A stretch of DNA of 64,000 bases from an uncultured Kiritimatiellota bacterium (GTDB lineage: Bacteria; Verrucomicrobiota; Kiritimatiellia; RFP12; DVOR01): the NCBI GenBank assembly GCA_944391085.1, contig CALXSE010000006.1, positions 1-64,000 on the forward strand. The letters are read 5' to 3'. The translations under genes were made by a program, and so were the position numbers. Positions 1 to 64,000 of this stretch are shown here, one piece after another. The notes beneath the pieces are model-generated. The model searched no databases, was not told where the DNA came from, and saw nothing but the letters and a program-made list of their open reading frames with translations. Position 1 is the first letter of the stretch, and the number at the start of each line of letters is the position of its first letter.

Positions 1-1
1 C

Positions 2-115
2 CTGAATCTGCTCCGCCGCCACAAAACGCCCGCCGACAGTTTCCGCCGCATGATCATGCGTGCCGCCTTGGACCCCGCCTACCTCGAATTCCTCTTGAAT
101 CTTCAGCAAAATTAG
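2..115 (+). CDS. C-terminal fragment of an unidentified protein (5' end outside window)
   Basis: An open frame enters from the left edge and runs 37 codons to a TAG stop at 113-115. The visible tail is basic at first (LLRRHKTPADSFRR) and then ends in a short Leu-rich segment. It matches no family I can name from so few residues. The next 50 bases contain no gene, and a promoter for the following leader RNA begins at about 167. The frame is plausible because its codon use resembles neighbouring genes, but the product is unknown. Confidence 0.4.
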   Translation: MNLLRRHKTPADSFRRMIMRAALDPAYLEFLLNLQQN

Positions 116-166
116 ATGCGTTTGCCCTGGACGCCCCCGCCCCGCGGGCAAAGCCTCCCCTGACTG

Positions 167-175
167 TGCTATACT
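167..175 (+). promoter_or_regulatory. Extended -10 promoter (TGC-TATACT) for leader RNA and membrane protein
   Basis: TGC followed by TATACT at 170-175 matches the extended -10 used throughout this window (TGnTATAAT). No good -35 is visible. The predicted transcription start is about 181-183. The same promoter form (TGC-TATCCT) stands at the same place before the homologous element at 21641-21649, so promoter and RNA are conserved together. Confidence 0.6.
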
Positions 176-181
176 TGCGGC

Positions 182-362
182 ACGTCATGGGAGAGCCATG
201 ACCTTTCGCTTCAGCGAACAAGGTTGCTTACTTCGAAACTTAGGAACTTTCTTTGGTCGAGCAACGTGTTGGCGAAGCGTGCCGTTTTGGCGCGCCTTCT
301 TTTCACGTACCTGACCATGGGCTTCCTAAGGCCTCGAAGTGGGTTGGAAAAGGAGGCGTGCC
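182..362 (+). ncRNA. Candidate structured leader RNA, copy A (SD-sequestering form)
   Basis: This untranslated leader aligns over its whole length with the minus-strand leader at 21634-21445. Visible helices are: a 7-bp hairpin 184-190/196-202 with pentaloop GAGAG; a hairpin 205-209/214-218; a bulged stem GTTGC 223-227 plus TCGA 233-236 pairing with TCGA 257-260 plus GCAAC 261-265, with a 5-nt bulge TTACT; and a conserved single-stranded stretch ACGTGTTGGCGA at 264-275. Two exclusive hairpins follow. GAAGCGTGCC 274-283 can pair with 289-299, or 289-304 can pair with 347-362 in 16 bp including two G-U pairs. The second state covers the Shine-Dalgarno AAGGAGG (350-356) of the gene at 366. Stems differ in sequence but keep pairing between copies. 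The regulatory function and any ligand are inferred; I recognise no known riboswitch class. Confidence 0.65.
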
Positions 363-365
363 TTT

Positions 366-2294
366 ATGGGCGGCAAATGGAAGGTCTTATGGGATGTCTG
401 TGGAAGCATGCGCCGATGCGTGGGAACGCATCGGGACGGGTTGCGTGAAGGCGCGCGGCTGGCGGGGCGGGCCATCCTCGTCTTTCCGGTCGCCGTGACG
501 GTCTTGGCGTGGGCCGCGTTCCTGTTTGGGGGCCGGTGCGCCGCGTGGCAATGGTGGCTCGCCCTCTGCGGGACGCTCGCGTGGGTCTGGCTTCGGGGGA
601 AAACCCGGCGGCGGGGCGCGCTGGGGGCGGCGGCGTTCCTGGGGTTCCTGGCGGCGCTCTGGGTCTGCGCGGGGGCATTCTGCACGTTGGCCTGGAACGA
701 CTATGTGGGCTATCACCTCCCCGCGATGCGCTTGCTCGTCGAGGGCTGGAACCCCGTCTGGGCCGGGACCGGCGAGGCTCTGGCGGCGACGATGGGGATC
801 GACCCCTGGGAGATGCGCCTCTGGCATGTGCTCGCCATGCCGAAGAACGTGTGGGTGTTCAACGCGGCGGCCTATTCGTTCTTCCGGATGCCGATGGCGT
901 TGCCCTACCCGATTGTGGGGTTCCTCCTCGTGTCGGCAACCGTCCAGGTCTGGGGGTTCCTGAGGCACGCGCACTGGGGATGTCGGCTCGTGGGCGTGGT
1001 CGCGGCCTGGGCGTTCGCGCCGTCGGGGATGTTCGCGGTCGTGGACTGCGTGACGGCGCTGGGGGCGTTCGGCCTGCTGGCCGGGATGGGGCGGGCCTTG
1101 AACGGGGAACGGCCGGATTGGACGGCGCTGGCGGCCCATTCCTTCTGGATGATGACGGCCAAACAGCCCAGCCTATGGGCCTGCTTCCTGGCGTGGTGCG
1201 TCTTCTCCTGCGCCTGGCTCTGGCTGAACAGGGCGGACGCCCTGGGCGCGGCCAGGCGCCTTTTCTGCCTTGCGGCGGCGCTCGGCGCGCTCTTTTGCGT
1301 GACGGGGGTTTCCCCCTACGCGACCTCCTGGCGACACTTCGGCCACCCCTTCTACCCGAAGTACACGGCGGATGAGGCGCGTTTCCCCGTCCAGGACATC
1401 ACGGCGGACTTCAAGTTCGGCAACGCGGACGCCTTGGCGATGGGCCACCTCGGCAACTTCGTGAACGCCTACGTCAGCCGGACCCTCGCGGGCTGGTATT
1501 ACACCAGGAAGCTGGGGCAGGCGGAGTTCTCCCCCTGGCGCCCGACATGGGAGCAATCCAGCGCCGAGCCTGCGCCCTTTGGGCTCAAGCGGCGGACGGC
1601 CCTGCAGCTGGCGTTCATCCTGGCCCTCCTCTTCGGCAAACGGACGGAACGCCTGCTGACCGTGATGGTCGCCTTGCCGCTCATCCTCGTCCCGACGGAA
1701 ATGATGGGGTACCTTCGCTATTTCCCCGGCACGTCATTCCTGTCGCTGATTGCGTTCGCCGCGCTCGCACGCCTCGGCGCCCCGCAGGCCAGGAGGATCG
1801 GGCTGACGGCGGCGACCCTGTCGTTCGCCCCCGCCATCCTTCTCTCTTTCCTCTGGCTGACCTCGCTGATCGAGACCGCCTATGCCGTCGAGAAAACCCT
1901 GGATACGGCTCCCCCGGGAACCGTCTGCGCGCGAGGCGTCAACGGCAGCCCAAACGCCCCCGCCCTGGTGAAGGCCTCCGGGGAGAGGACCCGGACCGCC
2001 TTCTGCAACCTCCGCCTGCTCTGCCGGCAGGAACCCAGGCTGCGGGCCGCGGCCATCCACGACCCCAAGCGGTGCACGGCGGCATGCGACGCCTACGAGG
2101 CCTTCTTCCACAACGCGGAATTCGCCGTCCCGCCAGGGACGCTGGACCAAACGGTGGACTGTTACACGGCGAACACCAGGAACCCGAGCCGGGCGGCCCG
2201 GTGGCTCAACTATCCGCGCGTCCTCGCGAAGGTTTGGCTGACCCACTTCCCCATGCTGCTCTCACAGCGCCTCCGCGCCCTGGCCTCCCCCTGA
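366..2294 (+). CDS. Polytopic membrane protein, possibly GT-C-type glycosyltransferase-like
   Basis: The product is about 642 residues with many hydrophobic segments separated by short loops, and a mostly soluble Cys-rich C-terminal part (around residues 510-600). The first large loop contains NDYVGYHLPAMRLLVEGWNP, which resembles the first periplasmic loop of GT-C lipid-sugar-dependent glycosyltransferases, although no family signature is conclusive. I chose the ATG at 366 over the in-frame ATG at 339 because AAAAGGAGG at 348-356 is correctly spaced for it. That ribosome site is the 3' arm of a long hairpin in the leader RNA, so translation is probably controlled by RNA folding. It stands alone on this strand, followed by a tandem repeat and a convergent operon. 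The exact function is unknown. Confidence 0.7.
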   Translation: MGGKWKVLWDVCGSMRRCVGTHRDGLREGARLAGRAILVFPVAVTVLAWAAFLFGGRCAAWQWWLALCGTLAWVWLRGKTRRRGALGAAAFLGFLAALWVCAGAFCTLAWNDYVGYHLPAMRLLVEGWNPVWAGTGEALAATMGIDPWEMRLWHVLAMPKNVWVFNAAAYSFFRMPMALPYPIVGFLLVSATVQVWGFLRHAHWGCRLVGVVAAWAFAPSGMFAVVDCVTALGAFGLLAGMGRALNGERPDWTALAAHSFWMMTAKQPSLWACFLAWCVFSCAWLWLNRADALGAARRLFCLAAALGALFCVTGVSPYATSWRHFGHPFYPKYTADEARFPVQDITADFKFGNADALAMGHLGNFVNAYVSRTLAGWYYTRKLGQAEFSPWRPTWEQSSAEPAPFGLKRRTALQLAFILALLFGKRTERLLTVMVALPLILVPTEMMGYLRYFPGTSFLSLIAFAALARLGAPQARRIGLTAATLSFAPAILLSFLWLTSLIETAYAVEKTLDTAPPGTVCARGVNGSPNAPALVKASGERTRTAFCNLRLLCRQEPRLRAAAIHDPKRCTAACDAYEAFFHNAEFAVPPGTLDQTVDCYTANTRNPSRAARWLNYPRVLAKVWLTHFPMLLSQRLRALASP

Positions 2295-2330
2295 CGGGAG
2301 AGACGTTCGCCCCTGTCCCTGCCAAGCGCC

Positions 2331-2403
2331 GGCAGGCGCGGGCGGCCGGCAGGCGCGGGCAGCCGGCAGGCGCGGGCAGCCGGCAGGCGCGGGCAGCCGG
2401 CAG
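2331..2403. repeat. 17-bp tandem repeat, about 4.3 copies
   Basis: The unit GGCAGGCGCGGGCAGCC begins at 2331, 2348, 2365 and 2382, with a partial fifth copy at 2399-2403. The first unit has one change (GGCGGCC instead of GGCAGCC). It lies in the 254-bp intergenic stretch between the membrane-protein gene and the terminator of the tatA operon, a region with no gene. Because the unit length is not a multiple of three, coding is unlikely. Confidence 0.9.
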
Positions 2404-2463
2404 ACACTCAACGCCGACGCCGCCTCGGCACCAGCCCAGGGCGGGAAGGGAACGTGCGGCGAC

Positions 2464-2514
2464 AAAAAAGGCGTGCCGCCTGGGCGGCCGCAGGGGTCGC
2501 CGGGCGCACGCCTT
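2464..2514 (-). terminator. Intrinsic terminator of the secG-rpoZ-smpB-tatA operon
   Basis: Read on the minus strand, AAGGCGTGC (2514-2506) pairs with GCACGCC (2476-2470), which is followed by six T residues (2469-2464). The loop is about 29 nt and itself GC-rich. It lies 35 bp downstream of the tatA stop codon. Confidence 0.75.
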
Positions 2515-2548
2515 ATCCGTCGCCGCAAAGGAGGACGGCGGGGTCGCC

Positions 2549-2764
2549 TCAGTTGCCCTCGCCGGGCTTGGCGTCCTCCTCGATGAGGGCCTTCTTGATT
2601 TCGTCGGCCTTTTCGGCCGCGGCGGCGTTGCCTTCCTTGAGGCCCTTCTTGAACTCGCCGGAGGAGCGGCCGAGGGCGCGGGCGATCTCGGGGATCTTCT
2701 TGGCGCCGAAGACGAGCGCGACGATGAGGACGACGATGAGGATTTGCCAAAGTCCGGGACGCAT
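2549..2764 (-). CDS. tatA: Sec-independent (twin-arginine) translocase subunit TatA/TatE
   Basis: This 71-residue protein has the TatA/E plan: a short N-terminal transmembrane helix (about residues 5-20, GLWQILIVVLIVALVFG), the hinge FGAKKIPEIARALG, an amphipathic helix with GEFKKGLKEG, and an acidic, charged tail. It forms the pore-forming component that carries folded twin-arginine proteins across the inner membrane. The start at 2764 is preceded by AAAGGA and gives the normal family length; an upstream in-frame start would add 19 unrelated residues. It is the last gene of the secG-rpoZ-smpB operon, 22 bp after smpB, with a clear terminator behind it. No tatC is in the window. Confidence 0.92.
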   Translation of the reverse strand: MRPGLWQILIVVLIVALVFGAKKIPEIARALGRSSGEFKKGLKEGNAAAAEKADEIKKALIEEDAKPGEGN

Positions 2765-2786
2765 GGTGGGGTTCCTTTCGTGAAGG

Positions 2787-3287
2787 TCAGCGGTAGACGC
2801 GGACGGCGCGGGCGGCGGCACGGTCGGCCTCGCGGCGCTTGATGGTCTCGCGGCGGTCGTATTGGTTCTTGCCCTGGCAGAGGGCGAGCTCCACCTTGAC
2901 CTTGCCGCGTGGGCTGAGGTAAAGGCGCAGGGGGATGAGGGAGAGGCCCTTTTGGTCGACCTTTTGGCGGAGGCGGAGGATCTCGGCGCGGTGCATGAGC
3001 AGACGGCGCTGGCGCAGCTCGCTGTGGTTGAAGCGGTTGCCGAAGGCGTAGGGGGGGATGCGCACCTGCATGAGCCAGAGCTGGCCCGCCTCGTCGATCT
3101 TGCACCAGGCGCCCATGAGGCCGCCCTCGCCGTTGCGCAGGACCTTGACCTCGGTGCCGAGGAGCTCGATACCGGCCTCGAACTTCTCGAGGATGGTATA
3201 GTCGTGTGTGGCCTTGCGGTTGACCGCCAGGTTGACCGATTGCGGCTTCTTGGCTTTCTTCCCGGCGGCCATGGCGCGTTGCGTCAC
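2787..3287 (-). CDS. smpB: SsrA-binding protein SmpB
   Basis: SmpB binds tmRNA and delivers it to stalled ribosomes for trans-translation. The 166-residue product shows the family core: NRKATHDYTILEKFEAGIEL, GTEVKVLRNG, the central beta-barrel ending in PLRLYLSPRGKVKVELALCQGK, and the basic C-terminal tail with YDRRETIKRREADR that enters the decoding centre. Two starts are possible. A GTG at 3287 overlaps the rpoZ stop (GTGTGA), which suggests translational coupling. An ATG at 3272 gives the more usual N-terminus MAAGKKAKKPQ. Neither has a strong Shine-Dalgarno sequence. No tmRNA gene was recognised nearby. Confidence 0.93.
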   Translation of the reverse strand: MTQRAMAAGKKAKKPQSVNLAVNRKATHDYTILEKFEAGIELLGTEVKVLRNGEGGLMGAWCKIDEAGQLWLMQVRIPPYAFGNRFNHSELRQRRLLMHRAEILRLRQKVDQKGLSLIPLRLYLSPRGKVKVELALCQGKNQYDRRETIKRREADRAAARAVRVYR

Positions 3288-3535
3288 ACGTGGCGGCCCC
3301 AGCGGGCCTGGGCCTCCAGGTGCGCCTCGACGGCCTGCATGTCGACCTGGGAGACGACGAGGCCCTCGGCGATCTCGCGCAGGGCGATGTCGCTCTTGTC
3401 CTCGAACTTGGAGAGGGGGCGCAGGTAGGGGCGGGCGCCGCGGTTGAGCTGGCGGGTGCGCTGGGAGACGAGGTTGACGAGGACGGGGATGCTGGGCACG
3501 CGGGCGCGGGCCTTCTCGAGCATTTCAAGGTTCAT
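3284..3535 (-). CDS. rpoZ: DNA-directed RNA polymerase omega subunit
   Basis: The 83-residue protein fits the omega family, which helps assemble and stabilise the beta' subunit of RNA polymerase. Recognisable parts are the N-terminal segment VPSIPVLVNLVSQRTRQLNRG and the core DKSDIALREIAEGLV, matching the conserved omega motif that in other species reads like 'ALREIAEGKI'. The start lies 14 bp after secG and is preceded by GGAGG. Its stop overlaps the start of smpB. Being between secG and smpB, it is presumably expressed constitutively from the promoter ahead of secG. Confidence 0.9.
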   Translation of the reverse strand: MNLEMLEKARARVPSIPVLVNLVSQRTRQLNRGARPYLRPLSKFEDKSDIALREIAEGLVVSQVDMQAVEAHLEAQARWGRHV

Positions 3536-3549
3536 GTGCGTTCCTCCGC

Positions 3550-3888
3550 TCAGAACTGCTGGTTCAGGGGGCTGTCCAGGGGCAGGCCGGGGGCCGGGGC
3601 GGCGGGCTGCTCCTGGGGCACGGCGGTGCTGGTGGCCGTCTCGTTGGCGCCGCGGTTGAGGAGGGCCAGGCCGAGGGTGTTGAGGATGAGAAGCACGCCC
3701 AAAACGGTGGTGGCGCGGGTAAGGACGTTGCCGGTGCGCCCGCCGAAGACTTCCTCGCCGAAGCCGCCGCCGAAGGCCGAGCCCATCCCGCCGGAGGGGT
3801 CTTTGGGGGGCTGCAGCATCACGACGGCCACCATCAGAAGCGCGATGAGCGCCTCGACGACCAACAAAACGCCAAAGAGAAGGTCCAT
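3550..3888 (-). CDS. secG: Preprotein translocase subunit SecG
   Basis: SecG is the small accessory membrane subunit of the SecYEG channel. The 112-residue product has two transmembrane helices (about residues 4-24 and 58-76). The SecG signature lies between them: MLQPPKDPSGGMGSAFGG followed by EEVFGGRTGNVLTRAT. The tail after the second helix is Pro/Ala-rich and slightly longer than in enterobacteria. A Shine-Dalgarno AAAGGAAAG precedes the ATG. It is the first gene of the operon secG-rpoZ-smpB-tatA, so a Sec and a Tat component share one transcript. Confidence 0.93.
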   Translation of the reverse strand: MDLLFGVLLVVEALIALLMVAVVMLQPPKDPSGGMGSAFGGGFGEEVFGGRTGNVLTRATTVLGVLLILNTLGLALLNRGANETATSTAVPQEQPAAPAPGLPLDSPLNQQF

Positions 3889-3920
3889 AGACAGGCTTTC
3901 CTTTCAGTACTGATTGGCGG

Positions 3921-3929
3921 ATAATACCA
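3921..3929 (-). promoter_or_regulatory. Promoter of the secG operon (extended -10)
   Basis: On the minus strand TGG is followed by TATTAT (3926-3921), the extended -10 form common here. Transcription should start near 3914, giving a leader of about 25 nt with a normal Shine-Dalgarno sequence before secG. Confidence 0.6.
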
Positions 3930-4026
3930 AATCAGACGCCCCGCCGTCAAATCCGCCCGGAGGCGCGGGCGTGGCATGCCGCTTGGGCGGCAGGGCGGGC
4001 GCGGCCCCATGGAGGCGTGGGACTTA

Positions 4027-4035
4027 TGGTAAGAT
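4027..4035 (+). promoter_or_regulatory. Extended -10 promoter giving a leaderless mRNA
   Basis: TGG at 4027-4029 precedes TAAGAT at 4030-4035. Only six bases separate the hexamer from the ATG at 4042, so the transcript should begin at or next to the start codon. No Shine-Dalgarno sequence is present. Confidence 0.55.
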
Positions 4036-4041
4036 TGGGGC

Positions 4042-5127
4042 ATGTATCTGATTAACTTGTTTTGCTCGTTGTTGGCGGTGGTGATCGCGGCGGGGCCGTT
4101 GGCGCGGCTGGGCCTGCCGCGCTGGGCGGTGGCCGTGGCGGGCGCGGCGCTGGTGGCGCTGGCGCAGCAGGCGTTGATCCACCGGGCGCTGCGGGTGTCC
4201 CTGCTGTCGCCGGACGGGATGCCGATCTGGGTGGAGGCCGTCCTGCTGTGGGGGACGGCGTTCCTGCTGGCGGCGGGCGGGCTGAGCGTGGCGTGGTGGG
4301 CGCTGCGGCTCTGCCAGGTGGCGGTGCCGGGGTGGATCCCGCTGGCGGTGGGCGCGGCCGCGGCGGGGTGGCTGGTGTGGATGGGGGAGCGGCTGCCGCC
4401 GGTGCGGGAGCACGAGGTGACGCTGCCGGGGTTGCCGGCGGAGGCGGAAGGGCTGCGCGTGGCGGTGCTCGCCGACGTGCACATCGACGCCTGGCGGGGG
4501 CGGGCGTGGTGCGAGCGGCTGGTGGAGCGGGTGAACGGGGCGAGGCCCGACCTCATCGTCTTCACGGGGGATCAGGCGGACGGCGCGGTGGATCTGCGCC
4601 GGGCGGATCTGGCGCCGCTGGCGGGGCTGAAGGCGCCTGCGGGGAAGTTCCTGATCACGGGGAACCACGAGCATTACTTCGAGACGGCGGCCTATCTGCA
4701 GGAGTATGGGCGCCTGGGGATGACGGTGCTGGACGGCCGGGCGGCGAAGGTGCGCGGGCTGTGGCTGGTGGGGCTGGGGGATCGGCGTTCGCTGACGCGC
4801 CAGGGCGAGGCCGAGGCGGAGCTGCGGGGGCTCATGGCGGGGCTCCCGGAGGGCGCCTTCACGGTGCTCCTGGCGCACAAGCCGGGCATCGCGCGGGCGG
4901 CGGATGCGCTGGGGGTGCGCCTGCAGCTCTCGGGGCACACGCACGGCGGGCAGGTGCCGGGGGTGGCGGCGGTCATCGCGCGGTTCAACGACGGCTTCGT
5001 GCGCGGGTGGTACGCCCTGCCCCGCGGGATGCGCCTCTTCGTCTCGCCGGGCGTGGGGGTGTGGATGGGCTTCCCTTACCGCGTCTACGGCTCGCAAATC
5101 GCGGTCCTGACCCTGCGCGGGGCATGA
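4042..5127 (+). CDS. Membrane-anchored metallophosphoesterase (YaeI/YkuE-like)
   Basis: The 361-residue protein begins with about four hydrophobic segments (residues 1-115). A calcineurin-like phosphoesterase domain follows with the metal-binding motifs in order: LADVHID (about residue 143), FTGDQ (about 175), ITGNHEH (about 204), an isolated His in LLAHKPG and the GHTHGGQ motif (about 300). Such proteins are typically inner-membrane anchored phosphohydrolases; YaeI of E. coli acts on UDP-diacylglucosamine-like substrates, but the substrate here is not deducible. The gene is divergent from the secG operon and its promoter sits directly on the start codon, so the mRNA is probably leaderless. 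Confidence 0.88.
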   Translation: MYLINLFCSLLAVVIAAGPLARLGLPRWAVAVAGAALVALAQQALIHRALRVSLLSPDGMPIWVEAVLLWGTAFLLAAGGLSVAWWALRLCQVAVPGWIPLAVGAAAAGWLVWMGERLPPVREHEVTLPGLPAEAEGLRVAVLADVHIDAWRGRAWCERLVERVNGARPDLIVFTGDQADGAVDLRRADLAPLAGLKAPAGKFLITGNHEHYFETAAYLQEYGRLGMTVLDGRAAKVRGLWLVGLGDRRSLTRQGEAEAELRGLMAGLPEGAFTVLLAHKPGIARAADALGVRLQLSGHTHGGQVPGVAAVIARFNDGFVRGWYALPRGMRLFVSPGVGVWMGFPYRVYGSQIAVLTLRGA

Positions 5128-5161
5128 CGGCGCGGGGGGGCAAAGGGGGTGCGGGACACTT

Positions 5162-5195
5162 TTGGCTTGCAATTTGGCTTGCAATGGGGCATACT
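5162..5195 (+). promoter_or_regulatory. Promoter overlapping a perfect 12-bp direct repeat
   Basis: TTGGCTTGCAAT occurs twice in tandem at 5162-5173 and 5174-5185. A plausible -35 (TTGCAA, 5167-5172) spans the first copy and is 17 bp from a -10 like CATACT at 5190-5195. The repeat could be an operator for a factor that controls the following gene or the glg genes. Confidence 0.5.
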
Positions 5196-5229
5196 TTGTC
5201 GTGTCAAGGTCGTTGAGACAGAGGTCGGA

Positions 5230-5685
5230 ATGAAAGCGTGGTTGTTTGCAATGGCGTGTATCTGCCTGGCATTCGGGCAGGGCTTCGCGGAATCCGACGT
5301 CGCCGCGCTCGCGAAGGCGCAGGAGGCGCACATCGCCCAAAGGCGCGCCGAAGAGCAGTTCCCCCGCGCGAAGGCGTTCGCCGAGCTGGCGCAGCGGCAG
5401 GACTACGACCGCATCCTGGCGCGGGAGCGCGGGCGCCTCATCCGCTCGGGGCGCCTCACGACGCCGGAGGCCGAGGCCCTGCGCACGGCGCGCAAGGCGA
5501 AGCTGGAAGAACTGAAGGCTTTGGACAGACAGATCGAGGAGGCCTGCGCGAAGGCCCCCGAAATCGTCGAACTGGACGCCATCCGGGAGGCGAACGCCGC
5601 GCGGATGGAGGAGATCCGGATCAATCTATCCCCGAAGGGCCCGTCGGAGACGCCGGCCCGGGCGGGTGAAACCCAGACGGAGTGA
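5230..5685 (+). CDS. Small exported coiled-coil protein of unknown function
   Basis: The start at 5230 opens with a clear signal peptide (MKAWLFAMACICLAFGQGFA, cleavage expected after about residue 21). The mature part of about 130 residues is rich in Glu, Ala, Arg and Lys and looks like continuous helix or coiled coil, for example EALRTARKAKLEELKALDRQIEEACAKA. It has no catalytic motif. An in-frame ATG 81 bases upstream would put extra residues before the signal peptide and is less likely. It precedes glgA by 22 bp and may share its transcript. I do not recognise the family. Confidence 0.7.
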   Translation: MKAWLFAMACICLAFGQGFAESDVAALAKAQEAHIAQRRAEEQFPRAKAFAELAQRQDYDRILARERGRLIRSGRLTTPEAEALRTARKAKLEELKALDRQIEEACAKAPEIVELDAIREANAARMEEIRINLSPKGPSETPARAGETQTE

Positions 5686-5707
5686 GCGCGGCTCACGGAG
5701 GCCAATC

Positions 5708-7276
5708 ATGTCGCAGCAAAAACAACCCGGACAGCGCAAACCCAGAATCCTGATCGTCACGCCGGAGATCACCTACCTGCCGGCCGGCATGGGCAACATG
5801 GCCGACAAGCTCAGCGCGAAGGCCGGCGGCCTGGCGGACGTCTCGGCCAGCCTCGTGGCCAGCCTCTTCAAGCTGGGGGCGGACGTCCACGTGGCCCTGC
5901 CGCACTACCGGCGCATGTTCCACGTGGACGTGGGGCGCCTCATCAGCGACGAGCTGCGCAAATATCAGGCGCACCTGCCAGACTCGCGCATCCACCTGGC
6001 CGAGGACCGCTGCTTCTACTACCGCGACACGGTCTACTCGCAGGGCGATGAGAACCCCCACCTGGCCCTGGCCTTCCAGCGCGAGGTCATCAACAACATC
6101 ATCCCCACCGTCCAGCCCGACCTCATCCACTGCAACGACTGGATGACCGGCCTCATCCCCGCGGCCGCGCGCCGCCTGGGCATCCCCTGCCTCTTCACCA
6201 TCCACAACATCCACACCGTCCACCGCTGCCTCGGCGAGATCGAGTATGCCGGCATCGACGCGGCCGAGTTCTGGAAGAACCTCTACTACTCACGCCCGCC
6301 CTACGACTACTTCGAAAGCCGCGACACCAACCCGGTGGACTTCCTCACCTCGGGCGTCTTCGCCTCGCACTATATCAACTCCGTCTCGCCCACCTTCCTC
6401 GAGGAGATCGTCCGCGGGTGGTTCGACTTCATCCCCGGGCAGTTCCGCGGCGAGGTCATCGCCAAATACAACGCCGGCTGCGCCTGCGGCATCCTCAACG
6501 CCCCGGACGACAGCTACAACCCCGAGACCGACCCCAACCTCAAGGTCAACTACGACGCCAAGACCCACCACGCGGCCAAGATCTCCAACAAGATGCAGTT
6601 CCAGGAGAAGGTGGGCCTCTTCAAGAACCCGGACGCGCCCCTCTTCTTCTGGCCCAGCCGCCTCGACCCCATCCAGAAGGGCCCCCAGCTGCTCACCGAC
6701 ATCCTCTACAAGACGCTCGAGAAATACCGCGACGACAACATCCAGTTCGCCGTCGTCGCCAACGGCCCCTACCAGCAAGCCTTCCGCGACATCCTCGGCT
6801 TCCACAACCTCTACGGCCGCCTCGCCGTCTGCGACTTCGACGAGCACATCTCCCGCCTCGGCTACGCCTCCAGCGACTTCACCCTCATGCCCTCGCTCTT
6901 CGAGCCCTGCGGCCTCCCCCAGATGGTCGCCCCCATCTACGGCTCGCTCACCATCGCGCACGACACCGGCGGCCTCCACGACACCGTCGAGCTCCTCGAC
7001 GCCGAGAAAGGCGTCGGCAACGGCTTCCCCTTCAAGTACTACGACAGCCAGGGCCTCGCCTGGGCCATCGACCAGGCCATGGCCTTCTACCGCCTCCCCA
7101 CCGACGTCCGCGAGGCCCAGGTCGCCCGCATCATGAACGAAAGCAAGCAACGCTTCAGCCACGAACGCTGCGCCGCCGAGTACATCAAGATCTACGAAGA
7201 GATGCTCCAACGCCCCCTCACCGAGCTCTTCGACGGCGAGAACGCCGAACAGAACCCCTACCACCAGGAGGACTGA
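5708..7276 (+). CDS. glgA: Glycogen synthase (ADP-glucose type, GT5)
   Basis: GlgA transfers glucose from ADP-glucose to the non-reducing end of a growing alpha-1,4-glucan. The 522-residue protein has the GT5 N-terminal domain with KAGGLADV at residues 38-45 (equivalent of the KTGGL nucleotide-sugar motif), HCNDWMTGLIP, and the C-terminal GT-B domain with PSRLDPIQKG and the E-x7-E-like segment SLFEPCGLPQM near residue 400. Unlike enterobacterial GlgA, about a dozen extra residues separate the initial VTPE strand from the KxGGL loop. The start at 5708 has GGAGG at 5695-5699. It is followed at once by glgB (ATG overlaps the end of the stop region), so the two act as one storage-glucan operon. 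Confidence 0.93.
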   Translation: MSQQKQPGQRKPRILIVTPEITYLPAGMGNMADKLSAKAGGLADVSASLVASLFKLGADVHVALPHYRRMFHVDVGRLISDELRKYQAHLPDSRIHLAEDRCFYYRDTVYSQGDENPHLALAFQREVINNIIPTVQPDLIHCNDWMTGLIPAAARRLGIPCLFTIHNIHTVHRCLGEIEYAGIDAAEFWKNLYYSRPPYDYFESRDTNPVDFLTSGVFASHYINSVSPTFLEEIVRGWFDFIPGQFRGEVIAKYNAGCACGILNAPDDSYNPETDPNLKVNYDAKTHHAAKISNKMQFQEKVGLFKNPDAPLFFWPSRLDPIQKGPQLLTDILYKTLEKYRDDNIQFAVVANGPYQQAFRDILGFHNLYGRLAVCDFDEHISRLGYASSDFTLMPSLFEPCGLPQMVAPIYGSLTIAHDTGGLHDTVELLDAEKGVGNGFPFKYYDSQGLAWAIDQAMAFYRLPTDVREAQVARIMNESKQRFSHERCAAEYIKIYEEMLQRPLTELFDGENAEQNPYHQED

Positions 7277-7277
7277 G

Positions 7278-9380
7278 ATGGCCGCGCCCCGCACCCGCCT
7301 GTTGGACGACCCCTGGCTCGCCCCCTACGCGGACGTCATCGAGCACCGCGCCGAACGCGCGCGCCTCCTCGCGGCCCGCCTGACAGGCGGCGCGCACGGC
7401 GCGCAGGCCCTCGCCGACTTCGCCAGCGCCCACGAATACTACGGCCTCCACCGCACCAAGGACGGCTGGGTCTTCCGCGAATGGGCCCCCCACGCCTCCG
7501 AGATCTGGCTCGTCGGCGACTTCAACGGCTGGGAACGCTCCCTCGCCTACCGCGCCGAACGCATCCCCGGCCGCGACGTCTTCGAATGGCGCGGCCCCGC
7601 CGGCGCCATGGCCCACGGGCAGTTCTACCACCTCGAGGTCTGCTGGGACGGCGGCCGCGGCGAACGCATCCCCGCCTACGTCCGCCGCGCCGTGCAAGAC
7701 CCCAAGACCGGCCTCTTCGCCGCCCAGGTCTGGGCCCCCAAGCCCTACAGATGGCGGCACGACTTCCGCCGCGACCCCGCGCAGGCCCCCCTCATCTACG
7801 AGGCCCACGTCGGCATGGCCCAGGAACGCGAAGGCGTCGGCACCTACGCCGAGTTCGCCCAAAACATCCTCCCGCGCATCAAGAAGGCCGGCTACAACAC
7901 GCTCCAGCTCATGGGCATCATGGAGCACCCCTACTACGGCAGCTTCGGCTACCACGTCTCCAACTTCTTCGCCGCCAGCTCCCGCTTCGGCACCCCCGAA
8001 GACCTCAAGGCCCTCGTCGACGAGGCCCACGGCATGGGCCTGGCCGTCATCATGGACATCGTCCACTCCCACGCCGTCAAGAACGAGCGCGACGGCCTCT
8101 CCCTCTTCGACGGCACCCCCTACCAATACTTCCACGACGGCTCCCGCGGCTGGCACGACGCCTGGGACTCGCGCTGCTTCGACTACGGCAAGACCGACGT
8201 CCTCCACTTCCTCCTCTCCAACTGCCGCTTCTGGCTCGACGAATACCGCTTCGACGGCTTCCGCTTCGACGGCGTCACCTCCATGCTCTACCTCCACCAC
8301 GGCCTCGGCGTGGACTTCTCCGACTACGGCATGTACTTCGACAGCTCCGTCGACGAAGACGCCTGCACCTACCTCACCCTCGCCAACACCGTCATCCACG
8401 CCGTCCGCCCCGACGCCCTCACCGTCGCCGAGGACGTCAGCGGGATGCCCGGCATCGGCGCCCCCCCCGACGAAGGCGGCATCGGCTTCGACTACCGCAT
8501 GGCCATGGGCGTCCCCGAATGCTGGTTCAAGCTCGTGCGCGACATCCGCGACGAAGACTGGTCCGTCGGCTTCCTCTGGCACGAGCTCACCAACCGGCGC
8601 GCAGACGAACGCACCGTCAGCTACGTCGAATCCCACGACCAGGCCCTCGTCGGCGGAAAATCCTTCATCTTCCAGATGATCGACAAGGAGATGTACTTCT
8701 CCATGCACGTCGGCTCCGGCAACCTCTACGTCGACCGCGGCATCGCCCTGCACAAGATGGCCCGCCTCGCCACCCTCGGCTGCTGCTGCGCCTACCTCAA
8801 CTTCATGGGCAACGAATTCGGCCACCCCGAATGGATCGACTTCCCCCGCGAAGGCAACAACAACAGCTACCACCACGCCCGGCGCCAGTGGTCCCTCCGC
8901 GACGACCCCAAGCTCTACTTCAAGGCCCTCGGCGACTTCGACGAGGCCATGATGCGCCTCATCAACCAGGCCGGCGTCCTCGACCAGGGCACCTGCCCCA
9001 AGCGCATCTTCGCCAGCGACGACGACAAGATCCTCGCCTTCATGCGCGGCGACCTGCTCTTCGTCTTCAACTTCCACGGCGAGCACTCCTTCGCCGATTA
9101 CCCCCTCATCGTCCCCCCCGGCCGCTACACGCTCGCCCTCGACACCGACGCCGCGCCCTTCGGCGGCTTCGGCCGCCTCCGGGAAGGCCAGGATTACCCC
9201 CTCGCCACCATCGAGCGCGCCAACGAGGTCTGCTTCGCCATCCACGTCTACGCCCCCGCCCGCACCGCCCTCGTCATCCGCCGCGCGCCGCCCGAGCCCG
9301 GCGCCGCCCTCCCCCCCGAGACCCTCCGCCGCCTGGCCGCCCACAAGCCCGACGCGCCCGGGAAAGGCGACGAGCCGTGA
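7278..9380 (+). CDS. glgB: 1,4-alpha-glucan branching enzyme (GH13, eukaryote-like subfamily)
   Basis: This 700-residue enzyme cuts alpha-1,4 chains and rejoins them as alpha-1,6 branches. It has an N-terminal carbohydrate-binding/CBM48 region (WVFREWAPHASEIWLVGDFNGWE), then the GH13 barrel with the nucleophile Asp in DGFRFDGVTSML (about residue 331), the acid Glu in VAEDVSGMPG (about 384) and the transition-state Asp in ESHDQALVGGK (about 453). Sequences such as GFRFDGVTSMLY and SHDQALVGGKSF are characteristic of the GH13_8 branch that includes eukaryotic branching enzymes, not the usual bacterial GlgB. It is directly downstream of glgA, with GGAGG before its start. Confidence 0.93.
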   Translation: MAAPRTRLLDDPWLAPYADVIEHRAERARLLAARLTGGAHGAQALADFASAHEYYGLHRTKDGWVFREWAPHASEIWLVGDFNGWERSLAYRAERIPGRDVFEWRGPAGAMAHGQFYHLEVCWDGGRGERIPAYVRRAVQDPKTGLFAAQVWAPKPYRWRHDFRRDPAQAPLIYEAHVGMAQEREGVGTYAEFAQNILPRIKKAGYNTLQLMGIMEHPYYGSFGYHVSNFFAASSRFGTPEDLKALVDEAHGMGLAVIMDIVHSHAVKNERDGLSLFDGTPYQYFHDGSRGWHDAWDSRCFDYGKTDVLHFLLSNCRFWLDEYRFDGFRFDGVTSMLYLHHGLGVDFSDYGMYFDSSVDEDACTYLTLANTVIHAVRPDALTVAEDVSGMPGIGAPPDEGGIGFDYRMAMGVPECWFKLVRDIRDEDWSVGFLWHELTNRRADERTVSYVESHDQALVGGKSFIFQMIDKEMYFSMHVGSGNLYVDRGIALHKMARLATLGCCCAYLNFMGNEFGHPEWIDFPREGNNNSYHHARRQWSLRDDPKLYFKALGDFDEAMMRLINQAGVLDQGTCPKRIFASDDDKILAFMRGDLLFVFNFHGEHSFADYPLIVPPGRYTLALDTDAAPFGGFGRLREGQDYPLATIERANEVCFAIHVYAPARTALVIRRAPPEPGAALPPETLRRLAAHKPDAPGKGDEP

Positions 9381-9476
9381 GCGCGCCCCGCCGCACCGCC
9401 CCGGCGACGGCCGGGGGGCTCCCCCCCGCCGCCCCCCTCGGCGGGACACCCCCTCCTCACCCTTAAGGAGCCCCTC

Positions 9477-10163
9477 ATGGTCACCGCCATCATCCTCGCC
9501 TCCGGCAAAGGCACCCGCATGGGCGCCGGCCTTGACAAATGCTTCCTCTCCCTCGGCCCCCGCCCCGTCGTCGCCTGGTCCCTCCTCGCCTTCGAGAAAT
9601 GCAAGGAGGTCGACCACATCGTCCTCACCGTCCGCAAAGACCAGCTCGCCGCCGCGCGCGGGCTCCAGACCATGTTCGGCATCAGCAAGCTGGACAGGAT
9701 CGTCGTCGGCGGCGCCCGCCGCCAGGACTCCGTCGCCGCGGCCCTCAGGGAAATCGACCCCTTCGACGTCCGCTACATCGTCGTCCACGACGCCGCGCGC
9801 CCCTGCATCACCCCCGAGCTCATCGGCGAGACCCTCAAATACGCCAAGCGCTTCGGCAGCGGCATCGCCGCCCACCCCGTCACCGACACCATCAAGATCG
9901 CCGGCAAGGGCCTCGCCGTCGAGTCCACCCCGGACCGCGACACCCTCTGGGCCGTGCAGACCCCCCAGGCCTTCGCCGCCGACAAACTCATCGCCGCCTA
10001 CGGCAAGCTCGCCGGCGACAAAAAGCGCACCTTCACCGACGACGCCGCCGTCTACGAGGCCGCCGGCGAGGCCACCCGGCTCGTCCGCTGGGAGGCGCCC
10101 AACCCCAAGATCACCACCCCCATCGACCTCACCGTCGCCGCCGCCATCCTCCGCCTCAACTGA
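9477..10163 (+). CDS. ispD: 2-C-methyl-D-erythritol 4-phosphate cytidylyltransferase
   Basis: IspD makes CDP-methylerythritol from MEP and CTP in the non-mevalonate isoprenoid pathway. The 228-residue protein has the nucleotidyltransferase N-terminus AIILASGKGTRMG, a slightly divergent form of the usual AAGxGxRM loop, then VHDAARPCI, HPVTDTIK, WAVQTPQAF and FTDDAAVYE, all classic IspD positions. A Shine-Dalgarno AAGGAG stands just upstream. It follows glgB by 97 bp and may be cotranscribed. The next enzyme of the pathway but one, ispF, is at 24778-25254 on the other strand and not adjacent. Confidence 0.93.
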   Translation: MVTAIILASGKGTRMGAGLDKCFLSLGPRPVVAWSLLAFEKCKEVDHIVLTVRKDQLAAARGLQTMFGISKLDRIVVGGARRQDSVAAALREIDPFDVRYIVVHDAARPCITPELIGETLKYAKRFGSGIAAHPVTDTIKIAGKGLAVESTPDRDTLWAVQTPQAFAADKLIAAYGKLAGDKKRTFTDDAAVYEAAGEATRLVRWEAPNPKITTPIDLTVAAAILRLN

Positions 10164-10166
10164 CCT

Positions 10167-10925
10167 ATGCCACGCGCCAAACGTTACGCCGTCATCAGCG
10201 ACATCCACGCCAACATCGAGGCCCTCGAGGCCGTCCTCGCCGACGCGCGGGCCCAGGGCGTCGACGACGTCGTCTGCCTCGGCGACATCGTCGGGTACAA
10301 CGCCGCCCCCGCCGAATGCATCCGCCGCATCCGCGACCTGGGCTGCAGGGTCGTCAAGGGCAACCACGACCATTACTGCTCCGACCCCTACGTCAACCTC
10401 GACGACTTCCAGCCCAACGCCGCCAGCGTCATCGAATGGACGCGCCGCAACATCAGCGAGGACGACACCCGCTGGCTCCACGGCCTCCCCCTCACCGCCG
10501 TCCTCTCCGGCTTCACCCTCGTCCACGCCAACCTCGACACCCCCGGCCACTTCCGCTACACCTTCAACGACGACGACGCCGCCGCCAACTTCGCCACCCA
10601 GGCCACCAAGGTCTGCTTCCACGGCCACACCCACGTCCCCTGCATCTTCCTGCGCGACAACGCCACCCTGCGCATCGCCAAGCTCGCCCCCACCGACGGC
10701 ATCCTCGAAAAGGGCAAAGGCCTCTACTTCATCAACGTCGGGTCCGTCGGCCAGCCCCGCGACGGCATCCCAAAGGCCTGCTACGCCATCTTCTCCATGG
10801 AGGGCCTGACCCGGCTTTCCATCCAGTTCCGCCGCGTCGACTACGACATCGAGGCCGCCGTCCGCCGCATCGAGCTCGCCGGGCTCCCGGAGCGCCTCAT
10901 CACCCGCCTCTACACCGGCCAATGA
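10167..10925 (+). CDS. Metallophosphoesterase (calcineurin-like, YfcE/diadenosine-tetraphosphatase-like)
   Basis: The 252-residue soluble protein has all calcineurin-like metal motifs: VISDIHANIEAL near residue 9, CLGDIVGYN near 40, VKGNHDHY near 66, an isolated His in TLVHANL and the final FHGHTHVP near 152. The layout matches small bacterial phosphodiesterases related to YfcE and ApaH-like enzymes. The substrate cannot be told. It begins three bases after the ispD stop with no obvious Shine-Dalgarno, suggesting translational coupling within the glg-ispD run of genes. Confidence 0.88.
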   Translation: MPRAKRYAVISDIHANIEALEAVLADARAQGVDDVVCLGDIVGYNAAPAECIRRIRDLGCRVVKGNHDHYCSDPYVNLDDFQPNAASVIEWTRRNISEDDTRWLHGLPLTAVLSGFTLVHANLDTPGHFRYTFNDDDAAANFATQATKVCFHGHTHVPCIFLRDNATLRIAKLAPTDGILEKGKGLYFINVGSVGQPRDGIPKACYAIFSMEGLTRLSIQFRRVDYDIEAAVRRIELAGLPERLITRLYTGQ

Positions 10926-10929
10926 ACCC

Positions 10930-11442
10930 ATGGAACAGGGCTCTCGGAGGGGAGAAAGCTTGGCGCGTGCAGTGAAAGGGCCGACCCCGCGGGCCGGCCA
11001 GGCCATGGTCGAGCTCGTCGTCGCGCTTGTCTGCCTCCTTGCCCTCGTCCTCGGCGCCACGACCCTCGCCCGGCTCGCCCACCGCGGGCTCCGCCTCCGC
11101 CACGACGTCCGCCTCGAGGCCGGCACGGGGGCCCTCGGCCGCGCCACCCACGGCTGGGTCTCCCCCACGCAGGCCCCCGAGACCCGCTCCGACCCCTTCC
11201 ACCGCCTCAACGCCCACACCCGCCTCGACGCCTACGCCCCCGCCCTCGTCAGCCGCCTCCCCGCCGGCAACTATACCCTCGCCGCGCGGGATCTCCCCCT
11301 GGCCGAGCTCGGCCTCAAGGCCGCCGCCCGGGAGGCGCGCGTCCCCCTCGATTCCGCCTTCGTCTCCCTCATCTACCGCAAACCCTCCGTCCTCCTCCGC
11401 CAGGAGGCCACCTTCCCCGCCGCCACCGGCCTCTGGGAATGA
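10930..11442 (+). CDS. TadE-like prepilin-type protein
   Basis: The 170-residue product has the arrangement of TadE/TadF minor pseudopilins: a short basic leader ending in Gly, then QAMVELVVALVCLLALVLGA as the single N-terminal hydrophobic helix, with the Glu at +5 of the presumed mature protein, and a globular C-terminal part. Two starts are possible: the ATG at 10930 has no ribosome site, while a TTG at 10960 is preceded by GGAGGGGAG and yields a shorter leader. No other tad/flp pilus gene is in the window, so it is an orphan here. The target may be a pilus encoded elsewhere or a pseudopilin-like envelope role. Confidence 0.65.
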   Translation: MEQGSRRGESLARAVKGPTPRAGQAMVELVVALVCLLALVLGATTLARLAHRGLRLRHDVRLEAGTGALGRATHGWVSPTQAPETRSDPFHRLNAHTRLDAYAPALVSRLPAGNYTLAARDLPLAELGLKAAAREARVPLDSAFVSLIYRKPSVLLRQEATFPAATGLWE

Positions 11443-11463
11443 CCCGCCCCAAGGAGCCCCGCC

Positions 11464-11832
11464 ATGCCGCGCTTCGCGCACTTCAACTTCAACGTCCTCG
11501 ACCTCGGGAGGAGCCTCGCCTTCTACAAGGAGGCGCTCGGCCTGGAGCAATGCCGCCACATCGACGCCAAGGACGGCGCCTTCAGGATCGTCTACCTCAC
11601 CGACGGCCAAAGCGACTTCCTGCTCGAGCTCACCTGGCTGCGCGACCGTACCGAGCCCTACGCCCTCGGCGACGAGGAGTTCCACCTCGCCCTCCACGCC
11701 GAGGATTACGACGCCCTCCACGCCAGGCACGCCGCCATGGGCTGCATCTGCTTCGAGAATCCCGACATGGGCATCTACTTCATCAAGGACCCCGACGGCT
11801 ACTGGATCGAGATCCTCCCCTCCCGCCGCTGA
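11464..11832 (+). CDS. gloA: Glyoxalase I family protein (lactoylglutathione lyase-like)
   Basis: This 122-residue protein is a two-repeat vicinal-oxygen-chelate fold. Metal ligands are visible as His in FAHFNFNVLDL (about residue 6), Glu in FLLELTW (about 56), His in FHLALHAEDY (about 74) and Glu in GYWIEILPS (about 117). The phrase FIKDPDGYWIEI is the glyoxalase I signature. The family isomerises the methylglyoxal-thiol hemithioacetal. Related VOC proteins can have other substrates, so the exact reaction is probable rather than certain. AAGGAG precedes the start. Confidence 0.85.
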   Translation: MPRFAHFNFNVLDLGRSLAFYKEALGLEQCRHIDAKDGAFRIVYLTDGQSDFLLELTWLRDRTEPYALGDEEFHLALHAEDYDALHARHAAMGCICFENPDMGIYFIKDPDGYWIEILPSRR

Positions 11833-11871
11833 GCGCCCGCACGCCCCGGCGCGGCCCGCGGGCCGGTTTTG

Positions 11872-11880
11872 TGGTACAAT
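11872..11880 (+). promoter_or_regulatory. Extended -10 promoter before the kinase-fold gene
   Basis: TGG followed by TACAAT (11875-11880). The expected start of transcription is near 11887, about 15 nt before the ATG at 11902, leaving room for the ribosome site GGAG in between. Confidence 0.55.
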
Positions 11881-11901
11881 GGGCGGAAACGGAGCGAGAC
11901 A

Positions 11902-12663
11902 ATGGCCTTCGGGATCACGAGAGCGAGTTGGGAGCATGGCGGCGCGGCCTGCCTGAGCAAGGGGCGGGCCGGGAACGCGCGCGTCTGGCGGGTGGAGACG
12001 CCGGAGGGGACGTTCGTCGTCAAGGATTTCCGCAAAAGCCCGTGGTGGATCCGCTGGACGTGGGGGCGGTGGATGATCGGGCACGAGTATCGGCTGCTGA
12101 AGGCGCTGGAGGGGCTGGAGGGGGTGCCGCAACGGGTCTTCCGGGTGGACGCCTACGCCTTCGGGATGGCGTTCCTGGAGGGCGTGTCGCTGGGGGACAG
12201 GAACCAGCGCGCGGCGACGGAGCGCCTGGACTACCTGCCGGTCTCCTTCTTCTTCAGGCTGGAGCGGCTGATCTGCGCGATGCACCGGCGCGGGGTGGCG
12301 CACCTGGACTCGCGGAACGCGAAGAACGTGATGGTGCTGCCGGGGGACCGCCCCGGGCTGGTGGACTTCCAATCCGGGGTGAGGATCCGCGGGTGGTTCC
12401 CGCGCTGGGTGAAACGCCTGCTGTGGGTCTCCGACCTCTCCTCGGTGTACAAGCACTATTACCGCCATTACTACGACGGCCGCGGCGGCTTCAACGACGG
12501 CCCGGGCGGCTTCCCGGAGAGCCGGGCGCGGATCCTGGTGGGGATGATGCGCCTGCGGAGGCTCTGGGTGTTCAAGGGATACGCCTTCGTCTCGGCGCAC
12601 AAGCCAAAGGATTACGAACTCGCGCTGCGGCGGCGGGTCCTGGGCGAAGCGGGAGGGCAGTGA
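11902..12663 (+). CDS. Kinase-fold protein (lipopolysaccharide/RIO-type kinase-like)
   Basis: The 253-residue protein resembles small atypical kinases of the KdkA/WaaP/InaA group that phosphorylate lipopolysaccharide core sugars. Visible motifs are the ATP-lysine strand FVVKDFR (about residue 36), the catalytic loop HLDSRNAKNVMVL (about 134-146; His, Asp and Asn in the right spacing) and the metal-binding VDFQSG (about 155). The rest is basic and aromatic with no membrane segment. I chose ATG 11902, with GGAG upstream, over an earlier frame opening that would run through the -10 box. It begins a run with corA and the DUF2851 gene. The substrate is inferred from family resemblance only. Confidence 0.65.
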   Translation: MAFGITRASWEHGGAACLSKGRAGNARVWRVETPEGTFVVKDFRKSPWWIRWTWGRWMIGHEYRLLKALEGLEGVPQRVFRVDAYAFGMAFLEGVSLGDRNQRAATERLDYLPVSFFFRLERLICAMHRRGVAHLDSRNAKNVMVLPGDRPGLVDFQSGVRIRGWFPRWVKRLLWVSDLSSVYKHYYRHYYDGRGGFNDGPGGFPESRARILVGMMRLRRLWVFKGYAFVSAHKPKDYELALRRRVLGEAGGQ

Positions 12664-12664
12664 G

Positions 12665-13603
12665 ATGCTTTCGATCTATCAGTGGGTGGACGGCAGCCTG
12701 CGCGAGGTGGTGACGCCGGACGGGCCGTGCTGGATCAACCTGGCCGACCCCACCTCGGAAGAGATCCTGCGCGTGCAGACGCTGACGGGCGTCTCGCGCG
12801 AGTTCCTCTCCGACCCGCTCGACCGCGACGAGCGGCCGCGCCTGGACGTGGACGACGACGGCACGGTGCTCATCGTCGTCCACGTGCCCTACCACGAGCC
12901 CAACGAGAACCTCCACCCCTTCAACACCCTCCCGCTGGGCGTGGTGCACACCTCCAACGCCGTCATCACCGTCTGCAACCGCCCCACCCCCATCGCCGCC
13001 TCCTTCCTCGACCAGATCCGCCGCGTCTGCCCGCCCGAGCAGAAGTTCCGCTTCACCTTCCACCTCCTCTGGCACGCCGCCATCCTCTACCTGCGCTACC
13101 TGCGCGACATCCGCCAGCGCGCCGACCTCGTCGAGCAGGAGCTCCACGAATCCATCTCCAACGAAGGCCTCATGCGCCTGCTCAACATCGAGAAGTCCCT
13201 CGTCTACTTCACCACCTCCCTCAAGGCCGACGACATCCTCCTCTCGCGCATCCGCACCACCCGCCAGCTCGACATCGACGAGGACGACCTTGACGTCCTC
13301 GAGGACGTGCGCGTCGAATACCAGCAGGCCCTCGAGATGGCCTCCATCCACAGCAACATCCTCACCGGCACGCTCGACGCCTTCGCCTCCATCATCAGCA
13401 ACAACCTCAACAACGTCATGAAGTTCCTCACCTCCATGACCATCGTCCTCACCGTGCCCATGCTCCTGGCCTCCATCTTCGGCATGAACACCTGGCTCCC
13501 CTTCGCGCACGGCGGCCCCTGGGGCTTCGCCGCCATCGTCTCCATCGCCGTCCTCCTCGTGCTCGTCACCGTCGTCTTCTTCTCCAGGAAACGCTTCTTC
13601 TGA
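12665..13603 (+). CDS. corA: CorA-family magnesium/cobalt transporter
   Basis: The 312-residue protein has a large acidic cytoplasmic N-terminal domain, a long helical stalk, and two C-terminal transmembrane helices. The GMN signature (SIFGMNTWLP) ends the first helix and forms the selectivity filter. The second helix runs to a basic C-terminal RKRFF. CorA pentamers move divalent cations, chiefly Mg2+, across the inner membrane. GGGAGG precedes the ATG, which lies one base after the kinase-like gene. The following gene overlaps by one base (TGATG), so the three are translationally coupled. Confidence 0.92.
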   Translation: MLSIYQWVDGSLREVVTPDGPCWINLADPTSEEILRVQTLTGVSREFLSDPLDRDERPRLDVDDDGTVLIVVHVPYHEPNENLHPFNTLPLGVVHTSNAVITVCNRPTPIAASFLDQIRRVCPPEQKFRFTFHLLWHAAILYLRYLRDIRQRADLVEQELHESISNEGLMRLLNIEKSLVYFTTSLKADDILLSRIRTTRQLDIDEDDLDVLEDVRVEYQQALEMASIHSNILTGTLDAFASIISNNLNNVMKFLTSMTIVLTVPMLLASIFGMNTWLPFAHGGPWGFAAIVSIAVLLVLVTVVFFSRKRFF

Positions 13604-14865
13604 TGGCCGCGGACCTCGCCACGCTCGCCGAGCCCTACGCCGCGCGCCTCCGCCGCGCGGACACCCTCGCGGAGCCCGGCGCCCCCGGCGAGATGCGCCT
13701 CCAGGCCCTCTGGCGGGACGGCCGCCTCCCCGCAGGCCTCGCCCTCCCGGACGGCACGCCCCTGGAGGTGCTCGACCCCGGCCGCTGGAACCGCGGCCCC
13801 GGACCGGACTTCCTCGGCGCCCTGCTCTCCTTCGGCGGCGCCATCCGCCGCGGCGACGTCGAGCTCCACCTGCGCCCCGCCGACTGGGACGCCCACGGCC
13901 ACGCCGCCGACCCGGCCTACGCCGGCGTCATCCTCCACGTCACCTGGGCCCCCGCCCCCGAGGCCAAAACCCTCCCGCCCGCCGTCCCCACCCTGGCCCT
14001 GCGCCCCTTCGCCGGGCGTGGCGGCCCCCTCGCCCTCGACGCCCTGCCCGGGCCCGACGCGCCCGCCCCGCGCCCCTGCCGGGCCCGCCTCGAGGCCGAG
14101 CCCGGCGCGCGCGACCGCCTCCTGGCCGCCGCGGGGGCGCACCGCCTCCTGGCCAAAAGCCGCGCCTTCGCCCAGGCACTCCGGGTCGGCGACCCCTTCC
14201 AGGCCTTCTACGAGGGCCTCCTCGCCGCGATGGGCTACGGCCGCAACGCCGCCCCCTTCCGCCGGCTGGCGCGGGAGGTGCCCTTCGCGCGGCTGGAGGG
14301 GCTCCCCTCCCTGCGGCGCCTCGCCGTCCTGGCGGGCGTCGGCGGCCTGCTGGGGGAGGATCGCCGCGCGCTCTGGGATCTGTGGTGGGGCAGCGGCTTC
14401 CCGCCGCCCCTGCGGCCCTATGCGTGGGACTTCCGCGCGATGCGCCCCCAGAACCACCCCTTCCGCCGGCTGGCCGGCGCGGTCGGCGTCCTCCACCACG
14501 CCGGCGCCCTGCTGGATCTGCCGCTGGACGGCCTCCCCAAGGCCCTCTCCGAGGCCTCCCGCACCCTCTGCGCGGCGCTCGCGCTGAAGGGCGCGCCCAT
14601 CGGCGCCAACCGCGCCAACGCCATCGTCACCAACCTTTTCGTGCCCTACCGGATCGCCCTGGGGACCCTGGGCGCGGAGCATCTGCGCGACCTCCCGGGC
14701 GAGGACGTCTCCCAGCCCATGCGCGAGGCCTGGCACCGCCTTTCCGGCGCGCTCGACGGCCTCCCCGGGGACGGCCTGCGCCAGCAGGGCCTCCTCCAGA
14801 TCCACGCCGACTTCTGCGCCAACCCCGCCCTCTCCTGCGCCCGCTGCCCCCTCGCCGGGGAGTGA
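13603..14865 (+). CDS. DUF2851 family protein
   Basis: The 420-residue soluble protein matches the DUF2851 family by several conserved stretches: LQALWRDGRLP, WNRGPGPDFLGA, GDVELHLRPADWDAHGH and AYAGVILHVTW in the first 120 residues. The C-terminal part ends with a Cys-containing FCANPALSCARCPLA. This resembles the tail of the family, where a small Cys cluster is common. The biochemical role of the family is not known to me. It shares an overlapping start with corA and converges with the queH fusion gene, whose end is one base away. Confidence 0.8.
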   Translation: MAADLATLAEPYAARLRRADTLAEPGAPGEMRLQALWRDGRLPAGLALPDGTPLEVLDPGRWNRGPGPDFLGALLSFGGAIRRGDVELHLRPADWDAHGHAADPAYAGVILHVTWAPAPEAKTLPPAVPTLALRPFAGRGGPLALDALPGPDAPAPRPCRARLEAEPGARDRLLAAAGAHRLLAKSRAFAQALRVGDPFQAFYEGLLAAMGYGRNAAPFRRLAREVPFARLEGLPSLRRLAVLAGVGGLLGEDRRALWDLWWGSGFPPPLRPYAWDFRAMRPQNHPFRRLAGAVGVLHHAGALLDLPLDGLPKALSEASRTLCAALALKGAPIGANRANAIVTNLFVPYRIALGTLGAEHLRDLPGEDVSQPMREAWHRLSGALDGLPGDGLRQQGLLQIHADFCANPALSCARCPLAGE

Positions 14866-14866
14866 C

Positions 14867-16648
14867 TCACAGCGTGGCGAGGGGCACGGGATGCCCGCCG
14901 GACAGGCGCGAGGCCTCGGCGGCGTAGGCCATGGCGTGGGCCTGGATGCTCGCGTGGAAACGCTCGGCGTAATAGGCGGGCGGCAGGGTGCGCAGGGCCA
15001 GCACCCAGTCGCGGAGGAGCCCGTCGTTGCCGACGACGTAGCCGCTCTCGTGCGTGGCGTTGCCGGTGTCGAGTGCGGCGTCCCAGCGGCGGTGCGTGCG
15101 GTCGGAGAAGCGGTAGACGTCGAGCGTGCGGGCGTTCCCGACGATCTCGCCGTCGGTGAGGAAGACGCGGGTCTCGCGGTCGCGGCCCCAGGTGTGGCTC
15201 TCCATGCAGTGCTGGACGGTGACGCCGCCCTCGAAGAGCAGGGTCACGACCTGGTGGTCGACCGCGTCGCTGCCGCAGGCGTAGACGCACCGGCCGTAAG
15301 GGCCCCCGCGGAGCTGGGCCTCGATGGCGGCGGGCGAGGCGTCGGGCAGGGCGTAATGGAGGTCGCGCCCCTCGCGCAGGAGCCTGATGGCCGAATAGGG
15401 GCAGGCGCGCTCGACGGCGGCGGGGCAGTCGAGGCAACGCGCCGCGGCGCCGGCCGGCGCGCACTCGGGGCGGAAGTGGCGAAGCCCGCCGAAGGACTGC
15501 GCCGAGACGCACCGCCGGCCGACCCACCAGGCGAAGAGGTCAAAGTCGTGGCTGCACTTCTGCACGATCATCGGCGTGGACTCGGCGGTATGGCCGAAGG
15601 GCCCGCGGCAGAAGGCGTGCGCGGCCTTGCGGTAGCCCACCGGCTCCAGGTGGCGGATGCTCACCAGGCGCCCGAGCGCGCCGCCGTGGATGAGCGCGGC
15701 GATCTTCTGGTAATACGGCGTGAAGCGCAGGATGTGCCCCACCTGCGCCAGGCGGCCGCTCCCGCGCACCGCCGCGTCGAGCCCCACGCACTCCTCCCAC
15801 GTCGCCCCGACGGGCTTCTCCAGCAACAGGTGCAGCCGCCGCCCCAGCGCCGCCTGCGCCGCCGGGAAGTGCAGCCGGTCCGGCAGCGCCACGATGGCCC
15901 CCTCCAGCCCCGGCGCGTCGAGCGCCTCCCGCCAATCGGCGAAGGCGGCCCCCGGCGGCAACCCCAGCCGCCCGGCCCACCGCGCGCGGAGCGCCGGGTC
16001 GGGCTCCGCCACCGCCGCCACCCGCAGGTCGCCGGGATGCTCGAGCGCCCACCGCGCGTAGACGCCGCCGCGGTAGCCCAGCCCCAGGATGGCCACGGAG
16101 AAGGGCCCGCGGTGGCGCATGGAGAACTCGCACCCGCAGTAGACCTGCCGGTACAGCCCCAGCTCCGCCGCGCGGCGGTTGGAATCCTGGAAGCCGCCCT
16201 GCTTCTTGAAGTCGTAGGGCGCGAAGGCCTCCCCGCCCACCTCGCGCCCGATGGCGTGGAGCAGCGCGCTGCGCTTGTGCGGCGAGACGGTGAGGCTCGT
16301 CGTGAAGGCCGCGCACCCCAGTTCCTCCCGCCGCGCCGCGGCGCGCGCCAGCGAAAAGCGGAAGCACCGCGCGCACCGCGCGCCGCCCTCCCGGCAGTCC
16401 TCGAAACCCTCGGCCACGGCCTCGCGCCAGGCCGCGTGGTCGGGCGCGTCCTCCACCAGCGCGACGCCCTCGGCCCGCGCCAGCCGCTCGGCGGCCTCCC
16501 GGCGGCGCAGGTACTCCGCGTGCGGGAAGAGGTTGGGGTTGAAGAAGAAGAGCACCGGCTCCCACCCGTCCGCCCGCAGCGCGCGCACGCAATGCGACGC
16601 GCAGACGCCGCAACACGTGTGCAGAAGCATCCTCCCCTTCGTTGCCAT
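14867..16648 (-). CDS. Fusion of QueH-type epoxyqueuosine reductase with a Gfo/Idh/MocA oxidoreductase
   Basis: Residues 1 to about 190 are QueH, the last enzyme of tRNA queuosine synthesis. They include HTCCGVCASHC, FFFNPNLFPHAEYLRR, GGARCARCFRFSL, FTTSLTVSPHK, YDFKKQGGFQDS and YRQVYCGCEFS, with all expected Cys pairs. Without any stop the frame continues into a complete NAD(P)-dependent dehydrogenase: VAILGLGYRGGVYARW (Rossmann motif), then LLLEKPVGATWEEC (the EKP motif) and a C-terminal substrate domain with extra Cys residues. An internal ATG at the junction (SMRHRGPF) could allow separate translation. The start at 16648 gives the canonical QueH N-terminus and lies six bases after a -10 box, so the mRNA is probably leaderless. 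The fusion is unusual; a lost stop codon or sequence error is an alternative. Confidence 0.85.
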   Translation of the reverse strand: MATKGRMLLHTCCGVCASHCVRALRADGWEPVLFFFNPNLFPHAEYLRRREAAERLARAEGVALVEDAPDHAAWREAVAEGFEDCREGGARCARCFRFSLARAAARREELGCAAFTTSLTVSPHKRSALLHAIGREVGGEAFAPYDFKKQGGFQDSNRRAAELGLYRQVYCGCEFSMRHRGPFSVAILGLGYRGGVYARWALEHPGDLRVAAVAEPDPALRARWAGRLGLPPGAAFADWREALDAPGLEGAIVALPDRLHFPAAQAALGRRLHLLLEKPVGATWEECVGLDAAVRGSGRLAQVGHILRFTPYYQKIAALIHGGALGRLVSIRHLEPVGYRKAAHAFCRGPFGHTAESTPMIVQKCSHDFDLFAWWVGRRCVSAQSFGGLRHFRPECAPAGAAARCLDCPAAVERACPYSAIRLLREGRDLHYALPDASPAAIEAQLRGGPYGRCVYACGSDAVDHQVVTLLFEGGVTVQHCMESHTWGRDRETRVFLTDGEIVGNARTLDVYRFSDRTHRRWDAALDTGNATHESGYVVGNDGLLRDWVLALRTLPPAYYAERFHASIQAHAMAYAAEASRLSGGHPVPLATL

Positions 16649-16654
16649 GGCCCT

Positions 16655-16663
16655 ATTGTAGCA
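16655..16663 (-). promoter_or_regulatory. Extended -10 promoter giving a leaderless queH-fusion mRNA
   Basis: On the minus strand TGC precedes TACAAT (16660-16655), and AGGGCC (6 nt) separates it from the ATG at 16648. There is no ribosome-binding site. Confidence 0.6.
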
Positions 16664-16688
16664 CAAGCGCCCCGCCGGGGGCGGGCCC

Positions 16689-19600
16689 TCAGGGCGCGAA
16701 GGGCGGCAGGGCGTCGATGAGGCGGAGGCTGTCGAGCGAGAGGGTCACCAGGCGCTTGACGAGGTCGGGGATGTGGCGCGGGTTTTCCGGCGCCCACAGA
16801 TTCGGGTCTTTGACGATGCCGCTCTTCGTGTCGGTGCTAATCTGATAGCGGTCGACCGCCCAGTCCAGGGGGCTGCGCCCGTTCACCTGGTAGCGGAAGG
16901 CCTCCTCGGGGATGCCGCGCAGCGTCAGCGTGCCGTTGACGACGAGGGTGGAGCGGTCTTTGCCGCCCTTCCCGCCGAAGCGCATCTTGACGATGCGCGT
17001 GTCGGAGAAGTCCCCCACCTCCTCCAGCGGGTAGGGTTTCAGCGCCTCGTAGTTCAGATGGAGCGCGGCCAACTGCCGCCCGATGTCGGCCGTCCGCCTG
17101 AAGTCCTCGCCGCGCCCCGCCAGCGGGATACGCGGCAGGGACTTCTTCAGGTTCGCCGCGAAGGCCTTCCGATAGCCCGGCTGGTGGAGGAAGCCATAGA
17201 CGTAGTAGAAAATCTCCTCCTTCGTCACCTCCGCCCCATACCGCCGCCGCGCCTGATCCAGAATCCAGTCGCTCACCCCGTCGTGCCGCACCAGCGTCCG
17301 CTTCCCGAAGAGGTCGACGTCCTTCTCCTCATACCAATACAGCGGGAAACATTGGCTCTTGCCGATGAACTCCAAGTCTGGCGTGATGTCCGTTACCAGA
17401 CAACTGAAGTCTTTCGTCACCCCCACGCCGCTCACGCAAATCACCACATTCTCCCCGCGCTCCCCCGTGGGGAAGAGTTTGGGGATTTGGTAACGACGCT
17501 GGTTCCACTTCTTGTCGTAATAGAGCCACTGGTTACTGAATGGACGAAACGCGGCCATGCGCACCTTCTCGTCATGGAAAGCGACTGTTTCTCCCATGAG
17601 TTTTGTCATTGTTGTTTGCAAGAAGTCCTTCTTGAATTGATAACATGAGGCATCTGCACCACTCTTGAGTCCACTGCTATTGACGACAAAGAAGCTTTGC
17701 CCCTCGGCGAATTTCTTCCCCGGCTCAAGTGGGATATAGGCGGCGAAGGTGTCGTTGCGTTGGTTGATCCAGTCGCCGTGGGCGTCGGGGGAGAGGGTCT
17801 GGGCGCCGTCGAGCCATTCCTTGGAGAGGAAGGAGCGGTACATGATGAGGTCGTGGAGTTTCTCCTCGCGGGTCTTGTAGTCGCCGATGTCGCGGTAGTG
17901 GATGGCGGCGTTGCCGTGGTGTTGGCCGTCGGGCAGGCGGACAAGGAGGAGGATGGAGATGGGTGTACGGCTTCCCTCGCCGAAAAGACCGTCACCCTCA
18001 CGTTTACGAACTTCTCCAGAGGTATTGCAATTCCCACGGAGATTATAGCAGTAGATTTCGTCGAACTCGCGGACGAGGCATCTCCGGAAACCGGCACCTG
18101 AGCCGGTGTCAAGCCACCCGCCGTTGGTGATGAAGCAGAGGATCCCGCCGCGCTCATTTTCGATGAGGTCGGAGGACCAACGGAAGGCTTTGATGTAAGA
18201 ATCGTAGAGGGAGTTCTTGTTGGTGGCGGTGGAGTTGGCAACGTAGGTTTCCTCGACGCGTTTTTCGAGGGCGGGGTAGGCCTCGCCCTTGGCGACGACA
18301 TAAGGCGGGTTGCCGACGATGACGGAGATGGGGGCGTTGTTTTGGGCGAGGATGCGCTCAGAGTTCTCGGCGAAGGCGCCGTCGTCCAGGAGGTCGCCGG
18401 GCTTGACCTGGCGCATGCGGAAGGTGTCGGCGAGGACGATGCCGGGGAAGGGGGCGTATCTTTCCTTGCGCCCGGCGCGGTCGTGGAAGACGTTCTCGAT
18501 GTTGACGGCGGCGATGTAGTAGGAGAGGAGGACGATCTCGTTGGCGTGGAGCTCGGCGGCGTATTTGCGGTAGAGGTCGGCGTCGCGGATGAGGGCGAGG
18601 TCTTTCTGGAGGAGTCGGGCGATGAAGGTGCCGGTGCCGGTGAAGGGGTCGAGGATGTGGACGCCCCTGTCGGAGAGGCGGCGGCCGAAGTGGGCGCGGA
18701 GGGCGTCGTCGGCGGAGCGGAGGATGAAGTCGACGGCCTCGATGGGGGTGAAGACGATGCCGAGCTTATCGGCGATGCCGGGGAAGGCTGCGGCGAAGAA
18801 GGTGTCGTAGAGGGTGCGGATGACCTCGAGCTTGCCGTCGGCGCTCCGGATGTCGCCGACGCGGGTTCGGACGTCCTCGTAGAAGTTTTTGAGGGTCTTG
18901 CGGTCTTCGGGGGTGTCGAGGGCGTCGAGGAGGTCGGCGGCGGAGTCGAGTGCGTGGGAGACGGGGTTGTGGGCGGTGAAGCCGTTGGCGCCGAAGAGGG
19001 CGTCGAAGATGGGGCCGGTGAGGCGCTGCTGGACGAGCATGACGCGGGCGTCCTCCTCGGAGACGGCGGCGTAGACGGCGGTCTGGAGGAGTGCGTGGAA
19101 GCGGCGGAAGGCGTCGGCGGCCCTGGGGTCGGCGTCGCAGCGGGCGCGGAGGGCGGCGGTCTGGCGGGCGGCGATGGCGGCAACGTCGGCGGCCCAGCGC
19201 TCGAAGTAGGCGCGGTCGCCGCATTTCTCGACGATGCGGCCGTAGAGGAGGTGGCGGTATTGCTCCAGTTTCTCGGGGATGCGGAGGTCAAACTCGCCCT
19301 GCACGAGGTTTTCGCCGCCAGAAGGCGCGCCGCCCTCGTCGTCGAGCCCCGTGCTGATGGTGATGGCGGGGGGCTCGTCGTCGCCGGGGGCATCGATGAT
19401 GGGCCCGTCGTCGCCGGGGATGGGGGCGGTGGGGTCGATGGTCTCGGATTTGGTGCGGTCGAAGCGGAGTTTGTTGATGGTGGCCTCGAAGCGCTCGTCG
19501 TGGGCGCGCAAGGCGTTGAGGACGGTCCAGACGACGCCGAAGGTGTCGGAGTCGTCGAGGACGGCCTCGGGGGATTTGCCGGCGGGGACGACGACGGGGA

Positions 19601-21410
19601 TGACGATGTAGCCGTAGCGTTTGCCGGGGGCCTTGCGCATGACGCGGCCGACGGATTGGACGACGTCGATCTGTGAGTTGCGGCGGGAGAGGAAGAGGAC
19701 GGCGTCGAGGGAGGGGACGTCGACGCCCTCGGAGAGGCAGCGGACGTTGGTGAGCAGGCGGCAGCCGTCGCCGGCCCCGGCCTTGAGCCAGGAGAGGGCG
19801 TTGCCGCGGTCGAGGGCGCCCATGGCGCCGTCGACGTGCCGGGCGTCGACGCGCAGGGGGGCGTTGAAGCGGGGGTCGGCGGCGAAGCGCCGGAAGAGCG
19901 CGGTGGTGGCCCGGGAGGTCGCGATGGTGCGGCAGAAGGCGACGGCGCGGCGGGCGGGGACGCCGTCGGCGGCGGTGAGGAGGGGGGAATCCGTGAGGCG
20001 CTTGGCGAGGGCGTTGATGCAGCCGAGGAGCTTGACGGCGGTGGTGCGGCCGTCGTCGTTCCGGGATTCGAGGGCCTTGCGCTCGGCGTCGGTGAGGGCG
20101 TCGTAGGGGGAGTCGCCCTCGGGGAGGCTGTCCTCGGGGAGGGTGAGGACGAGGACCTTGTAGTCGGCGAGCCAGCCGTCCTTGACGGCCTGTCCGAAGC
20201 CGATGCGGTAGAAGACCTCGCCGTAGAGCGCGGGGTCGTCCATGGAGCAGATCTGGATGGAGGCCTCCCTGGCCTTTGCCTTGGCGGCGGGGGCGTAGAG
20301 GCGCGGGGTGGCGGTCATGTAGAGGCGGCGGCGGGCAAGGAGGTTGGCGTCGCTGTGGATGCGGACGAAGGCGGGCTCCTTGACGTCGATGGCGCCGGTG
20401 GTGCGGTGGGCCTCGTCGCAGAGGGCGAAGTCGAAGGCGAAGGCCTCTCGGCCCAGTTCCCGCTGGGCCTGTTCGACGGCGCCGATGGATTGGTAGGTGG
20501 AGAAGACGACGGTGAGGTCGCCGGGGTGGGCCGCGCGGAGGGCGCGGATGCGCGCGGCGATGGCCTTGGCGTCGGTGGTGGGCGGGAGGGCGAGGGAGTT
20601 TGGGTTCGCGTCGGGGGCGTCGTCGTCGCTTCCCCGGCGGTGGGCCTTGGCGTCGGAGCAGACGCAGACGGCGCGGAGGGGGCGCGCGGCGTCCTCGCTC
20701 CAGGCGATGAGGGTTTGGTTGAGGAGGGCGATGGAGGGGACGAGGAAGAGGGCAAGGCCGCCCTGCGGGCATTCGTTCTCCAGGATGCGCAGGGCGGTGA
20801 GGGTCTTGCCGGTGCCGCAGGCCATGATGAGCTGGCCTCGGTCGTGGGCGGCGAAGTGTACGTGGGCGGCGTCGCGCGCGGCCTCCTGGTAGTCGCGCAG
20901 GGGGCGCGGCCGGACGAGGGGGCCGTCGGCAAGACCGGCCAGGACGGCCCAGTCGACCGCCCACCCGTCCATCTCGGCGCGCGTGATGAGCTGGACGGGG
21001 ATGGCCCAGCCCACAAGGGTGGCCTCGGCGTGCGGGCCCCAGGCGTCGGTGGAGGCGAAGACCATGCCGTGGTCAAAGGCGCGCGGGGCGCCGTGGAAGG
21101 GGACGGCCTTGCCGAGGGTGGCCAGGAAGGTGTCGACGTCGGGCTTGGAGACGGCGTGGCCCTGGGCGTAGCATTTGGCCTGAATACCATAGAGTTTGCC
21201 GAAGACGTCCTCGGCCACCAGGTCGATGCCGACGTCGTGCCCCCAGCCGAGCTCATTCCAGTGCCACACGTGGCGGAAGCGGCCGCGGTAGACGGGGGCC
21301 CGGAGGAGGATGTTCTTGACGAGCGCCTCGAAGGCCGCCCCCATGGCCGCAAGGTTCCCCTGCGCCTCCTCGCGGAAGCGCGCCAACACTTCATCCAACG
21401 TCATGCCCAT
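16689..21410 (-). CDS. Type ISP-like single-chain restriction-modification enzyme (nuclease-helicase-methyltransferase)
   Basis: The product is 1573 residues, the usual size for LlaGI/LlaBIII-type enzymes. In order: an Mrr-like nuclease domain with D63 and QAK 77-79 (GIDLVAEDVFGKLYGIQAKC); a superfamily 2 helicase with ACGTGKTLTAL near 198, CDEAHRTTG near 332 and QSVGRVMRK; an N6-adenine methyltransferase with DPFTGTGTF near 920 and NPPYVVAKG near 1033; and a C-terminal target-recognition region. Such enzymes methylate one strand of an asymmetric site and translocate to cut unmodified DNA. ATG 21410 is preceded by GGAGA; the frame stays open much further upstream but only through the leader RNA and opposite-strand genes. 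Parts of the recognition region (about 17330-17720 and 17985-18060) are AT-richer than the rest. Expression is probably controlled by the attenuator-like leader. Confidence 0.9.
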   Translation of the reverse strand: MGMTLDEVLARFREEAQGNLAAMGAAFEALVKNILLRAPVYRGRFRHVWHWNELGWGHDVGIDLVAEDVFGKLYGIQAKCYAQGHAVSKPDVDTFLATLGKAVPFHGAPRAFDHGMVFASTDAWGPHAEATLVGWAIPVQLITRAEMDGWAVDWAVLAGLADGPLVRPRPLRDYQEAARDAAHVHFAAHDRGQLIMACGTGKTLTALRILENECPQGGLALFLVPSIALLNQTLIAWSEDAARPLRAVCVCSDAKAHRRGSDDDAPDANPNSLALPPTTDAKAIAARIRALRAAHPGDLTVVFSTYQSIGAVEQAQRELGREAFAFDFALCDEAHRTTGAIDVKEPAFVRIHSDANLLARRRLYMTATPRLYAPAAKAKAREASIQICSMDDPALYGEVFYRIGFGQAVKDGWLADYKVLVLTLPEDSLPEGDSPYDALTDAERKALESRNDDGRTTAVKLLGCINALAKRLTDSPLLTAADGVPARRAVAFCRTIATSRATTALFRRFAADPRFNAPLRVDARHVDGAMGALDRGNALSWLKAGAGDGCRLLTNVRCLSEGVDVPSLDAVLFLSRRNSQIDVVQSVGRVMRKAPGKRYGYIVIPVVVPAGKSPEAVLDDSDTFGVVWTVLNALRAHDERFEATINKLRFDRTKSETIDPTAPIPGDDGPIIDAPGDDEPPAITISTGLDDEGGAPSGGENLVQGEFDLRIPEKLEQYRHLLYGRIVEKCGDRAYFERWAADVAAIAARQTAALRARCDADPRAADAFRRFHALLQTAVYAAVSEEDARVMLVQQRLTGPIFDALFGANGFTAHNPVSHALDSAADLLDALDTPEDRKTLKNFYEDVRTRVGDIRSADGKLEVIRTLYDTFFAAAFPGIADKLGIVFTPIEAVDFILRSADDALRAHFGRRLSDRGVHILDPFTGTGTFIARLLQKDLALIRDADLYRKYAAELHANEIVLLSYYIAAVNIENVFHDRAGRKERYAPFPGIVLADTFRMRQVKPGDLLDDGAFAENSERILAQNNAPISVIVGNPPYVVAKGEAYPALEKRVEETYVANSTATNKNSLYDSYIKAFRWSSDLIENERGGILCFITNGGWLDTGSGAGFRRCLVREFDEIYCYNLRGNCNTSGEVRKREGDGLFGEGSRTPISILLLVRLPDGQHHGNAAIHYRDIGDYKTREEKLHDLIMYRSFLSKEWLDGAQTLSPDAHGDWINQRNDTFAAYIPLEPGKKFAEGQSFFVVNSSGLKSGADASCYQFKKDFLQTTMTKLMGETVAFHDEKVRMAAFRPFSNQWLYYDKKWNQRRYQIPKLFPTGERGENVVICVSGVGVTKDFSCLVTDITPDLEFIGKSQCFPLYWYEEKDVDLFGKRTLVRHDGVSDWILDQARRRYGAEVTKEEIFYYVYGFLHQPGYRKAFAANLKKSLPRIPLAGRGEDFRRTADIGRQLAALHLNYEALKPYPLEEVGDFSDTRIVKMRFGGKGGKDRSTLVVNGTLTLRGIPEEAFRYQVNGRSPLDWAVDRYQISTDTKSGIVKDPNLWAPENPRHIPDLVKRLVTLSLDSLRLIDALPPFAP

Positions 21411-21444
21411 GGCCCGGTCTCCGTCGCGCCCCGGGCCGAAGCCG

Positions 21445-21522
21445 AAAAAAGGCGCGCATCCTTTCACGTATTCATCGGAGGCTTGCGACGGCCTAGAATC
21501 CACACGTGAAAGGAGGCGCGCC
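21445..21522 (-). terminator. Intrinsic terminator inside the leader of the type ISP gene
   Basis: The arms GGCGCGCCTCCTTTCACG (21522-21505) and CGTGAAAGGATGCGCGCC (21468-21451) form a stem with one internal mismatch, followed by TTTTTT (21450-21445). It lies 34 bp before the ATG of the gene it precedes, so it must be read through or prevented from folding for expression. The upstream GAGGCGCGCC at 21539-21530 is the competing strand. Confidence 0.75.
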
Positions 21523-21634
21523 AAATGACGGCGCGCCTCGCCAAACACGTTGTCGGATTCATAGAAGGTCGCAATTTCCGATGAGACAACCTGTTTGCGC
21601 AAAGCGCAATCAAACCGCGGCTCCCCCGCGGCGT
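21445..21634 (-). ncRNA. Candidate structured leader RNA, copy B (terminator form)
   Basis: This minus-strand leader of the restriction gene is homologous to 182-362. It keeps the hairpin with purine pentaloop (CCGCGG 21631-21626, GGGAG, CCGCGG 21620-21615), the second hairpin (TTGCGC/GCGCAA 21609-21595), and the bulged stem (GTTG 21590-21587 plus TCGG 21581-21578 with CCGA/CAAC 21556-21549). It also keeps the single-stranded ACGTGTTTGGCGA. GAGGCGCGCC (21539-21530) can pair perfectly with GGCGCGCCTC (21522-21513), or 21522-21505 can pair with 21468-21451, an 18-nt arm with one mismatch followed by six T. These are the antiterminator and terminator states of an attenuator. Its reading frame is not conserved with copy A, so it is not coding. 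Confidence 0.65.
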
Positions 21635-21640
21635 GCCCAT

Positions 21641-21649
21641 AGGATAGCA
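21641..21649 (-). promoter_or_regulatory. Extended -10 promoter of leader RNA copy B
   Basis: On the minus strand TGC precedes TATCCT (21646-21641), placing the transcript start at about 21634. The position relative to the RNA is identical to that of the promoter at 167-175. The remaining bases up to about 21760 are GC-rich, and I see no gene in them. Confidence 0.55.
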
Positions 21650-21762
21650 AAACGCGCCCTCCCGCGCCGAGCCCGCCCCACCCCGCCGGCCCCCGGGCGC
21701 GCCCGGGCCGCGCGGCGCCGCCCACGGCCGTATCCGGCGCGGCGGCGGGCCACGGAGGAGGG

Positions 21763-21792
21763 TTGAGTTTTCCCCACGGGATATGGTAAACT
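21763..21792 (+). promoter_or_regulatory. Promoter of the cytochrome c gene
   Basis: TTGAGT at 21763-21768 and TAAACT at 21787-21792 are 18 bp apart, with TGG directly before the -10. The leader to the ATG at 21822 is about 23 nt and carries GGAGG. Confidence 0.55.
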
Positions 21793-21821
21793 GCCCTTAT
21801 CAAGTCGTTGGAGGACACACG

Positions 21822-23708
21822 ATGAAGCGTCTGTTGGTTTTCGCCTGTCTGCTTGGGCTCGCCGCGGCGGCCCGCGCCGAGTATCTGTTGCCCGAGACCC
21901 TCTGCCTCATGCCCGGGGGGGATGCCCTGCTCGTTGGCGAGAAGGGCGCGGGGAAGGCCTCGGTGCGCGATTTCCAGGGCAAGGAGCTGCGCGCCTACGA
22001 GGCGGTGAGGAAGAGCGGCGGCTTCCTGGGGCTCTTCGCGGAGGAGACGCCGCTCCCCGTGACCGGCGCGACCGCCGCGCCCGACGGCACCGTCTTCTAC
22101 ACCGCCGACGACGGCAACGCGGGGCGGCTGTACCGCCAGGACGGCGCCTTCGTCGTGACGGGCAACTGCCCGATGACGCCGACCGTCTCGCCCGACGGCA
22201 AGTATGTCTACGTCTGCAACCGCTTCGACGACAACGTGCAGAAGTACGACGCCAAGACGTTGGAGCTGCTGGCGACGGCCCCGGCGGTGCGCGAGGCCAA
22301 CGGGTGCGCGCTGGGCAAGGACGGCAAGCTGCTCTTCGTCATCAACATGCTCCCGGCGGACACCGCCGAGCCGGTGAAGTACGTGGCCGCCAAGGTCACC
22401 GTGGTGGACGCGGCGAGCTTCAAGGTGCTGGACAACGTGCATCTGCCCGACGGCTCCACCGGCGTGCGCGGCATCGCCGCCTCGCCCGACGGCAAGTTCG
22501 TCTACCTCACCCACACGCAGGCGCGCTACCAGCTGCCCACCACCCAGCTCGAGCGCGGCTGGATGAACACCGCCGCCCTCTCCATCTTCGACGGCGAGAC
22601 GGGCAAGTACGTGAACACCGTGCTGCTGGACGACGTGGATCTGGGCGCGGCCAACCCCTGGGGCGTCGCCGTCTCGCCCGACGGCAAGACCCTCGTCGTC
22701 GCCCACGCGGGCTCGCGCGACGTGAACGTCATCGACCGCGCGAAGCTGCACGAGCGCCTCGACCGGGCCGCCGCCGGCGAGCAGGTCACCGCCGTCACCC
22801 GCTCCGCCGCCGAGGTGCACAACGACCTCTCCTTCCTCTCGGGCATCCGCTTCCGGGTGTCGGTGGAGCCCGACGGGCCGCGCGGCATCGTCGCCACCGA
22901 CGACAAGGCCTACGTGGTCTGCCACTTCGCCGACGCCCTGGTGGAGATCCCCTTCAAGGAACGCGTGGTCCAGCCCGTCACCCACGCCCTCAACGGCACG
23001 CTCATCGACCTCTCCAAAGACCCCGTCCTGCGCGGCGAGATGCTCTTCAACGACGGCACCAAGTGCTTCCAGCTGTGGCAGAGCTGCGCCAGCTGCCACC
23101 CCGACGGCCGCGTCGACGGCCTGAACTGGGACCTCATGAACGACGGCATCGGCAACCCCAAGCAGACCAAGAGCCTCTACCTCTCGCGCTGGACGCCGCC
23201 GACCATGATCACCGGCATCCGCAAGGACATGTTCCACTGCAACCGGGCCGGCTTCCACCACATCCAGTTCTACGACGCCGCGGAGGAGGACGCCAAGTGC
23301 ATCGACGCCTACGTCATGTCCATGAAGCCCGTCGCCTCCCCCTATGACCGCCCCGAAAACGCCGAGGCCATCGCCCGCGGCAAGGCCCTCTTCATGGATC
23401 CCAACAAGGCCGACTGCGCCAGCTGCCACCTGCCCGACCGTTACTTCACCGCCGCCGTCGACCCCGAGGACGGCGCGAAGTCCAAGCTCTACGACCTCGG
23501 CCTCGGCACCCGCGACGAGCTGGGCCAGGAGTTCGACGTGCCCACCCTCCGCGAGGTCTGGCGCACCGCGCCCTACCTCTACGACGGCCGCGCCGCGGAC
23601 ATGACCGCCGTGCTGAAGGCCTGGAACCCCGCCGACCAGCACGGCATCACCTCCGACCTCACCGAGCAGGAGCTCAAGGATCTGGAGCTCTACATCCTCT
23701 CCCTCTGA
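21822..23708 (+). CDS. Exported beta-propeller protein with two cytochrome c haem sites
   Basis: The 628-residue protein starts with a signal peptide (MKRLLVFACLLGLAAAARA). Residues about 90-400 carry repeated YVTN-type propeller motifs such as VSPDGKYVYVCNR, ASPDGKFVYLTH and VSPDGKTLVVAHAGSRDVNVID. The C-terminal part has two haem-attachment sites, CASCHPDGR near 423 and CASCHLPDR near 533, laid out as in di-haem cytochrome c peroxidase/MauG-like modules, with PTLREVWRTAPYLYDGRA near the end. The electron-transfer or peroxidase role is in the periplasm and the substrate is unknown. The start at 21822 follows GGAGGACACACG; an earlier ATG at 21783 overlaps the -10 box and is rejected. Confidence 0.85.
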   Translation: MKRLLVFACLLGLAAAARAEYLLPETLCLMPGGDALLVGEKGAGKASVRDFQGKELRAYEAVRKSGGFLGLFAEETPLPVTGATAAPDGTVFYTADDGNAGRLYRQDGAFVVTGNCPMTPTVSPDGKYVYVCNRFDDNVQKYDAKTLELLATAPAVREANGCALGKDGKLLFVINMLPADTAEPVKYVAAKVTVVDAASFKVLDNVHLPDGSTGVRGIAASPDGKFVYLTHTQARYQLPTTQLERGWMNTAALSIFDGETGKYVNTVLLDDVDLGAANPWGVAVSPDGKTLVVAHAGSRDVNVIDRAKLHERLDRAAAGEQVTAVTRSAAEVHNDLSFLSGIRFRVSVEPDGPRGIVATDDKAYVVCHFADALVEIPFKERVVQPVTHALNGTLIDLSKDPVLRGEMLFNDGTKCFQLWQSCASCHPDGRVDGLNWDLMNDGIGNPKQTKSLYLSRWTPPTMITGIRKDMFHCNRAGFHHIQFYDAAEEDAKCIDAYVMSMKPVASPYDRPENAEAIARGKALFMDPNKADCASCHLPDRYFTAAVDPEDGAKSKLYDLGLGTRDELGQEFDVPTLREVWRTAPYLYDGRAADMTAVLKAWNPADQHGITSDLTEQELKDLELYILSL

Positions 23709-23726
23709 CCCAGGAGCGCCCCAACC

Positions 23727-24713
23727 ATGCTGACCAACCTCAACGGTACGCTCTGGCCCACCCTTGAAGCCTCCGCGAACGGCATCGAGATCGCCCGGTG
23801 CGGCTGGGGCACGCCGGAGGCCATCGCCTCCGCGCAGATGGGCGACGTCCCCTCCCTCTGGCTCTGCAACCCCGTCTCCGGCGGCCTGCCCGCCGTCGCC
23901 CAGCGCCTCTTCCTCGCCAAAGGCGCCGTCGACCCCATCTTCCACGGGGGGCGCCTCGTCGGCTCGCGCTTCGGGAACGAACACGCGGACTTCGTCATGC
24001 TCGTGGGCGTCGGGCCCACCGACCCCGCCGCGCCGCGCGCCGAGCAGGCCGCCCAGGCCTTCGAGAACCTCGAGGCCATCCTCAAGGGCCAGGGCTTCGA
24101 CTTCCACGACGTCGTCCGCACCTGGCTCTACATGGACAGGCTCCTGGAATGGTATGACGAGCTCAACCGCGTGCGCGACGCCTTCTTCGAAAGCCGCGGC
24201 ATCTTCGGCGGCTTCGTCCCCGCGAGCACCGGAATCGGCAGCGCCAACGTCACCGGCTCGGCCATCGTCACCGCGGCCATCGCCATGCGCCCCAAGGCCG
24301 GCGCCGCCGTTACCCGCGCCATGCTCGACTCCCCCCTCCAGTGCTCCGCGCTTGATTACCGCAGCAGCTTCAGCCGCGCCGCCGAGGTCGTCACCCCCGA
24401 GGGGCGCGTCGTCTTCGTCTCCGGGACCGCCTCCATCGCCTACGGCGGCGAGACCGCCCACGTGGGCGACCCGGAGAAGCAGATCGCGCTGACGATGGAC
24501 GTCGTCTCGGCCATCCTCCAGACGCGCGGACTGACGCTCCGGGACGCCACCCGCGCCATCGCCTACATCAAGCGCCCCGAGTACCGCCCCATCTGGCAGC
24601 GCTGGCTCGCCGACCACGGCCTGCCGACCGCCTTCGCCCAGGAGGTCATCGCCGACGTCTGCCGCGACGACCTGCTGTTCGAGCTGGAGCTCGACGCCGC
24701 GCAGCGCCTGTGA
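23727..24713 (+). CDS. Protein with two Rid (YjgF/YER057c)-like domains
   Basis: The 328-residue soluble protein appears to contain two tandem Rid-fold halves. The first includes ADFVMLVGVG and AAQAFENLEAILKGQGFDFHDVVRTWLYM; the second includes RVVFVSGTASIAYGG, AILQTRGLTLRDATRAIAYIK and a final FELELDA. Classic RidA proteins deaminate reactive imines; larger two-domain relatives include chorismatase-type enzymes and uncharacterised proteins. The precise activity is not clear. It starts 18 bp after the cytochrome gene with GGAG upstream and is probably cotranscribed with it, followed by a strong bidirectional terminator. Confidence 0.75.
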   Translation: MLTNLNGTLWPTLEASANGIEIARCGWGTPEAIASAQMGDVPSLWLCNPVSGGLPAVAQRLFLAKGAVDPIFHGGRLVGSRFGNEHADFVMLVGVGPTDPAAPRAEQAAQAFENLEAILKGQGFDFHDVVRTWLYMDRLLEWYDELNRVRDAFFESRGIFGGFVPASTGIGSANVTGSAIVTAAIAMRPKAGAAVTRAMLDSPLQCSALDYRSSFSRAAEVVTPEGRVVFVSGTASIAYGGETAHVGDPEKQIALTMDVVSAILQTRGLTLRDATRAIAYIKRPEYRPIWQRWLADHGLPTAFAQEVIADVCRDDLLFELELDAAQRL

Positions 24714-24724
24714 GCCCGCCGGAC

Positions 24725-24763
24725 AAAAGGAAAAGGCCCCCGCGCGCGGGGGCCATTTCCTTT
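24725..24763. terminator. Bidirectional intrinsic terminator
   Basis: GGCCCCCG and CGGGGGCC form a long GC stem flanked on one side by AAAAGGAAAA and on the other by ATTTCCTTTG. The arms also pair, and runs of A or T serve either strand. It separates the plus-strand Rid gene from the convergent minus-strand ispF. Confidence 0.8.
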
Positions 24764-24777
24764 GTTGCCGTGCCCGG

Positions 24778-25254
24778 TCAGCCGATGGGGAGGACGGTGG
24801 CGACGGCCATGGCGGAGATGCCCTCGCGCCGGCCGATGGCGCCGAGCCCCTCGACGGTCGTGGCCTTGACGGAGACCGCGCCCACGGGGACGCCCATCGC
24901 CTCCGCGAGGCGCCCGCGCATGGCGGGGATGTGCGGCAGGAGCTTGGGGCGCTCGGCCAGGACGGTGGCGTCGACGTTGCCCACGCGCCAGCCGCCGGCG
25001 GCGAGGCGGGCGACGACGGCGCGCAGGAGCGCGACGCTGTCCGCCCCGGCCCACTTGGGGTCGGTGTCCGGGAAGTGCCGGCCGATGTCGCCGTCGGCGA
25101 CGGCACCCAGGAGCGCGTCCATGACGGCGTGGGTGAGGACGTCGGCGTCGGAGTGGCCGAGGAGGCCGGTCTCGTGGGGGATGTCGACGCCGCCCAGGAT
25201 GAGTTTGCGTCCCTCCACGAGCCGATGGGTGTCGAAGCCGATGCCGGTGCGCAT
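24778..25254 (-). CDS. ispF: 2-C-methyl-D-erythritol 2,4-cyclodiphosphate synthase
   Basis: IspF cyclises CDP-ME 2-phosphate with release of CMP in the MEP isoprenoid pathway. The 158-residue protein is the normal length. It shows [11 protein letters not shown] and [32 protein letters not shown], which carry the zinc ligands (Asp/His near residue 8-10 and His near 42). [17 protein letters not shown] and the end [15 protein letters not shown] follow. It follows ettA by 11 bp on the same strand. IspD is 14 kb away on the other strand. Confidence 0.95.
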
Positions 25255-25265
25255 GGGGGCCTCCC

Positions 25266-26921
<1,656 letters not shown>

Positions 26922-26933
26922 GCTGGCCTCCTT

Positions 26934-27629
26934 TCACGCGAAGGGAATGATGTGATGGTAGAGAAAAACGAAGTCGCCCGCCCCGTAGTCCACGTGGTGG
27001 TGCCCCACGTACCACCGGCGGAACGCGAGCCGCTCCCGAAGCCCCTGCAGCCACCGCTCCGTGGACCAATCGACGGGCCCGAAGCGGGCCTCCCAGGCCT
27101 CCTTCCGCCCCGGCGGCAACACGCCCTCCGGGCACGTGTGCGAGAGCACCGCGTCCACCCGCCACCCCTCGCCCGCCAGCGCCGCCTCCGCCCGGGAGCG
27201 GATCGCCGCCGAGGGCTGCTCGTCCTCGAACCACGCCCAGTGGCTGCGCAGCCGCTGGAACTTGTCCGCCGAATAGGCCCCGCCCACGACCAGCGTCCGC
27301 AGGCCCCCCAGCCCATAAACCGCCCCGTCCACGGGGAAGAGCTGGTTCGGGTAGCGCGGGTCCGCCCACACCTCCCCGCCGAACCCCTCGCGCCGCTCGT
27401 AGCCGCGCACCGTCTCGGGGCGCGCCTCATGGTTGCCATGCACGCAGAGAAAGGTGATCGGGTACTGCGCCAGATGCTGTTTCAGCGCGGTGTCGCGCGC
27501 GTCCCTGTAATAGTTGATGCCGGCGTCCCCCAGGATGATCAGGACGTCGTCGCGCGACGTCCCCTCGCGGCGGCAGAACGCCGCCACCTCCCCAAACTCG
27601 CCGTGCTTGTCCCCGGTCACCCAAATCAT
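26934..27629 (-). CDS. Metallophosphoesterase
   Basis: The 231-residue soluble protein begins MIWVTGDKHGEF, a variant of the first metal motif (usually GDxHG). It continues with ILGDAGINY, CVHGNHEARPET, DAVLSHTCPEG and ends with YVGHHHVD, giving all calcineurin-like metal ligands. Similar proteins occur in gut bacteria as small phosphatases of unknown substrate. The ATG at 27629 lies six bases after TATAAT, so the mRNA should be leaderless; upstream in-frame starts would run through the promoter. EttA follows 12 bp downstream. Confidence 0.85.
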   Translation of the reverse strand: MIWVTGDKHGEFGEVAAFCRREGTSRDDVLIILGDAGINYYRDARDTALKQHLAQYPITFLCVHGNHEARPETVRGYERREGFGGEVWADPRYPNQLFPVDGAVYGLGGLRTLVVGGAYSADKFQRLRSHWAWFEDEQPSAAIRSRAEAALAGEGWRVDAVLSHTCPEGVLPPGRKEAWEARFGPVDWSTERWLQGLRERLAFRRWYVGHHHVDYGAGDFVFLYHHIIPFA

Positions 27630-27635
27630 GGCGGC

Positions 27636-27644
27636 ATTATACCA
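27636..27644 (-). promoter_or_regulatory. Consensus extended -10 promoter giving a leaderless mRNA
   Basis: On the minus strand TGG precedes the perfect hexamer TATAAT (27641-27636). GCCGCC separates it from the ATG at 27629. The about 150 bp between this promoter and the gyrA stop codon is GC-rich, with a hairpin near 27730-27755 that has no T-run, so I do not call a terminator there. Confidence 0.7.
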
Positions 27645-27786
27645 AATCCCGCCGTGCGGCGGCGGGGCGCGCCCCGCCATGCCGCACGCTTCCCCCACCC
27701 TTCCCTGCCGACGCCGCCCGCATGGCCGCCGGCCAATCCCCCTTCGGGGGGCGGCCTTCCCCCATGGGGGCGTCGTGGGCGTGGGC

Positions 27787-30375
<2,589 letters not shown>

Positions 30376-30404
30376 GTCCGGGACTCCTTTCAACTGTTCT
30401 TTTT

Positions 30405-30413
30405 ATTATAGCA
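30405..30413 (-). promoter_or_regulatory. Promoter of gyrA (extended -10, TGC-TATAAT)
   Basis: TGC precedes the perfect hexamer TATAAT (30410-30405) on the minus strand. The leader is about 23 nt and includes the ribosome site AAAGGAG. Confidence 0.7.
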
Positions 30414-30466
30414 CAACCGCCGCGGGGCCGTCTTCGCAGCCGCGGCGGGAGGGCCCCCCACGGGGC

Positions 30467-30492
30467 AAAAAAAGCCCCCGGGCGGGGGCTTC
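30467..30492 (-). terminator. Intrinsic terminator of gyrB
   Basis: On the minus strand AAGCCCCCGCCCGGGGGCTT forms a stem followed by seven T residues (30473-30467). It lies 20 bp after the gyrB stop and before the separate gyrA promoter. Confidence 0.85.
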
Positions 30493-30511
30493 CCGGGGGG
30501 CGCGGGGCGCC

Positions 30512-33058
<2,547 letters not shown>

Positions 33059-33778
33059 TCAGCGCAGGGCGGCCAGGACGGCGCGCTCGGCGGCGAAGGC
33101 GGCCTCGGCGGCCTCCTCGGGGGTGGCGGCGGCGCGCAGGGCGCCCAGGAGGTCGGTCTCGCGGATCATGAGGCAGAGGCGCGCGAGGACGTGGAGGTGG
33201 CGCATGTTCTCGCCGCAGCAGAGGAGGCAGAAGAGGTCGGTGGGCGCGTCGTCCGCGGCGCCGAACCAGATGGGCCTGCGGGCGCGCGCCAGGATCAGGA
33301 AGGGCTCGGCGATGAGGTAGGGATCCTGGTGGTGGGGGTGCGGGAGGGCGATGCCGCCGGGGAGGGCGGTGGGGGAGAGGGCCTCGCGCTCCTCGAGCTG
33401 GCGCAGGAGGTCGGCCGGGTCGTAGAGCAGGTCGAGGGCCTCGGCCTTGGCCACGAGGTCGCGGATGGCGCCGGGGCGGGTCTTGGCGGCGAAGTCGAGG
33501 TCGACGTACCCGGGCTTGAGCAGGTGGGGCAGGAGGATGTCCTGGTCGGGGGCCTTGGCGTCCTGGCGCGTGGCGGCGAGGTGCTCGGGCAGGAGGTCGC
33601 GCCGATGCAGGGCAAGGATGCGCGCGGAGCCCCAGGCGTCGAGGGCGTCGGCGTCGAAGACGACGTCGCCGCCCTGCCTGCGGCAGGGGACCTCGCCGTA
33701 TTTGACCGCGTCGCGGAGGCGCCGCTCGGGGATGCGCAGGCGGGCGCAGGCCTCTTGGAAGGAGAGCTGCCGGTGCAT
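33059..33778 (-). CDS. HTH-EIIA fusion: helix-turn-helix domain plus PTS fructose/Ntr-type EIIA domain
   Basis: The 239-residue protein has an N-terminal excisionase/MerR-like DNA-binding part (residues 1-50, LSFQEACARLRIPERRLRDAVKYGEVPCRR). A PTS EIIA type-2 domain follows, with the phosphorylatable His in GGIALPHPHHQDP (about residue 140) and the conserved later segment DLFCLLCCGENMRHLHVLARL. Such EIIA-Ntr-like proteins receive phosphate from HPr/NPr and usually regulate rather than transport. No PTS permease is nearby. It is downstream of a lipoprotein gene (4-bp gap) and likely in the same operon as the AICAR formyltransferase. Confidence 0.8.
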   Translation of the reverse strand: MHRQLSFQEACARLRIPERRLRDAVKYGEVPCRRQGGDVVFDADALDAWGSARILALHRRDLLPEHLAATRQDAKAPDQDILLPHLLKPGYVDLDFAAKTRPGAIRDLVAKAEALDLLYDPADLLRQLEEREALSPTALPGGIALPHPHHQDPYLIAEPFLILARARRPIWFGAADDAPTDLFCLLCCGENMRHLHVLARLCLMIRETDLLGALRAAATPEEAAEAAFAAERAVLAALR

Positions 33779-33782
33779 GGCC

Positions 33783-34376
33783 TCAGGGGGCCTCCGGCAC
33801 GGGGATGACGCGGCTGGCGCCCTCGTCCCCGGCGTTGCCTTCCACGAGCAGGGCGGTGACGCCGGGGCGGCCGGGGGCGTTGCGCAGGATGGGCAGGAGG
33901 GCGACGTTGACCTTGGCCTCGGGCACCTTCTGGCCCTGCTGCTCGCGGACTTTGCGCATGGTGGGGTTGCCGCCGATGGGGAGCGTCCAGGTCGTGCGCT
34001 CGACGATGGGGTTGGCGATGCCGTTCCAGACGTTGAGGCCGCGGATGTTCACCAGGTTGTAGTGCTCGGGGTCGTAGACGAAGAGGATGGCGAAGCGCTC
34101 GAAGTCGACGGCGGGGGGCAGGGTCGTCACCTCCGCCGTGTACATCGACCAGAGCCTCTGGAAGGTGGCCTGGTCGTTGATGATGCCCATGCCCTTGTGC
34201 TGCCAGCGCGCGCCGAGCTCGTCGTCGAAGAAGCGCACGGGGATGTCCAGCGTGGTGGCCTCCGCGACGGGGCTTTGGAGGGTGAGGGCCGCGGGGTCGG
34301 CATAGCGCTCCAGCGTCGCCGCGCACCCCGCGCCGAGCAGGGCCGCACCCAGAGCCGCGATCGTCCAGGCACGCAT
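33783..34376 (-). CDS. Lipoprotein of unknown function
   Basis: The 197-residue product has a type II signal peptide with lipobox LLGAGC (Cys at about residue 18), so it is anchored to a membrane after processing by Lgt and LspA. The mature part contains a stretch of alternating hydrophobic residues (FERFAILFVYDPEHYNLVNIRGLNVWNGI) suggesting a beta-sandwich. No family is recognised. A Gly/Glu-rich end (VEGNAGDEGASRVIPVPEAP) follows. It is 10 bp downstream of the AICAR formyltransferase gene, with GAGGG upstream, and is probably cotranscribed. Confidence 0.75.
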   Translation of the reverse strand: MRAWTIAALGAALLGAGCAATLERYADPAALTLQSPVAEATTLDIPVRFFDDELGARWQHKGMGIINDQATFQRLWSMYTAEVTTLPPAVDFERFAILFVYDPEHYNLVNIRGLNVWNGIANPIVERTTWTLPIGGNPTMRKVREQQGQKVPEAKVNVALLPILRNAPGRPGVTALLVEGNAGDEGASRVIPVPEAP

Positions 34377-34386
34377 GGCCGCGCCC

Positions 34387-35640
34387 TCAGTGGCGGAAGC
34401 TGCGCTGGCCGGTGAAGACCATCGCCACGCCGTTCTCGTTGCAGCAGTCGATGACGTCCCAGTCGCGCAGGGAGCCGCCGGGCTGGACGATGGCCGAGAC
34501 GCCCTCGCGGATGCCCACCTCCGCGCCGTCGCGGAAGGGGAAGAAGGCGTCGGAGACCATGCAGGCGCCCTTGAGCCCGCCGTTCGTCTCCTTGGCGAAG
34601 GCGTCGCAGGCGGCCCGCTTGGCGGCGTCCGCCAGCTCGTTGTAGGGCGTGCCGAAGGCCTCGCGGGCGTGGCGGTCGGCCAGCTTGCGGTAGGCCTTGT
34701 CGCGGGCGATCTCGGCCACGCCCACGCGGTCCTGCTCGCCCGTGCCGATGCCGACGGTCGCGCCGTCCTTGACGAAGAGGACGGAGTTGGAGGTGACGCC
34801 GCTTTCCACCAGCCAGCCGAAGAGCAGGTCGTCGAGCTCCTTCGCGGTGGGGGCGCGCGCGATGCGGTGGGCCTTCCCCTCCTTGTCGGTCACCTCGGGG
34901 AGGATGAAGGCGTCGGCGGAGCGGGCCTCGGGCAGGTAGCTGGCCTGCACGATGAGCCCGCCGTCCATCAGGCTCTTGAAGTCGACGAAGCGCTCGGCCG
35001 CGTAAGTCTCCAGGCGGGCCATCTCGCCGATCTTCATCACGCGGAGGTTCTTCTTGGCGCGGAAGAGCTCCAGCGCGGCGGGCTCGAACTCCGGCGCGAC
35101 GACCACCTCGGCGTAGTTGCGCGTGATGAGCTCGGCCGTCTCCCTGTCGCACGTGCGGTTGAGGGCGATACAGCCGCCGAAGGCCGCCAGGATGTCGGCC
35201 TTGTTGGCGCGGTCGTAGGCCTCGGCGAGGGTGGCGCCCTTGGCCACGCCGCAGGGGTTGTTGTGCTTGACGATGACGGCGCAGGGGGTGGCCGAGAGGA
35301 AGCGCAGGATGTTGAGCGCGTTGTCGGCGTCGGTCAGGTTGATCTTCCCGGGGTGCTTGCCGAACTGCAGCAGCTCCGCGTCCGTCACCAGCCCGCGCCC
35401 GGGCAGGATGGTCCGCACGTCGCCCAACGCCAGGTTCCCGTTCACCAGGCGGTACATCGCCGCCTCCTGGCCCGGGTTCTCGCCGTAGCGCAGGCCCTTG
35501 CGCACGCCGTCGATCGTCCAGGCGACCTTCTCGTACACCAGCGTCTGGCGCTTGCCGCCGTCCACGAAGGAGATTTCCAACGCGGGCGCGAAATGGTCGT
35601 CCATCACCGTCTTGTACGCGGCCTTCAAGTCAACTGCCAT
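34387..35640 (-). CDS. Stand-alone AICAR formyltransferase (PurH C-terminal domain only)
   Basis: The 417-residue protein covers only the transformylase part of PurH, which formylates AICAR with 10-formyl-THF in purine synthesis. Motifs are LRYGENPGQEAAMYR, VIVKHNNPCGVA (the catalytic Lys-His pair), AAFGGCIALN and the end FFPFRDG, VQPGGSLRDWDVIDCCNENGVAMVFTG. The IMP cyclohydrolase N-terminal domain is absent. Either a separate enzyme (PurO or a distinct cyclohydrolase) exists elsewhere, or this form belongs to the stand-alone lineage. ATG 35640 has GGGAG upstream. The open frame continues back through the tRNA-Arg gene, but that is not coding. The gene begins 19 bp after the tRNA and is likely cotranscribed with it. 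Confidence 0.88.
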   Translation of the reverse strand: MAVDLKAAYKTVMDDHFAPALEISFVDGGKRQTLVYEKVAWTIDGVRKGLRYGENPGQEAAMYRLVNGNLALGDVRTILPGRGLVTDAELLQFGKHPGKINLTDADNALNILRFLSATPCAVIVKHNNPCGVAKGATLAEAYDRANKADILAAFGGCIALNRTCDRETAELITRNYAEVVVAPEFEPAALELFRAKKNLRVMKIGEMARLETYAAERFVDFKSLMDGGLIVQASYLPEARSADAFILPEVTDKEGKAHRIARAPTAKELDDLLFGWLVESGVTSNSVLFVKDGATVGIGTGEQDRVGVAEIARDKAYRKLADRHAREAFGTPYNELADAAKRAACDAFAKETNGGLKGACMVSDAFFPFRDGAEVGIREGVSAIVQPGGSLRDWDVIDCCNENGVAMVFTGQRSFRH

Positions 35641-35659
35641 GGCTGCTCTCCCGGGGAAG

Positions 35660-35736
35660 TGGTGCGAAAGGCGGGGGTCGAACCCGCAACCTTTGGCTTC
35701 GGAGGCCAACGCTCTATCCAATTGAGCTACAATCGC
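35660..35736 (-). tRNA. tRNA-Arg (anticodon CCG)
   Basis: The 77-nt cloverleaf with encoded CCA has a D arm (GCTC/GAGC), an anticodon arm TTGGC-CTCCGAA-GCCAA (anticodon CCG) and a T arm GCGGG-TTCGACC-CCCGC. The acceptor stem is GCGATTG/CTTTCGC, in which pairs 5-68 and 6-67 are T-T mismatches, unlike a normal tRNA. The anticodon suits CGG codons, which are common in a GC-rich genome. It is 19 bp upstream of the AICAR formyltransferase gene on the same strand. Confidence 0.85.
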
Positions 35737-35753
35737 GCGAAATAACGTGCCCC

Positions 35754-35759
35754 ATCATA
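35754..35759 (-). promoter_or_regulatory. Promoter of tRNA-Arg
   Basis: On the minus strand TATGAT (35759-35754) preceded by TGG is the -10. Transcription should start near 35747, about 11 bases before the mature tRNA 5' end. It diverges from the mutS promoter. Confidence 0.55.
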
Positions 35760-35818
35760 CCACATCCCCGCCGTCCCCGCAAGCGCCCGTGGCCCGCAGG
35801 CCCGCCGACGGCGGGGTG

Positions 35819-35827
35819 TGCTATAAT
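35819..35827 (+). promoter_or_regulatory. Consensus extended -10 promoter giving a leaderless mutS mRNA
   Basis: TGC precedes TATAAT at 35822-35827, and GGGGCGC (7 nt) separates it from the ATG at 35835. An in-frame ATG at 35826 lies within the -10 box itself and cannot be used from this promoter. Confidence 0.7.
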
Positions 35828-35834
35828 GGGGCGC

Positions 35835-38327
35835 ATGGCGAAGGATCCCGATGGCTTGACCCCGATGATGCGGCAGTACCGCCGGACCAAGGACGAATTG
35901 GACGGCGACACCATCCTCTTCTTCCGGATGGGCGATTTCTACGAGATGTTCTTCGAGGACGCGCACCGCGCGGCCCCCATCCTGGGCGTGGCCATCACCA
36001 AGCGCGCGGGCGTGCCCATGTGCGGCGTGCCCTACCACGCGCTGGACGGCTACCTGGCCAAGGTCATCCGCGCCGGCCTGAAGGCGGCCGTCTGCGAGCA
36101 GGCCGAGGACCCCAAGACGGCCAAGGGCCTGGTGCGCCGCGAGATCACCCGCATCGTCTCGCCCGGCTCGCTCACCGAGGAAGCGCTCCTCGACGCGGGC
36201 TCCCCCAACTACCTGGCGGCCGTCTTCGCCGGGAAGGGCGCCTTCGGCGTGGCCGCGCTGGAGCTCTCCACCGGCGCGCTGGCGGTGGAGGACGCCGCGG
36301 GCGAGGCCGCGCTGGTCGAGGCGCTCCGGCGCATCGCCCCCAGCGAGACGCTCGTCCCGGACGAGCAGCGCGCCCGGCTCGCCCCCGCCCTCGTGCCCGC
36401 CGTCGCCGGCACGCTCACGTCCACGGAGGCCTGGCGCTTCATGGCGGACCAGGCCGCTGAGACGCTCACCCGCCAGTTCGCCGTCCATTCGCTCGAGGGC
36501 TTCTGCGGGCAGGGGCCCCTGCCGCAGTGGGTGCGCGCCGCGGGCGCCCTGCTCAACTACGTGCGCCATGAGCTGCGGCGCGACCTCTCGCACGTGCGCG
36601 GGCTGGACGTGCGCCACGGCGGCGACTTCCTGGCGCTCGACGAATGCACGTGCCGGAACCTTGACCTGCTCCCCGTCCCCGGCGGCCGCCCCGAGGCCGA
36701 GACCCTCCTGGGCGTGCTCGACGGCACGCGCACCCCCATGGGCAAGCGCCTCCTGCGCGCCTGGATCCGCTCGCCCCTGCGCAACCTCAAGGCCATCCAT
36801 GCGCGGCAGGACGCGGTGGACGACCTGCAGGCCGACCGCCGCCGCCTGGCCGACCTCCGCGCCACCCTCGCCGAGACGCGCGACCTGGAGCGCGTCATGA
36901 CCCGCCTCTCCGGGGGCTCGGGCAACGCCCGCGACCTGCGTGCCCTGGCCGACTCCCTCGCGCAGATCCCGCGGCTCCGCGCCCTCCTCGCCGCCGCCCA
37001 GGCGCCGCGCCTGAAAGCCCTGGCCGAGGCGCTCCGGGAGCTGCCGGAGCTGACGGGGGAGCTGACGCGCGCCCTGGCCGAGGACCCGCCGCTGACCGTC
37101 CGCGAGGGCGGCCTCATCCGCGCGGGCTACAGCCCCGACCTCGACGCCTACCGCGAGGCCGCGCGGGACGGCCACGCCTGGGTCGCCCGCTACCAGGCCG
37201 AGCAGCAGGAGGCCACCGGCATCCGTACCCTGCGCGTGCGCCACAACAACGTCTTCGGCTTCTACATCGAGGTCGGCAAATCCCAGCTCGCCCTCGTGCC
37301 GGCGGCCTACGAGCGGCGGCAGACCGTCGCCAACGCCGAGCGCTACGTCACCCCCGAGCTCAAAGATTACGAAAGCCGCATCTACGGCGCGCAGGAAAAG
37401 GGCAACGCGCTGGAATACGAGCTCTTCCAGGCCCTCCGCGCCAAGGCCGTGGACGCGCTCGCCCCCATCCAGGCCACCGCCGCCGCCGCCGCCGAGCTCG
37501 ACGTGCTCCAGGGCTTCGCCGACCGCGCCCTCGCGCTGGCCTACCGCCGCCCCGTGGTGGATGGGAGCCTCGACCTGGCCATCCGCGAGGGCCGCCACCC
37601 CATCGTCGAGCTCCAGCCCGGCGCCGAGCGCTTCGTGCCCAACGACGCCGACCTCAACGGCACCACCCGCCAGTTCATCCTCATCACCGGCCCCAACATG
37701 GCCGGCAAGTCCACCTACATCCGCCAGGTCGCCCTCCTCGCGCTCATGGCCCACATCGGCTGCCCCGTCCCCGCCGAAAGCATGAAGGTCGGCCTCATCG
37801 ACCGCATCTTCACCCGCGTCGGCGCCGGCGACGACCTGGCGCGCGGCCGCTCCACCTTCATGGTCGAGATGCAGGAGACCGCCAACATCCTCAACAACGC
37901 CACCCCGCGCTCCCTCATCGTCCTCGACGAGATCGGCCGCGGCACCTCCACCTTCGACGGCATCTCCATCGCCTGGGCCGTCGTCGAATACCTCCACAAC
38001 ACCCCCCGGCGCAAGGCCCGCACCCTCTTCGCCACCCACTACCACGAGCTCACCGACCTCGCCTCCGCCCTCCCCGGCGTCAAGAACTACACCGTCCAGG
38101 TGCGCGAGCAGGGCGATTCCATCGTCTTCCTCCGGCGCATCGTCCCAGGCGCGGCGGACAAAAGTTACGGCATCCACGTCGCGCGCCTGGCCGGCCTCCC
38201 CGCGCCCGTCGTCGACCGCGCCTCCGTCATCCTCTCCGGCCTCGAGGGCCAGAAGCCCCCCGCCCCAGAGCTCCCCAAGCGCCGCCGCACCCCCGCCGAC
38301 GACGACCTCCAGCTCTCCCTCTTCTAA
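35835..38327 (+). CDS. mutS: DNA mismatch repair protein MutS
   Basis: MutS recognises base mismatches and starts repair. The 830-residue protein has the N-terminal mismatch-binding domain with the Phe-x-Glu motif in FFRMGDFYEMFFEDA (about residue 35), the connector, lever and clamp domains, and the ABC-type ATPase with GPNMAGKSTYIRQ near 619, STFMVEMQETANIL, LIVLDEIGRGTST and FATHYHEL. The short C-terminus after the helix-turn-helix is DDDLQLSLF, similar to the beta-clamp-binding QLxLF-type tails. The ATG at 35835 gives a normal N-terminus and lies 7 nt from the -10. Its TAA overlaps the stop of the convergent glycosyltransferase by two bases. Confidence 0.97.
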   Translation: MAKDPDGLTPMMRQYRRTKDELDGDTILFFRMGDFYEMFFEDAHRAAPILGVAITKRAGVPMCGVPYHALDGYLAKVIRAGLKAAVCEQAEDPKTAKGLVRREITRIVSPGSLTEEALLDAGSPNYLAAVFAGKGAFGVAALELSTGALAVEDAAGEAALVEALRRIAPSETLVPDEQRARLAPALVPAVAGTLTSTEAWRFMADQAAETLTRQFAVHSLEGFCGQGPLPQWVRAAGALLNYVRHELRRDLSHVRGLDVRHGGDFLALDECTCRNLDLLPVPGGRPEAETLLGVLDGTRTPMGKRLLRAWIRSPLRNLKAIHARQDAVDDLQADRRRLADLRATLAETRDLERVMTRLSGGSGNARDLRALADSLAQIPRLRALLAAAQAPRLKALAEALRELPELTGELTRALAEDPPLTVREGGLIRAGYSPDLDAYREAARDGHAWVARYQAEQQEATGIRTLRVRHNNVFGFYIEVGKSQLALVPAAYERRQTVANAERYVTPELKDYESRIYGAQEKGNALEYELFQALRAKAVDALAPIQATAAAAAELDVLQGFADRALALAYRRPVVDGSLDLAIREGRHPIVELQPGAERFVPNDADLNGTTRQFILITGPNMAGKSTYIRQVALLALMAHIGCPVPAESMKVGLIDRIFTRVGAGDDLARGRSTFMVEMQETANILNNATPRSLIVLDEIGRGTSTFDGISIAWAVVEYLHNTPRRKARTLFATHYHELTDLASALPGVKNYTVQVREQGDSIVFLRRIVPGAADKSYGIHVARLAGLPAPVVDRASVILSGLEGQKPPAPELPKRRRTPADDDLQLSLF

Positions 38328-39418
38328 GCCCCCGCCTGAACGCCCAGCGCGGCGAGCTGCGCCCGGAAGGCCGCCTCAAAACGCCCGGGGGCGAAGCGCG
38401 CGGCGTTGCGCCGCAGGGCCGCGGCGTCCCAGCGGCGGGCCCCGGCCGCGTCGATCGCGTCCCGGATGGCCCGGGGCGTCGGCGCGTCGAAGAAAAGCCC
38501 CGTCTCCCCCTCGCGCACGGTCTCGAGCGCGCCCCCGGCGCGGAGGGCCAGCACCGGCGTCCCGGCGGCCTGCGCCTCCACGGGCACGATGCCGAAATCC
38601 TCCACCCCCGGGAAGAGCAGTCCCTTGGCGCCGGCGTAGAGCCCCGGGAGCGCGGCGTCCGGCACGCGCCCCAGGAAGGAGACGTTGGGCGGGGCGGATT
38701 TGCGGAGCGCGTCCAGGAGCGGCCCCTCGCCGGCGACGACGAGGCGCTCGCCCAGCCCGCGGAAGGCCTCGATGAGGACGTCCGGGGCCTTGTAGGGGAC
38801 GAGCGCGCCCAGCCACAGCCAGTAGGCCCGCTCGCGCGGCGGCTCGGCGGCGAAGCGCGCGACGTCGACGGGCGGGTGCACCACGGCGGCCTCGCGGCCG
38901 TAGACGCGGCGGATACGCGCGGCCACGAAGGCGGAGTTGGCCACGAAGCGGTCGACGCCCTCGGCGCTGCGCAGGTCGTAGCGGCGCAGGGGCGGCGTGA
39001 AGAGGCGCATGGCCAGGCGACCCGCAAGGCCGGCGCGGCGATAATAGTCGCCCGCCAGATCCCAGAGGTAGCGCATGGGCGTGTGGCAGTAGCACAGGTG
39101 CCTGGCGCCGGCGGGCTTGCGGACGCCCTTGACGGGGCCGGACTCGCTGCTGACGAGGAGGTCGTAGCCCGAGAGATCCCAGCGCCGCAGGGCCAGCGGC
39201 ATGAGCGGCAGGTAAGCCTGGCACCTGGCCCGCCCCAGCGGCAGGCGGGCGACGAGGCTCTCGCGGATGGGGTGCGCCAGAAGGTCGGGCGCGATGGCCG
39301 CGCGGCGGCAGGCGTGGGTGTAGATGGGGGCCCCGGGGAAGAGGCGGGCGATGGCCTGGAGCACCTTCTCGCCGCCGCGCATGGAGAGCAGCCAGTAATG
39401 GAGCAGGGCCGTCTTCAC
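38324..39418 (-). CDS. GT4-family glycosyltransferase
   Basis: The 364-residue GT-B enzyme is probably involved in surface-polysaccharide assembly. The N-terminal domain starts VKTALLHYWLLSMRGGEKVLQAI with the GGxE-type acceptor loop, continues with CYCHTPMRYLWDLAGDYY, and the C-terminal domain has WLGALVPYKAPDVLIEAFRGLG and LLFPGVEDFGIVPVEAQAAGTPVLAL, the GT4 E-x7-E nucleotide-sugar motif. The start is GTG at 39418, overlapping the stop of the previous gene (GTGA). It is the last gene of the polysaccharide locus and converges with mutS. Confidence 0.85.
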   Translation of the reverse strand: MKTALLHYWLLSMRGGEKVLQAIARLFPGAPIYTHACRRAAIAPDLLAHPIRESLVARLPLGRARCQAYLPLMPLALRRWDLSGYDLLVSSESGPVKGVRKPAGARHLCYCHTPMRYLWDLAGDYYRRAGLAGRLAMRLFTPPLRRYDLRSAEGVDRFVANSAFVAARIRRVYGREAAVVHPPVDVARFAAEPPRERAYWLWLGALVPYKAPDVLIEAFRGLGERLVVAGEGPLLDALRKSAPPNVSFLGRVPDAALPGLYAGAKGLLFPGVEDFGIVPVEAQAAGTPVLALRAGGALETVREGETGLFFDAPTPRAIRDAIDAAGARRWDAAALRRNAARFAPGRFEAAFRAQLAALGVQAGA

Positions 39419-40131
39419 GGGGCGGGCTCCGGGTTGAGGCGGTAAAGGTAGAAGGTGCGGCGGCGGAGCTTCTTGGTGGCGATGAGGGTGTACCGCCCGG
39501 CGAGCTCCGGCGGCGGCGGCTTGAACGACAGGTAGTAGTCCGGGTAAGGCTGGAGCGCGCCCAGCCACAGCGACTGCGTCCGCAGGGGCCAGGCGCCATT
39601 GTCCCAATCCGGCCCCAGGAGCGGGCGGCGGTTGACGAAATAATGGTCCGGGTCGCGTTTGAAGTCCTTGAAGGTGGCCGGCCCCTTGTAATCCGCGCGG
39701 ATGATGGGCGCGAAGCACTCGCCCGCCTGGCGGGTCTCGCTCCGCGAGCCGTGCAACACCTGCCGCGCCGTGCGCACGGGGATCTCATAGACGAAGAGCG
39801 CCGCCCCCACGCACGCCAGCGCCACGCGCAACGCCGTGCGCCACCGCCCGCGGAGCTCCCACAGCCGCCACACGCCGTAGGCCGTCCACAGCCACAGCAG
39901 CGGCGCCAGCGGGTAAAAGTAACGCGTCCGGTCCGTCAGGCTGTTCAGCACGCCGTCGCCCACCCACAGCTGCGCCACCTGCAGCAGATGGTGCCCGAAA
40001 AAGACCGCGACGACCAGCCACTCCCTGCGCGAGATCGTCTGCGCCCAGATCCGCGCCGCCAACACCGCGTAGGCGGGCAATGCGAACGGCGCGTAAAAGC
40101 CGTCGACCCAAAACTGCCAGAACGCTTCCAT
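39415..40131 (-). CDS. Membrane protein, probable C-terminal half of a split glycosyltransferase
   Basis: The 238-residue product has about three or four hydrophobic segments in residues 1-115 (for example FALPAYAVLAARIWA and WLVVAVFFGHHLLQVAQLW). A soluble C-terminal region follows, with RADYKGPATFKDFKRDPDHYFVNRRPLLG and aromatic residues. Its N-terminal part looks like the continuation of the membrane domain of the upstream gene, which stops eight bases before this ATG. The two may be a frameshift-split protein or a coupled pair. GAGGTG precedes the ATG. The exact role is unknown but the location and overlaps argue for polysaccharide synthesis. Confidence 0.65.
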   Translation of the reverse strand: MEAFWQFWVDGFYAPFALPAYAVLAARIWAQTISRREWLVVAVFFGHHLLQVAQLWVGDGVLNSLTDRTRYFYPLAPLLWLWTAYGVWRLWELRGRWRTALRVALACVGAALFVYEIPVRTARQVLHGSRSETRQAGECFAPIIRADYKGPATFKDFKRDPDHYFVNRRPLLGPDWDNGAWPLRTQSLWLGALQPYPDYYLSFKPPPPELAGRYTLIATKKLRRRTFYLYRLNPEPAP

Positions 40132-40139
40132 GCCGCACC

Positions 40140-41669
40140 TCACCCGAAAATCCGCAGGAACGCCCCCGCGATCTGCCCCGAGGGCAGCCACAGCCCCGTC
40201 CACGCCCACGTCAGCCAGCACCCCGGCTGAAGCGCCGCCGCATAGACCGCCGCCGCCGCCCACGTCCGCCGCCGGAACCGGTCCAGGCACCCATAGGCCA
40301 GCCACGCCGCCCCGCCCAGCAAAATCGTGTCCCCGCGCGTCGTCGCGAACAGCGGGAGCGCCGCCGCGAGGCTCCAGAAGGCCCGCCGCCCGCGCCCCTC
40401 CCACCGCATCAGGAACGCATACGCCGCCAGCATCACCGCCAGCGTCCGGAACGTGTCCCGGCACCCCTCGTACCCCACGTCGAAAAGCGGCGGCGCGATG
40501 AAGTAAAGCGCGAACGCGCACCACGCCACCCGCCGCCCGAACACGCTCTGCGCCACGCCGAAGAACGGGATCGCCGCGAGCGCCCACCCCAGCAGCCCCA
40601 GCAGCGAGCACGCCACCGTCCCCTCGCACCCCAGCGCCCACGTCAGCGCCCCCGCCCCCACCGGGAACAGCAGGTTGAAGCGCGGATGGAACGCGAACGC
40701 CCAATCCCCCTGCGCGAACGCCTCCGCCATCAGCGCGTAACGGTTCGCCACGTCCCCGTAGCTCAGATTGAACGCCCACGCGAAAGGCGCCGCCGCCACC
40801 CACGCCGCCAGCGCCAGCGCCGCCGGCCACGCCCACCCCGGCCACCGCCCGCCGCGCGCGAACCCCGCCAGTCGCCCCGCCGCCTGCGCGGCATGGAACG
40901 CCGCCTTGCCCACGCGCAGCGTCGCCAGCGCCTGCGCCGCACGCGCCCCCTGCAGCGCCGCCGCCCACAGGCACCGCGCCAGGCCAAAGCCGTGCCGCCG
41001 CAGCACCCACCCATGCCCCACCCCATAGCGCCACCCGCGCCCCACCCGCCACGGCCCCCGGAAGACCGGGTGGAACACCGTCACCGAGCCGTCATACCGA
41101 ATCCGCCGCCCCCGCTCCAACAGCCGCAGCAGGAAATCCGTCTCCTCCCCCGACCCCATCGCCGTCCCGCCGCCCGCGCCCAGCCGCTCGTCGAAACGCA
41201 CCCCGCCGATCGCCTCCCGCCGCAGGAAGAACGAGCACGACACCGCCGTCCGCCACACGTTCCCCCGCGACACCTCCAGCCGCCCCGCGCTCATCCAGCC
41301 GCCCGCCGAGCACGCCCCCGCCTCATCCGTCACCCGGAACGACACCCCGTCCACCCCCGGCTCCGCCAGCCGCGCGACGACCTGCCCCAGCAAATCCGGC
41401 GGATACCAGCAATCGTCGTCCGGGAACCCCACGATCTCCCCCCGCGCCAGCCCCAACCCCAGGTTCCGCGCCCGCGACAGCCCCGGCGCCGCCGTCACGC
41501 GCCGCACCGCCAGCGCGGGGAACGCCGCCAACGCCGGCGCCAGCGTCTCCGTCCCCGTCTGGTCGACCAGGATGACCTCGAAATCCCGGAACGTCTGCCC
41601 CACCAGCGACCCCAGCAGACGCCGCAACTCCCCCACCCGCCCCAACGAGCCCACAATCAACGAAATCAT
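40140..41669 (-). CDS. GT2 glycosyltransferase with a C-terminal membrane domain
   Basis: The 509-residue protein starts with a GT-A family 2 domain (residues 1 to about 270): MISLIVGSLGRVGELRRLLGSL, DQTGTETL, RARNLGLGLARGEIVGFPDDDCWYP (DxD motif) and SGEETDFLLRLL. The second half is a multi-spanning membrane region with YGDVANRYALMAEAFAQGDWAF, resembling GT-C lipid-linked sugar transferases. It ends abruptly at LRIFG just upstream of a further membrane ORF, so the membrane domain may be incomplete. Its start overlaps the end of the preceding gene (ATGA). It belongs to the surface-glycan cluster. Confidence 0.8.
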   Translation of the reverse strand: MISLIVGSLGRVGELRRLLGSLVGQTFRDFEVILVDQTGTETLAPALAAFPALAVRRVTAAPGLSRARNLGLGLARGEIVGFPDDDCWYPPDLLGQVVARLAEPGVDGVSFRVTDEAGACSAGGWMSAGRLEVSRGNVWRTAVSCSFFLRREAIGGVRFDERLGAGGGTAMGSGEETDFLLRLLERGRRIRYDGSVTVFHPVFRGPWRVGRGWRYGVGHGWVLRRHGFGLARCLWAAALQGARAAQALATLRVGKAAFHAAQAAGRLAGFARGGRWPGWAWPAALALAAWVAAAPFAWAFNLSYGDVANRYALMAEAFAQGDWAFAFHPRFNLLFPVGAGALTWALGCEGTVACSLLGLLGWALAAIPFFGVAQSVFGRRVAWCAFALYFIAPPLFDVGYEGCRDTFRTLAVMLAAYAFLMRWEGRGRRAFWSLAAALPLFATTRGDTILLGGAAWLAYGCLDRFRRRTWAAAAVYAAALQPGCWLTWAWTGLWLPSGQIAGAFLRIFG

Positions 41670-42619
41670 CCCCGCGCCTCCTCCCGCCTCGGCGGCAGGA
41701 CAAGCCCGAACGCGCCATCCAAATCACCATGGATCCCATGCCACCACGCCAAAGCCAGGACGCGCACCCCCCGCCAATCCCGCTCCGCCAAGACCGTCAG
41801 CGCGCACGCCTTCGCCCACTCCGCCGCATAGCGCAGCCACGCCAGCCCCCCGCCCCAGCCGCGCGCCCGCACCAAGCGGATGACGAAACAGAAGTTGCGC
41901 AGATGGAAATACCGGCCGAAGAGCGAGGAGTGGTAGCGCAGCCCCCCGACCAAGGGGCGCTCCTTGTCGAACTGCTTGCGGACGCAGAAGTCGCGGAGGT
42001 ACAGGTTCCGCCCCGCCTTCGCGGCCAACATCCCGAACAGGATGTCGTCCCACGCCAGGAAGAAGCGTTCCCACGGCGCGATCAGCCCCGCCGCCAGCCG
42101 CGCGTCCACGAAGAGGCCCTCGAAGCACGCCAGCTCGCACGGCACCGCCTCCCGTCCCCCGGCGAAGGCCCGCGCGTGCGGCAGGCGCCGGCGGCGCAGC
42201 GTCCGCCAATCCAGCCGCCCCTCAAACTCAAAGACCTCCCCCCGCGCCGTCAGCTTGGACGGCGTCAGGCAGACCCCCGGCGCCGCATGGCGCGCGTAGG
42301 CCGCCAACGCCCCCGGCAGCGGCGCCACGTCGTCGTCCATCAGCCACAGCCAATCGAACCCTCGCGCGATCGCCCACCGCATTCCCGCCGCGAACCCGCC
42401 GCTCCCGCCCCGGTTCTCCGGCAACGTCAGCGCCTCCACCCCCGGCACGCCCCGCAACCACTCCCCCGTCCCATCCTCCGAGGCGTTATCCACCACCACC
42501 GTCGCGACCCCGAACGGCCGCAACGCCGCGAGCGTCCGCTTCAGGCACGCCAACCGGTTGTGCGTCACCACCACGGCGCACACCGCCTCCCGGAAACGCC
42601 CGTCCAAAGGTTCGGCCAC
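41666..42619 (-). CDS. Galactofuranosyltransferase-like GT2 glycosyltransferase
   Basis: The 317-residue enzyme resembles GlfT2-type GT2 proteins that transfer galactofuranose or similar sugars. It shows VCAVVVTHNRLACLKRTLAAL, TVVVDNASEDGTGEWL, LPENRGGSGGFAAGMRWAIARGFDWLWLMDDDVAP (the DDDV metal-binding motif) and a distal FFLAWDDILFGMLAAKAG. The GTG at 42619 has GAGGGGG upstream and gives a compact N-terminus. An ATG at 42670 would overlap the upstream gene extensively and is less likely. Its stop overlaps the start of the next GT2 gene. Confidence 0.8.
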   Translation of the reverse strand: MAEPLDGRFREAVCAVVVTHNRLACLKRTLAALRPFGVATVVVDNASEDGTGEWLRGVPGVEALTLPENRGGSGGFAAGMRWAIARGFDWLWLMDDDVAPLPGALAAYARHAAPGVCLTPSKLTARGEVFEFEGRLDWRTLRRRRLPHARAFAGGREAVPCELACFEGLFVDARLAAGLIAPWERFFLAWDDILFGMLAAKAGRNLYLRDFCVRKQFDKERPLVGGLRYHSSLFGRYFHLRNFCFVIRLVRARGWGGGLAWLRYAAEWAKACALTVLAERDWRGVRVLALAWWHGIHGDLDGAFGLVLPPRREEARG

Positions 42620-42629
42620 GCGCGCCCCC

Positions 42630-44216
42630 TCATGCGCCAAGCGCCGCGGTCTCCGCCTGGGCGTCAACAAGCCGGCGCGTCGCGGGGTCGAAGGCCAGCC
42701 CGAAAAGATGGATGGCCTTGCCTTGGGCGCGGTAGGGCGCGGCGTAGCCCTTCGCCTTGATCTGCGCGAGGGCCTCCGCCGCCGTGCCGCCGACCTTAAG
42801 CTCGAAGAGATAGACCTGCCCGAGCGCCTCGGCCACGACGTCGGCGCGGCCGGCGGCCTGGGTGGCCTCGGTGGTCACGTCAAGCCCGCTGGCGGAGAGG
42901 AGGACGGCGAGGAGGCGCTGATAGTTGGCCTCGTGGATTTTGTCCTCGCGCGGGCCGTAAGTGAAGCCGGCGTAGTAGGCCTTGAGCGCGTCAAGGAAGC
43001 CGGGGAAGTCCTCGCGTGCCAAGGCGGCGCGGACGGCGACGACGAGAGCGCCGGTTTCCGGGCGGCGCAGGGACTGGATGAGCAGCGCATTGAGGTCGCG
43101 GCGCACCTCCTCGTTGGGCACGCCAAGGGTATAGCCGAAGTTGGGGTCGAAGTCCTTGATGGTGAGGTACCCGGCCTGCGTGAGAAGCGTGACGGGCGGG
43201 ATGGCGCGAAGGTCGCAGGTATCGAAGACGCTCTCGGGCTGACCTGGGATGGCCTCGTAGTCGACCTCGTCCAACGACGTGCCCCTGAGAAAGTTCATGA
43301 GCACGGAGGGGCGGCCGGTCTGCGACCACGTGGCGCCGAAATAAGGGTTCTTCGCGACGAGGGTCTTGGCGACGGCGACGGGGTTATAGACGCTCTCCCG
43401 CACGTAGGGAGAAAAACGGTACCCGTCATACCAATGCTTGAAGCGGGCGAGATAATCCCCGTAACCCAGCCCCATCGCCTCGGCGTGCGCACGCAAATGC
43501 TCACCGAAATTGTTCTCCAGCTCCTGTTGCGTGTAACCAAGGAGATGGGCCGCCTGCCTGGCGAGCGTGAGGTCGCAGAGATTGTTGAGGGCGGAGAAGA
43601 CGGAGAGCTGGGTGAACTTCGTCACGCCCGTCATCATCAGGAAGCGGATGTTGGCGACGTTTTCCTTGAGCTGGCCGTAAAAAGCCGCCATGCGGTCGCG
43701 GATGGCCTCGGCCTTGTCGGGGTCGGCGATGGCGTGGCCGACGGGCGCGTCGTACTCGTCGATGAGCACCACGACCGACTTGCCGTGCCGCGCGGCGAGC
43801 GCCTTCATCGCGTTTCCGAAGTTGACATCCGGGTCAAGCGCGTCGTCATACTCACAGCCGGCCTCCCGAAGGCCATCCTTGACACGCGCCACGAAACGCC
43901 GTTGGAAATCCTCCAGCGTCGAGACGTCCATCGTCCCAAAACTGAAATGCAACACGGGATAGACGTCCGACCAATCGTAATCCGTCTTCGCGATGTCCAA
44001 CCCCTCGAAAAGCTCCCGCCGCCCCTGAAAAATCGCCTTGAGCGTGGAAAGCATGAGCGACTTCCCGAACCGCCGCGGCCGCGAGAGGAAAAAGAGATTG
44101 TTGCCGCCGGCATCGGTGATCAGCGCGTGGAAAACCTTGGTCTTGTCCACATACACGCACCCATTCCTGCGCAACGTCGGGAAATCGTAAGTCGTCTCGT
44201 TGATCGGTCTGGGCAT
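42630..44216 (-). CDS. AAA-ATPase-like/DUF1703 protein with PD-(D/E)XK nuclease-type C-terminus
   Basis: The 528-residue protein begins with the family signature YDFPTLRRNGCVYVDKT and the P-loop FLSRPRRFGKSLMLSTLKAIF (about residue 45-60). It then has VVVLIDEYDAPVGHA (about 150), MTGVTKFTQLSVFSALNNL and YGYRFSP-like segments. The C-terminal DUF1703 nuclease-fold domain contains RADVVAEALGQVYLFELKV (D...ExK, about 466-484). Families of this type occur in many copies in gut bacteria and behave like selfish or defence-linked modules, but no function is proved. It interrupts the polysaccharide locus on the same strand with its own -10 (44239-44234) and AAGGAGGAGG. Confidence 0.85.
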   Translation of the reverse strand: MPRPINETTYDFPTLRRNGCVYVDKTKVFHALITDAGGNNLFFLSRPRRFGKSLMLSTLKAIFQGRRELFEGLDIAKTDYDWSDVYPVLHFSFGTMDVSTLEDFQRRFVARVKDGLREAGCEYDDALDPDVNFGNAMKALAARHGKSVVVLIDEYDAPVGHAIADPDKAEAIRDRMAAFYGQLKENVANIRFLMMTGVTKFTQLSVFSALNNLCDLTLARQAAHLLGYTQQELENNFGEHLRAHAEAMGLGYGDYLARFKHWYDGYRFSPYVRESVYNPVAVAKTLVAKNPYFGATWSQTGRPSVLMNFLRGTSLDEVDYEAIPGQPESVFDTCDLRAIPPVTLLTQAGYLTIKDFDPNFGYTLGVPNEEVRRDLNALLIQSLRRPETGALVVAVRAALAREDFPGFLDALKAYYAGFTYGPREDKIHEANYQRLLAVLLSASGLDVTTEATQAAGRADVVAEALGQVYLFELKVGGTAAEALAQIKAKGYAAPYRAQGKAIHLFGLAFDPATRRLVDAQAETAALGA

Positions 44217-44233
44217 GGCCTCCTCCTTCCCTC

Positions 44234-44239
44234 AGTATA
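44234..44239 (-). promoter_or_regulatory. Promoter of the AAA-ATPase/DUF1703 gene
   Basis: On the minus strand TGG precedes TATACT (44239-44234), followed by a short leader with AAGGAGGAGG before the ATG at 44216. The 302-bp stretch 44217-44518 holds this promoter, two tandem terminators (44353-44391) and an unusually AT-rich segment (44391-44518) with no gene. Confidence 0.6.
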
Positions 44240-44352
44240 CCAAAAACGCCCCTTCCCACGCCAAAATCCACCCCCGCGCACCCCATGCCACGGCCGTCAA
44301 CAACGACGCGCCCCCGGACATTCGCAAGCCGGGCCGCGCCATGCCACCCGAC

Positions 44353-44391
44353 AAAAGCCCAATCGGGCAAAAAAGCCCAATCGGGCAAAAA
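44353..44391 (-). terminator. Two tandem identical intrinsic terminators
   Basis: The minus strand carries GCCCGATTGGGC followed by a T-run twice in direct repetition. Stems are GCCC/GGGC with loop GATT, each followed by T4-T6. They end transcripts from the DUF4422-GT2 gene, about 130 bp downstream of its stop. Confidence 0.75.
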
Positions 44392-44518
44392 TAACGCCAA
44401 ATATTATACACAATCCACTCCCCCTGTCAATCTCTTTTTTCGCCCTGTCATTTCCCCTTCACCTACAACACAAAAAGGCGACATCCACGGACGCCGCCAA
44501 AACAGATTTGCAACGCCC

Positions 44519-46618
44519 TTACTTTCCTCGCGGCCGCAATATCCGACGGAAAACAGAGACAATCCCAGAACCGCCGTTCACTTGCGTCGCGACGTCGGCG
44601 TGCTTCCACGCCTCCACTAAGCCATAGGGAAGAGAAAACTTCACCATCCGCTTCGCCCGCTTGAAGAAGCCTGGATACGCCATCAGCGGCTCATCGATGA
44701 CCATGCCGTAACGCTCAGCAAGCCAACGGCGCATCAGGCCATAGGGCACCCATTGCTTGAATGCCCTGCGGGCGCGCTTCCGAGCGGAGCGATTGTCGAG
44801 GGCAAGCGCCACCGCCGCAAGGGGCGAGGCATAGGGATTGGCGAGGAAGCGCGTGTTGCCCTTGAGAATCGCATGGGCGGTGAGGCGGGCGACGGGACCG
44901 GCGGATTGCCACGCCCAAGCCTTCTGAGGCTTGGCACGCAACCACCGTTGGAGACTCGCCAAACATCCCGGCGTGGGCCAAAGCGTGTACGTCCTCAGCA
45001 GCAATAACGCGGAGAAGTGCAGGAACGGCCCTTGCAATTCCTCAAAGAGGCCTTTCTCATGCAGGAGTTTGGCGACGTCGTCAAGGATTATGAGGTGATC
45101 GAGCACTCGCGTATCGGAGGCATGAACGCGCGAATCTCTGTGAATGCGATAGAAATAGAAAGGGCAGGCGAACGCACCGAGGCGATCTGCGGAAAGGAGG
45201 AGGTCGATATGGATGGCCGCGTCCTCATAGTGATGATGCTCCGGGAAGCGGCGATCGCCCAGAAAGGATTTGCGGATGATGCGATTGTGAGGATAGCAAC
45301 ACGTGTCGAAGGGAGAACGCCCGATGTCGCGCCACGTGAAAGGCTCCGCGTAACACCGTTCGGGAAAGCGGGTCTCGTTCCATTCGTTGGACACCTGCTC
45401 CCCGGTCTCGCTGATGACGTCCTGCGGTTCGAAAAGCACCATGTCAAGGTTCTGACGCTCAGCCTTGCGGAGCGTACGGTACCAAACGAAACGATCCACC
45501 CAATCGTCGCTGTCCACGAAAGCCAGATATTCCCCCTTCGCCTCCTCGATGCCGCGATTGCGCGCTTTACCCGGGCCACCATTCTTCTGACGGATGATGC
45601 GAATACGTTTATCTCTTTCGGCGAATCGGCTCAAAATCTCACGCGACCCATCGGTGCTCTCGTCATCCACACAGATGATTTCAATGTTCTCCTCGCATTG
45701 CGTGCAGACGGATTGCAGGCATTTCGGGAGATATTTCTCTGCGTTGTAGACGGGGATGATAACGGAGAGTTTGGGGTTGGGGACCGCCTCGCGGGCGGGG
45801 ACAGAGCAATCCGCCGTGATGGTCTTCTTGTCAAATTCGCCCAACGGGATCATTCTGGCGAACCAAACGCGCGCCTTGAGCTTGTCCTTCGCGTAGGCCA
45901 GCCAGACCATGATGAGGCGTTCGGAGAGGAACCCGAAGACACGGGCCTGCTCCTTGTTCTTCGGCAACTCGATGCGACGCTCAAGCTCAAAGAGAATCTT
46001 GAAGAGCCAGGCGGAGTAATCGTCGAAGAGCGGCTTGCGCATGACGCAGATGTTGCCGAAGCATTGGGTCGTGTCCACGCAAAGGGCTTGGTGGGCATAA
46101 CCCTCCATCTCCGGGGTGAGGTCGTGGATGACGCGCAACGTCTCGGCGATATCGGACTCCCGATGCTCATAGGCATGGAATTGGTAGGGCGTCATGATGT
46201 GCCCCGGCTCGCCAGGCGGGAAAACCGGCCAGCAGGGCGGCATCAGGATGTCATGGTCGGCGAGCAACCCCCGGATGACCTGCGGCGTCCACCCAAACCG
46301 CTTGAGCGTCGACTTCGAGAAATCCGAGAAAGTCCCGTCCAAACAACCAGAGAAACTCGGGATTCGGCGGTAGTGGCAAAGCCCCACGACATCCGCCTGG
46401 ACATTCTTCCAAATCCAATACTGCGCGGTGAGCTCGCAAAAGTTCGGGTTCTTCGCCGCGATGTTATCCCCGATGTTGTCGCGCATTGTAACACCAGGGA
46501 TTGGCTTCCCCTTCCCCACTTGGATGGGCACAAAGGGCGGCGTCTTGGGCAACGGCGTCGGCTTGTGGCAGACAACATAAATCCGGACATCTTCCTTCAT
46601 GGTCTTGGTCTTCTTCAT
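44519..46618 (-). CDS. DUF4422-GT2 fusion glycosyltransferase (capsular/O-antigen synthesis)
   Basis: The 699-residue protein has an N-terminal DUF4422 domain (residues 10 to about 265): IYVVCHKPTPLP, IAAKNPNFCELTAQYWIWKN and DVVGLCHYRRI are its signatures, found in exopolysaccharide galactosyl- or glycosyltransferases. A GT2 domain follows (about 285-520) with LSVIIPVYNAEKYLPKCLQSV, CVDDESTDGS, AFVDSDDWVD and a distal HHHYEDAAIHIDL. A basic C-terminal extension ends it. ATG 46618 has AAGGAG upstream. The base composition is visibly less GC-rich than neighbouring housekeeping genes, suggesting acquisition by transfer. Confidence 0.85.
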   Translation of the reverse strand: MKKTKTMKEDVRIYVVCHKPTPLPKTPPFVPIQVGKGKPIPGVTMRDNIGDNIAAKNPNFCELTAQYWIWKNVQADVVGLCHYRRIPSFSGCLDGTFSDFSKSTLKRFGWTPQVIRGLLADHDILMPPCWPVFPPGEPGHIMTPYQFHAYEHRESDIAETLRVIHDLTPEMEGYAHQALCVDTTQCFGNICVMRKPLFDDYSAWLFKILFELERRIELPKNKEQARVFGFLSERLIMVWLAYAKDKLKARVWFARMIPLGEFDKKTITADCSVPAREAVPNPKLSVIIPVYNAEKYLPKCLQSVCTQCEENIEIICVDDESTDGSREILSRFAERDKRIRIIRQKNGGPGKARNRGIEEAKGEYLAFVDSDDWVDRFVWYRTLRKAERQNLDMVLFEPQDVISETGEQVSNEWNETRFPERCYAEPFTWRDIGRSPFDTCCYPHNRIIRKSFLGDRRFPEHHHYEDAAIHIDLLLSADRLGAFACPFYFYRIHRDSRVHASDTRVLDHLIILDDVAKLLHEKGLFEELQGPFLHFSALLLLRTYTLWPTPGCLASLQRWLRAKPQKAWAWQSAGPVARLTAHAILKGNTRFLANPYASPLAAVALALDNRSARKRARRAFKQWVPYGLMRRWLAERYGMVIDEPLMAYPGFFKRAKRMVKFSLPYGLVEAWKHADVATQVNGGSGIVSVFRRILRPRGK

Positions 46619-46646
46619 CCTGACTCTCCTTCATCAGACGTCCCGT

Positions 46647-49046
46647 TCACGAACGCTTCTGCAAGACTCCCCGAAAAAAAGCGTCAACCAACGTTTTGGC
46701 CACGTCCAACGATTCTCCCGGCTTCCCTGCGGCGTTCTCTGCCTTGGTCGGCCCAGGAGAAAGCAACTCCGCCAGCGCCGGAATCGTCCGCAACGATTGA
46801 AGCGCCTGCTCAAGCGCATGGAGTCGTCGATCGTGCTCTATCGCCTTCCACAACTGGAGTTCCCGCACGGAGGTGGGCAATTTCCGCTTGTCGAGCGCAT
46901 TCTTCAGCCATTGGAGGCTGAACGCCTTCATCGGGCCGAGCTTTCCGTCGACTGCGTCGAAATCAATCGGCTCCCGATGCAACGCCTTCTCCTTGAGTTC
47001 ATCCAAGGTGAAAACCAAGCGATTGTGCAGATCGGTCAGGTCGCAGATGGTCTCAAACCGCGCCATGCCCCGATACTTGTTCGCGAAGACCGACATGGGG
47101 CGGTGGAAGATAATGCTGTAGCAGAACCCATGGAAGGAATCCGTCACGACATAGTCGGCGTTTTGGAAGTAGTTCAGCCAATCCTCGATCCGAATTGGGT
47201 TGACGATGTTGGGGTCGTCGATTTCCGCCTTGAGTTTGGCGATGTCCTTCTGCCCATCCAGGATAATGCGATAGGGCAGCCCAAGGCTTTCCGCCGTGAG
47301 GCGCACGGCCTCCAGTTTCTCGGGCGTCACGTCCAACAGATAGGAAAGGACGTATCGCCCGGGAAGCGCGACACGCGAAAGCGCGATGGCCTCCTCATAG
47401 GATGCCATGTCGCAGAGGAACACAGGGTCCAACACGTGCGTCGCATCCACGCCAAAGGAATCCCGGCAAATGTCGACGCCGCTCTTCTCGCGGACGGAGA
47501 CGGCGTCGAACTTGGAAAGGTAATACCCGACCCTGAGCTTTTGCGGGTCGGGGTAATTCTCCGTGTCCCGCCCGAACGAGGTCGCATAGGCGATCTTTTT
47601 CTTCTTGTTGTCCACGAAGTCGAAGAAAAAGTAGCCATACCCAAAGAAACGGTTACAATCGTAGTTCCACAGTTGATCCGACCCGCACAGGAAGGTGTCG
47701 CACAGTGCGTTGAAGCGCCGGTAGTCGCCGCGCATGACGTCGCTGACGTCATAAAAGTGCCGCGCGAACTCAATGCCATAGCGCTTGCCCTCCGGCAGCT
47801 CGGTCGGCATCTTGGGATACTCCAGCATGAGGACGCTCTTCCCGAGGTTTTTCAGCGTCCGATTGATGGCGAACGAGGTCAGCGTGCTCCCATAGTTGGT
47901 GCTGTCCCACCACCCGACATACCCGATGTCATAGGCGGCCTTCTTGCCCTGGACCATCTGGATGGCGTCCTCGTAACCGAAACGTGCCATCAGCCGGAAG
48001 AACGCCCCGCGCAGCGGATGCTGCTTCGAGGGGAAGTTGATTTGCCCATTGTAGCGCCTGATCGCGTCATAAGGCAGGCTCTCGCACAGCGTCATCGCCG
48101 GCCGTAGGCGTTCGAACCACGCCCGCCCCTTCTCGCTGTTCACCAAGACAAGCGAAGTCCCCTTCTTGTCGTCATAGGCCGGGTTGATCTTATTGACTTG
48201 CCAGGCGTCCGCTAGCGTGAAATCCCCGATTCGGGTGGGGCACGCATACGGACAGGCAAAACAGTTATAACGATTGATGATCCCCTTCAGGAAACCGTCA
48301 TACCAACTGCTTTCCCAAGAGGGCTTTTTGCGAACCGACCCATCCTTCAGATAAACCACCACTGGAGTGGCCCAGTTGTAGAACACCTTATCACGAAAAT
48401 CCACCCGCTCGATGGGTTTCCCCTCCGAGAACTCGCGGAGGAAGGTTTGGTAAGCCGTAAGGGAGTTCGCGCCGTGGCAGACGAGGTCGGCGGTGAGGAG
48501 GTTGGGGTCGTCCTTGCCGAGGAAGCGGTAGAGCCCGGCGATCTGGCAGGGGCAGCCCACGTAGAGCACCGGCTTGCCCTGCCCCAGGGCCTCCTTGACC
48601 TCACGGTAAGTCAGGCGCGTGTCGCTCTGCACGTACTTTGATTTCCGCAGGGGCGCCAATTCCTCCTTGGTGTGCGCGGCGGCATGGTAGACCGACAGAT
48701 AATCCTCGGCATAGCGCGCGCCGAAGACGGCCCCGTCTTTTGCGAGCGTGGCCTCGGCCAGGAGCGAGAACATGCCGCCGGAGGAGCTTTTCATGCGCGT
48801 GTCGTCGTCCGCCCAGACGGCGTAGGCGGGGGGCGTGGGATGGTGCGCCACGGGGTTGGCGGCGGGGCAGGCCGCCAGGCAGAGGCCGCAGTTCACGCAG
48901 GCGTCCGTCACCTGTGGGAAGTAAAACCCCTCGCCGTCCAGGACCATCCGGATGGCGTCCTTGGGGCATTTGTTCCGGCAGGCGCCGCAGCCGGTGCAGG
49001 CGTTGTGGGCGATCGTGCGGATGGTGTTGTCGGGCTGGGCGGCCAT
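46647..49046 (-). CDS. FrhB-type iron-sulfur domain fused to polysaccharide pyruvyl transferase
   Basis: The 799-residue protein begins with a 4Fe-4S ferredoxin-like segment (CTGCGACRNKCP at 17-28, CVNCGLCLAACP near 49-60). It continues as a coenzyme F420 hydrogenase/dehydrogenase beta-subunit family domain to about residue 370, with LYVGCPCQIAGL and NCFACPYACPTRIGDFTLADAW. The second half is a polysaccharide pyruvyl transferase domain: YDIGYVGWWDSTNYGSTLTSFAI, CGSDQLWN, REKSGVDICRDSFG, HVLDPVFL and YVVTDSFHGFCYSIIF. It would add pyruvate ketals or act on a glycan. The gene sits between the ABC exporter and the DUF4422 gene and has lower GC than average. AGAAAGGA precedes the ATG. Confidence 0.85.
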   Translation of the reverse strand: MAAQPDNTIRTIAHNACTGCGACRNKCPKDAIRMVLDGEGFYFPQVTDACVNCGLCLAACPAANPVAHHPTPPAYAVWADDDTRMKSSSGGMFSLLAEATLAKDGAVFGARYAEDYLSVYHAAAHTKEELAPLRKSKYVQSDTRLTYREVKEALGQGKPVLYVGCPCQIAGLYRFLGKDDPNLLTADLVCHGANSLTAYQTFLREFSEGKPIERVDFRDKVFYNWATPVVVYLKDGSVRKKPSWESSWYDGFLKGIINRYNCFACPYACPTRIGDFTLADAWQVNKINPAYDDKKGTSLVLVNSEKGRAWFERLRPAMTLCESLPYDAIRRYNGQINFPSKQHPLRGAFFRLMARFGYEDAIQMVQGKKAAYDIGYVGWWDSTNYGSTLTSFAINRTLKNLGKSVLMLEYPKMPTELPEGKRYGIEFARHFYDVSDVMRGDYRRFNALCDTFLCGSDQLWNYDCNRFFGYGYFFFDFVDNKKKKIAYATSFGRDTENYPDPQKLRVGYYLSKFDAVSVREKSGVDICRDSFGVDATHVLDPVFLCDMASYEEAIALSRVALPGRYVLSYLLDVTPEKLEAVRLTAESLGLPYRIILDGQKDIAKLKAEIDDPNIVNPIRIEDWLNYFQNADYVVTDSFHGFCYSIIFHRPMSVFANKYRGMARFETICDLTDLHNRLVFTLDELKEKALHREPIDFDAVDGKLGPMKAFSLQWLKNALDKRKLPTSVRELQLWKAIEHDRRLHALEQALQSLRTIPALAELLSPGPTKAENAAGKPGESLDVAKTLVDAFFRGVLQKRS

Positions 49047-49075
49047 GGGCGGGTCCTTTCTGTGGGGAGGGGCGG

Positions 49076-49810
49076 TCAGCGGGCGGGGCCGAGGATGCGC
49101 GCGGCGGGGCCGTCGGCGGCGATGCGGCCGTGGTCAAGGCGGATGACGCGGTCGCAGTAGGCGCGGATGACGGACATGCTGTGGGAGACGAGGATGAGCG
49201 TGGCGCCGTCGGCGAGGAGGCCGTTGATGCGCCGTTTGCACTTGGCGGCGAAGTCGGCGTCGCCCACGGCCATAACCTCGTCGACGAGGAGGATCTCGGG
49301 CTTGATGGCGGTGGCGATGCCGAAGCCCAGGCGCGCGAGCATCCCGGAGGAGTATTGGTAGACGGGCGAATCGATGAAGGGGCCGATGCCGGCGAAGTCG
49401 ATGATGTCGTCCATCAGGGCGGCCATCTCGCGGCGGGTCTTGCCTTGGAGGACGCCGTTGAGGAGGATGTTCTCGCGGCCGGAGAGCTCCTTGGAGAAGC
49501 CGGCGCCGAGGGCGAGCATCATGGAGACGCGCCCGCGGACGCGGACCTCGCCTTGGTAGCGGCGGTAGACGCCGCCGATGACGGAGAGGAGGGTGGTCTT
49601 GCCGCACCCGTTGTGGCCGATGAGGCCGACGCGCTCGCCGCGGGCGATGGAGAGGGTGAGGCCGTCGAGCGCGGTGAACCAGGCGCGGTTGGCGCGGTCG
49701 CGGATGTATTGGGGCAGGTGGAGGACGATGTTCTTGAGGCCGTAGTGGCGGCGCTCGATGGCGAAGCGCATCGTCAGGCCGTTGATCTCGATGATGGGCG
49801 GCTCAGGCAT
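49076..49810 (-). CDS. Polysaccharide ABC transporter ATP-binding protein (Wzt/TagH-like)
   Basis: The 244-residue ATPase powers export of a lipid-linked polysaccharide. Motifs are Walker A GLIGHNGCGKTTLLSVIGG (about residue 62-80), the characteristic MLALGAGFSKELSGRENILLNGVLQG, the signature YSSGMLARLGFG, and Walker B ILLVDEVMAVGDADF, all typical of the RfbE/TagH/Wzt subfamily. It lacks the C-terminal carbohydrate-binding domain of long Wzt proteins, so recognition of the glycan terminus is not built in. It is 9 bp after the permease gene. Confidence 0.9.
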   Translation of the reverse strand: MPEPPIIEINGLTMRFAIERRHYGLKNIVLHLPQYIRDRANRAWFTALDGLTLSIARGERVGLIGHNGCGKTTLLSVIGGVYRRYQGEVRVRGRVSMMLALGAGFSKELSGRENILLNGVLQGKTRREMAALMDDIIDFAGIGPFIDSPVYQYSSGMLARLGFGIATAIKPEILLVDEVMAVGDADFAAKCKRRINGLLADGATLILVSHSMSVIRAYCDRVIRLDHGRIAADGPAARILGPAR

Positions 49811-49819
49811 GGCGGTCCC

Positions 49820-50590
49820 TCACATCATCTCGGCGAAGCGGGGCTCCAGCCGCCGGAAGAGCCACCGCCCCGCGAAAAAGACGGCCAGGCAGATCGGCGC
49901 CAAGAGCAGGAAACGCCCCGGGTGGAAGCCCGGCGACCAGAAGATGTCCCGCCACGTCATCAAGATCCCGCCCATGGGGTTGATCTCGTAGAGCCAGAGG
50001 AAGCGCTCCGGCACGTTGTCGATGGGGATGAAGACCGGCGAGACGAAGAGCCACAGCATCATCCCGACCGCCACGATGCGTTCCAGGTCCCGGAAGTAGA
50101 GGTTCACCGCCGCGTAGGCATAGCTGAGGCCGACGGAGAACAGCGTCAGGCACGTGAGGGCCAGCGCGAGGTTCGGCGCCACCGTCGCCCACTGCGGCAC
50201 GACGCCATAGCAGAGCATGATCGCGGCCAGCACCGGGATGGTCAGCAGGAAGTGGAGGCTCTCGGTGAAGAACGTGCCCCAGATGAGCAGCCCGCGGTCG
50301 AAGGAGGTCTTCTTCAGCAGCGTGCTGTTGGACATGAGCACGCGCCCGTTCGTCAGCACCACGTTGGCGAAGAACTGCCACATGAAGTTCCCGCTCACCA
50401 GGTACAGCGCGTAGTTCTCCGCCTGCCACCGCATCACCACGCCGAAGACGAAGAAGTAGACCAGGCTGGTGACGATCGGCACGATGAGCGACCACGCGAA
50501 GCCCAGCGCCGTGGAGTTGTACTTCAGCTTGAAGTCCTTGGAGACCAGGACCAGGATTTGGTCGCGTTTCAGTGCCAGGGCGTGCGTCAT
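49820..50590 (-). CDS. Polysaccharide ABC transporter permease (Wzm/TagG-like)
   Basis: The 256-residue membrane protein has the ABC-2 permease layout with six transmembrane segments. It starts KFLKLKYN-like (DFKLKYNSTALGFAWSLIVPI), then has FLWQFFANVVLTNGRVLMSNSTLLKKTSFDRGLLI, and ends in a charged loop and the final helices, all conserved in Wzm/TagG. ATG 50590 is preceded by GAGG; an in-frame TTG just upstream is also possible. It is adjacent to the ATPase on one side and starts after the WbaP-like gene stop on the other. Confidence 0.9.
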   Translation of the reverse strand: MTHALALKRDQILVLVSKDFKLKYNSTALGFAWSLIVPIVTSLVYFFVFGVVMRWQAENYALYLVSGNFMWQFFANVVLTNGRVLMSNSTLLKKTSFDRGLLIWGTFFTESLHFLLTIPVLAAIMLCYGVVPQWATVAPNLALALTCLTLFSVGLSYAYAAVNLYFRDLERIVAVGMMLWLFVSPVFIPIDNVPERFLWLYEINPMGGILMTWRDIFWSPGFHPGRFLLLAPICLAVFFAGRWLFRRLEPRFAEMM

Positions 50591-50605
50591 CGCGTTCGGC
50601 CTCAA

Positions 50606-51976
50606 TCAATACGCGCCGCGCTGGAGGAGCACCACGGCGAAGGTTCGAAGGAAAATCCAGAGGTCGAGCCAGAGGCTCCAGTTCTGCGCATAGTACGAAT
50701 CCAGCGCCACGCGCGTGTCGTAGTCCACGTCGCTCCGGCCCGAGACCTGCCACAGCCCCGTGATGCCCGGCTTCACCGACGAGACCACCGCGTACGCCGC
50801 GCCGTATTTCGCCACCTCGGCCTCGACGATCGGCCGCGGCCCGATGAGCGCCATCTCCCGCCGCAGCACGTTCCACAGCTGCGGGATCTCGTCCAGCGAC
50901 GTCTTCCTCAGCCACGCCCCCAGGCGCGTCACCCGCGGGTCGTCGCGCAGCTTGCCCGTCTCCCGCCACTCCCGCGCCAGCTCGGGGTCGGCGGCCAGCA
51001 GTTCCCGCAGGCGGGCCTCCGCGTCCGGGGCCATCGTGCGGAACTTCCAGCACGTGAAGGGCCTCCCCCGCTTGCCCAGCCGCGTCGTCTTGTAAAAGAT
51101 GTGCTCACGCCCCACCGTCGCCCACAGCGCCACCATGATGCACAGCCCCGGCGCCAGGCACAGCGCCATCGCCAACGCCGCCAGGGCCAGCTCCGCCACG
51201 CGCTTCACCGCCCGCGTCCCGCGCTGGTGCAGCTGGTTCGCCATCTCCAACGCCCCATAGCCCCCAAACTCCACCGGCCGCGACAACGCCACCGGGAAGA
51301 CCTGCCACTCCGGCATGCACACCACCACCGAAAAGTAATCCAGCAACGCCGGGAGCGAGGCCTTGAACACCCGCAGCGGCTGGCAGCACACGCAGTGCGC
51401 GATCCGCCCCTGCATCGCGAACGCCAGCGCCTCCTGCGTCCGCTCGAAGGCCCCCGCCACCCGCACCCCCGCATAGGTCGACCGCGCGAAGATCCCCTCC
51501 AGCCGCCCCGTCAGCCCCCGCGGCCCCAGCAGCACCACGGGAATCTGCAGGAGTCTACCCCCCCCCGTAGCGAGCAGGCAACGCCGCACCGCGTTCCGCG
51601 CCGACTGCGCCGCCAGCACGTTCAGCCCCACCGCCAGCAGCACCACCCACGGCGGGAAGGGCGAGGCCTTCGCAAAAAACGACAGATAGGCAAAGAAGAG
51701 CGCCCCCGTCCCCACCGTAGAAAGCGTCAGCCGCCGGAACTCCTCCATCGCCGGCAACGCCATCCCCGGGTAAAACGGGTTCCCATGGTACAGCCGCCCA
51801 AAGACGTTCAGGCAAAGGTAGACCGCCACGAACCCGCCGCGCGTGGACGCATACCGCCAATCCGGCGCCACCCCCGCGCACCACCCATACAGCGCCGCCG
51901 CGGCGAACCCGCACGCGCTCAGCGTCAGCGCGTCCGTCATCATCAGCAACAATACTCTCAAACGGCCCTGCAGCAT
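50606..51976 (-). CDS. Undecaprenyl-phosphate sugar phosphotransferase (WbaP/RfbP family)
   Basis: The 456-residue enzyme transfers a sugar-1-phosphate to undecaprenyl phosphate, the first step of O-antigen or capsule synthesis. The N-terminal half has about four transmembrane segments, then a CoA-binding-like domain. A further helix follows (about 235-265) with the catalytic bacterial sugar transferase domain: FYKTTRLGKRGRPFTCWKFRTM, LRKTSLDEIPQLWNVLRREMALIGPRP, VKPGITGLWQVSGRSDVDYDTRVALDSYYAQNWSLWLDLWI. The ATG at 51976 has GGAG upstream and gives a correct N-terminus; a more upstream ATG would run through the promoter. It is the first gene of the locus. Confidence 0.92.
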   Translation of the reverse strand: MLQGRLRVLLLMMTDALTLSACGFAAAALYGWCAGVAPDWRYASTRGGFVAVYLCLNVFGRLYHGNPFYPGMALPAMEEFRRLTLSTVGTGALFFAYLSFFAKASPFPPWVVLLAVGLNVLAAQSARNAVRRCLLATGGGRLLQIPVVLLGPRGLTGRLEGIFARSTYAGVRVAGAFERTQEALAFAMQGRIAHCVCCQPLRVFKASLPALLDYFSVVVCMPEWQVFPVALSRPVEFGGYGALEMANQLHQRGTRAVKRVAELALAALAMALCLAPGLCIMVALWATVGREHIFYKTTRLGKRGRPFTCWKFRTMAPDAEARLRELLAADPELAREWRETGKLRDDPRVTRLGAWLRKTSLDEIPQLWNVLRREMALIGPRPIVEAEVAKYGAAYAVVSSVKPGITGLWQVSGRSDVDYDTRVALDSYYAQNWSLWLDLWIFLRTFAVVLLQRGAY

Positions 51977-52002
51977 CTCCGACCTTCTCAACAGACCGTG
52001 GG

Positions 52003-52011
52003 AGTATAGCA
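52003..52011 (-). promoter_or_regulatory. Proximal promoter of the polysaccharide locus (extended -10)
   Basis: On the minus strand TGC precedes TATACT (52008-52003), placing a start about 20 nt before the wbaP-like ATG. Confidence 0.6.
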
Positions 52012-52077
52012 AACCCCCTTGCTTTCCTCAACCGGCCCGGCCACAGACCGCTTCCCAAAAGCTTCCCGGCACCCATC

Positions 52078-52086
52078 AGTATACCA
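52078..52086 (-). promoter_or_regulatory. Distal promoter of the polysaccharide locus
   Basis: A second TGG-TATACT (52083-52078 on the minus strand) lies 75 bp further upstream, so the locus may have tandem promoters. No gene lies between them. Confidence 0.45.
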
Positions 52087-52123
52087 CCCCACCTCTGGGC
52101 CGTCAATGCGCTGGGCCCGTGCC

Positions 52124-52777
52124 TCAGCGTGGAAAGGCCAACTCCTCCTGCACGGCAAGGACCGGCGCGAAGGTACGGCGGTGGGCCGGGCAGGGGCCAA
52201 GGCGGCGGAGGGCCTCAAGGTGGGCCCGCGTGCCATACCCTTTGTGCCTGGCGAACCCATAGCCGGGGAAGCGCGCGTCGAGCCCGGCGCACAGACGGTC
52301 GCGCGTGACCTTGGCCAGGATGGAGGCGCAGGCGATGAGCAGGCTCCGCGCGTCGCCCTTCACCAGCGCGGTGTGGGGGATGGGCAGGCCCCTGACGGGC
52401 AGGCCGTCCACCAACGCATGGCCGGGGAGCGCGGGGAGCCCCTCGAGGGCGCGGCGCATGGCCAGATGCGTGGCGCGCAGGATGTTGAGCGCGTCGATCT
52501 CCGCGACGGAAGCCTGCCCGACGGCCCAGCGGACACGGGGCTCCTGGGTCAGCGCCTCATAAAGGGCGTCGCGCCTGGCGGGGGAGAGCTGCTTGGAATC
52601 ATTGGCCCCGGCGAGCGGCCCGCGCAGGAGGGCCTCGGCGTCGGCCTCGGCGAACTGCGCGGCGGCGGCGACGACGGGCCCGGCGAGGCACCCGCGCCCA
52701 GCCTCGTCCACGCCCGCGAGGGCCACGCCGGGATGCGCGGCCCAAAACGCGCGCTCTGGCCGGAGGTCGGGGCTCAT
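52124..52777 (-). CDS. rnhB: Ribonuclease HII
   Basis: RNase HII removes ribonucleotides from DNA and RNA-DNA hybrids. The 217-residue protein carries the metal-binding acidic residues in ALAGVDEAGRGCLAGPVVAAA (Asp-Glu pair near residue 24), LVDGLPVRG (Asp near 119) and CASILAKVTRDRL (Asp near 152). It also has the typical NDSKQLSPARRDALYE and GYGFARHKGYGTRAHLEALRRLGP. Its ATG overlaps the stop of rimO (ATGA), so the two are coupled. Confidence 0.95.
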   Translation of the reverse strand: MSPDLRPERAFWAAHPGVALAGVDEAGRGCLAGPVVAAAAQFAEADAEALLRGPLAGANDSKQLSPARRDALYEALTQEPRVRWAVGQASVAEIDALNILRATHLAMRRALEGLPALPGHALVDGLPVRGLPIPHTALVKGDARSLLIACASILAKVTRDRLCAGLDARFPGYGFARHKGYGTRAHLEALRRLGPCPAHRRTFAPVLAVQEELAFPR

Positions 52778-54114
52778 GCGAGCCTGGCGGTGAGGTCGTA
52801 GCCGCGCACGCCGGTGACGCGCACGTCCACGAAGTCGCCGGGCCTGACGGCCTCCGGCACGTGGGCGATGCGGGTGAGGCCGTCGACCTCCGGGGCCTGG
52901 TGGGGGAGGCGCGCGACGGCGCCGTCCTCGCCGCAGTAGTCCACGATCAGGGCGCGGGCGCGCGTGCCGACGCGGTCCCGGTTACGCTCGCGGGCGATGC
53001 GCCGCTGCGCCTCCATCAGCTCGCGGTGGCGGCGGCGGGCCACCTCGGGCGGGGGCAGGCCGGGGAGCGCCGCGGCGGCGGTGCCCTCCTCGGGGGAGAA
53101 GACGAAGGCGCCCAGATGGTCGAAGCGGACGGCCTCCACGTAGTCAAGCAGGGCCTTGAAGTGGTCCTCGGTCTCGCCGGGGAAGCCGACCATGCAGGTG
53201 GTGCGGAGCGTGGCGCCGGGGACGGCGGCGCGCAGGCGCGCGGGGAAGCTCTCGATGGCCCGGATGGTGTCGGCGCGGCGCATGGCGCGGAGCACGTCCG
53301 GGGCGCAATGCTGGATGGGCAGGTCAAAATAGGGCACGACGTGGCGGGCCCCGGCCATGGCCTCGAGCAGGTCGTCCGTCACATGGTTGTGGAACCCATA
53401 GAGCCAGCGCACCCAGAAGTCGCCCTCCAGCGCGTCCAGCGCGCGCAGAAGCGCGGCCAGGGAAGTGCCGTCGCGGCGATCCTTGCCATAGGCGGTGACG
53501 TCCTGGGCCACCAGGTTGATCTCGCGGCACCCGGTCGCGAGCAGGGCGCGGGCCTCCTCGAGCAGGGCGTCGACGGGGCGACTGCGGAGGCGCCCGCGGA
53601 AGAGGGGGATGGCGCAAAAGGCGCAGGCGTGGTTGCACCCCTCGGCGATCTTCATGTAGGCAAAGACGGGGCCGGTGAGGCGGAGCGCGGGGATGGGCTT
53701 GTCGAACGTGCGCGTGGGCAGTCCCGGGGCGACGGTCACGGGAAGGGCGCCGCGGCGGCGGCGGGCCAGGGCCTTGAGCGTCTCGGGCAGGCGGTCGAGC
53801 TCGTCCACGCCCAAGAAGGCGTCGACCTCGGGAAAGGCCTCGGCCATCCGCCCGCGGTAGCGCTGGGGCATGCACCCGGCCACCACCACGGCGCGGCAGC
53901 GGCCGGCGGCCTTGTGGGCGCACGCGGCCAGGATGTTCTCGGCGGCCTCGGCGCGCGCGGGCTCGATGAAGGCGCAGGTGTTCACCAGGATGACGTCGGC
54001 GCGGTCGGGCGTCGGCGCAAGGGTGTGGCCGGCCTTGAGCAGGAGCCCGGCCATGACCTCGCTGTCGGCGAGGTTCTTGGAGCAGCCGAGCGAGACGATG
54101 CCGACGCTGCTCAC
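52774..54114 (-). CDS. rimO: Ribosomal protein S12 methylthiotransferase RimO
   Basis: RimO is a radical-SAM enzyme that methylthiolates Asp of ribosomal protein S12. The 446-residue protein has the N-terminal methylthiotransferase domain with VGIVSLGCSKNLADSEVM, CAF and GCM cysteines, then radical-SAM CNHACAFCAIP (about 155), REINLVAQDVTAYGKD, and a C-terminal TRAM domain. The segment KNLADSE distinguishes RimO from MiaB, which reads KMN or similar. The start codon is GTG at 54114, overlapping the stop of the LUD gene (GTGA). It is followed by rnhB. Confidence 0.93.
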   Translation of the reverse strand: MSSVGIVSLGCSKNLADSEVMAGLLLKAGHTLAPTPDRADVILVNTCAFIEPARAEAAENILAACAHKAAGRCRAVVVAGCMPQRYRGRMAEAFPEVDAFLGVDELDRLPETLKALARRRRGALPVTVAPGLPTRTFDKPIPALRLTGPVFAYMKIAEGCNHACAFCAIPLFRGRLRSRPVDALLEEARALLATGCREINLVAQDVTAYGKDRRDGTSLAALLRALDALEGDFWVRWLYGFHNHVTDDLLEAMAGARHVVPYFDLPIQHCAPDVLRAMRRADTIRAIESFPARLRAAVPGATLRTTCMVGFPGETEDHFKALLDYVEAVRFDHLGAFVFSPEEGTAAAALPGLPPPEVARRRHRELMEAQRRIARERNRDRVGTRARALIVDYCGEDGAVARLPHQAPEVDGLTRIAHVPEAVRPGDFVDVRVTGVRGYDLTARLA

Positions 54115-54776
54115 AGGCCCAGATCCTCGTTCACCAGGATCACCGTGGCGGGCGTGCAGGAGGGCCGCTGGCGGATGATCGTCACCACGCGGCAGATGCT
54201 CTCCGGGCAGCTCCCCGCGCAGTCGGCGCAGGCCCCCGTGGCGGCGCAGGGCGTCCGCTTCCCCAGCCGGTGGGCGTTGACGGGGCCGGCCACGGCGCGG
54301 ACGCGCGCGAGCGCGGCATGGACGCCGCCCGTCACCACCTTGTTGCGGCCGACCACGAAGACCACGCGGCGGGGCCCGAAGATGGTGGAGGCCACGCGGT
54401 TGCCGTTGCCGTCCACGTTCACGATCACGCCGTCGTCGGTCAGCGCGTTGACAGAGGAGAGGAAGAGGTCGCACGTCAGCTGGCGGCGCATGATCGCCAG
54501 CTTCTCCTCGGGCGAAAGGTTCGGGAAGCCGTGGTTGAGGATCTCCTTGCCCGCCTCGCGCAGCTCGCGCGTCAGGTTCAGGCACGCCACCGAGAGCGAC
54601 CCGCCGAAGCCCACGCACCCGGCCTCCCGCGCCAGGGCGAGAACCCGCCCGCGCGCCTCCCCGCGCGTCTCGCACACCTCGGCCTCGAAGCCGCGCGCGC
54701 GCAGCCTTCCGGCCACGGCCGCCAGGCGCACGCCGCCCTGCCAGGCCAACATCCCATCAACGGTGCTCTGTTCCAT
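54111..54776 (-). CDS. LUD-domain protein (lactate-utilisation family)
   Basis: The 221-residue protein belongs to the LUD family (LutC/YkgG-like, formerly DUF162). Its core includes CVGFGGSLSVACLNLTRELR, NALTDDGVIVNVDGNGNRVASTIFGPRRVVFVVGRNKVV and AHRLGKRTPCAATGACADCAGSCPESICRVVTII. The Cys cluster at the end suggests iron-sulfur or metal binding, as in related anaerobe proteins. It may help oxidise lactate or a related acid, but partners are not nearby. ATG 54776 is preceded by GGGAG and overlaps the end of lgt by 20 bp. Confidence 0.8.
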   Translation of the reverse strand: MEQSTVDGMLAWQGGVRLAAVAGRLRARGFEAEVCETRGEARGRVLALAREAGCVGFGGSLSVACLNLTRELREAGKEILNHGFPNLSPEEKLAIMRRQLTCDLFLSSVNALTDDGVIVNVDGNGNRVASTIFGPRRVVFVVGRNKVVTGGVHAALARVRAVAGPVNAHRLGKRTPCAATGACADCAGSCPESICRVVTIIRQRPSCTPATVILVNEDLGL

Positions 54777-55605
54777 GCTTGCTCTCCCGAAACGCGAACC
54801 AAAGGAACCCAAGGCCCAACGCCAGCAGGGCCAGGGAAACGTTCTGGCTGAAGGTCAGCCCGAAAAGCAGCTCCCCGCGCGGGTCGTCGCGCAGGCATTC
54901 CCCCACGAAGCGGAGCGCGCCGTAGGCCATCGCGTACAGCCCGCAGCACAGCCCCAGACACCCCCGCCGCCGTTTATAGGCCCACCACAGCGCGCCGAAG
55001 AGCAGCGCGCACCCCGCCGCCTCGATGAGCTGCGTCGGCCACACCGGCAGCGCGTGCGCGGCGTACGGCGAGATCAGGCCCGCGCCCACCTGCCCCTGCC
55101 ACGCCGGCGAGCCCGCGGGGAAGCAGACCCCCAGCGGCGCGTCCGTCCGCCCGCCGTAACAGCACCCATGGAAGAAACACCCCACCCGGCCGAAGGCCTG
55201 CCCCAGCGGCACGAAGACCACGCAGTAATCCAGCAGCGCCCGCACCGGCTCGCGCCGCCGCCGCATCAGCCCATAGGCCAGGATGCCCAGCGACGCCGCG
55301 ATGAAGCCGCCATAATAGACCAGCCCGCCCTGCCACAGCTGGAAGGCCTGCATCGGCGCCTCCGCGAAGGAGAGACCCGCCTGCCCCTGCGGCTCATGCC
55401 AGAACTGGAGCACGTAGACCAGCCGCGCACCGAGGATGCCGCAGACCGCCGCGACCATGATCAGCGTGTCCACCTCGCCGGGGTCGCGTCCCGTCAGCCG
55501 CGCCAGCCGGCGCGCCAGGACATAGCACAGCACGAACCCGATGGCCAGCATCAGCCCATAGGCGTGCAGTTGGAAACCCCCGATGGCGAACAATTCCGAG
55601 TGCAT
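54757..55605 (-). CDS. lgt: Phosphatidylglycerol--prolipoprotein diacylglyceryl transferase Lgt
   Basis: Lgt attaches diacylglycerol to the lipobox Cys of prolipoproteins in the inner membrane. The 282-residue membrane protein has about seven transmembrane segments. It shows LHAYGLMLAIGFVLCYVLARRLA, WQGGLVYYGGFIAASLG, and the Lgt signature GQAFGRVGCFFHGCCYG near residue 150, with PTQLIEAAG and GALRFVGECLRDD-type arginines. The start at 55605 lies six bases after TACAAT, so the mRNA is probably leaderless. The gene overlaps the LUD start. Confidence 0.94.
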   Translation of the reverse strand: MHSELFAIGGFQLHAYGLMLAIGFVLCYVLARRLARLTGRDPGEVDTLIMVAAVCGILGARLVYVLQFWHEPQGQAGLSFAEAPMQAFQLWQGGLVYYGGFIAASLGILAYGLMRRRREPVRALLDYCVVFVPLGQAFGRVGCFFHGCCYGGRTDAPLGVCFPAGSPAWQGQVGAGLISPYAAHALPVWPTQLIEAAGCALLFGALWWAYKRRRGCLGLCCGLYAMAYGALRFVGECLRDDPRGELLFGLTFSQNVSLALLALGLGFLWFAFRESKHGTEHR

Positions 55606-55611
55606 GGCCGC

Positions 55612-55620
55612 ATTGTACCA
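55612..55620 (-). promoter_or_regulatory. Extended -10 promoter giving a leaderless lgt mRNA
   Basis: On the minus strand TGG precedes TACAAT (55617-55612), and GCGGCC (6 nt) separates it from the ATG at 55605. The stretch from here to 55790 is GC-rich and holds no gene. Confidence 0.6.
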
Positions 55621-55790
55621 AATCCCCCACCCCACCGCCGACGTGGCGGCCCGAACGGCGAAGCGCCCCCTGCGAGGGCGCTGGCCGGGCGGCGGCGCCG
55701 CCCCCAGGGCCGGGACGGGGCGCCCCCCGGGGGAACGCGCCCCCTTCCCGAATCCGGCGGAGGAAGGCTAGGCCGCCGGCAGGGGCGGGG

Positions 55791-56357
55791 TCATTTGACG
55801 AGGGCCATGAACTCGGCGCGGACGGAAGGGGAGGTGCGGAAGGAGCCGAGGACGGAGGAGGTGACGGTGAGGGCGTTCTGCTTCTCGACGCCGCGCATCA
55901 TCATGCAGAGGTGGGCGCAGCTCATGACGACGCCGACGCCCTCGGCGCCGGTGATCTCCTGGATGGCGTGGGCGATCTCCTCGGTGAGGCGTTCCTGGAT
56001 TTGGAGGCGGCGGGCGTAGCAGTCGACGATGCGGGCGATTTTGCTGAGGCCGACGACGTGGCCGTCGGCGATGTAGCCGACGTGGCAGCGTCCGTAGAAG
56101 GGGAGGAGGTGGTGCTCGCAGAGGGAGTAGACCTCGATGTCGCGGACGATGACCATGTTGTTGGCGGCGGACTGGAAGACGGCGCCGTTCAGGACGTCCC
56201 GGGGGGTCTGGCGGTAGCCCTGGGTGAGGGAGGTCAGGGCCTTGGCGACGCGCTCGGGGGTCTTGAGGAGGCCTTCGCGGTCGGGGTCCTCGCCGATCTC
56301 GGCGAGGAGTTCGCGGACGAGGCGGGCGAGGCGGGCTTGGTCGGGTTGCTTCAGCAT
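55791..56357 (-). CDS. folE: GTP cyclohydrolase I
   Basis: FolE converts GTP to 7,8-dihydroneopterin triphosphate, the first step of folate and, in many bacteria, queuosine-precursor synthesis. The 188-residue protein is the normal length and shows [67 protein letters not shown] (zinc ligands Cys and His in CEHH) and [17 protein letters not shown]. The start at 56357 is preceded by CCTCGTCCTCCC and overlaps the end of the upstream peptidase by 7 bp. Confidence 0.95.
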
Positions 56358-57430
56358 GGGAGGACGAGGCGGTGGGGGGTGTGGGAGAGGACTTCGCAGC
56401 CGGTCTCGGTGACGACGAGGAGGTCCTCGATGCGGACGCCGACTTCGCCGGGGATGTAGATGCCGGGCTCGTCGGTGATGACCATGCCGGGCCGGAGGAC
56501 GGTGTCGCAGGTCTTGGAGAAGCCGGGCATCTCGTGGATCTCGAGGCCGACGCTGTGGCCGAGGGAGTGGCCGTAGTAGTCCGCGTAGCCGTATTTGCCG
56601 ATGATGTCGCGGGAGAGCGTGTCGAGGTCGCAGCAGCGGAGGCCGGGCTTGACGGCGGCGGCGACGGCCTGGTTGGCCTCGAGGACGATGTCGAAGATCT
56701 CGTTGAAGCGGGGGGTGGGGGTGCCGTAGAAGAGGGTGCGGGTCATGTCGGAGCAGTAGCCGTCGACCTTGACGCCCATGTCGATGAGGAGCTCGGAATC
56801 GGGCTTGAGGACGGTGGCGTCTGGCTGGTGGTGGCATTCCACGGCGTTGACGCCGGCGCAGAGGATGGGGTCGAAGGATTCGACGAGGCCCCGGGCGGCC
56901 TCGGCCATGCGGAAGTGGCGGAGCATCTCGAGCTCGCTCATGCCGGGGCGGAAGGTCTCGAGGAGGTCGGCGAGGAGGGCGTCGTTGGCGGCGGCGGAAC
57001 GGCGGATGGCGTCGATCTCGCGGGGGGACTTGACGCCGCGGATGGCGGAGACGAGGCTGGTGACGCTGGCCATCTTGGCGTGGGCGAAGGCCTCCTGCAG
57101 GGGGAGGAACTGGGCGACGGAGAGGGAGCCCTCGTAGCCGACGACGGCCCAGTTCCTGCCCATGGCGGCGTAGTCGGCGAGCTGTTCCTTGGTCGGCTTG
57201 AACCTGCGGATCTCGACGCCGGAGAGGAGGCGGTGGGCGACCTCGAGGTAACGGGGGTCGGTGTAGAAGACGGGGGTGCCCTGGCGCTCGACGAGGAGGA
57301 GGCCGTTGCTGGTCTCAAGGCCGGTGAAGTAGAGGCGGTTGACGGAGGCGTAGAGGAAGGCGGCGTCGATGCCGGCTTCGGCCATGGCGCCCTGGAGGCG
57401 CTCGATGCGGGAGAGGTGTTCGGTGTCCAT
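56351..57430 (-). CDS. Xaa-Pro aminopeptidase/M24-family peptidase (PepP/PepQ-like)
   Basis: The 359-residue protein is a dinuclear-metal peptidase of family M24. After a creatinase-like N-terminal domain (about residues 1-125) the pita-bread domain shows the ligands in [22 protein letters not shown] (two Asp), [20 protein letters not shown] (His), [11 protein letters not shown] (Glu) and [10 protein letters not shown] (Glu). It cleaves X-Pro peptide bonds. The exact substrate size is not clear. The gene precedes folE, overlapping it by 7 bp, and follows gpmI by 95 bp. Confidence 0.92.
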
Positions 57431-57525
57431 GGGAAACCTGTGGGCTGGCGGGGGAGGGGGAACGGGGCGCGCCGCCGCGGCCGCGGAGGGCCTCGGCGGC
57501 GCAACCGCTCGCCGTCCCCGGCGCG

Positions 57526-59085
57526 TTACTTGACGAAGAGGTCGTCGGCGGTCATCTGCGCGGGCTTCTCGAGGCCGAGGAGGTCCAGGCAGGTGACGGC
57601 GATGTCGGAGAGCTTGCCGTCGGGGCGCATGGCGCGTTTGTCAGCGTCTTTGGCGACGTAGATGCACTCGACCTTGTTGAGGGTGTGGGAGGTCTTGGGC
57701 ATCCCGGTGGCGTAGTCGACCATCTGCTCGGCGTTGCCGTGGTCGGCGGTGATGAGGACGTGGGCGTCGAGCGCCATCAGGCGGGGCAGGAGCCTGCCGA
57801 TGCATTCGTCGACGATCTCGACGGCGCGGGTGGCGGCCTCAAGGTTGCCGGTGTGGCCGACCATGTCGCAGTTGGCGTAGTTCACCACGATGAAGCCGTA
57901 GGGATTGTCCTCGAGGCGGCGCAGGAGCTCGTCGGTGACGTTGTAGGCCTCCATCTCGGGGTGGGAGGCGAAGGTGGCCGGGTCGAAGCGGCTGGGCACC
58001 TCCACCTGATCCTCGCCGGGATAGGGCTTGGTGCTCTTGCCGTTGAAGAAGCTGGTGACGTGGCGGAACTTCTGCGTCTCGGCCAGGCGGAGCTGACGGA
58101 TGCCGGCCCTGGAGACGACCTCGCCCAGGAGCATGTCCATGGCGCCGTCGCCGCCCATGGCGCCGAGGAGGTAGTCGCCGAACTCGTCCCAATAGCGGGT
58201 GAAGCCCAGGTAGGTGACCTTGGGGCGGCGGGGACGCACGCCGGCGTAGTCGTCGCAGACAAAGGCCTGGGTCAGCTGGATGGCGCGATCCTGGCGATAG
58301 TTGGTGTGCATCACGCTGTCGCCATCCTGGATGCCCGCGTAATCGCCGATGACGGAGCAGGGGATATACTCGTCGGTCATCGGGTCGCCGTCAGGCGTCT
58401 TCTCCGTGTCATAGGCCGTCTTCACGGCCTCCTCGACGGTGGCGAAACGCTTGCCCTTGGCGTCGACCAGGCACGCGAAGGCCTCGGAGGTGAGGGCCCA
58501 GTTCTTGGAGCGGTCCATCGCGTAATAGCGGCCCATGGCCGTGCCGATGGCGCAACCGCCGACCTCGGCCATCACGCCCTGGAGCTTGGCCAGATACTCA
58601 AGCGTGGAGCGCGGCGGCGTGTCGCGGCCGTCCAGGAAGGGATGGACGACGATGCGGCCCTCGGGGAACTCCTGGCGCGCGCGGCGCATGATCTTGAAGA
58701 GGTGCTCCTGGTGGGCGTGGACGCCCTCGTCCTGCAACAGGCCCATCAGGTGGAGCTGGGACTTGTTGGCCTTCCAGTTGGCGATGAGGGCCTCCCACTT
58801 CGGGCTCTTGAAGAGCTCGCCGCTCTTCAGGCCGTCGTCGATGCGCTTGAGCTCCTGCTCCACGATGCGGCCCGCGCCCATGTTCAGGTGGCCCACCTCG
58901 GAAGAGCCCTGGTAGCCGTCGGGCAGGCCCACCTCCTCGCCCGAGCACTCGATGCGGCACCACGGGTAGCGCGCGCGCAGGCGGTCGATCACGGGGGTCT
59001 TGGCGCTGAAGACGGAGTTGCCGGCGAAGCGGGGGTTCATCCCCCAACCGTCGCGGATGATCAGGCAGACAGGGCGTTTGTCCAT
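57526..59085 (-). CDS. gpmI: 2,3-bisphosphoglycerate-independent phosphoglycerate mutase
   Basis: GpmI interconverts 3- and 2-phosphoglycerate in glycolysis and gluconeogenesis. The 519-residue protein has the alkaline-phosphatase-type catalytic Ser in DGYQGSSEVGHLNMGAGRIV (about residue 62) and the metal-binding segments LIIRDGWG, HPFLDGRDTPP, YRQDRAIQLT, NYANCDMVGHTGN and ITADHGNAEQM. The start has AAGGAA upstream and the promoter TGC-TATAAT. It is transcribed away from the tRNA. Confidence 0.96.
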   Translation of the reverse strand: MDKRPVCLIIRDGWGMNPRFAGNSVFSAKTPVIDRLRARYPWCRIECSGEEVGLPDGYQGSSEVGHLNMGAGRIVEQELKRIDDGLKSGELFKSPKWEALIANWKANKSQLHLMGLLQDEGVHAHQEHLFKIMRRARQEFPEGRIVVHPFLDGRDTPPRSTLEYLAKLQGVMAEVGGCAIGTAMGRYYAMDRSKNWALTSEAFACLVDAKGKRFATVEEAVKTAYDTEKTPDGDPMTDEYIPCSVIGDYAGIQDGDSVMHTNYRQDRAIQLTQAFVCDDYAGVRPRRPKVTYLGFTRYWDEFGDYLLGAMGGDGAMDMLLGEVVSRAGIRQLRLAETQKFRHVTSFFNGKSTKPYPGEDQVEVPSRFDPATFASHPEMEAYNVTDELLRRLEDNPYGFIVVNYANCDMVGHTGNLEAATRAVEIVDECIGRLLPRLMALDAHVLITADHGNAEQMVDYATGMPKTSHTLNKVECIYVAKDADKRAMRPDGKLSDIAVTCLDLLGLEKPAQMTADDLFVK

Positions 59086-59115
59086 GGCAAGGTTCCTTTC
59101 TTAAACTCGCGCCCT

Positions 59116-59124
59116 ATTATAGCA
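59116..59124 (-). promoter_or_regulatory. Promoter of gpmI (TGC-TATAAT)
   Basis: On the minus strand TGC precedes TATAAT (59121-59116). The leader to the gpmI ATG is about 24 nt and contains AAGAAAGGAACC. Confidence 0.7.
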
Positions 59125-59160
59125 CACCCGCGCCGACAAAGCCGCCCCGCCATTTTGGCC

Positions 59161-59189
59161 TTGAGCCGCGTCCCCAAACATGGCATAAT
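59161..59189 (+). promoter_or_regulatory. Promoter of the CAT-anticodon tRNA
   Basis: TTGAGC (59161-59166) and CATAAT (59184-59189) are 17 bp apart. The predicted start, near 59196, precedes the mature tRNA 5' end at 59205. Confidence 0.5.
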
Positions 59190-59204
59190 TCCCCCATCTT
59201 TCCC

Positions 59205-59281
59205 GGATCCGTAGCTCAGTCGGTCAGAGCAGGGGACTCATAATCCCTTGGCCGGTGGTTCAAGTCCACCCGGATCCACCA
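59205..59281 (+). tRNA. tRNA with CAT anticodon (elongator Met or Ile2)
   Basis: The 77-nt cloverleaf has a perfect acceptor stem GGATCCG/CGGATCC, D arm GCTC/GAGC, anticodon arm GGGGA-CTCATAA-TCCCT, T arm GGTGG-TTCAAGT-CCACC and encoded CCA. The CAT anticodon could be elongator Met or, if lysidinylated by TilS, Ile2; initiator is unlikely. The 3' half of this gene overlaps the end of the convergent res gene on the other strand. Confidence 0.92.
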
Positions 59282-62200
59282 GCTCCCCAACAAGGCCCAT
59301 CAGCTCCCCGTAGGACGCGACCAGGTGGTATTCCACGTCCCCGTTTGGGGCGAGGGCCCGCGTCCAGGCCTCCGCGCAGGTCTTGCGCAGTCTCTCGTTC
59401 CCGCGCAGATCCCAGTCGTCCGAGGAGCCCTTGGTCTCCGCGAGGACGCAGACGTGGCGCACGCTCCCCTTCCTGAAGGCCACCGCCCAGTCCGGGTTGT
59501 AGGTCTCCCCGTTCGGGAGGGGGATGGCGTAGGCCGCGGGGAGCTTGACGAAGGCCTCCACCTCCGCGGCGCCGTCCGCGTCCTTGGCAAAGTCCCGCTC
59601 GACCTGCGAGTCGGCGTCCAGCCACGGGTAAAGGTGGCGGCTCAGGCGCTCCGCCTCGTCGCACCGCTCCGCGGGCAGGGCGGGCGCCTCCTCCGCGAAG
59701 AAGTCGTCCCCATACCGCTCGTCCGTCGGGCGGTAGGCGATGGTGTCCAGCACCTGCCGGAGCTTTTCCGTGTTGATGATCCGGGCGACCTCCGCGATGA
59801 AGGCCTCCGGGTTCACCGCGTAGAGCGCGCGCACGGCGGGCTCCAGCCGCCGCAGGATGGCCGCGATGGTGCGGCGCGTCAGCCCCGTCCGTTTCGGGTC
59901 GGCCAGCTCCCCCACCAGATCATACGCCACCGTGCCGCCGGGCGCGAGCGCCTCGCTGCTGGACTGCCTGCCCCCGAAGGCCTCCCCGCCCCGCACGGCC
60001 GCGGCGGAGAGCCGCCCCTTCTGGCTGACCTTTTCGATGACGACCGTGGGCTTGGGCACCCTGGGCCCCGTCTCTGTACTGTTGAGCGCCGCGACGCAAG
60101 TGTCGATGAGGCGCGGCGTGTCGATCCGCACCCGGCACACCGTCTTGCGCCGGAGCTTCCCCCACAGCTCCTGGAAGCCGGGCTTGTTCAGATTCTCCCG
60201 GTTGACCTCCAGCCTCTTGCGCCCGCGGCCATTCTCAATCCGGATTCTCTGCCCGGCGGCCAACGCGTCGAGGATGGACAGGATCTCCTCGCGCATAGCC
60301 TCCAGCTCACGCGGGAAGCCCTCCGCCAACGTCCCCGCCGCGCGATCCTTGCGGAAGGCCTCGTTCAACGCGTCGTCTGCGTCCAGATAGTCGTTGTTGA
60401 AGAGCCAATTGTAGACCTTTTGGGACTGTTTGCCTTCTATCTTCATCGGCAGCCCCGAGGGCGTTGCCAACTTGTGCCCCGTCAGGAAGTCCGGCCTGAT
60501 GGCGAATGGACGCCCCTTGATGGCCTCGGCGAACTCCCGCTGCAGGCCCTTCACGAACTCCGAGCACGCCTCGTCCGTCACCACGGTCAGGCGGTTCACG
60601 TCGTGCGTGCCGCCGACCGCCCACCGCGCGCCGTCCTGCGTCACGCAGAGGCGCAGCCCGCGCCCCACCTCCTGCCGCCGCGAAACGACGTTGTCCGTGT
60701 GCCGGAAGAGGCAGATGACGAAGACGTTCGGGTTGTCCCACCCCTCGCGCAGCGCCGAGTGCGAGAAGAGGAAGCGCACGCGCGCCCGCTCCGAGTCCTT
60801 CAGCGACAGCAGGCTGGCCTTGTCCTTCAGGATCAGGTCGTAATCCTCCCCGCCGGACTTCTCGACCTCCTTCTCCGAGCGGTCGACGGCGCGCCTGCTC
60901 TTCTTGTCCTGGCTGAAATAGCCCGCGTGCGTCTCCTCCGCCCGGATGCCGCGCAGGTAGTCCTTGTGCCGTCGGGGCCACGCCAGGTCGTCCAGGCACC
61001 TGTCCGCCTCCTCCCGATAGACGCGCTCGAAGAGCGCCGCCAGCGGCCCGCGGCCGTCCTCCTGGCCATAGACGCGGTAATCCGCCACGTGGTCGATGAA
61101 GAAGAGCGAGAGCGTCTTGATCCCCTTGGGCAGGTTCGCCGCCTCCTTCTGCAGGTGCGCCCGGACGGCCTCGCGCACCTGAATCTCCCGGAGCGCGTCG
61201 GCCGCCGTCTCGCCCACCACGTCGCCGGCCTCAAGCGTCAGGCCGTTGGCGAAGCGCACCCTGCCGCCCTCCTCGTCCGCCGCCAGCTCCTGGATGACGT
61301 AACCCTGCGCGTACTGCGCCATCCCGCCGGAGCGCGCGAAGAGATTCTCGCCCCGCCCCAACAGCCGCGTCTCGCGCCGGACGGCGCCGTCCTCCACGCG
61401 CCGCCGCTCGAACTCCAGCCGCGCCTTGGGCCCGCCCACCCGCTGCGGCTCCACCCCCACCAGATAGAGATAGCCCGACTGCCCCGTCAGGTTGCGCACG
61501 CGCAGCCCCGTCACCTCGATCTTCTTCACCAGCTTTTTGTTGTAGGCGTCCAGCGCGTCCAGGCGGTACACCAGGTCGTGCCGCGTCTTGTGCGTGGCCG
61601 AGTAGCGCAGCGCGAAGAGCGGGTTGAACTCCTTGAGCGCCTCCGTCGTCGCCCGGCCCTCCATCTTCTGCGGCTCGTCCAGGATCAGGATGGGGCGGCA
61701 CGCCGCGAGCAGCTCCAGCGGCGAACTCGACCCCGCCTCGTCCTGCCGCAGGCGGATGCGCCGGCTGGCCTCGCCCCGCGCGTTGAAGGCCTGGATGTTG
61801 ATGATCAGGATGTTCAGCCCCGAGGTGTTCGCGAAGGCGGAGAGGCACCCCGGCTGCCGGGAGTCGTAGACCGCCACCTGCGCGCGCACGCCGTACTTGT
61901 CGAAGAAGTGCCCCGCCGTCGCCTCGAGCGACGCCTTCACCCCCTCGCGGATGGCCACCGTCGGCACCACGATGACGAACTTCGCCCAGCCATACCGTTT
62001 GTGCAGCTCAAAGGCCGTCTGCGTGTAGACGTAGGTCTTCCCCGTCCCCGTCTCCATCTCCACGTCCAGGTTCACCGGCCACGCCTCCCCCGCGCCCCGC
62101 CACAACGCCCCGGACTGCGGCAGACGCTCCCTGTCCTGCCGCGCCCGCAGGTTCGCCAGCAGTGTCTCCTCGCCCAACGCCAGCGGCGCGTTCGCGAAGA

Positions 62201-62330
62201 CGGGCATGAAGAAGTCGTCGTTCTGCGCCGGCCCCTGCCGCGGCTGCCCCGCGAAGACCGCGCACACCGCCACCGTCGCGTCCCACTGATAGGGCAACGC
62301 GTCGAACTTCAGCTCCAGCCGGTTCTCCAT
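59238..62330 (-). CDS. res: Type III restriction endonuclease subunit Res
   Basis: The 1030-residue Res subunit has the superfamily 2 helicase with Walker A METGTGKTYV near residue 94, the type III DEPQ box in LILDEPQKMEGR near 218, and RRQEVGRGLRL. A C-terminal PD-(D/E)XK nuclease follows, with NPDWAVAF near 945 and VLAETKGSSDD near 966. It needs the partner Mod subunit, encoded 14 bp upstream. ATG 62330 has GAGGAGG upstream. The last about 14 codons, including the stop at 59238-59240, lie inside the tRNA gene on the opposite strand, so the C-terminus is partly encoded by tRNA sequence. Confidence 0.92.
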   Translation of the reverse strand: MENRLELKFDALPYQWDATVAVCAVFAGQPRQGPAQNDDFFMPVFANAPLALGEETLLANLRARQDRERLPQSGALWRGAGEAWPVNLDVEMETGTGKTYVYTQTAFELHKRYGWAKFVIVVPTVAIREGVKASLEATAGHFFDKYGVRAQVAVYDSRQPGCLSAFANTSGLNILIINIQAFNARGEASRRIRLRQDEAGSSSPLELLAACRPILILDEPQKMEGRATTEALKEFNPLFALRYSATHKTRHDLVYRLDALDAYNKKLVKKIEVTGLRVRNLTGQSGYLYLVGVEPQRVGGPKARLEFERRRVEDGAVRRETRLLGRGENLFARSGGMAQYAQGYVIQELAADEEGGRVRFANGLTLEAGDVVGETAADALREIQVREAVRAHLQKEAANLPKGIKTLSLFFIDHVADYRVYGQEDGRGPLAALFERVYREEADRCLDDLAWPRRHKDYLRGIRAEETHAGYFSQDKKSRRAVDRSEKEVEKSGGEDYDLILKDKASLLSLKDSERARVRFLFSHSALREGWDNPNVFVICLFRHTDNVVSRRQEVGRGLRLCVTQDGARWAVGGTHDVNRLTVVTDEACSEFVKGLQREFAEAIKGRPFAIRPDFLTGHKLATPSGLPMKIEGKQSQKVYNWLFNNDYLDADDALNEAFRKDRAAGTLAEGFPRELEAMREEILSILDALAAGQRIRIENGRGRKRLEVNRENLNKPGFQELWGKLRRKTVCRVRIDTPRLIDTCVAALNSTETGPRVPKPTVVIEKVSQKGRLSAAAVRGGEAFGGRQSSSEALAPGGTVAYDLVGELADPKRTGLTRRTIAAILRRLEPAVRALYAVNPEAFIAEVARIINTEKLRQVLDTIAYRPTDERYGDDFFAEEAPALPAERCDEAERLSRHLYPWLDADSQVERDFAKDADGAAEVEAFVKLPAAYAIPLPNGETYNPDWAVAFRKGSVRHVCVLAETKGSSDDWDLRGNERLRKTCAEAWTRALAPNGDVEYHLVASYGELMGLVGELVDPGGLEPPAKGL

Positions 62331-62344
62331 CGTCGCCGCCCTCC

Positions 62345-64000
62345 TCACAGCACCCAGAGCGTCGCCCGGCACCCGGCCTGGCGCAGCCCCGCCTCCACGT
62401 TCGCCTTCACCGTGTCGTCCGCGAAGCCCTCCTCGCGGAAGACCACGTAGCTCGGCGCGACGGCCTGCCCCACGATCCACCGCGTCACCGCCTCCGCCTT
62501 CGCCGCCGTCAGCGCACCCTCCCCCATCAGGCACGCCACCAGGAAGCCCTCGGCCACCGACCACACCGTCGCCCCGGGCGCCGCCTCCGCCCGCTCGATC
62601 CGCTCGACCAGCAGCGGCTCCGTCACCCGCAACAGCGCCTGGAAGAGCAAATCCTCCTCCGTGCGCCCGGGCTTGACCGTCCCCTCGGCCAAGCCCGCCT
62701 CCCAATTCGCCAGCGCGTCCACCGGCGTCAACGCCGCCTCCAGCTCGTTCTTCTCGTCCACCCGCAGCACGCGGAACCCCACGTCCAGCTTCCCCCGCAG
62801 CTCCGGCCGCTCCCCCAGAATCGCCTCCCCCGCCCGCCGGATCCGCTCCTCCCCAATCGCGCAGATATCCGCGAAAGTCTTCACCGCCTCACCCGTCAAT
62901 TCCACATTTTTGGGCAACTGCACCAAAATGAACTTCCGGTTCCCCCCGTCCTCCGCATTCAGCGCCATCACCGCATGCGCCGTCGTCCCCGACCCAGAGA
63001 AAAAGTCGAGGACGAGATCATCCTTGGAGCTATAGAGCGATAGGCAACGCTGAATCAGCGGCACATGTTTGGGATAATCAAAATAATCCTTCCCATCAAA
63101 GAGAGCTTTCAACGCCTTGGTTGCGTCCTGCGAATGCCCGACTTCCGTGTACTTCCAAACGGTCATCGGCGTAATCCCCTGTTTGACCTCAGAAAGGAAT
63201 CGCTTAATTCTAGGCACACCATTCCCATCCGTGCCAAACCAAATGCGATTATCCTTAACACGCTTCAGGAACTCTTCCTCCGAAACACGCCATGAATATC
63301 CAGAGGGCGGATAGACGACGCGCCCGGAAGGCGTTGTAATCGGATAAATATTGCTCTCGACTGCCGGCCCAACAGAAAGATTGTCAGATGCCCACGGCCC
63401 TCGCGGGTCATTGTCCGGGTTCTTATAACGTGTGTCCGCCTCTGCCGTGCGCGGGATTCCATTGCATTGTGCCTGCGCAAGGTCTCGTGCATAGACGAGG
63501 ATATAGTCATGGGACGGCGAGAAATGCTTCTTCAGCGAAATGGGGGCATAGGCGCGCTCCCACACCACTTGCGCAATAAAGTTCCCCGCGCCGAAGATTT
63601 CGTCGCAGAGGCGCTTGAGGTTGGCCTGCTCGTTGTCGTCGATGGAGATGAAGATCACGCCGTCGTCGGCGAGTAGGTCTCGGGCGAGGAGGAGGCGGGG
63701 ATACATCATGGAGAGCCAATCAGAGTGGTAGCGGCCGTTGGTCTCGTCGTTCCTCTGGAAGGGGTCCTTGTCCTCGGTCTGGCGGCCCGCGTGGTCAAGA
63801 AGACCGGCCTTGATCATCTCCTCGCGGACGGAGCGGACGTATTTGTCGTGGTAGATGAAGTCATGGCCGGTGTTGTAGGGCGGGTCGATGTAGATAAGCT
63901 TGACCTTGCCGGAATAGGCGGTGCGCAGGAGCTTGAGGGCTTCGAGGTTGTCGCCCTCAATATAAAGATTCTGCGTAGTGTCGAAGTCCTTGGAACGTTC
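62345..64000 (-). CDS. mod: Type III DNA methyltransferase subunit Mod (5' end outside window)
   Basis: The visible 551 residues lack the start. Motif IV is DPPYNTGHDFIYHDKY near the right edge, the target-recognition region lies in the middle (about 63060-63600) and motif I is DFFSGSGTTAHAV (about 63000). This order is that of beta-class N6-adenine or N4 methyltransferases found in Mod proteins. Segments LYIEGDNLEALKLL and KLIYID precede motif IV. The recognition region is AT-richer than the flanks, as if exchanged by recombination. Mod gives sequence specificity to the Res partner and protects host DNA. Confidence 0.92.
   Translation of the reverse strand, partial: ERSKDFDTTQNLYIEGDNLEALKLLRTAYSGKVKLIYIDPPYNTGHDFIYHDKYVRSVREEMIKAGLLDHAGRQTEDKDPFQRNDETNGRYHSDWLSMMYPRLLLARDLLADDGVIFISIDDNEQANLKRLCDEIFGAGNFIAQVVWERAYAPISLKKHFSPSHDYILVYARDLAQAQCNGIPRTAEADTRYKNPDNDPRGPWASDNLSVGPAVESNIYPITTPSGRVVYPPSGYSWRVSEEEFLKRVKDNRIWFGTDGNGVPRIKRFLSEVKQGITPMTVWKYTEVGHSQDATKALKALFDGKDYFDYPKHVPLIQRCLSLYSSKDDLVLDFFSGSGTTAHAVMALNAEDGGNRKFILVQLPKNVELTGEAVKTFADICAIGEERIRRAGEAILGERPELRGKLDVGFRVLRVDEKNELEAALTPVDALANWEAGLAEGTVKPGRTEEDLLFQALLRVTEPLLVERIERAEAAPGATVWSVAEGFLVACLMGEGALTAAKAEAVTRWIVGQAVAPSYVVFREEGFADDTVKANVEAGLRQAGCRATLWVL

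Follow-up and report, generated by a model that had tools for sequence, protein, structure and literature searches.

Terminator/antiterminator riboswitches are 5′ leaders in which conserved loop residues lie between variable helices and two mutually exclusive hairpins have one strand in common; a U-run follows the second hairpin, and a Shine–Dalgarno sequence is sometimes buried in it. Surface-polysaccharide operons are classic antiterminator targets, and the LoaP-type leaders, the ops element of RfaH and the EAR element of eps operons are processive antitermination leaders of such genes. Genomes contain c-di-GMP riboswitches in large numbers, placed before genes related to the cell surface.

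The leader RNA described here has each of the riboswitch features just named, but it has no match in Rfam 15, its strands change partners along the entire RNA, giving either two hairpins or one long arm, and it reaches 36 matches in a single genome of about 2 Mb. With the LoaP, RfaH and EAR leaders it shares a position before surface-polysaccharide genes; it is, however, a different RNA with its own terminator-like hairpin in each leader, it also serves restriction-modification and PEP-CTERM genes, and its genus lacks a second NusG. Its many copies before surface-related genes recall c-di-GMP riboswitches, from which it differs by the missing Rfam match and by the absence of GGDEF proteins. 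We consider it likely that the leader is a bistable cis-acting attenuator RNA of a class not represented in Rfam, with, by inference, fold B as the off state and fold A as the ON state. The attenuator is probably a riboswitch, which remains unproven because ligand data are lacking and an RNA-binding protein is possible instead.

Two homologous leaders in the window

Two covariance models were used, R1 built from 13 aligned copies and R2 from 79 sequences. Within the window, i.e. the whole 64-kb stretch of DNA analysed, R2 found exactly two copies, at positions 179–366 on the plus strand (copy 1; 145.6 bits, E = 8.8 × 10−38) and at 21447–21637 on the minus strand (copy 2; 160.0 bits, E = 1.3 × 10−41), and the third-best match reached only 15.1 bits and lay antisense over copy 2. 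The original prediction, made without database searches, had proposed a pair of homologous leaders with similar promoters at these sites and on these strands, and the model scores bear this out. As the computation shows, the copies are homologous end to end, including an extended −10 element, which reads TGCTATACT in copy 1 (167–175, plus strand) and TGCTATCCT in copy 2 (21641–21649, minus strand). A TG(C/T)TA...T element is found a few bases 5′ of GGCACG in all 13 of the first-aligned copies. Indels break the reading frame between leader copies. When folding was compared with shuffled sequences, the two leaders gave z-scores of −4.9 and −6.8, and for neither leader was any of 200 shuffles as good.

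Copy 1 begins with hairpin P1, which carries a GAGAG loop (185–201; supported by fold-A covariation and a z-score of −17.4), followed by P2 and P3a (205–228); P2 forms its own hairpin in fold A, and in fold B P2 and P3a are partnered by P3b and X. The 5′ side of the long arm (229–260), with an invariant AA and UU, comprises segments a (229–238), b (239–247), j3 (248–253) and c (254–260). P3b and X span 261–283. Y (289–310) is the shared strand, being the partner of X in fold A and of Z in fold B. Segments c′, b′ and a′ make up the 3′ side of the long arm with an invariant GG and CC (311–341), and the last part (342–366) consists of Z with a buried Shine–Dalgarno sequence (AAAAGGAGG) and a short U-run leading to the ATG at 366. 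The parts of copy 2 follow in the same order on the minus strand: P1 (21631–21615), P2 (21609–21595), P3a (21592–21586), a-b-c (21585–21554), P3b (21553–21549), X (21548–21530), Y (21522–21502), c′-b′-a′ (21501–21471), Z (21470–21452) and the U-run (21451–21447).

Three of these helices had already been named from the two copies alone, namely P1 around GRGAG, P2 as TTCGC/GCGAA and P3 as GTTGC/GCAAC, and all three are present. ACGTGTTTGGCGA, which had been taken for a conserved single strand, is indeed conserved; it is not simply single-stranded, because it forms the start of X, whose partner in the alternative fold is P2/P3. The same correction applies to the conserved GUGUUUGGCG, which belongs to the X segment. 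The long-range helices a:a′, b:b′ and c:c′, the strand exchange among X, Y and Z, the terminator-like 3′ hairpin enclosing the Shine–Dalgarno sequence and the family of about 30 in the genome had not been foreseen.

The genes behind the two copies are of different kinds, as had been proposed. Copy 1 precedes a membrane protein of 642 amino acids (366–2294, plus strand) without a Pfam or NCBIfam match, which by eye resembles the products encoded behind two other copies of the genome (C9:17007 and C26:2640; common motif YH.P..RLL..GWN). Copy 2 precedes a type ISP restriction-modification enzyme of 1573 amino acids (16689–21410, minus strand), whose gene starts 36 nt past the RNA and whose product matches PF18135, PF22240, PF13156, PF04851 and PF07669.

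Size, distribution and novelty of the family

BLAST searches of the genome to which the window belongs, with one copy as query, found others, and a dozen were found with a second copy as query. In this 1.7-Mb genome R1 detected 29 strong copies and R2 30, with a sharp gap in the R2 scores from 50 bits to 20 bits; the copies are mutually about 70–76% identical. A covariance-model search of related genomes had been suggested as a check on the original prediction, and it revealed further homologues across genus, class and phylum. All but one of the 17 genomes of the genus contain the RNA, with the maximum of 36 matches given above, and it is present in at least 120 of 288 genomes and at least 42 of 113 genera of the class, and in at least 96 of 388 genomes of the phylum, at least 27 of which lie outside the class. 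The class and phylum figures are lower bounds, since only six to eight candidates per genome were scored. The window's genus includes Candidatus Spyradenecus faecavium, as a contig under this name has a copy that agrees in contig coordinates and in sequence with that of a genome of the genus (G001). NCBI places this genus under Lentisphaerota, while other matching records bear the name Kiritimatiellaeota.

No evidence for a phage or plasmid origin was obtained from a pattern search of IMG/VR or from INPHARED and PLSDB, all of them narrow tests. Over their 5′ half, which extends from the −10 element as far as segment b, two neighbouring copies (C4:2776–2969 and C4:4208–4406) are identical, and they are fully divergent in the remainder, which suggests a duplication or gene conversion confined to the 5′ part.

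The class had not been recognised when the leaders were noticed, and even a relaxed E-value limit did not reveal it in Rfam 15: none of the 4227 families matched the window copies up to E = 10, and none matched distant members. The scans returned only chance matches of the microRNA type and a short fragment of a cis-regulatory family. On a contig of a relative, a sub-threshold match to 6S RNA was seen on the minus strand (L157:1995–2143; 38.8 bits against a cut-off of 46.4). In the open-licence literature we found no paper on PEP-CTERM together with riboswitches, nor on structured RNAs or riboswitches in Kiritimatiellae. Judged by Rfam 15 and the open literature, the family is thus apparently undescribed, and its architecture and copy number are unusual; its general kind, a bistable attenuator resembling a riboswitch, is known.

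Fold A is a long arm with two invariant internal loops

In fold A, segments a, b and c, located 3′ of P3a, pair with c′, b′ and a′ between Y and Z, and X:Y forms the tip. Over 81 distinct rows of the alignment all 40 pairs of fold A (P1 and P2 included) vary on both sides, 94.1% of the cells are paired and 935 cells are compensatory. The covariation score was 0.746, compared with 0.229 for shuffled alignments and 0.08–0.13 for slid partners. Because the alignment itself had been fitted to fold A, we added a less alignment-dependent test, in which the pairing energy of each segment with its own partner is compared with its energy with the corresponding segment from other copies. Among 65 non-redundant copies this gave z-scores of −29.4 (a:a′), −26.5 (c:c′), −15.9 (b:b′) and −13.4 (X:Y), with none of 5000 permutations as good in any case; across tests the values ranged from −29 to −35 for a:a′, from −27 to −32 for c:c′ and from −13 to −16 for X:Y. 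The mismatched controls X:Z, c:a′, a:c′ and c:Z gave z-scores of about 0. The preference for the cognate partner was also evident within the single genome (29 copies), in other genera and with 85 copies. The covariation that had been called for as a check is therefore strong and holds against controls.

Outside the 3′ tail, the near-invariant unpaired bases are AA, UU, GG and CC(U), which form two internal loops, AA/CC and UU/GG. These flank helix b within the one arm that a, b, c and X:Y build by stacking. These invariant loop bases resemble an aptamer, and we infer that the likely signal, being placed on fold A, acts as an inducer.

Fold B exchanges the strands and ends in a terminator-like hairpin

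In fold B one hairpin is formed by P2-P3a and P3b-X and a second by Y and Z, as opposed to the one long arm plus P2 of fold A; fold B is the best predicted fold of both window copies. Although Y:Z, P2:X and P3 were absent from the models used for alignment, Y:Z reached z-scores of −20.7 and −24.3 in two tests, and [P2 P3a]:[P3b X] reached −17.7, which holds inside and outside the genus. On the fold-A alignment only 75% of the cells of Y:Z and P3 are paired, partly because it was not fitted to them. An earlier idea that P3 is a pseudoknot inside the aptamer was dropped, as P3 extends into P2:X in fold B with covariation.

Computation shows that both sets of helices covary and that they compete for Y, at least six bases of which (median 14 of 21) are common to the X:Y and Y:Z hairpins in each of 85 copies. 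An expression platform of the riboswitch kind has to be mutually exclusive, and this one is, Y being engaged either in X:Y or in Y:Z. Since Y:Z and the long arm cross in sequence, complete formation of both at once is unlikely. The computed energies are nearly equal: the means are −77.8 kcal/mol for fold A with Z free and −75.1 kcal/mol for fold B, the folds lie within 8 kcal/mol of each other in 64 of the 85 copies, and fold A is lower in 58 copies and fold B in 27. Before Z is made, fold A is far better (−77.1 versus −49.0 kcal/mol). All these values are nearest-neighbour estimates that leave out tertiary contacts.

Of the five bases after Z, a mean of 4.0 are T (85 copies), and this U-run makes Y:Z a terminator-like hairpin. 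Being long, GC-rich, conserved and covarying, and followed by the U-run, Y:Z has what is expected of an attenuator with an intrinsic terminator. In 16 of 29 own-genome copies the U-run and an ATG are only a few bases apart, and the Shine–Dalgarno sequence is then usually part of Z, so that Y:Z would also hide the ribosome site. Because the U-run of copy 1 is short (CCTTTATG), the block at this copy may be translational.

Genes behind the leaders

As its sequence context shows, the leader stands directly 5′ of same-strand genes, the position required of a leader, and the recurring unit is the promoter plus the RNA. Behind 13 own-genome copies the same-strand gene encodes a PEP-CTERM protein (VPEPTALALLALGVAGVALRRRAA; TIGR02595, NCBIfam), and one further copy precedes an apparent pseudogene; among the 13, the copy at C1:64772 is set apart from its gene by an additional poly-G promoter. 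The other targets in this genome are genes for GtrA proteins, glycosyltransferases, an acyltransferase, an FrhB-like protein and large membrane proteins as well as, for DNA modification, an EcoRI-type methyltransferase and the type ISP enzyme. In other genomes EcoRI-type methyltransferases appear repeatedly, along with other N6 methylases (D12, Eco57I and N6_N4 types included), GT2 and MBOAT proteins, lipoproteins, and HTH and secreted proteins. The recurrence of EcoRI-type adenine methyltransferase genes behind the leader extends over several genera. An intact-looking leader precedes a truncated PEP-CTERM gene at C13:59839–60021, and another, at C7:61822–62007, precedes an acyltransferase gene whose frame changes shortly past the start.

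A regulon restricted to PEP-CTERM genes was rejected, since 13 of the 30 PEP-CTERM C-termini of the genome are encoded behind a leader and 17 elsewhere, and about half of the leaders serve other genes. In 16 upstream regions of the leaderless PEP-CTERM genes no model match exceeded 11.4 bits with filters off. Many of these genes have a promoter in which a run of at least eight G (or C) adjoins a TTGAC-like −35 element before a TATTGT-like −10 element; judged by its sequence, such an arrangement is typical of promoters that phase-vary by slipped-strand mispairing.

Discussion

We propose the following working model, which is inferred, in the absence of data on expression, probing or ligands. 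The long arm of fold A, with its two invariant loops, would be a stack of helices a, b and c with X:Y; Z would be free and the gene would be ON. In fold B, P2 and P3a would take P3b and X, and Y would take Z to give an intrinsic terminator; where a start codon follows directly, Y:Z would also bury the Shine–Dalgarno sequence, so that either transcription or translation may be stopped. The internal loops would bind a signal, a small molecule or a protein, that favours fold A, and this signal would co-induce genes for surface proteins, polysaccharides and restriction/methylation. Because the regulon is mixed, there is no single obvious ligand. The ydaO covariance model of the c-di-AMP riboswitch gave no match in the Rfam scans. 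A c-di-AMP cyclase, common in bacteria, is present in 15 of the 17 genomes of the genus, and c-di-AMP as ligand is not excluded.

The proposal that a dedicated RNA-binding protein, an antiterminator, rather than a small molecule holds fold A is possible, though we regard it with some doubt. The invariant loop bases could equally be a binding site for a protein or a pocket for a ligand, and the surface-polysaccharide genes behind the leader are of a kind classically targeted by antiterminators. The best-known type of such proteins is, however, absent: one NusG match was found in each of 15 of the 17 genomes and none in two incomplete ones, without a LoaP-, RfaH- or UpxY-like paralogue, and an unsystematic look at the genes beside the copies revealed no conserved regulator gene.

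We find it unlikely that the copies are free-standing small RNAs whose 3′ end is the Y:Z terminator and which merely happen to have genes behind them. A promoter-like element of their own, a length of about 190 nt and the terminator-like 3′ end would agree with this, but the same-strand genes stand directly behind, 13 times just after the RNA with a PEP-CTERM product, and in more than half of the own-genome copies the start codon is only a few bases from the U-run, usually with the Shine–Dalgarno sequence inside Z. For a small RNA a terminator alone would suffice, whereas the conserved alternative between X:Y and Y:Z is the design of an attenuator.

There is very little to be said for the idea that the leaders are repeats of a mobile or recombining cassette which acts through its structure at the DNA level, for instance in promoter exchange, and not as a regulatory RNA. 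Promoter and leader do recur before unrelated genes, and the two neighbours on contig C4 share an identical 5′ half; yet copies that are only about 70–76% identical have kept their pairing through hundreds of compensatory changes, the loop residues are strand-specific and invariant, and U-run and Shine–Dalgarno sequence are correctly placed. A variant c-di-GMP riboswitch, as the glycan and secreted-protein genes behind the leader might suggest by their resemblance to c-di-GMP regulons, is largely refuted and scarcely worth entertaining, because GGDEF domains were detected in none of the 17 genomes of the genus (all eight control genomes were positive) and no Rfam family matches.

Returning to the bistable attenuator, a wider reading, for and against which we see equal weight, is that it represents a new Verrucomicrobiota/Lentisphaerota riboswitch class, which senses a signal other than c-di-GMP, works by strand exchange of the whole RNA and switches on an envelope and DNA-modification regulon that comprises, in one small genome, as many as about 30 genes (for PEP-CTERM proteins, glycans and restriction-modification). 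Orphan leaders that covary strongly are rarely found, and about 30 copies in a 1.7-Mb genome together with phylum-wide relatives are exceptional. As both folds are kept in every copy while the variable helices drift independently, the family is also a study system for RNA strand exchange. If there is a ligand, its identification would indicate a signalling pathway other than that of c-di-GMP. In the leader, a gut lineage with hardly any genetics gains a global regulator of its surface coat and its restriction systems that can be put to the test.

Follow-up and report, generated by a model that had tools for sequence, protein, structure and literature searches.

A QueH protein fused to a Gfo/Idh/MocA-family protein in Candidatus Spyradenecus

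One gene in the 64,000-nucleotide stretch of DNA analyzed here (the window) encodes a QueH protein joined in frame to a protein of the Gfo/Idh/MocA family, and the fusion is present as an open frame in 15 of the 17 genomes of Candidatus Spyradenecus (Kiritimatiellae), a genus of uncultured gut bacteria, at 65–91% identity. The fusion is genuine and is apparently fixed across the genus. The account that we favor, with moderate confidence, is that this is a genus-wide bifunctional protein in which a normal QueH is tethered to a Gfo copy of changed function. Fusions of two genes that are kept over a whole genus are often a sign of a functional link, and a genus-fixed fusion such as this is one of the better hints of such a link that sequences can give.

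The gene is encoded on the minus strand (positions 16648–14867) and consists of 593 codons plus a stop codon; translation gives a single uninterrupted frame with no internal stop, and both the Pfam matches and the 15 genus genomes are consistent with this layout. The QueH domain occupies residues 7–178 (16115–16630, minus strand) and matches PF02677 with an E-value of 2.6e-50; its score of 171 bits is far above the cut-off of 23.5, and the match spans essentially the whole domain (positions 1–174 of the 175 in the profile). It contains the motifs CCxxC (residues 12–16), RCARC (91–95), and YCGC (170–173). A short junction, RHRGPF (residues 178–183; 16100–16117, minus strand), was delimited by comparing the fusions across genomes, and leads directly into an NAD-binding Rossmann domain (residues 183–305; 15734–16102, minus strand) that matches GFO_IDH_MocA PF01408 (E-value 2.5e-16) and includes GLGYRG at residues 189–194 and an EKP motif (K278). 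Behind this, Pfam identifies the C-terminal domain PF22725, with the Gfo/Idh/MocA C-terminal region extending over residues 313–593 (14870–15712, minus strand) and including HDFD (H367). Structure prediction for the full chain gave a mean pLDDT of 91.6 and a pTM of 0.76. An earlier sequence-only reading of this DNA had described a complete QueH, with all of its Cys motifs, running without a stop into a complete Gfo/Idh/MocA protein, and that description holds.

The same reading proposed a search of related genomes for this domain order, and named two separate genes with a stop codon at the junction as the finding that would count against a fusion; within the genus no such arrangement was found. 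The notion that the fusion is an artefact—an assembly error, a missed stop codon, or a frameshift at the junction—is exceedingly improbable and we consider it ruled out, since 15 genomes that are only 65–91% identical are all open through this region. Thirteen public contigs carry the open fusion, one under the name Candidatus Spyradenecus faecavium. The fusion was not seen in two genomes of the genus, G003 (84% complete) and G012 (77% complete), probably because they are incomplete. Outside the genus, no match covering both halves was seen among 388 genomes of the phylum, in which the QueH and Gfo homologues are encoded as separate genes.

The junction itself has a simple structure. In the fused proteins YCGCE is followed by [FY]-S-x-R-H-[RK], with the Rossmann motif only a few residues further on. 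Unfused QueH proteins usually end near the fusion point (a median of 8 residues past YCGC) and unfused Gfo proteins start just upstream of the Rossmann motif GxGxxG, so that two complete proteins appear to have been joined with almost no linker. The two were joined in frame a single time, in the genus's ancestor and immediately past the natural end of QueH. Codon 177 is ATG in the window gene, and the possibility that it serves as a conserved, separate start for the Gfo half was considered; it was rejected because, although the codon is ATG or GTG in eight species, it is ATT, ATA, or GCG in the other seven of the 15. There is thus no conserved separate start for the Gfo half, and the two halves would always be produced together.

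The N-terminal half has the features of an ordinary QueH, which would reduce epoxyqueuosine to queuosine on tRNA. CCxxC, RCxRC, and YCGC are present in every complete fusion sequence, the copy at L013 being cut by the end of its contig. Comparison with the QueH of Thermotoga maritima (structures 7lc5 and 7lc7) shows a full-length match with all of the Cys motifs; the Thermotoga protein has Asp after the CC pair where the fusion has Cys, as do the other QueH proteins compared, and the fusion differs further in bearing a second enzyme on its C-terminus. Assignment of this half rests on sequence, the matches in the structural fold search having all been taken up by the Gfo half. The genus encodes TGT, QueA, and QueC and has one QueH copy per genome, and QueG was searched for in it and is absent, which leaves the fusion as the only epoxyqueuosine reductase detected, in genomes that also encode TGT and QueA. 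A search of the genus for the queuosine transporter YhhQ found none. From its pathway genes, the genus seems to synthesize queuosine de novo, relying on the fusion protein for the epoxyqueuosine step. QueH is known to be able to substitute for QueG (PMC5372724).

The C-terminal half would be a copy of a family of standalone NAD-dependent sugar/polyol dehydrogenases that is common in the phylum. It has the Rossmann domain with GxGxxG and EKP and the matching C-terminal fold that define Gfo/Idh/MocA proteins, and a fold search with the predicted structure matches residues from about 180 to 593 with NAD-dependent sugar/polyol enzymes, its closest relatives by fold, at Z scores of 34 to 37 (36.6 at the highest); the matches include sugar dehydrogenases as well as glycosidases that depend on NAD. 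Levoglucosan dehydrogenase (6a3j), scyllo-inositol dehydrogenase (5yab), oxidoreductive sulfoquinovosidase (8qc6), and glucuronide-3-dehydrogenase (8tdi) all share the fold, each at about 20% identity. In a Gfo tree, the fused copies form one clade (support 100/99) within a subfamily that is common in the phylum, and the stem branch of this clade is longer than in unfused copies. The genus also retains an unfused member of the subfamily that is about 51% identical. A recent duplication of this gene as the source of the fused copy is unsupported, as the fused clade is separate and the two differ at 18 positions that are fixed in both.

Four Cys residues—C405, C408, C416, and C454 (15287–15436, minus strand)—are invariant in all of the fusions and may bind a metal. 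The sequence-only reading had singled out the Cys residues in the C-terminal half as unusual, but the same four are found in 68 of 68 unfused homologues, and they are a feature of the subfamily rather than of the fusion. When the subfamily profile was matched to the nearest solved chain, the match skipped the four-Cys stretch.

The fusion shares GxGxxG, EKP, HDxD, and the four Cys residues with this subfamily; apart from the attachment of QueH, it differs at one otherwise invariant motif, which the sequence-only reading did not mention. All 68 unfused homologues, drawn from the breadth of the phylum, have HxGGD, whereas the 15 fused proteins uniformly have Y-x-x-G-N in its place; in the window gene this is YVVGN (Y537–N541; 15026–15040, minus strand), and the structural model is less certain just before it. 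The motif may contact substrate. The Rossmann motif (GxGxRG), K278 of EKP, and H367 of HDxD, a catalytic-type His, are retained in all 15 fusions. With its cofactor site and its catalytic-type Lys and His retained and HxGGD replaced, the Gfo half probably acts on a substrate other than that of its unfused relatives. A motif that is lost only in the fused copies is also a concrete change that is open to testing.

Loss of HxGGD could instead mean that dehydrogenase activity was lost, with the Gfo half no longer a working enzyme and serving as a structural or oligomerization partner. Absence of the motif from all 15 fusions and the long stem branch are in keeping with this, but we regard it as rather unlikely: none of the fusions departs from GxGxRG, Lys278, His367, or the Cys set, and dN/dS is about as low in the Gfo half as in the QueH half. 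Comparing the window gene with closer relatives gives dN/dS ratios of about 0.1 to 0.3 in both halves, and the values for the two halves against L002 are 0.22 and 0.27. By this measure both halves are under purifying selection, and the Gfo half is not decaying freely.

The sequence-only reading had also suggested that the fusion could tie epoxyqueuosine reduction to a redox partner. In its most direct form, the Gfo half would use NAD(P)H to reduce the iron-sulfur center of QueH. The halves are physically fused, and to our knowledge neither a physiological reductant nor natural partners of QueH have been established. A supply of electrons by the Gfo half is nonetheless very unlikely. Its Cys set occurs equally in unfused homologues that have no QueH, and known Gfo/Idh/MocA enzymes transfer hydride, in either direction, with a carbon substrate that they bind; we know of none that carries a flavin or an iron-sulfur cluster. 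A direct redox link between the halves is possible, but nothing was found in its support: the Cys motif is a trait of the subfamily, gene context is not conserved, and adjacency of the two genes is sporadic elsewhere (see below). The two halves of the bifunctional protein that we favor would carry out independent reactions.

A connection through substrate rather than electrons has more in its favor. Acting after QueH, the Gfo half might perform a redox reaction on the cyclopentenediol of queuosine, on a precursor, or on an attached sugar. The fusion has been retained across the genus, this half has changed at a motif that does not vary among its unfused relatives, and its structural relatives act on sugars and on cyclic polyols such as inositol. 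Set against this, no conserved neighbors of the fusion gene were found beyond its nearest relatives, and in other genomes queH and Gfo genes are neighbors only sporadically—at 1 of 25 queH loci in a broader Prevotellaceae sample—and the Gfo genes there belong to a different subfamily, for which reasons the Prevotellaceae adjacency was rejected as an independent link. We consider such a role in queuosine metabolism unlikely, and a stronger version, in which the changed motif allows a new redox step on queuosine or its precursor that yields an undescribed tRNA base, quite unlikely. If the Gfo half does act on queuosine, it would add an extra step to a well-studied tRNA modification; if it does not, the fusion clearly exemplifies the retention of two unrelated enzymes on one chain.

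Among the papers searched, none dealt with a fused QueH or with the HxGGD motif. Fusions of TGT with queuosine-precursor transporters (PMC11130926) likewise join a queuosine enzyme to a second protein, but involve TGT rather than QueH and have transporters as partners. A second QueH fusion was seen in one genome of the Prevotellaceae sample, at L154 (970–2142, minus strand), where the QueH frame continues into a 5-formyltetrahydrofolate cyclo-ligase domain in a protein of 391 amino acids; the C-terminus of QueH thus accepts other partners.

Four Prevotellaceae loci (L089, L092, L103, and L104) have a separate Gfo/Idh/MocA gene, of the different subfamily, directly behind queH. At L122 and L124, in a related genus, a Gfo-type protein with a GH109 match and a twin-arginine-like signal is encoded near queH. 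Upstream of the fusion gene and on the same strand (16689–21410, minus strand) is a type ISP restriction-modification enzyme of 1573 amino acids, with nuclease, helicase, methylase, coupler, and specificity domains.

Six bases upstream of the start codon of the fusion gene is a TACAAT sequence (16655–16660, minus strand) that resembles a −10 promoter element, suggesting a separate promoter for this gene. TAHAAT occurs 15 times in the window, and five of these sites—at 35822 on the plus strand and at 55617, 33032, 27641, and 16660 on the minus strand—are followed by an ATG no more than 15 bases downstream, and in each of the five TG directly precedes the hexamer. The recurring TG-TAHAAT-ATG pattern suggests that extended −10 promoters with very short leaders are used in this genus.
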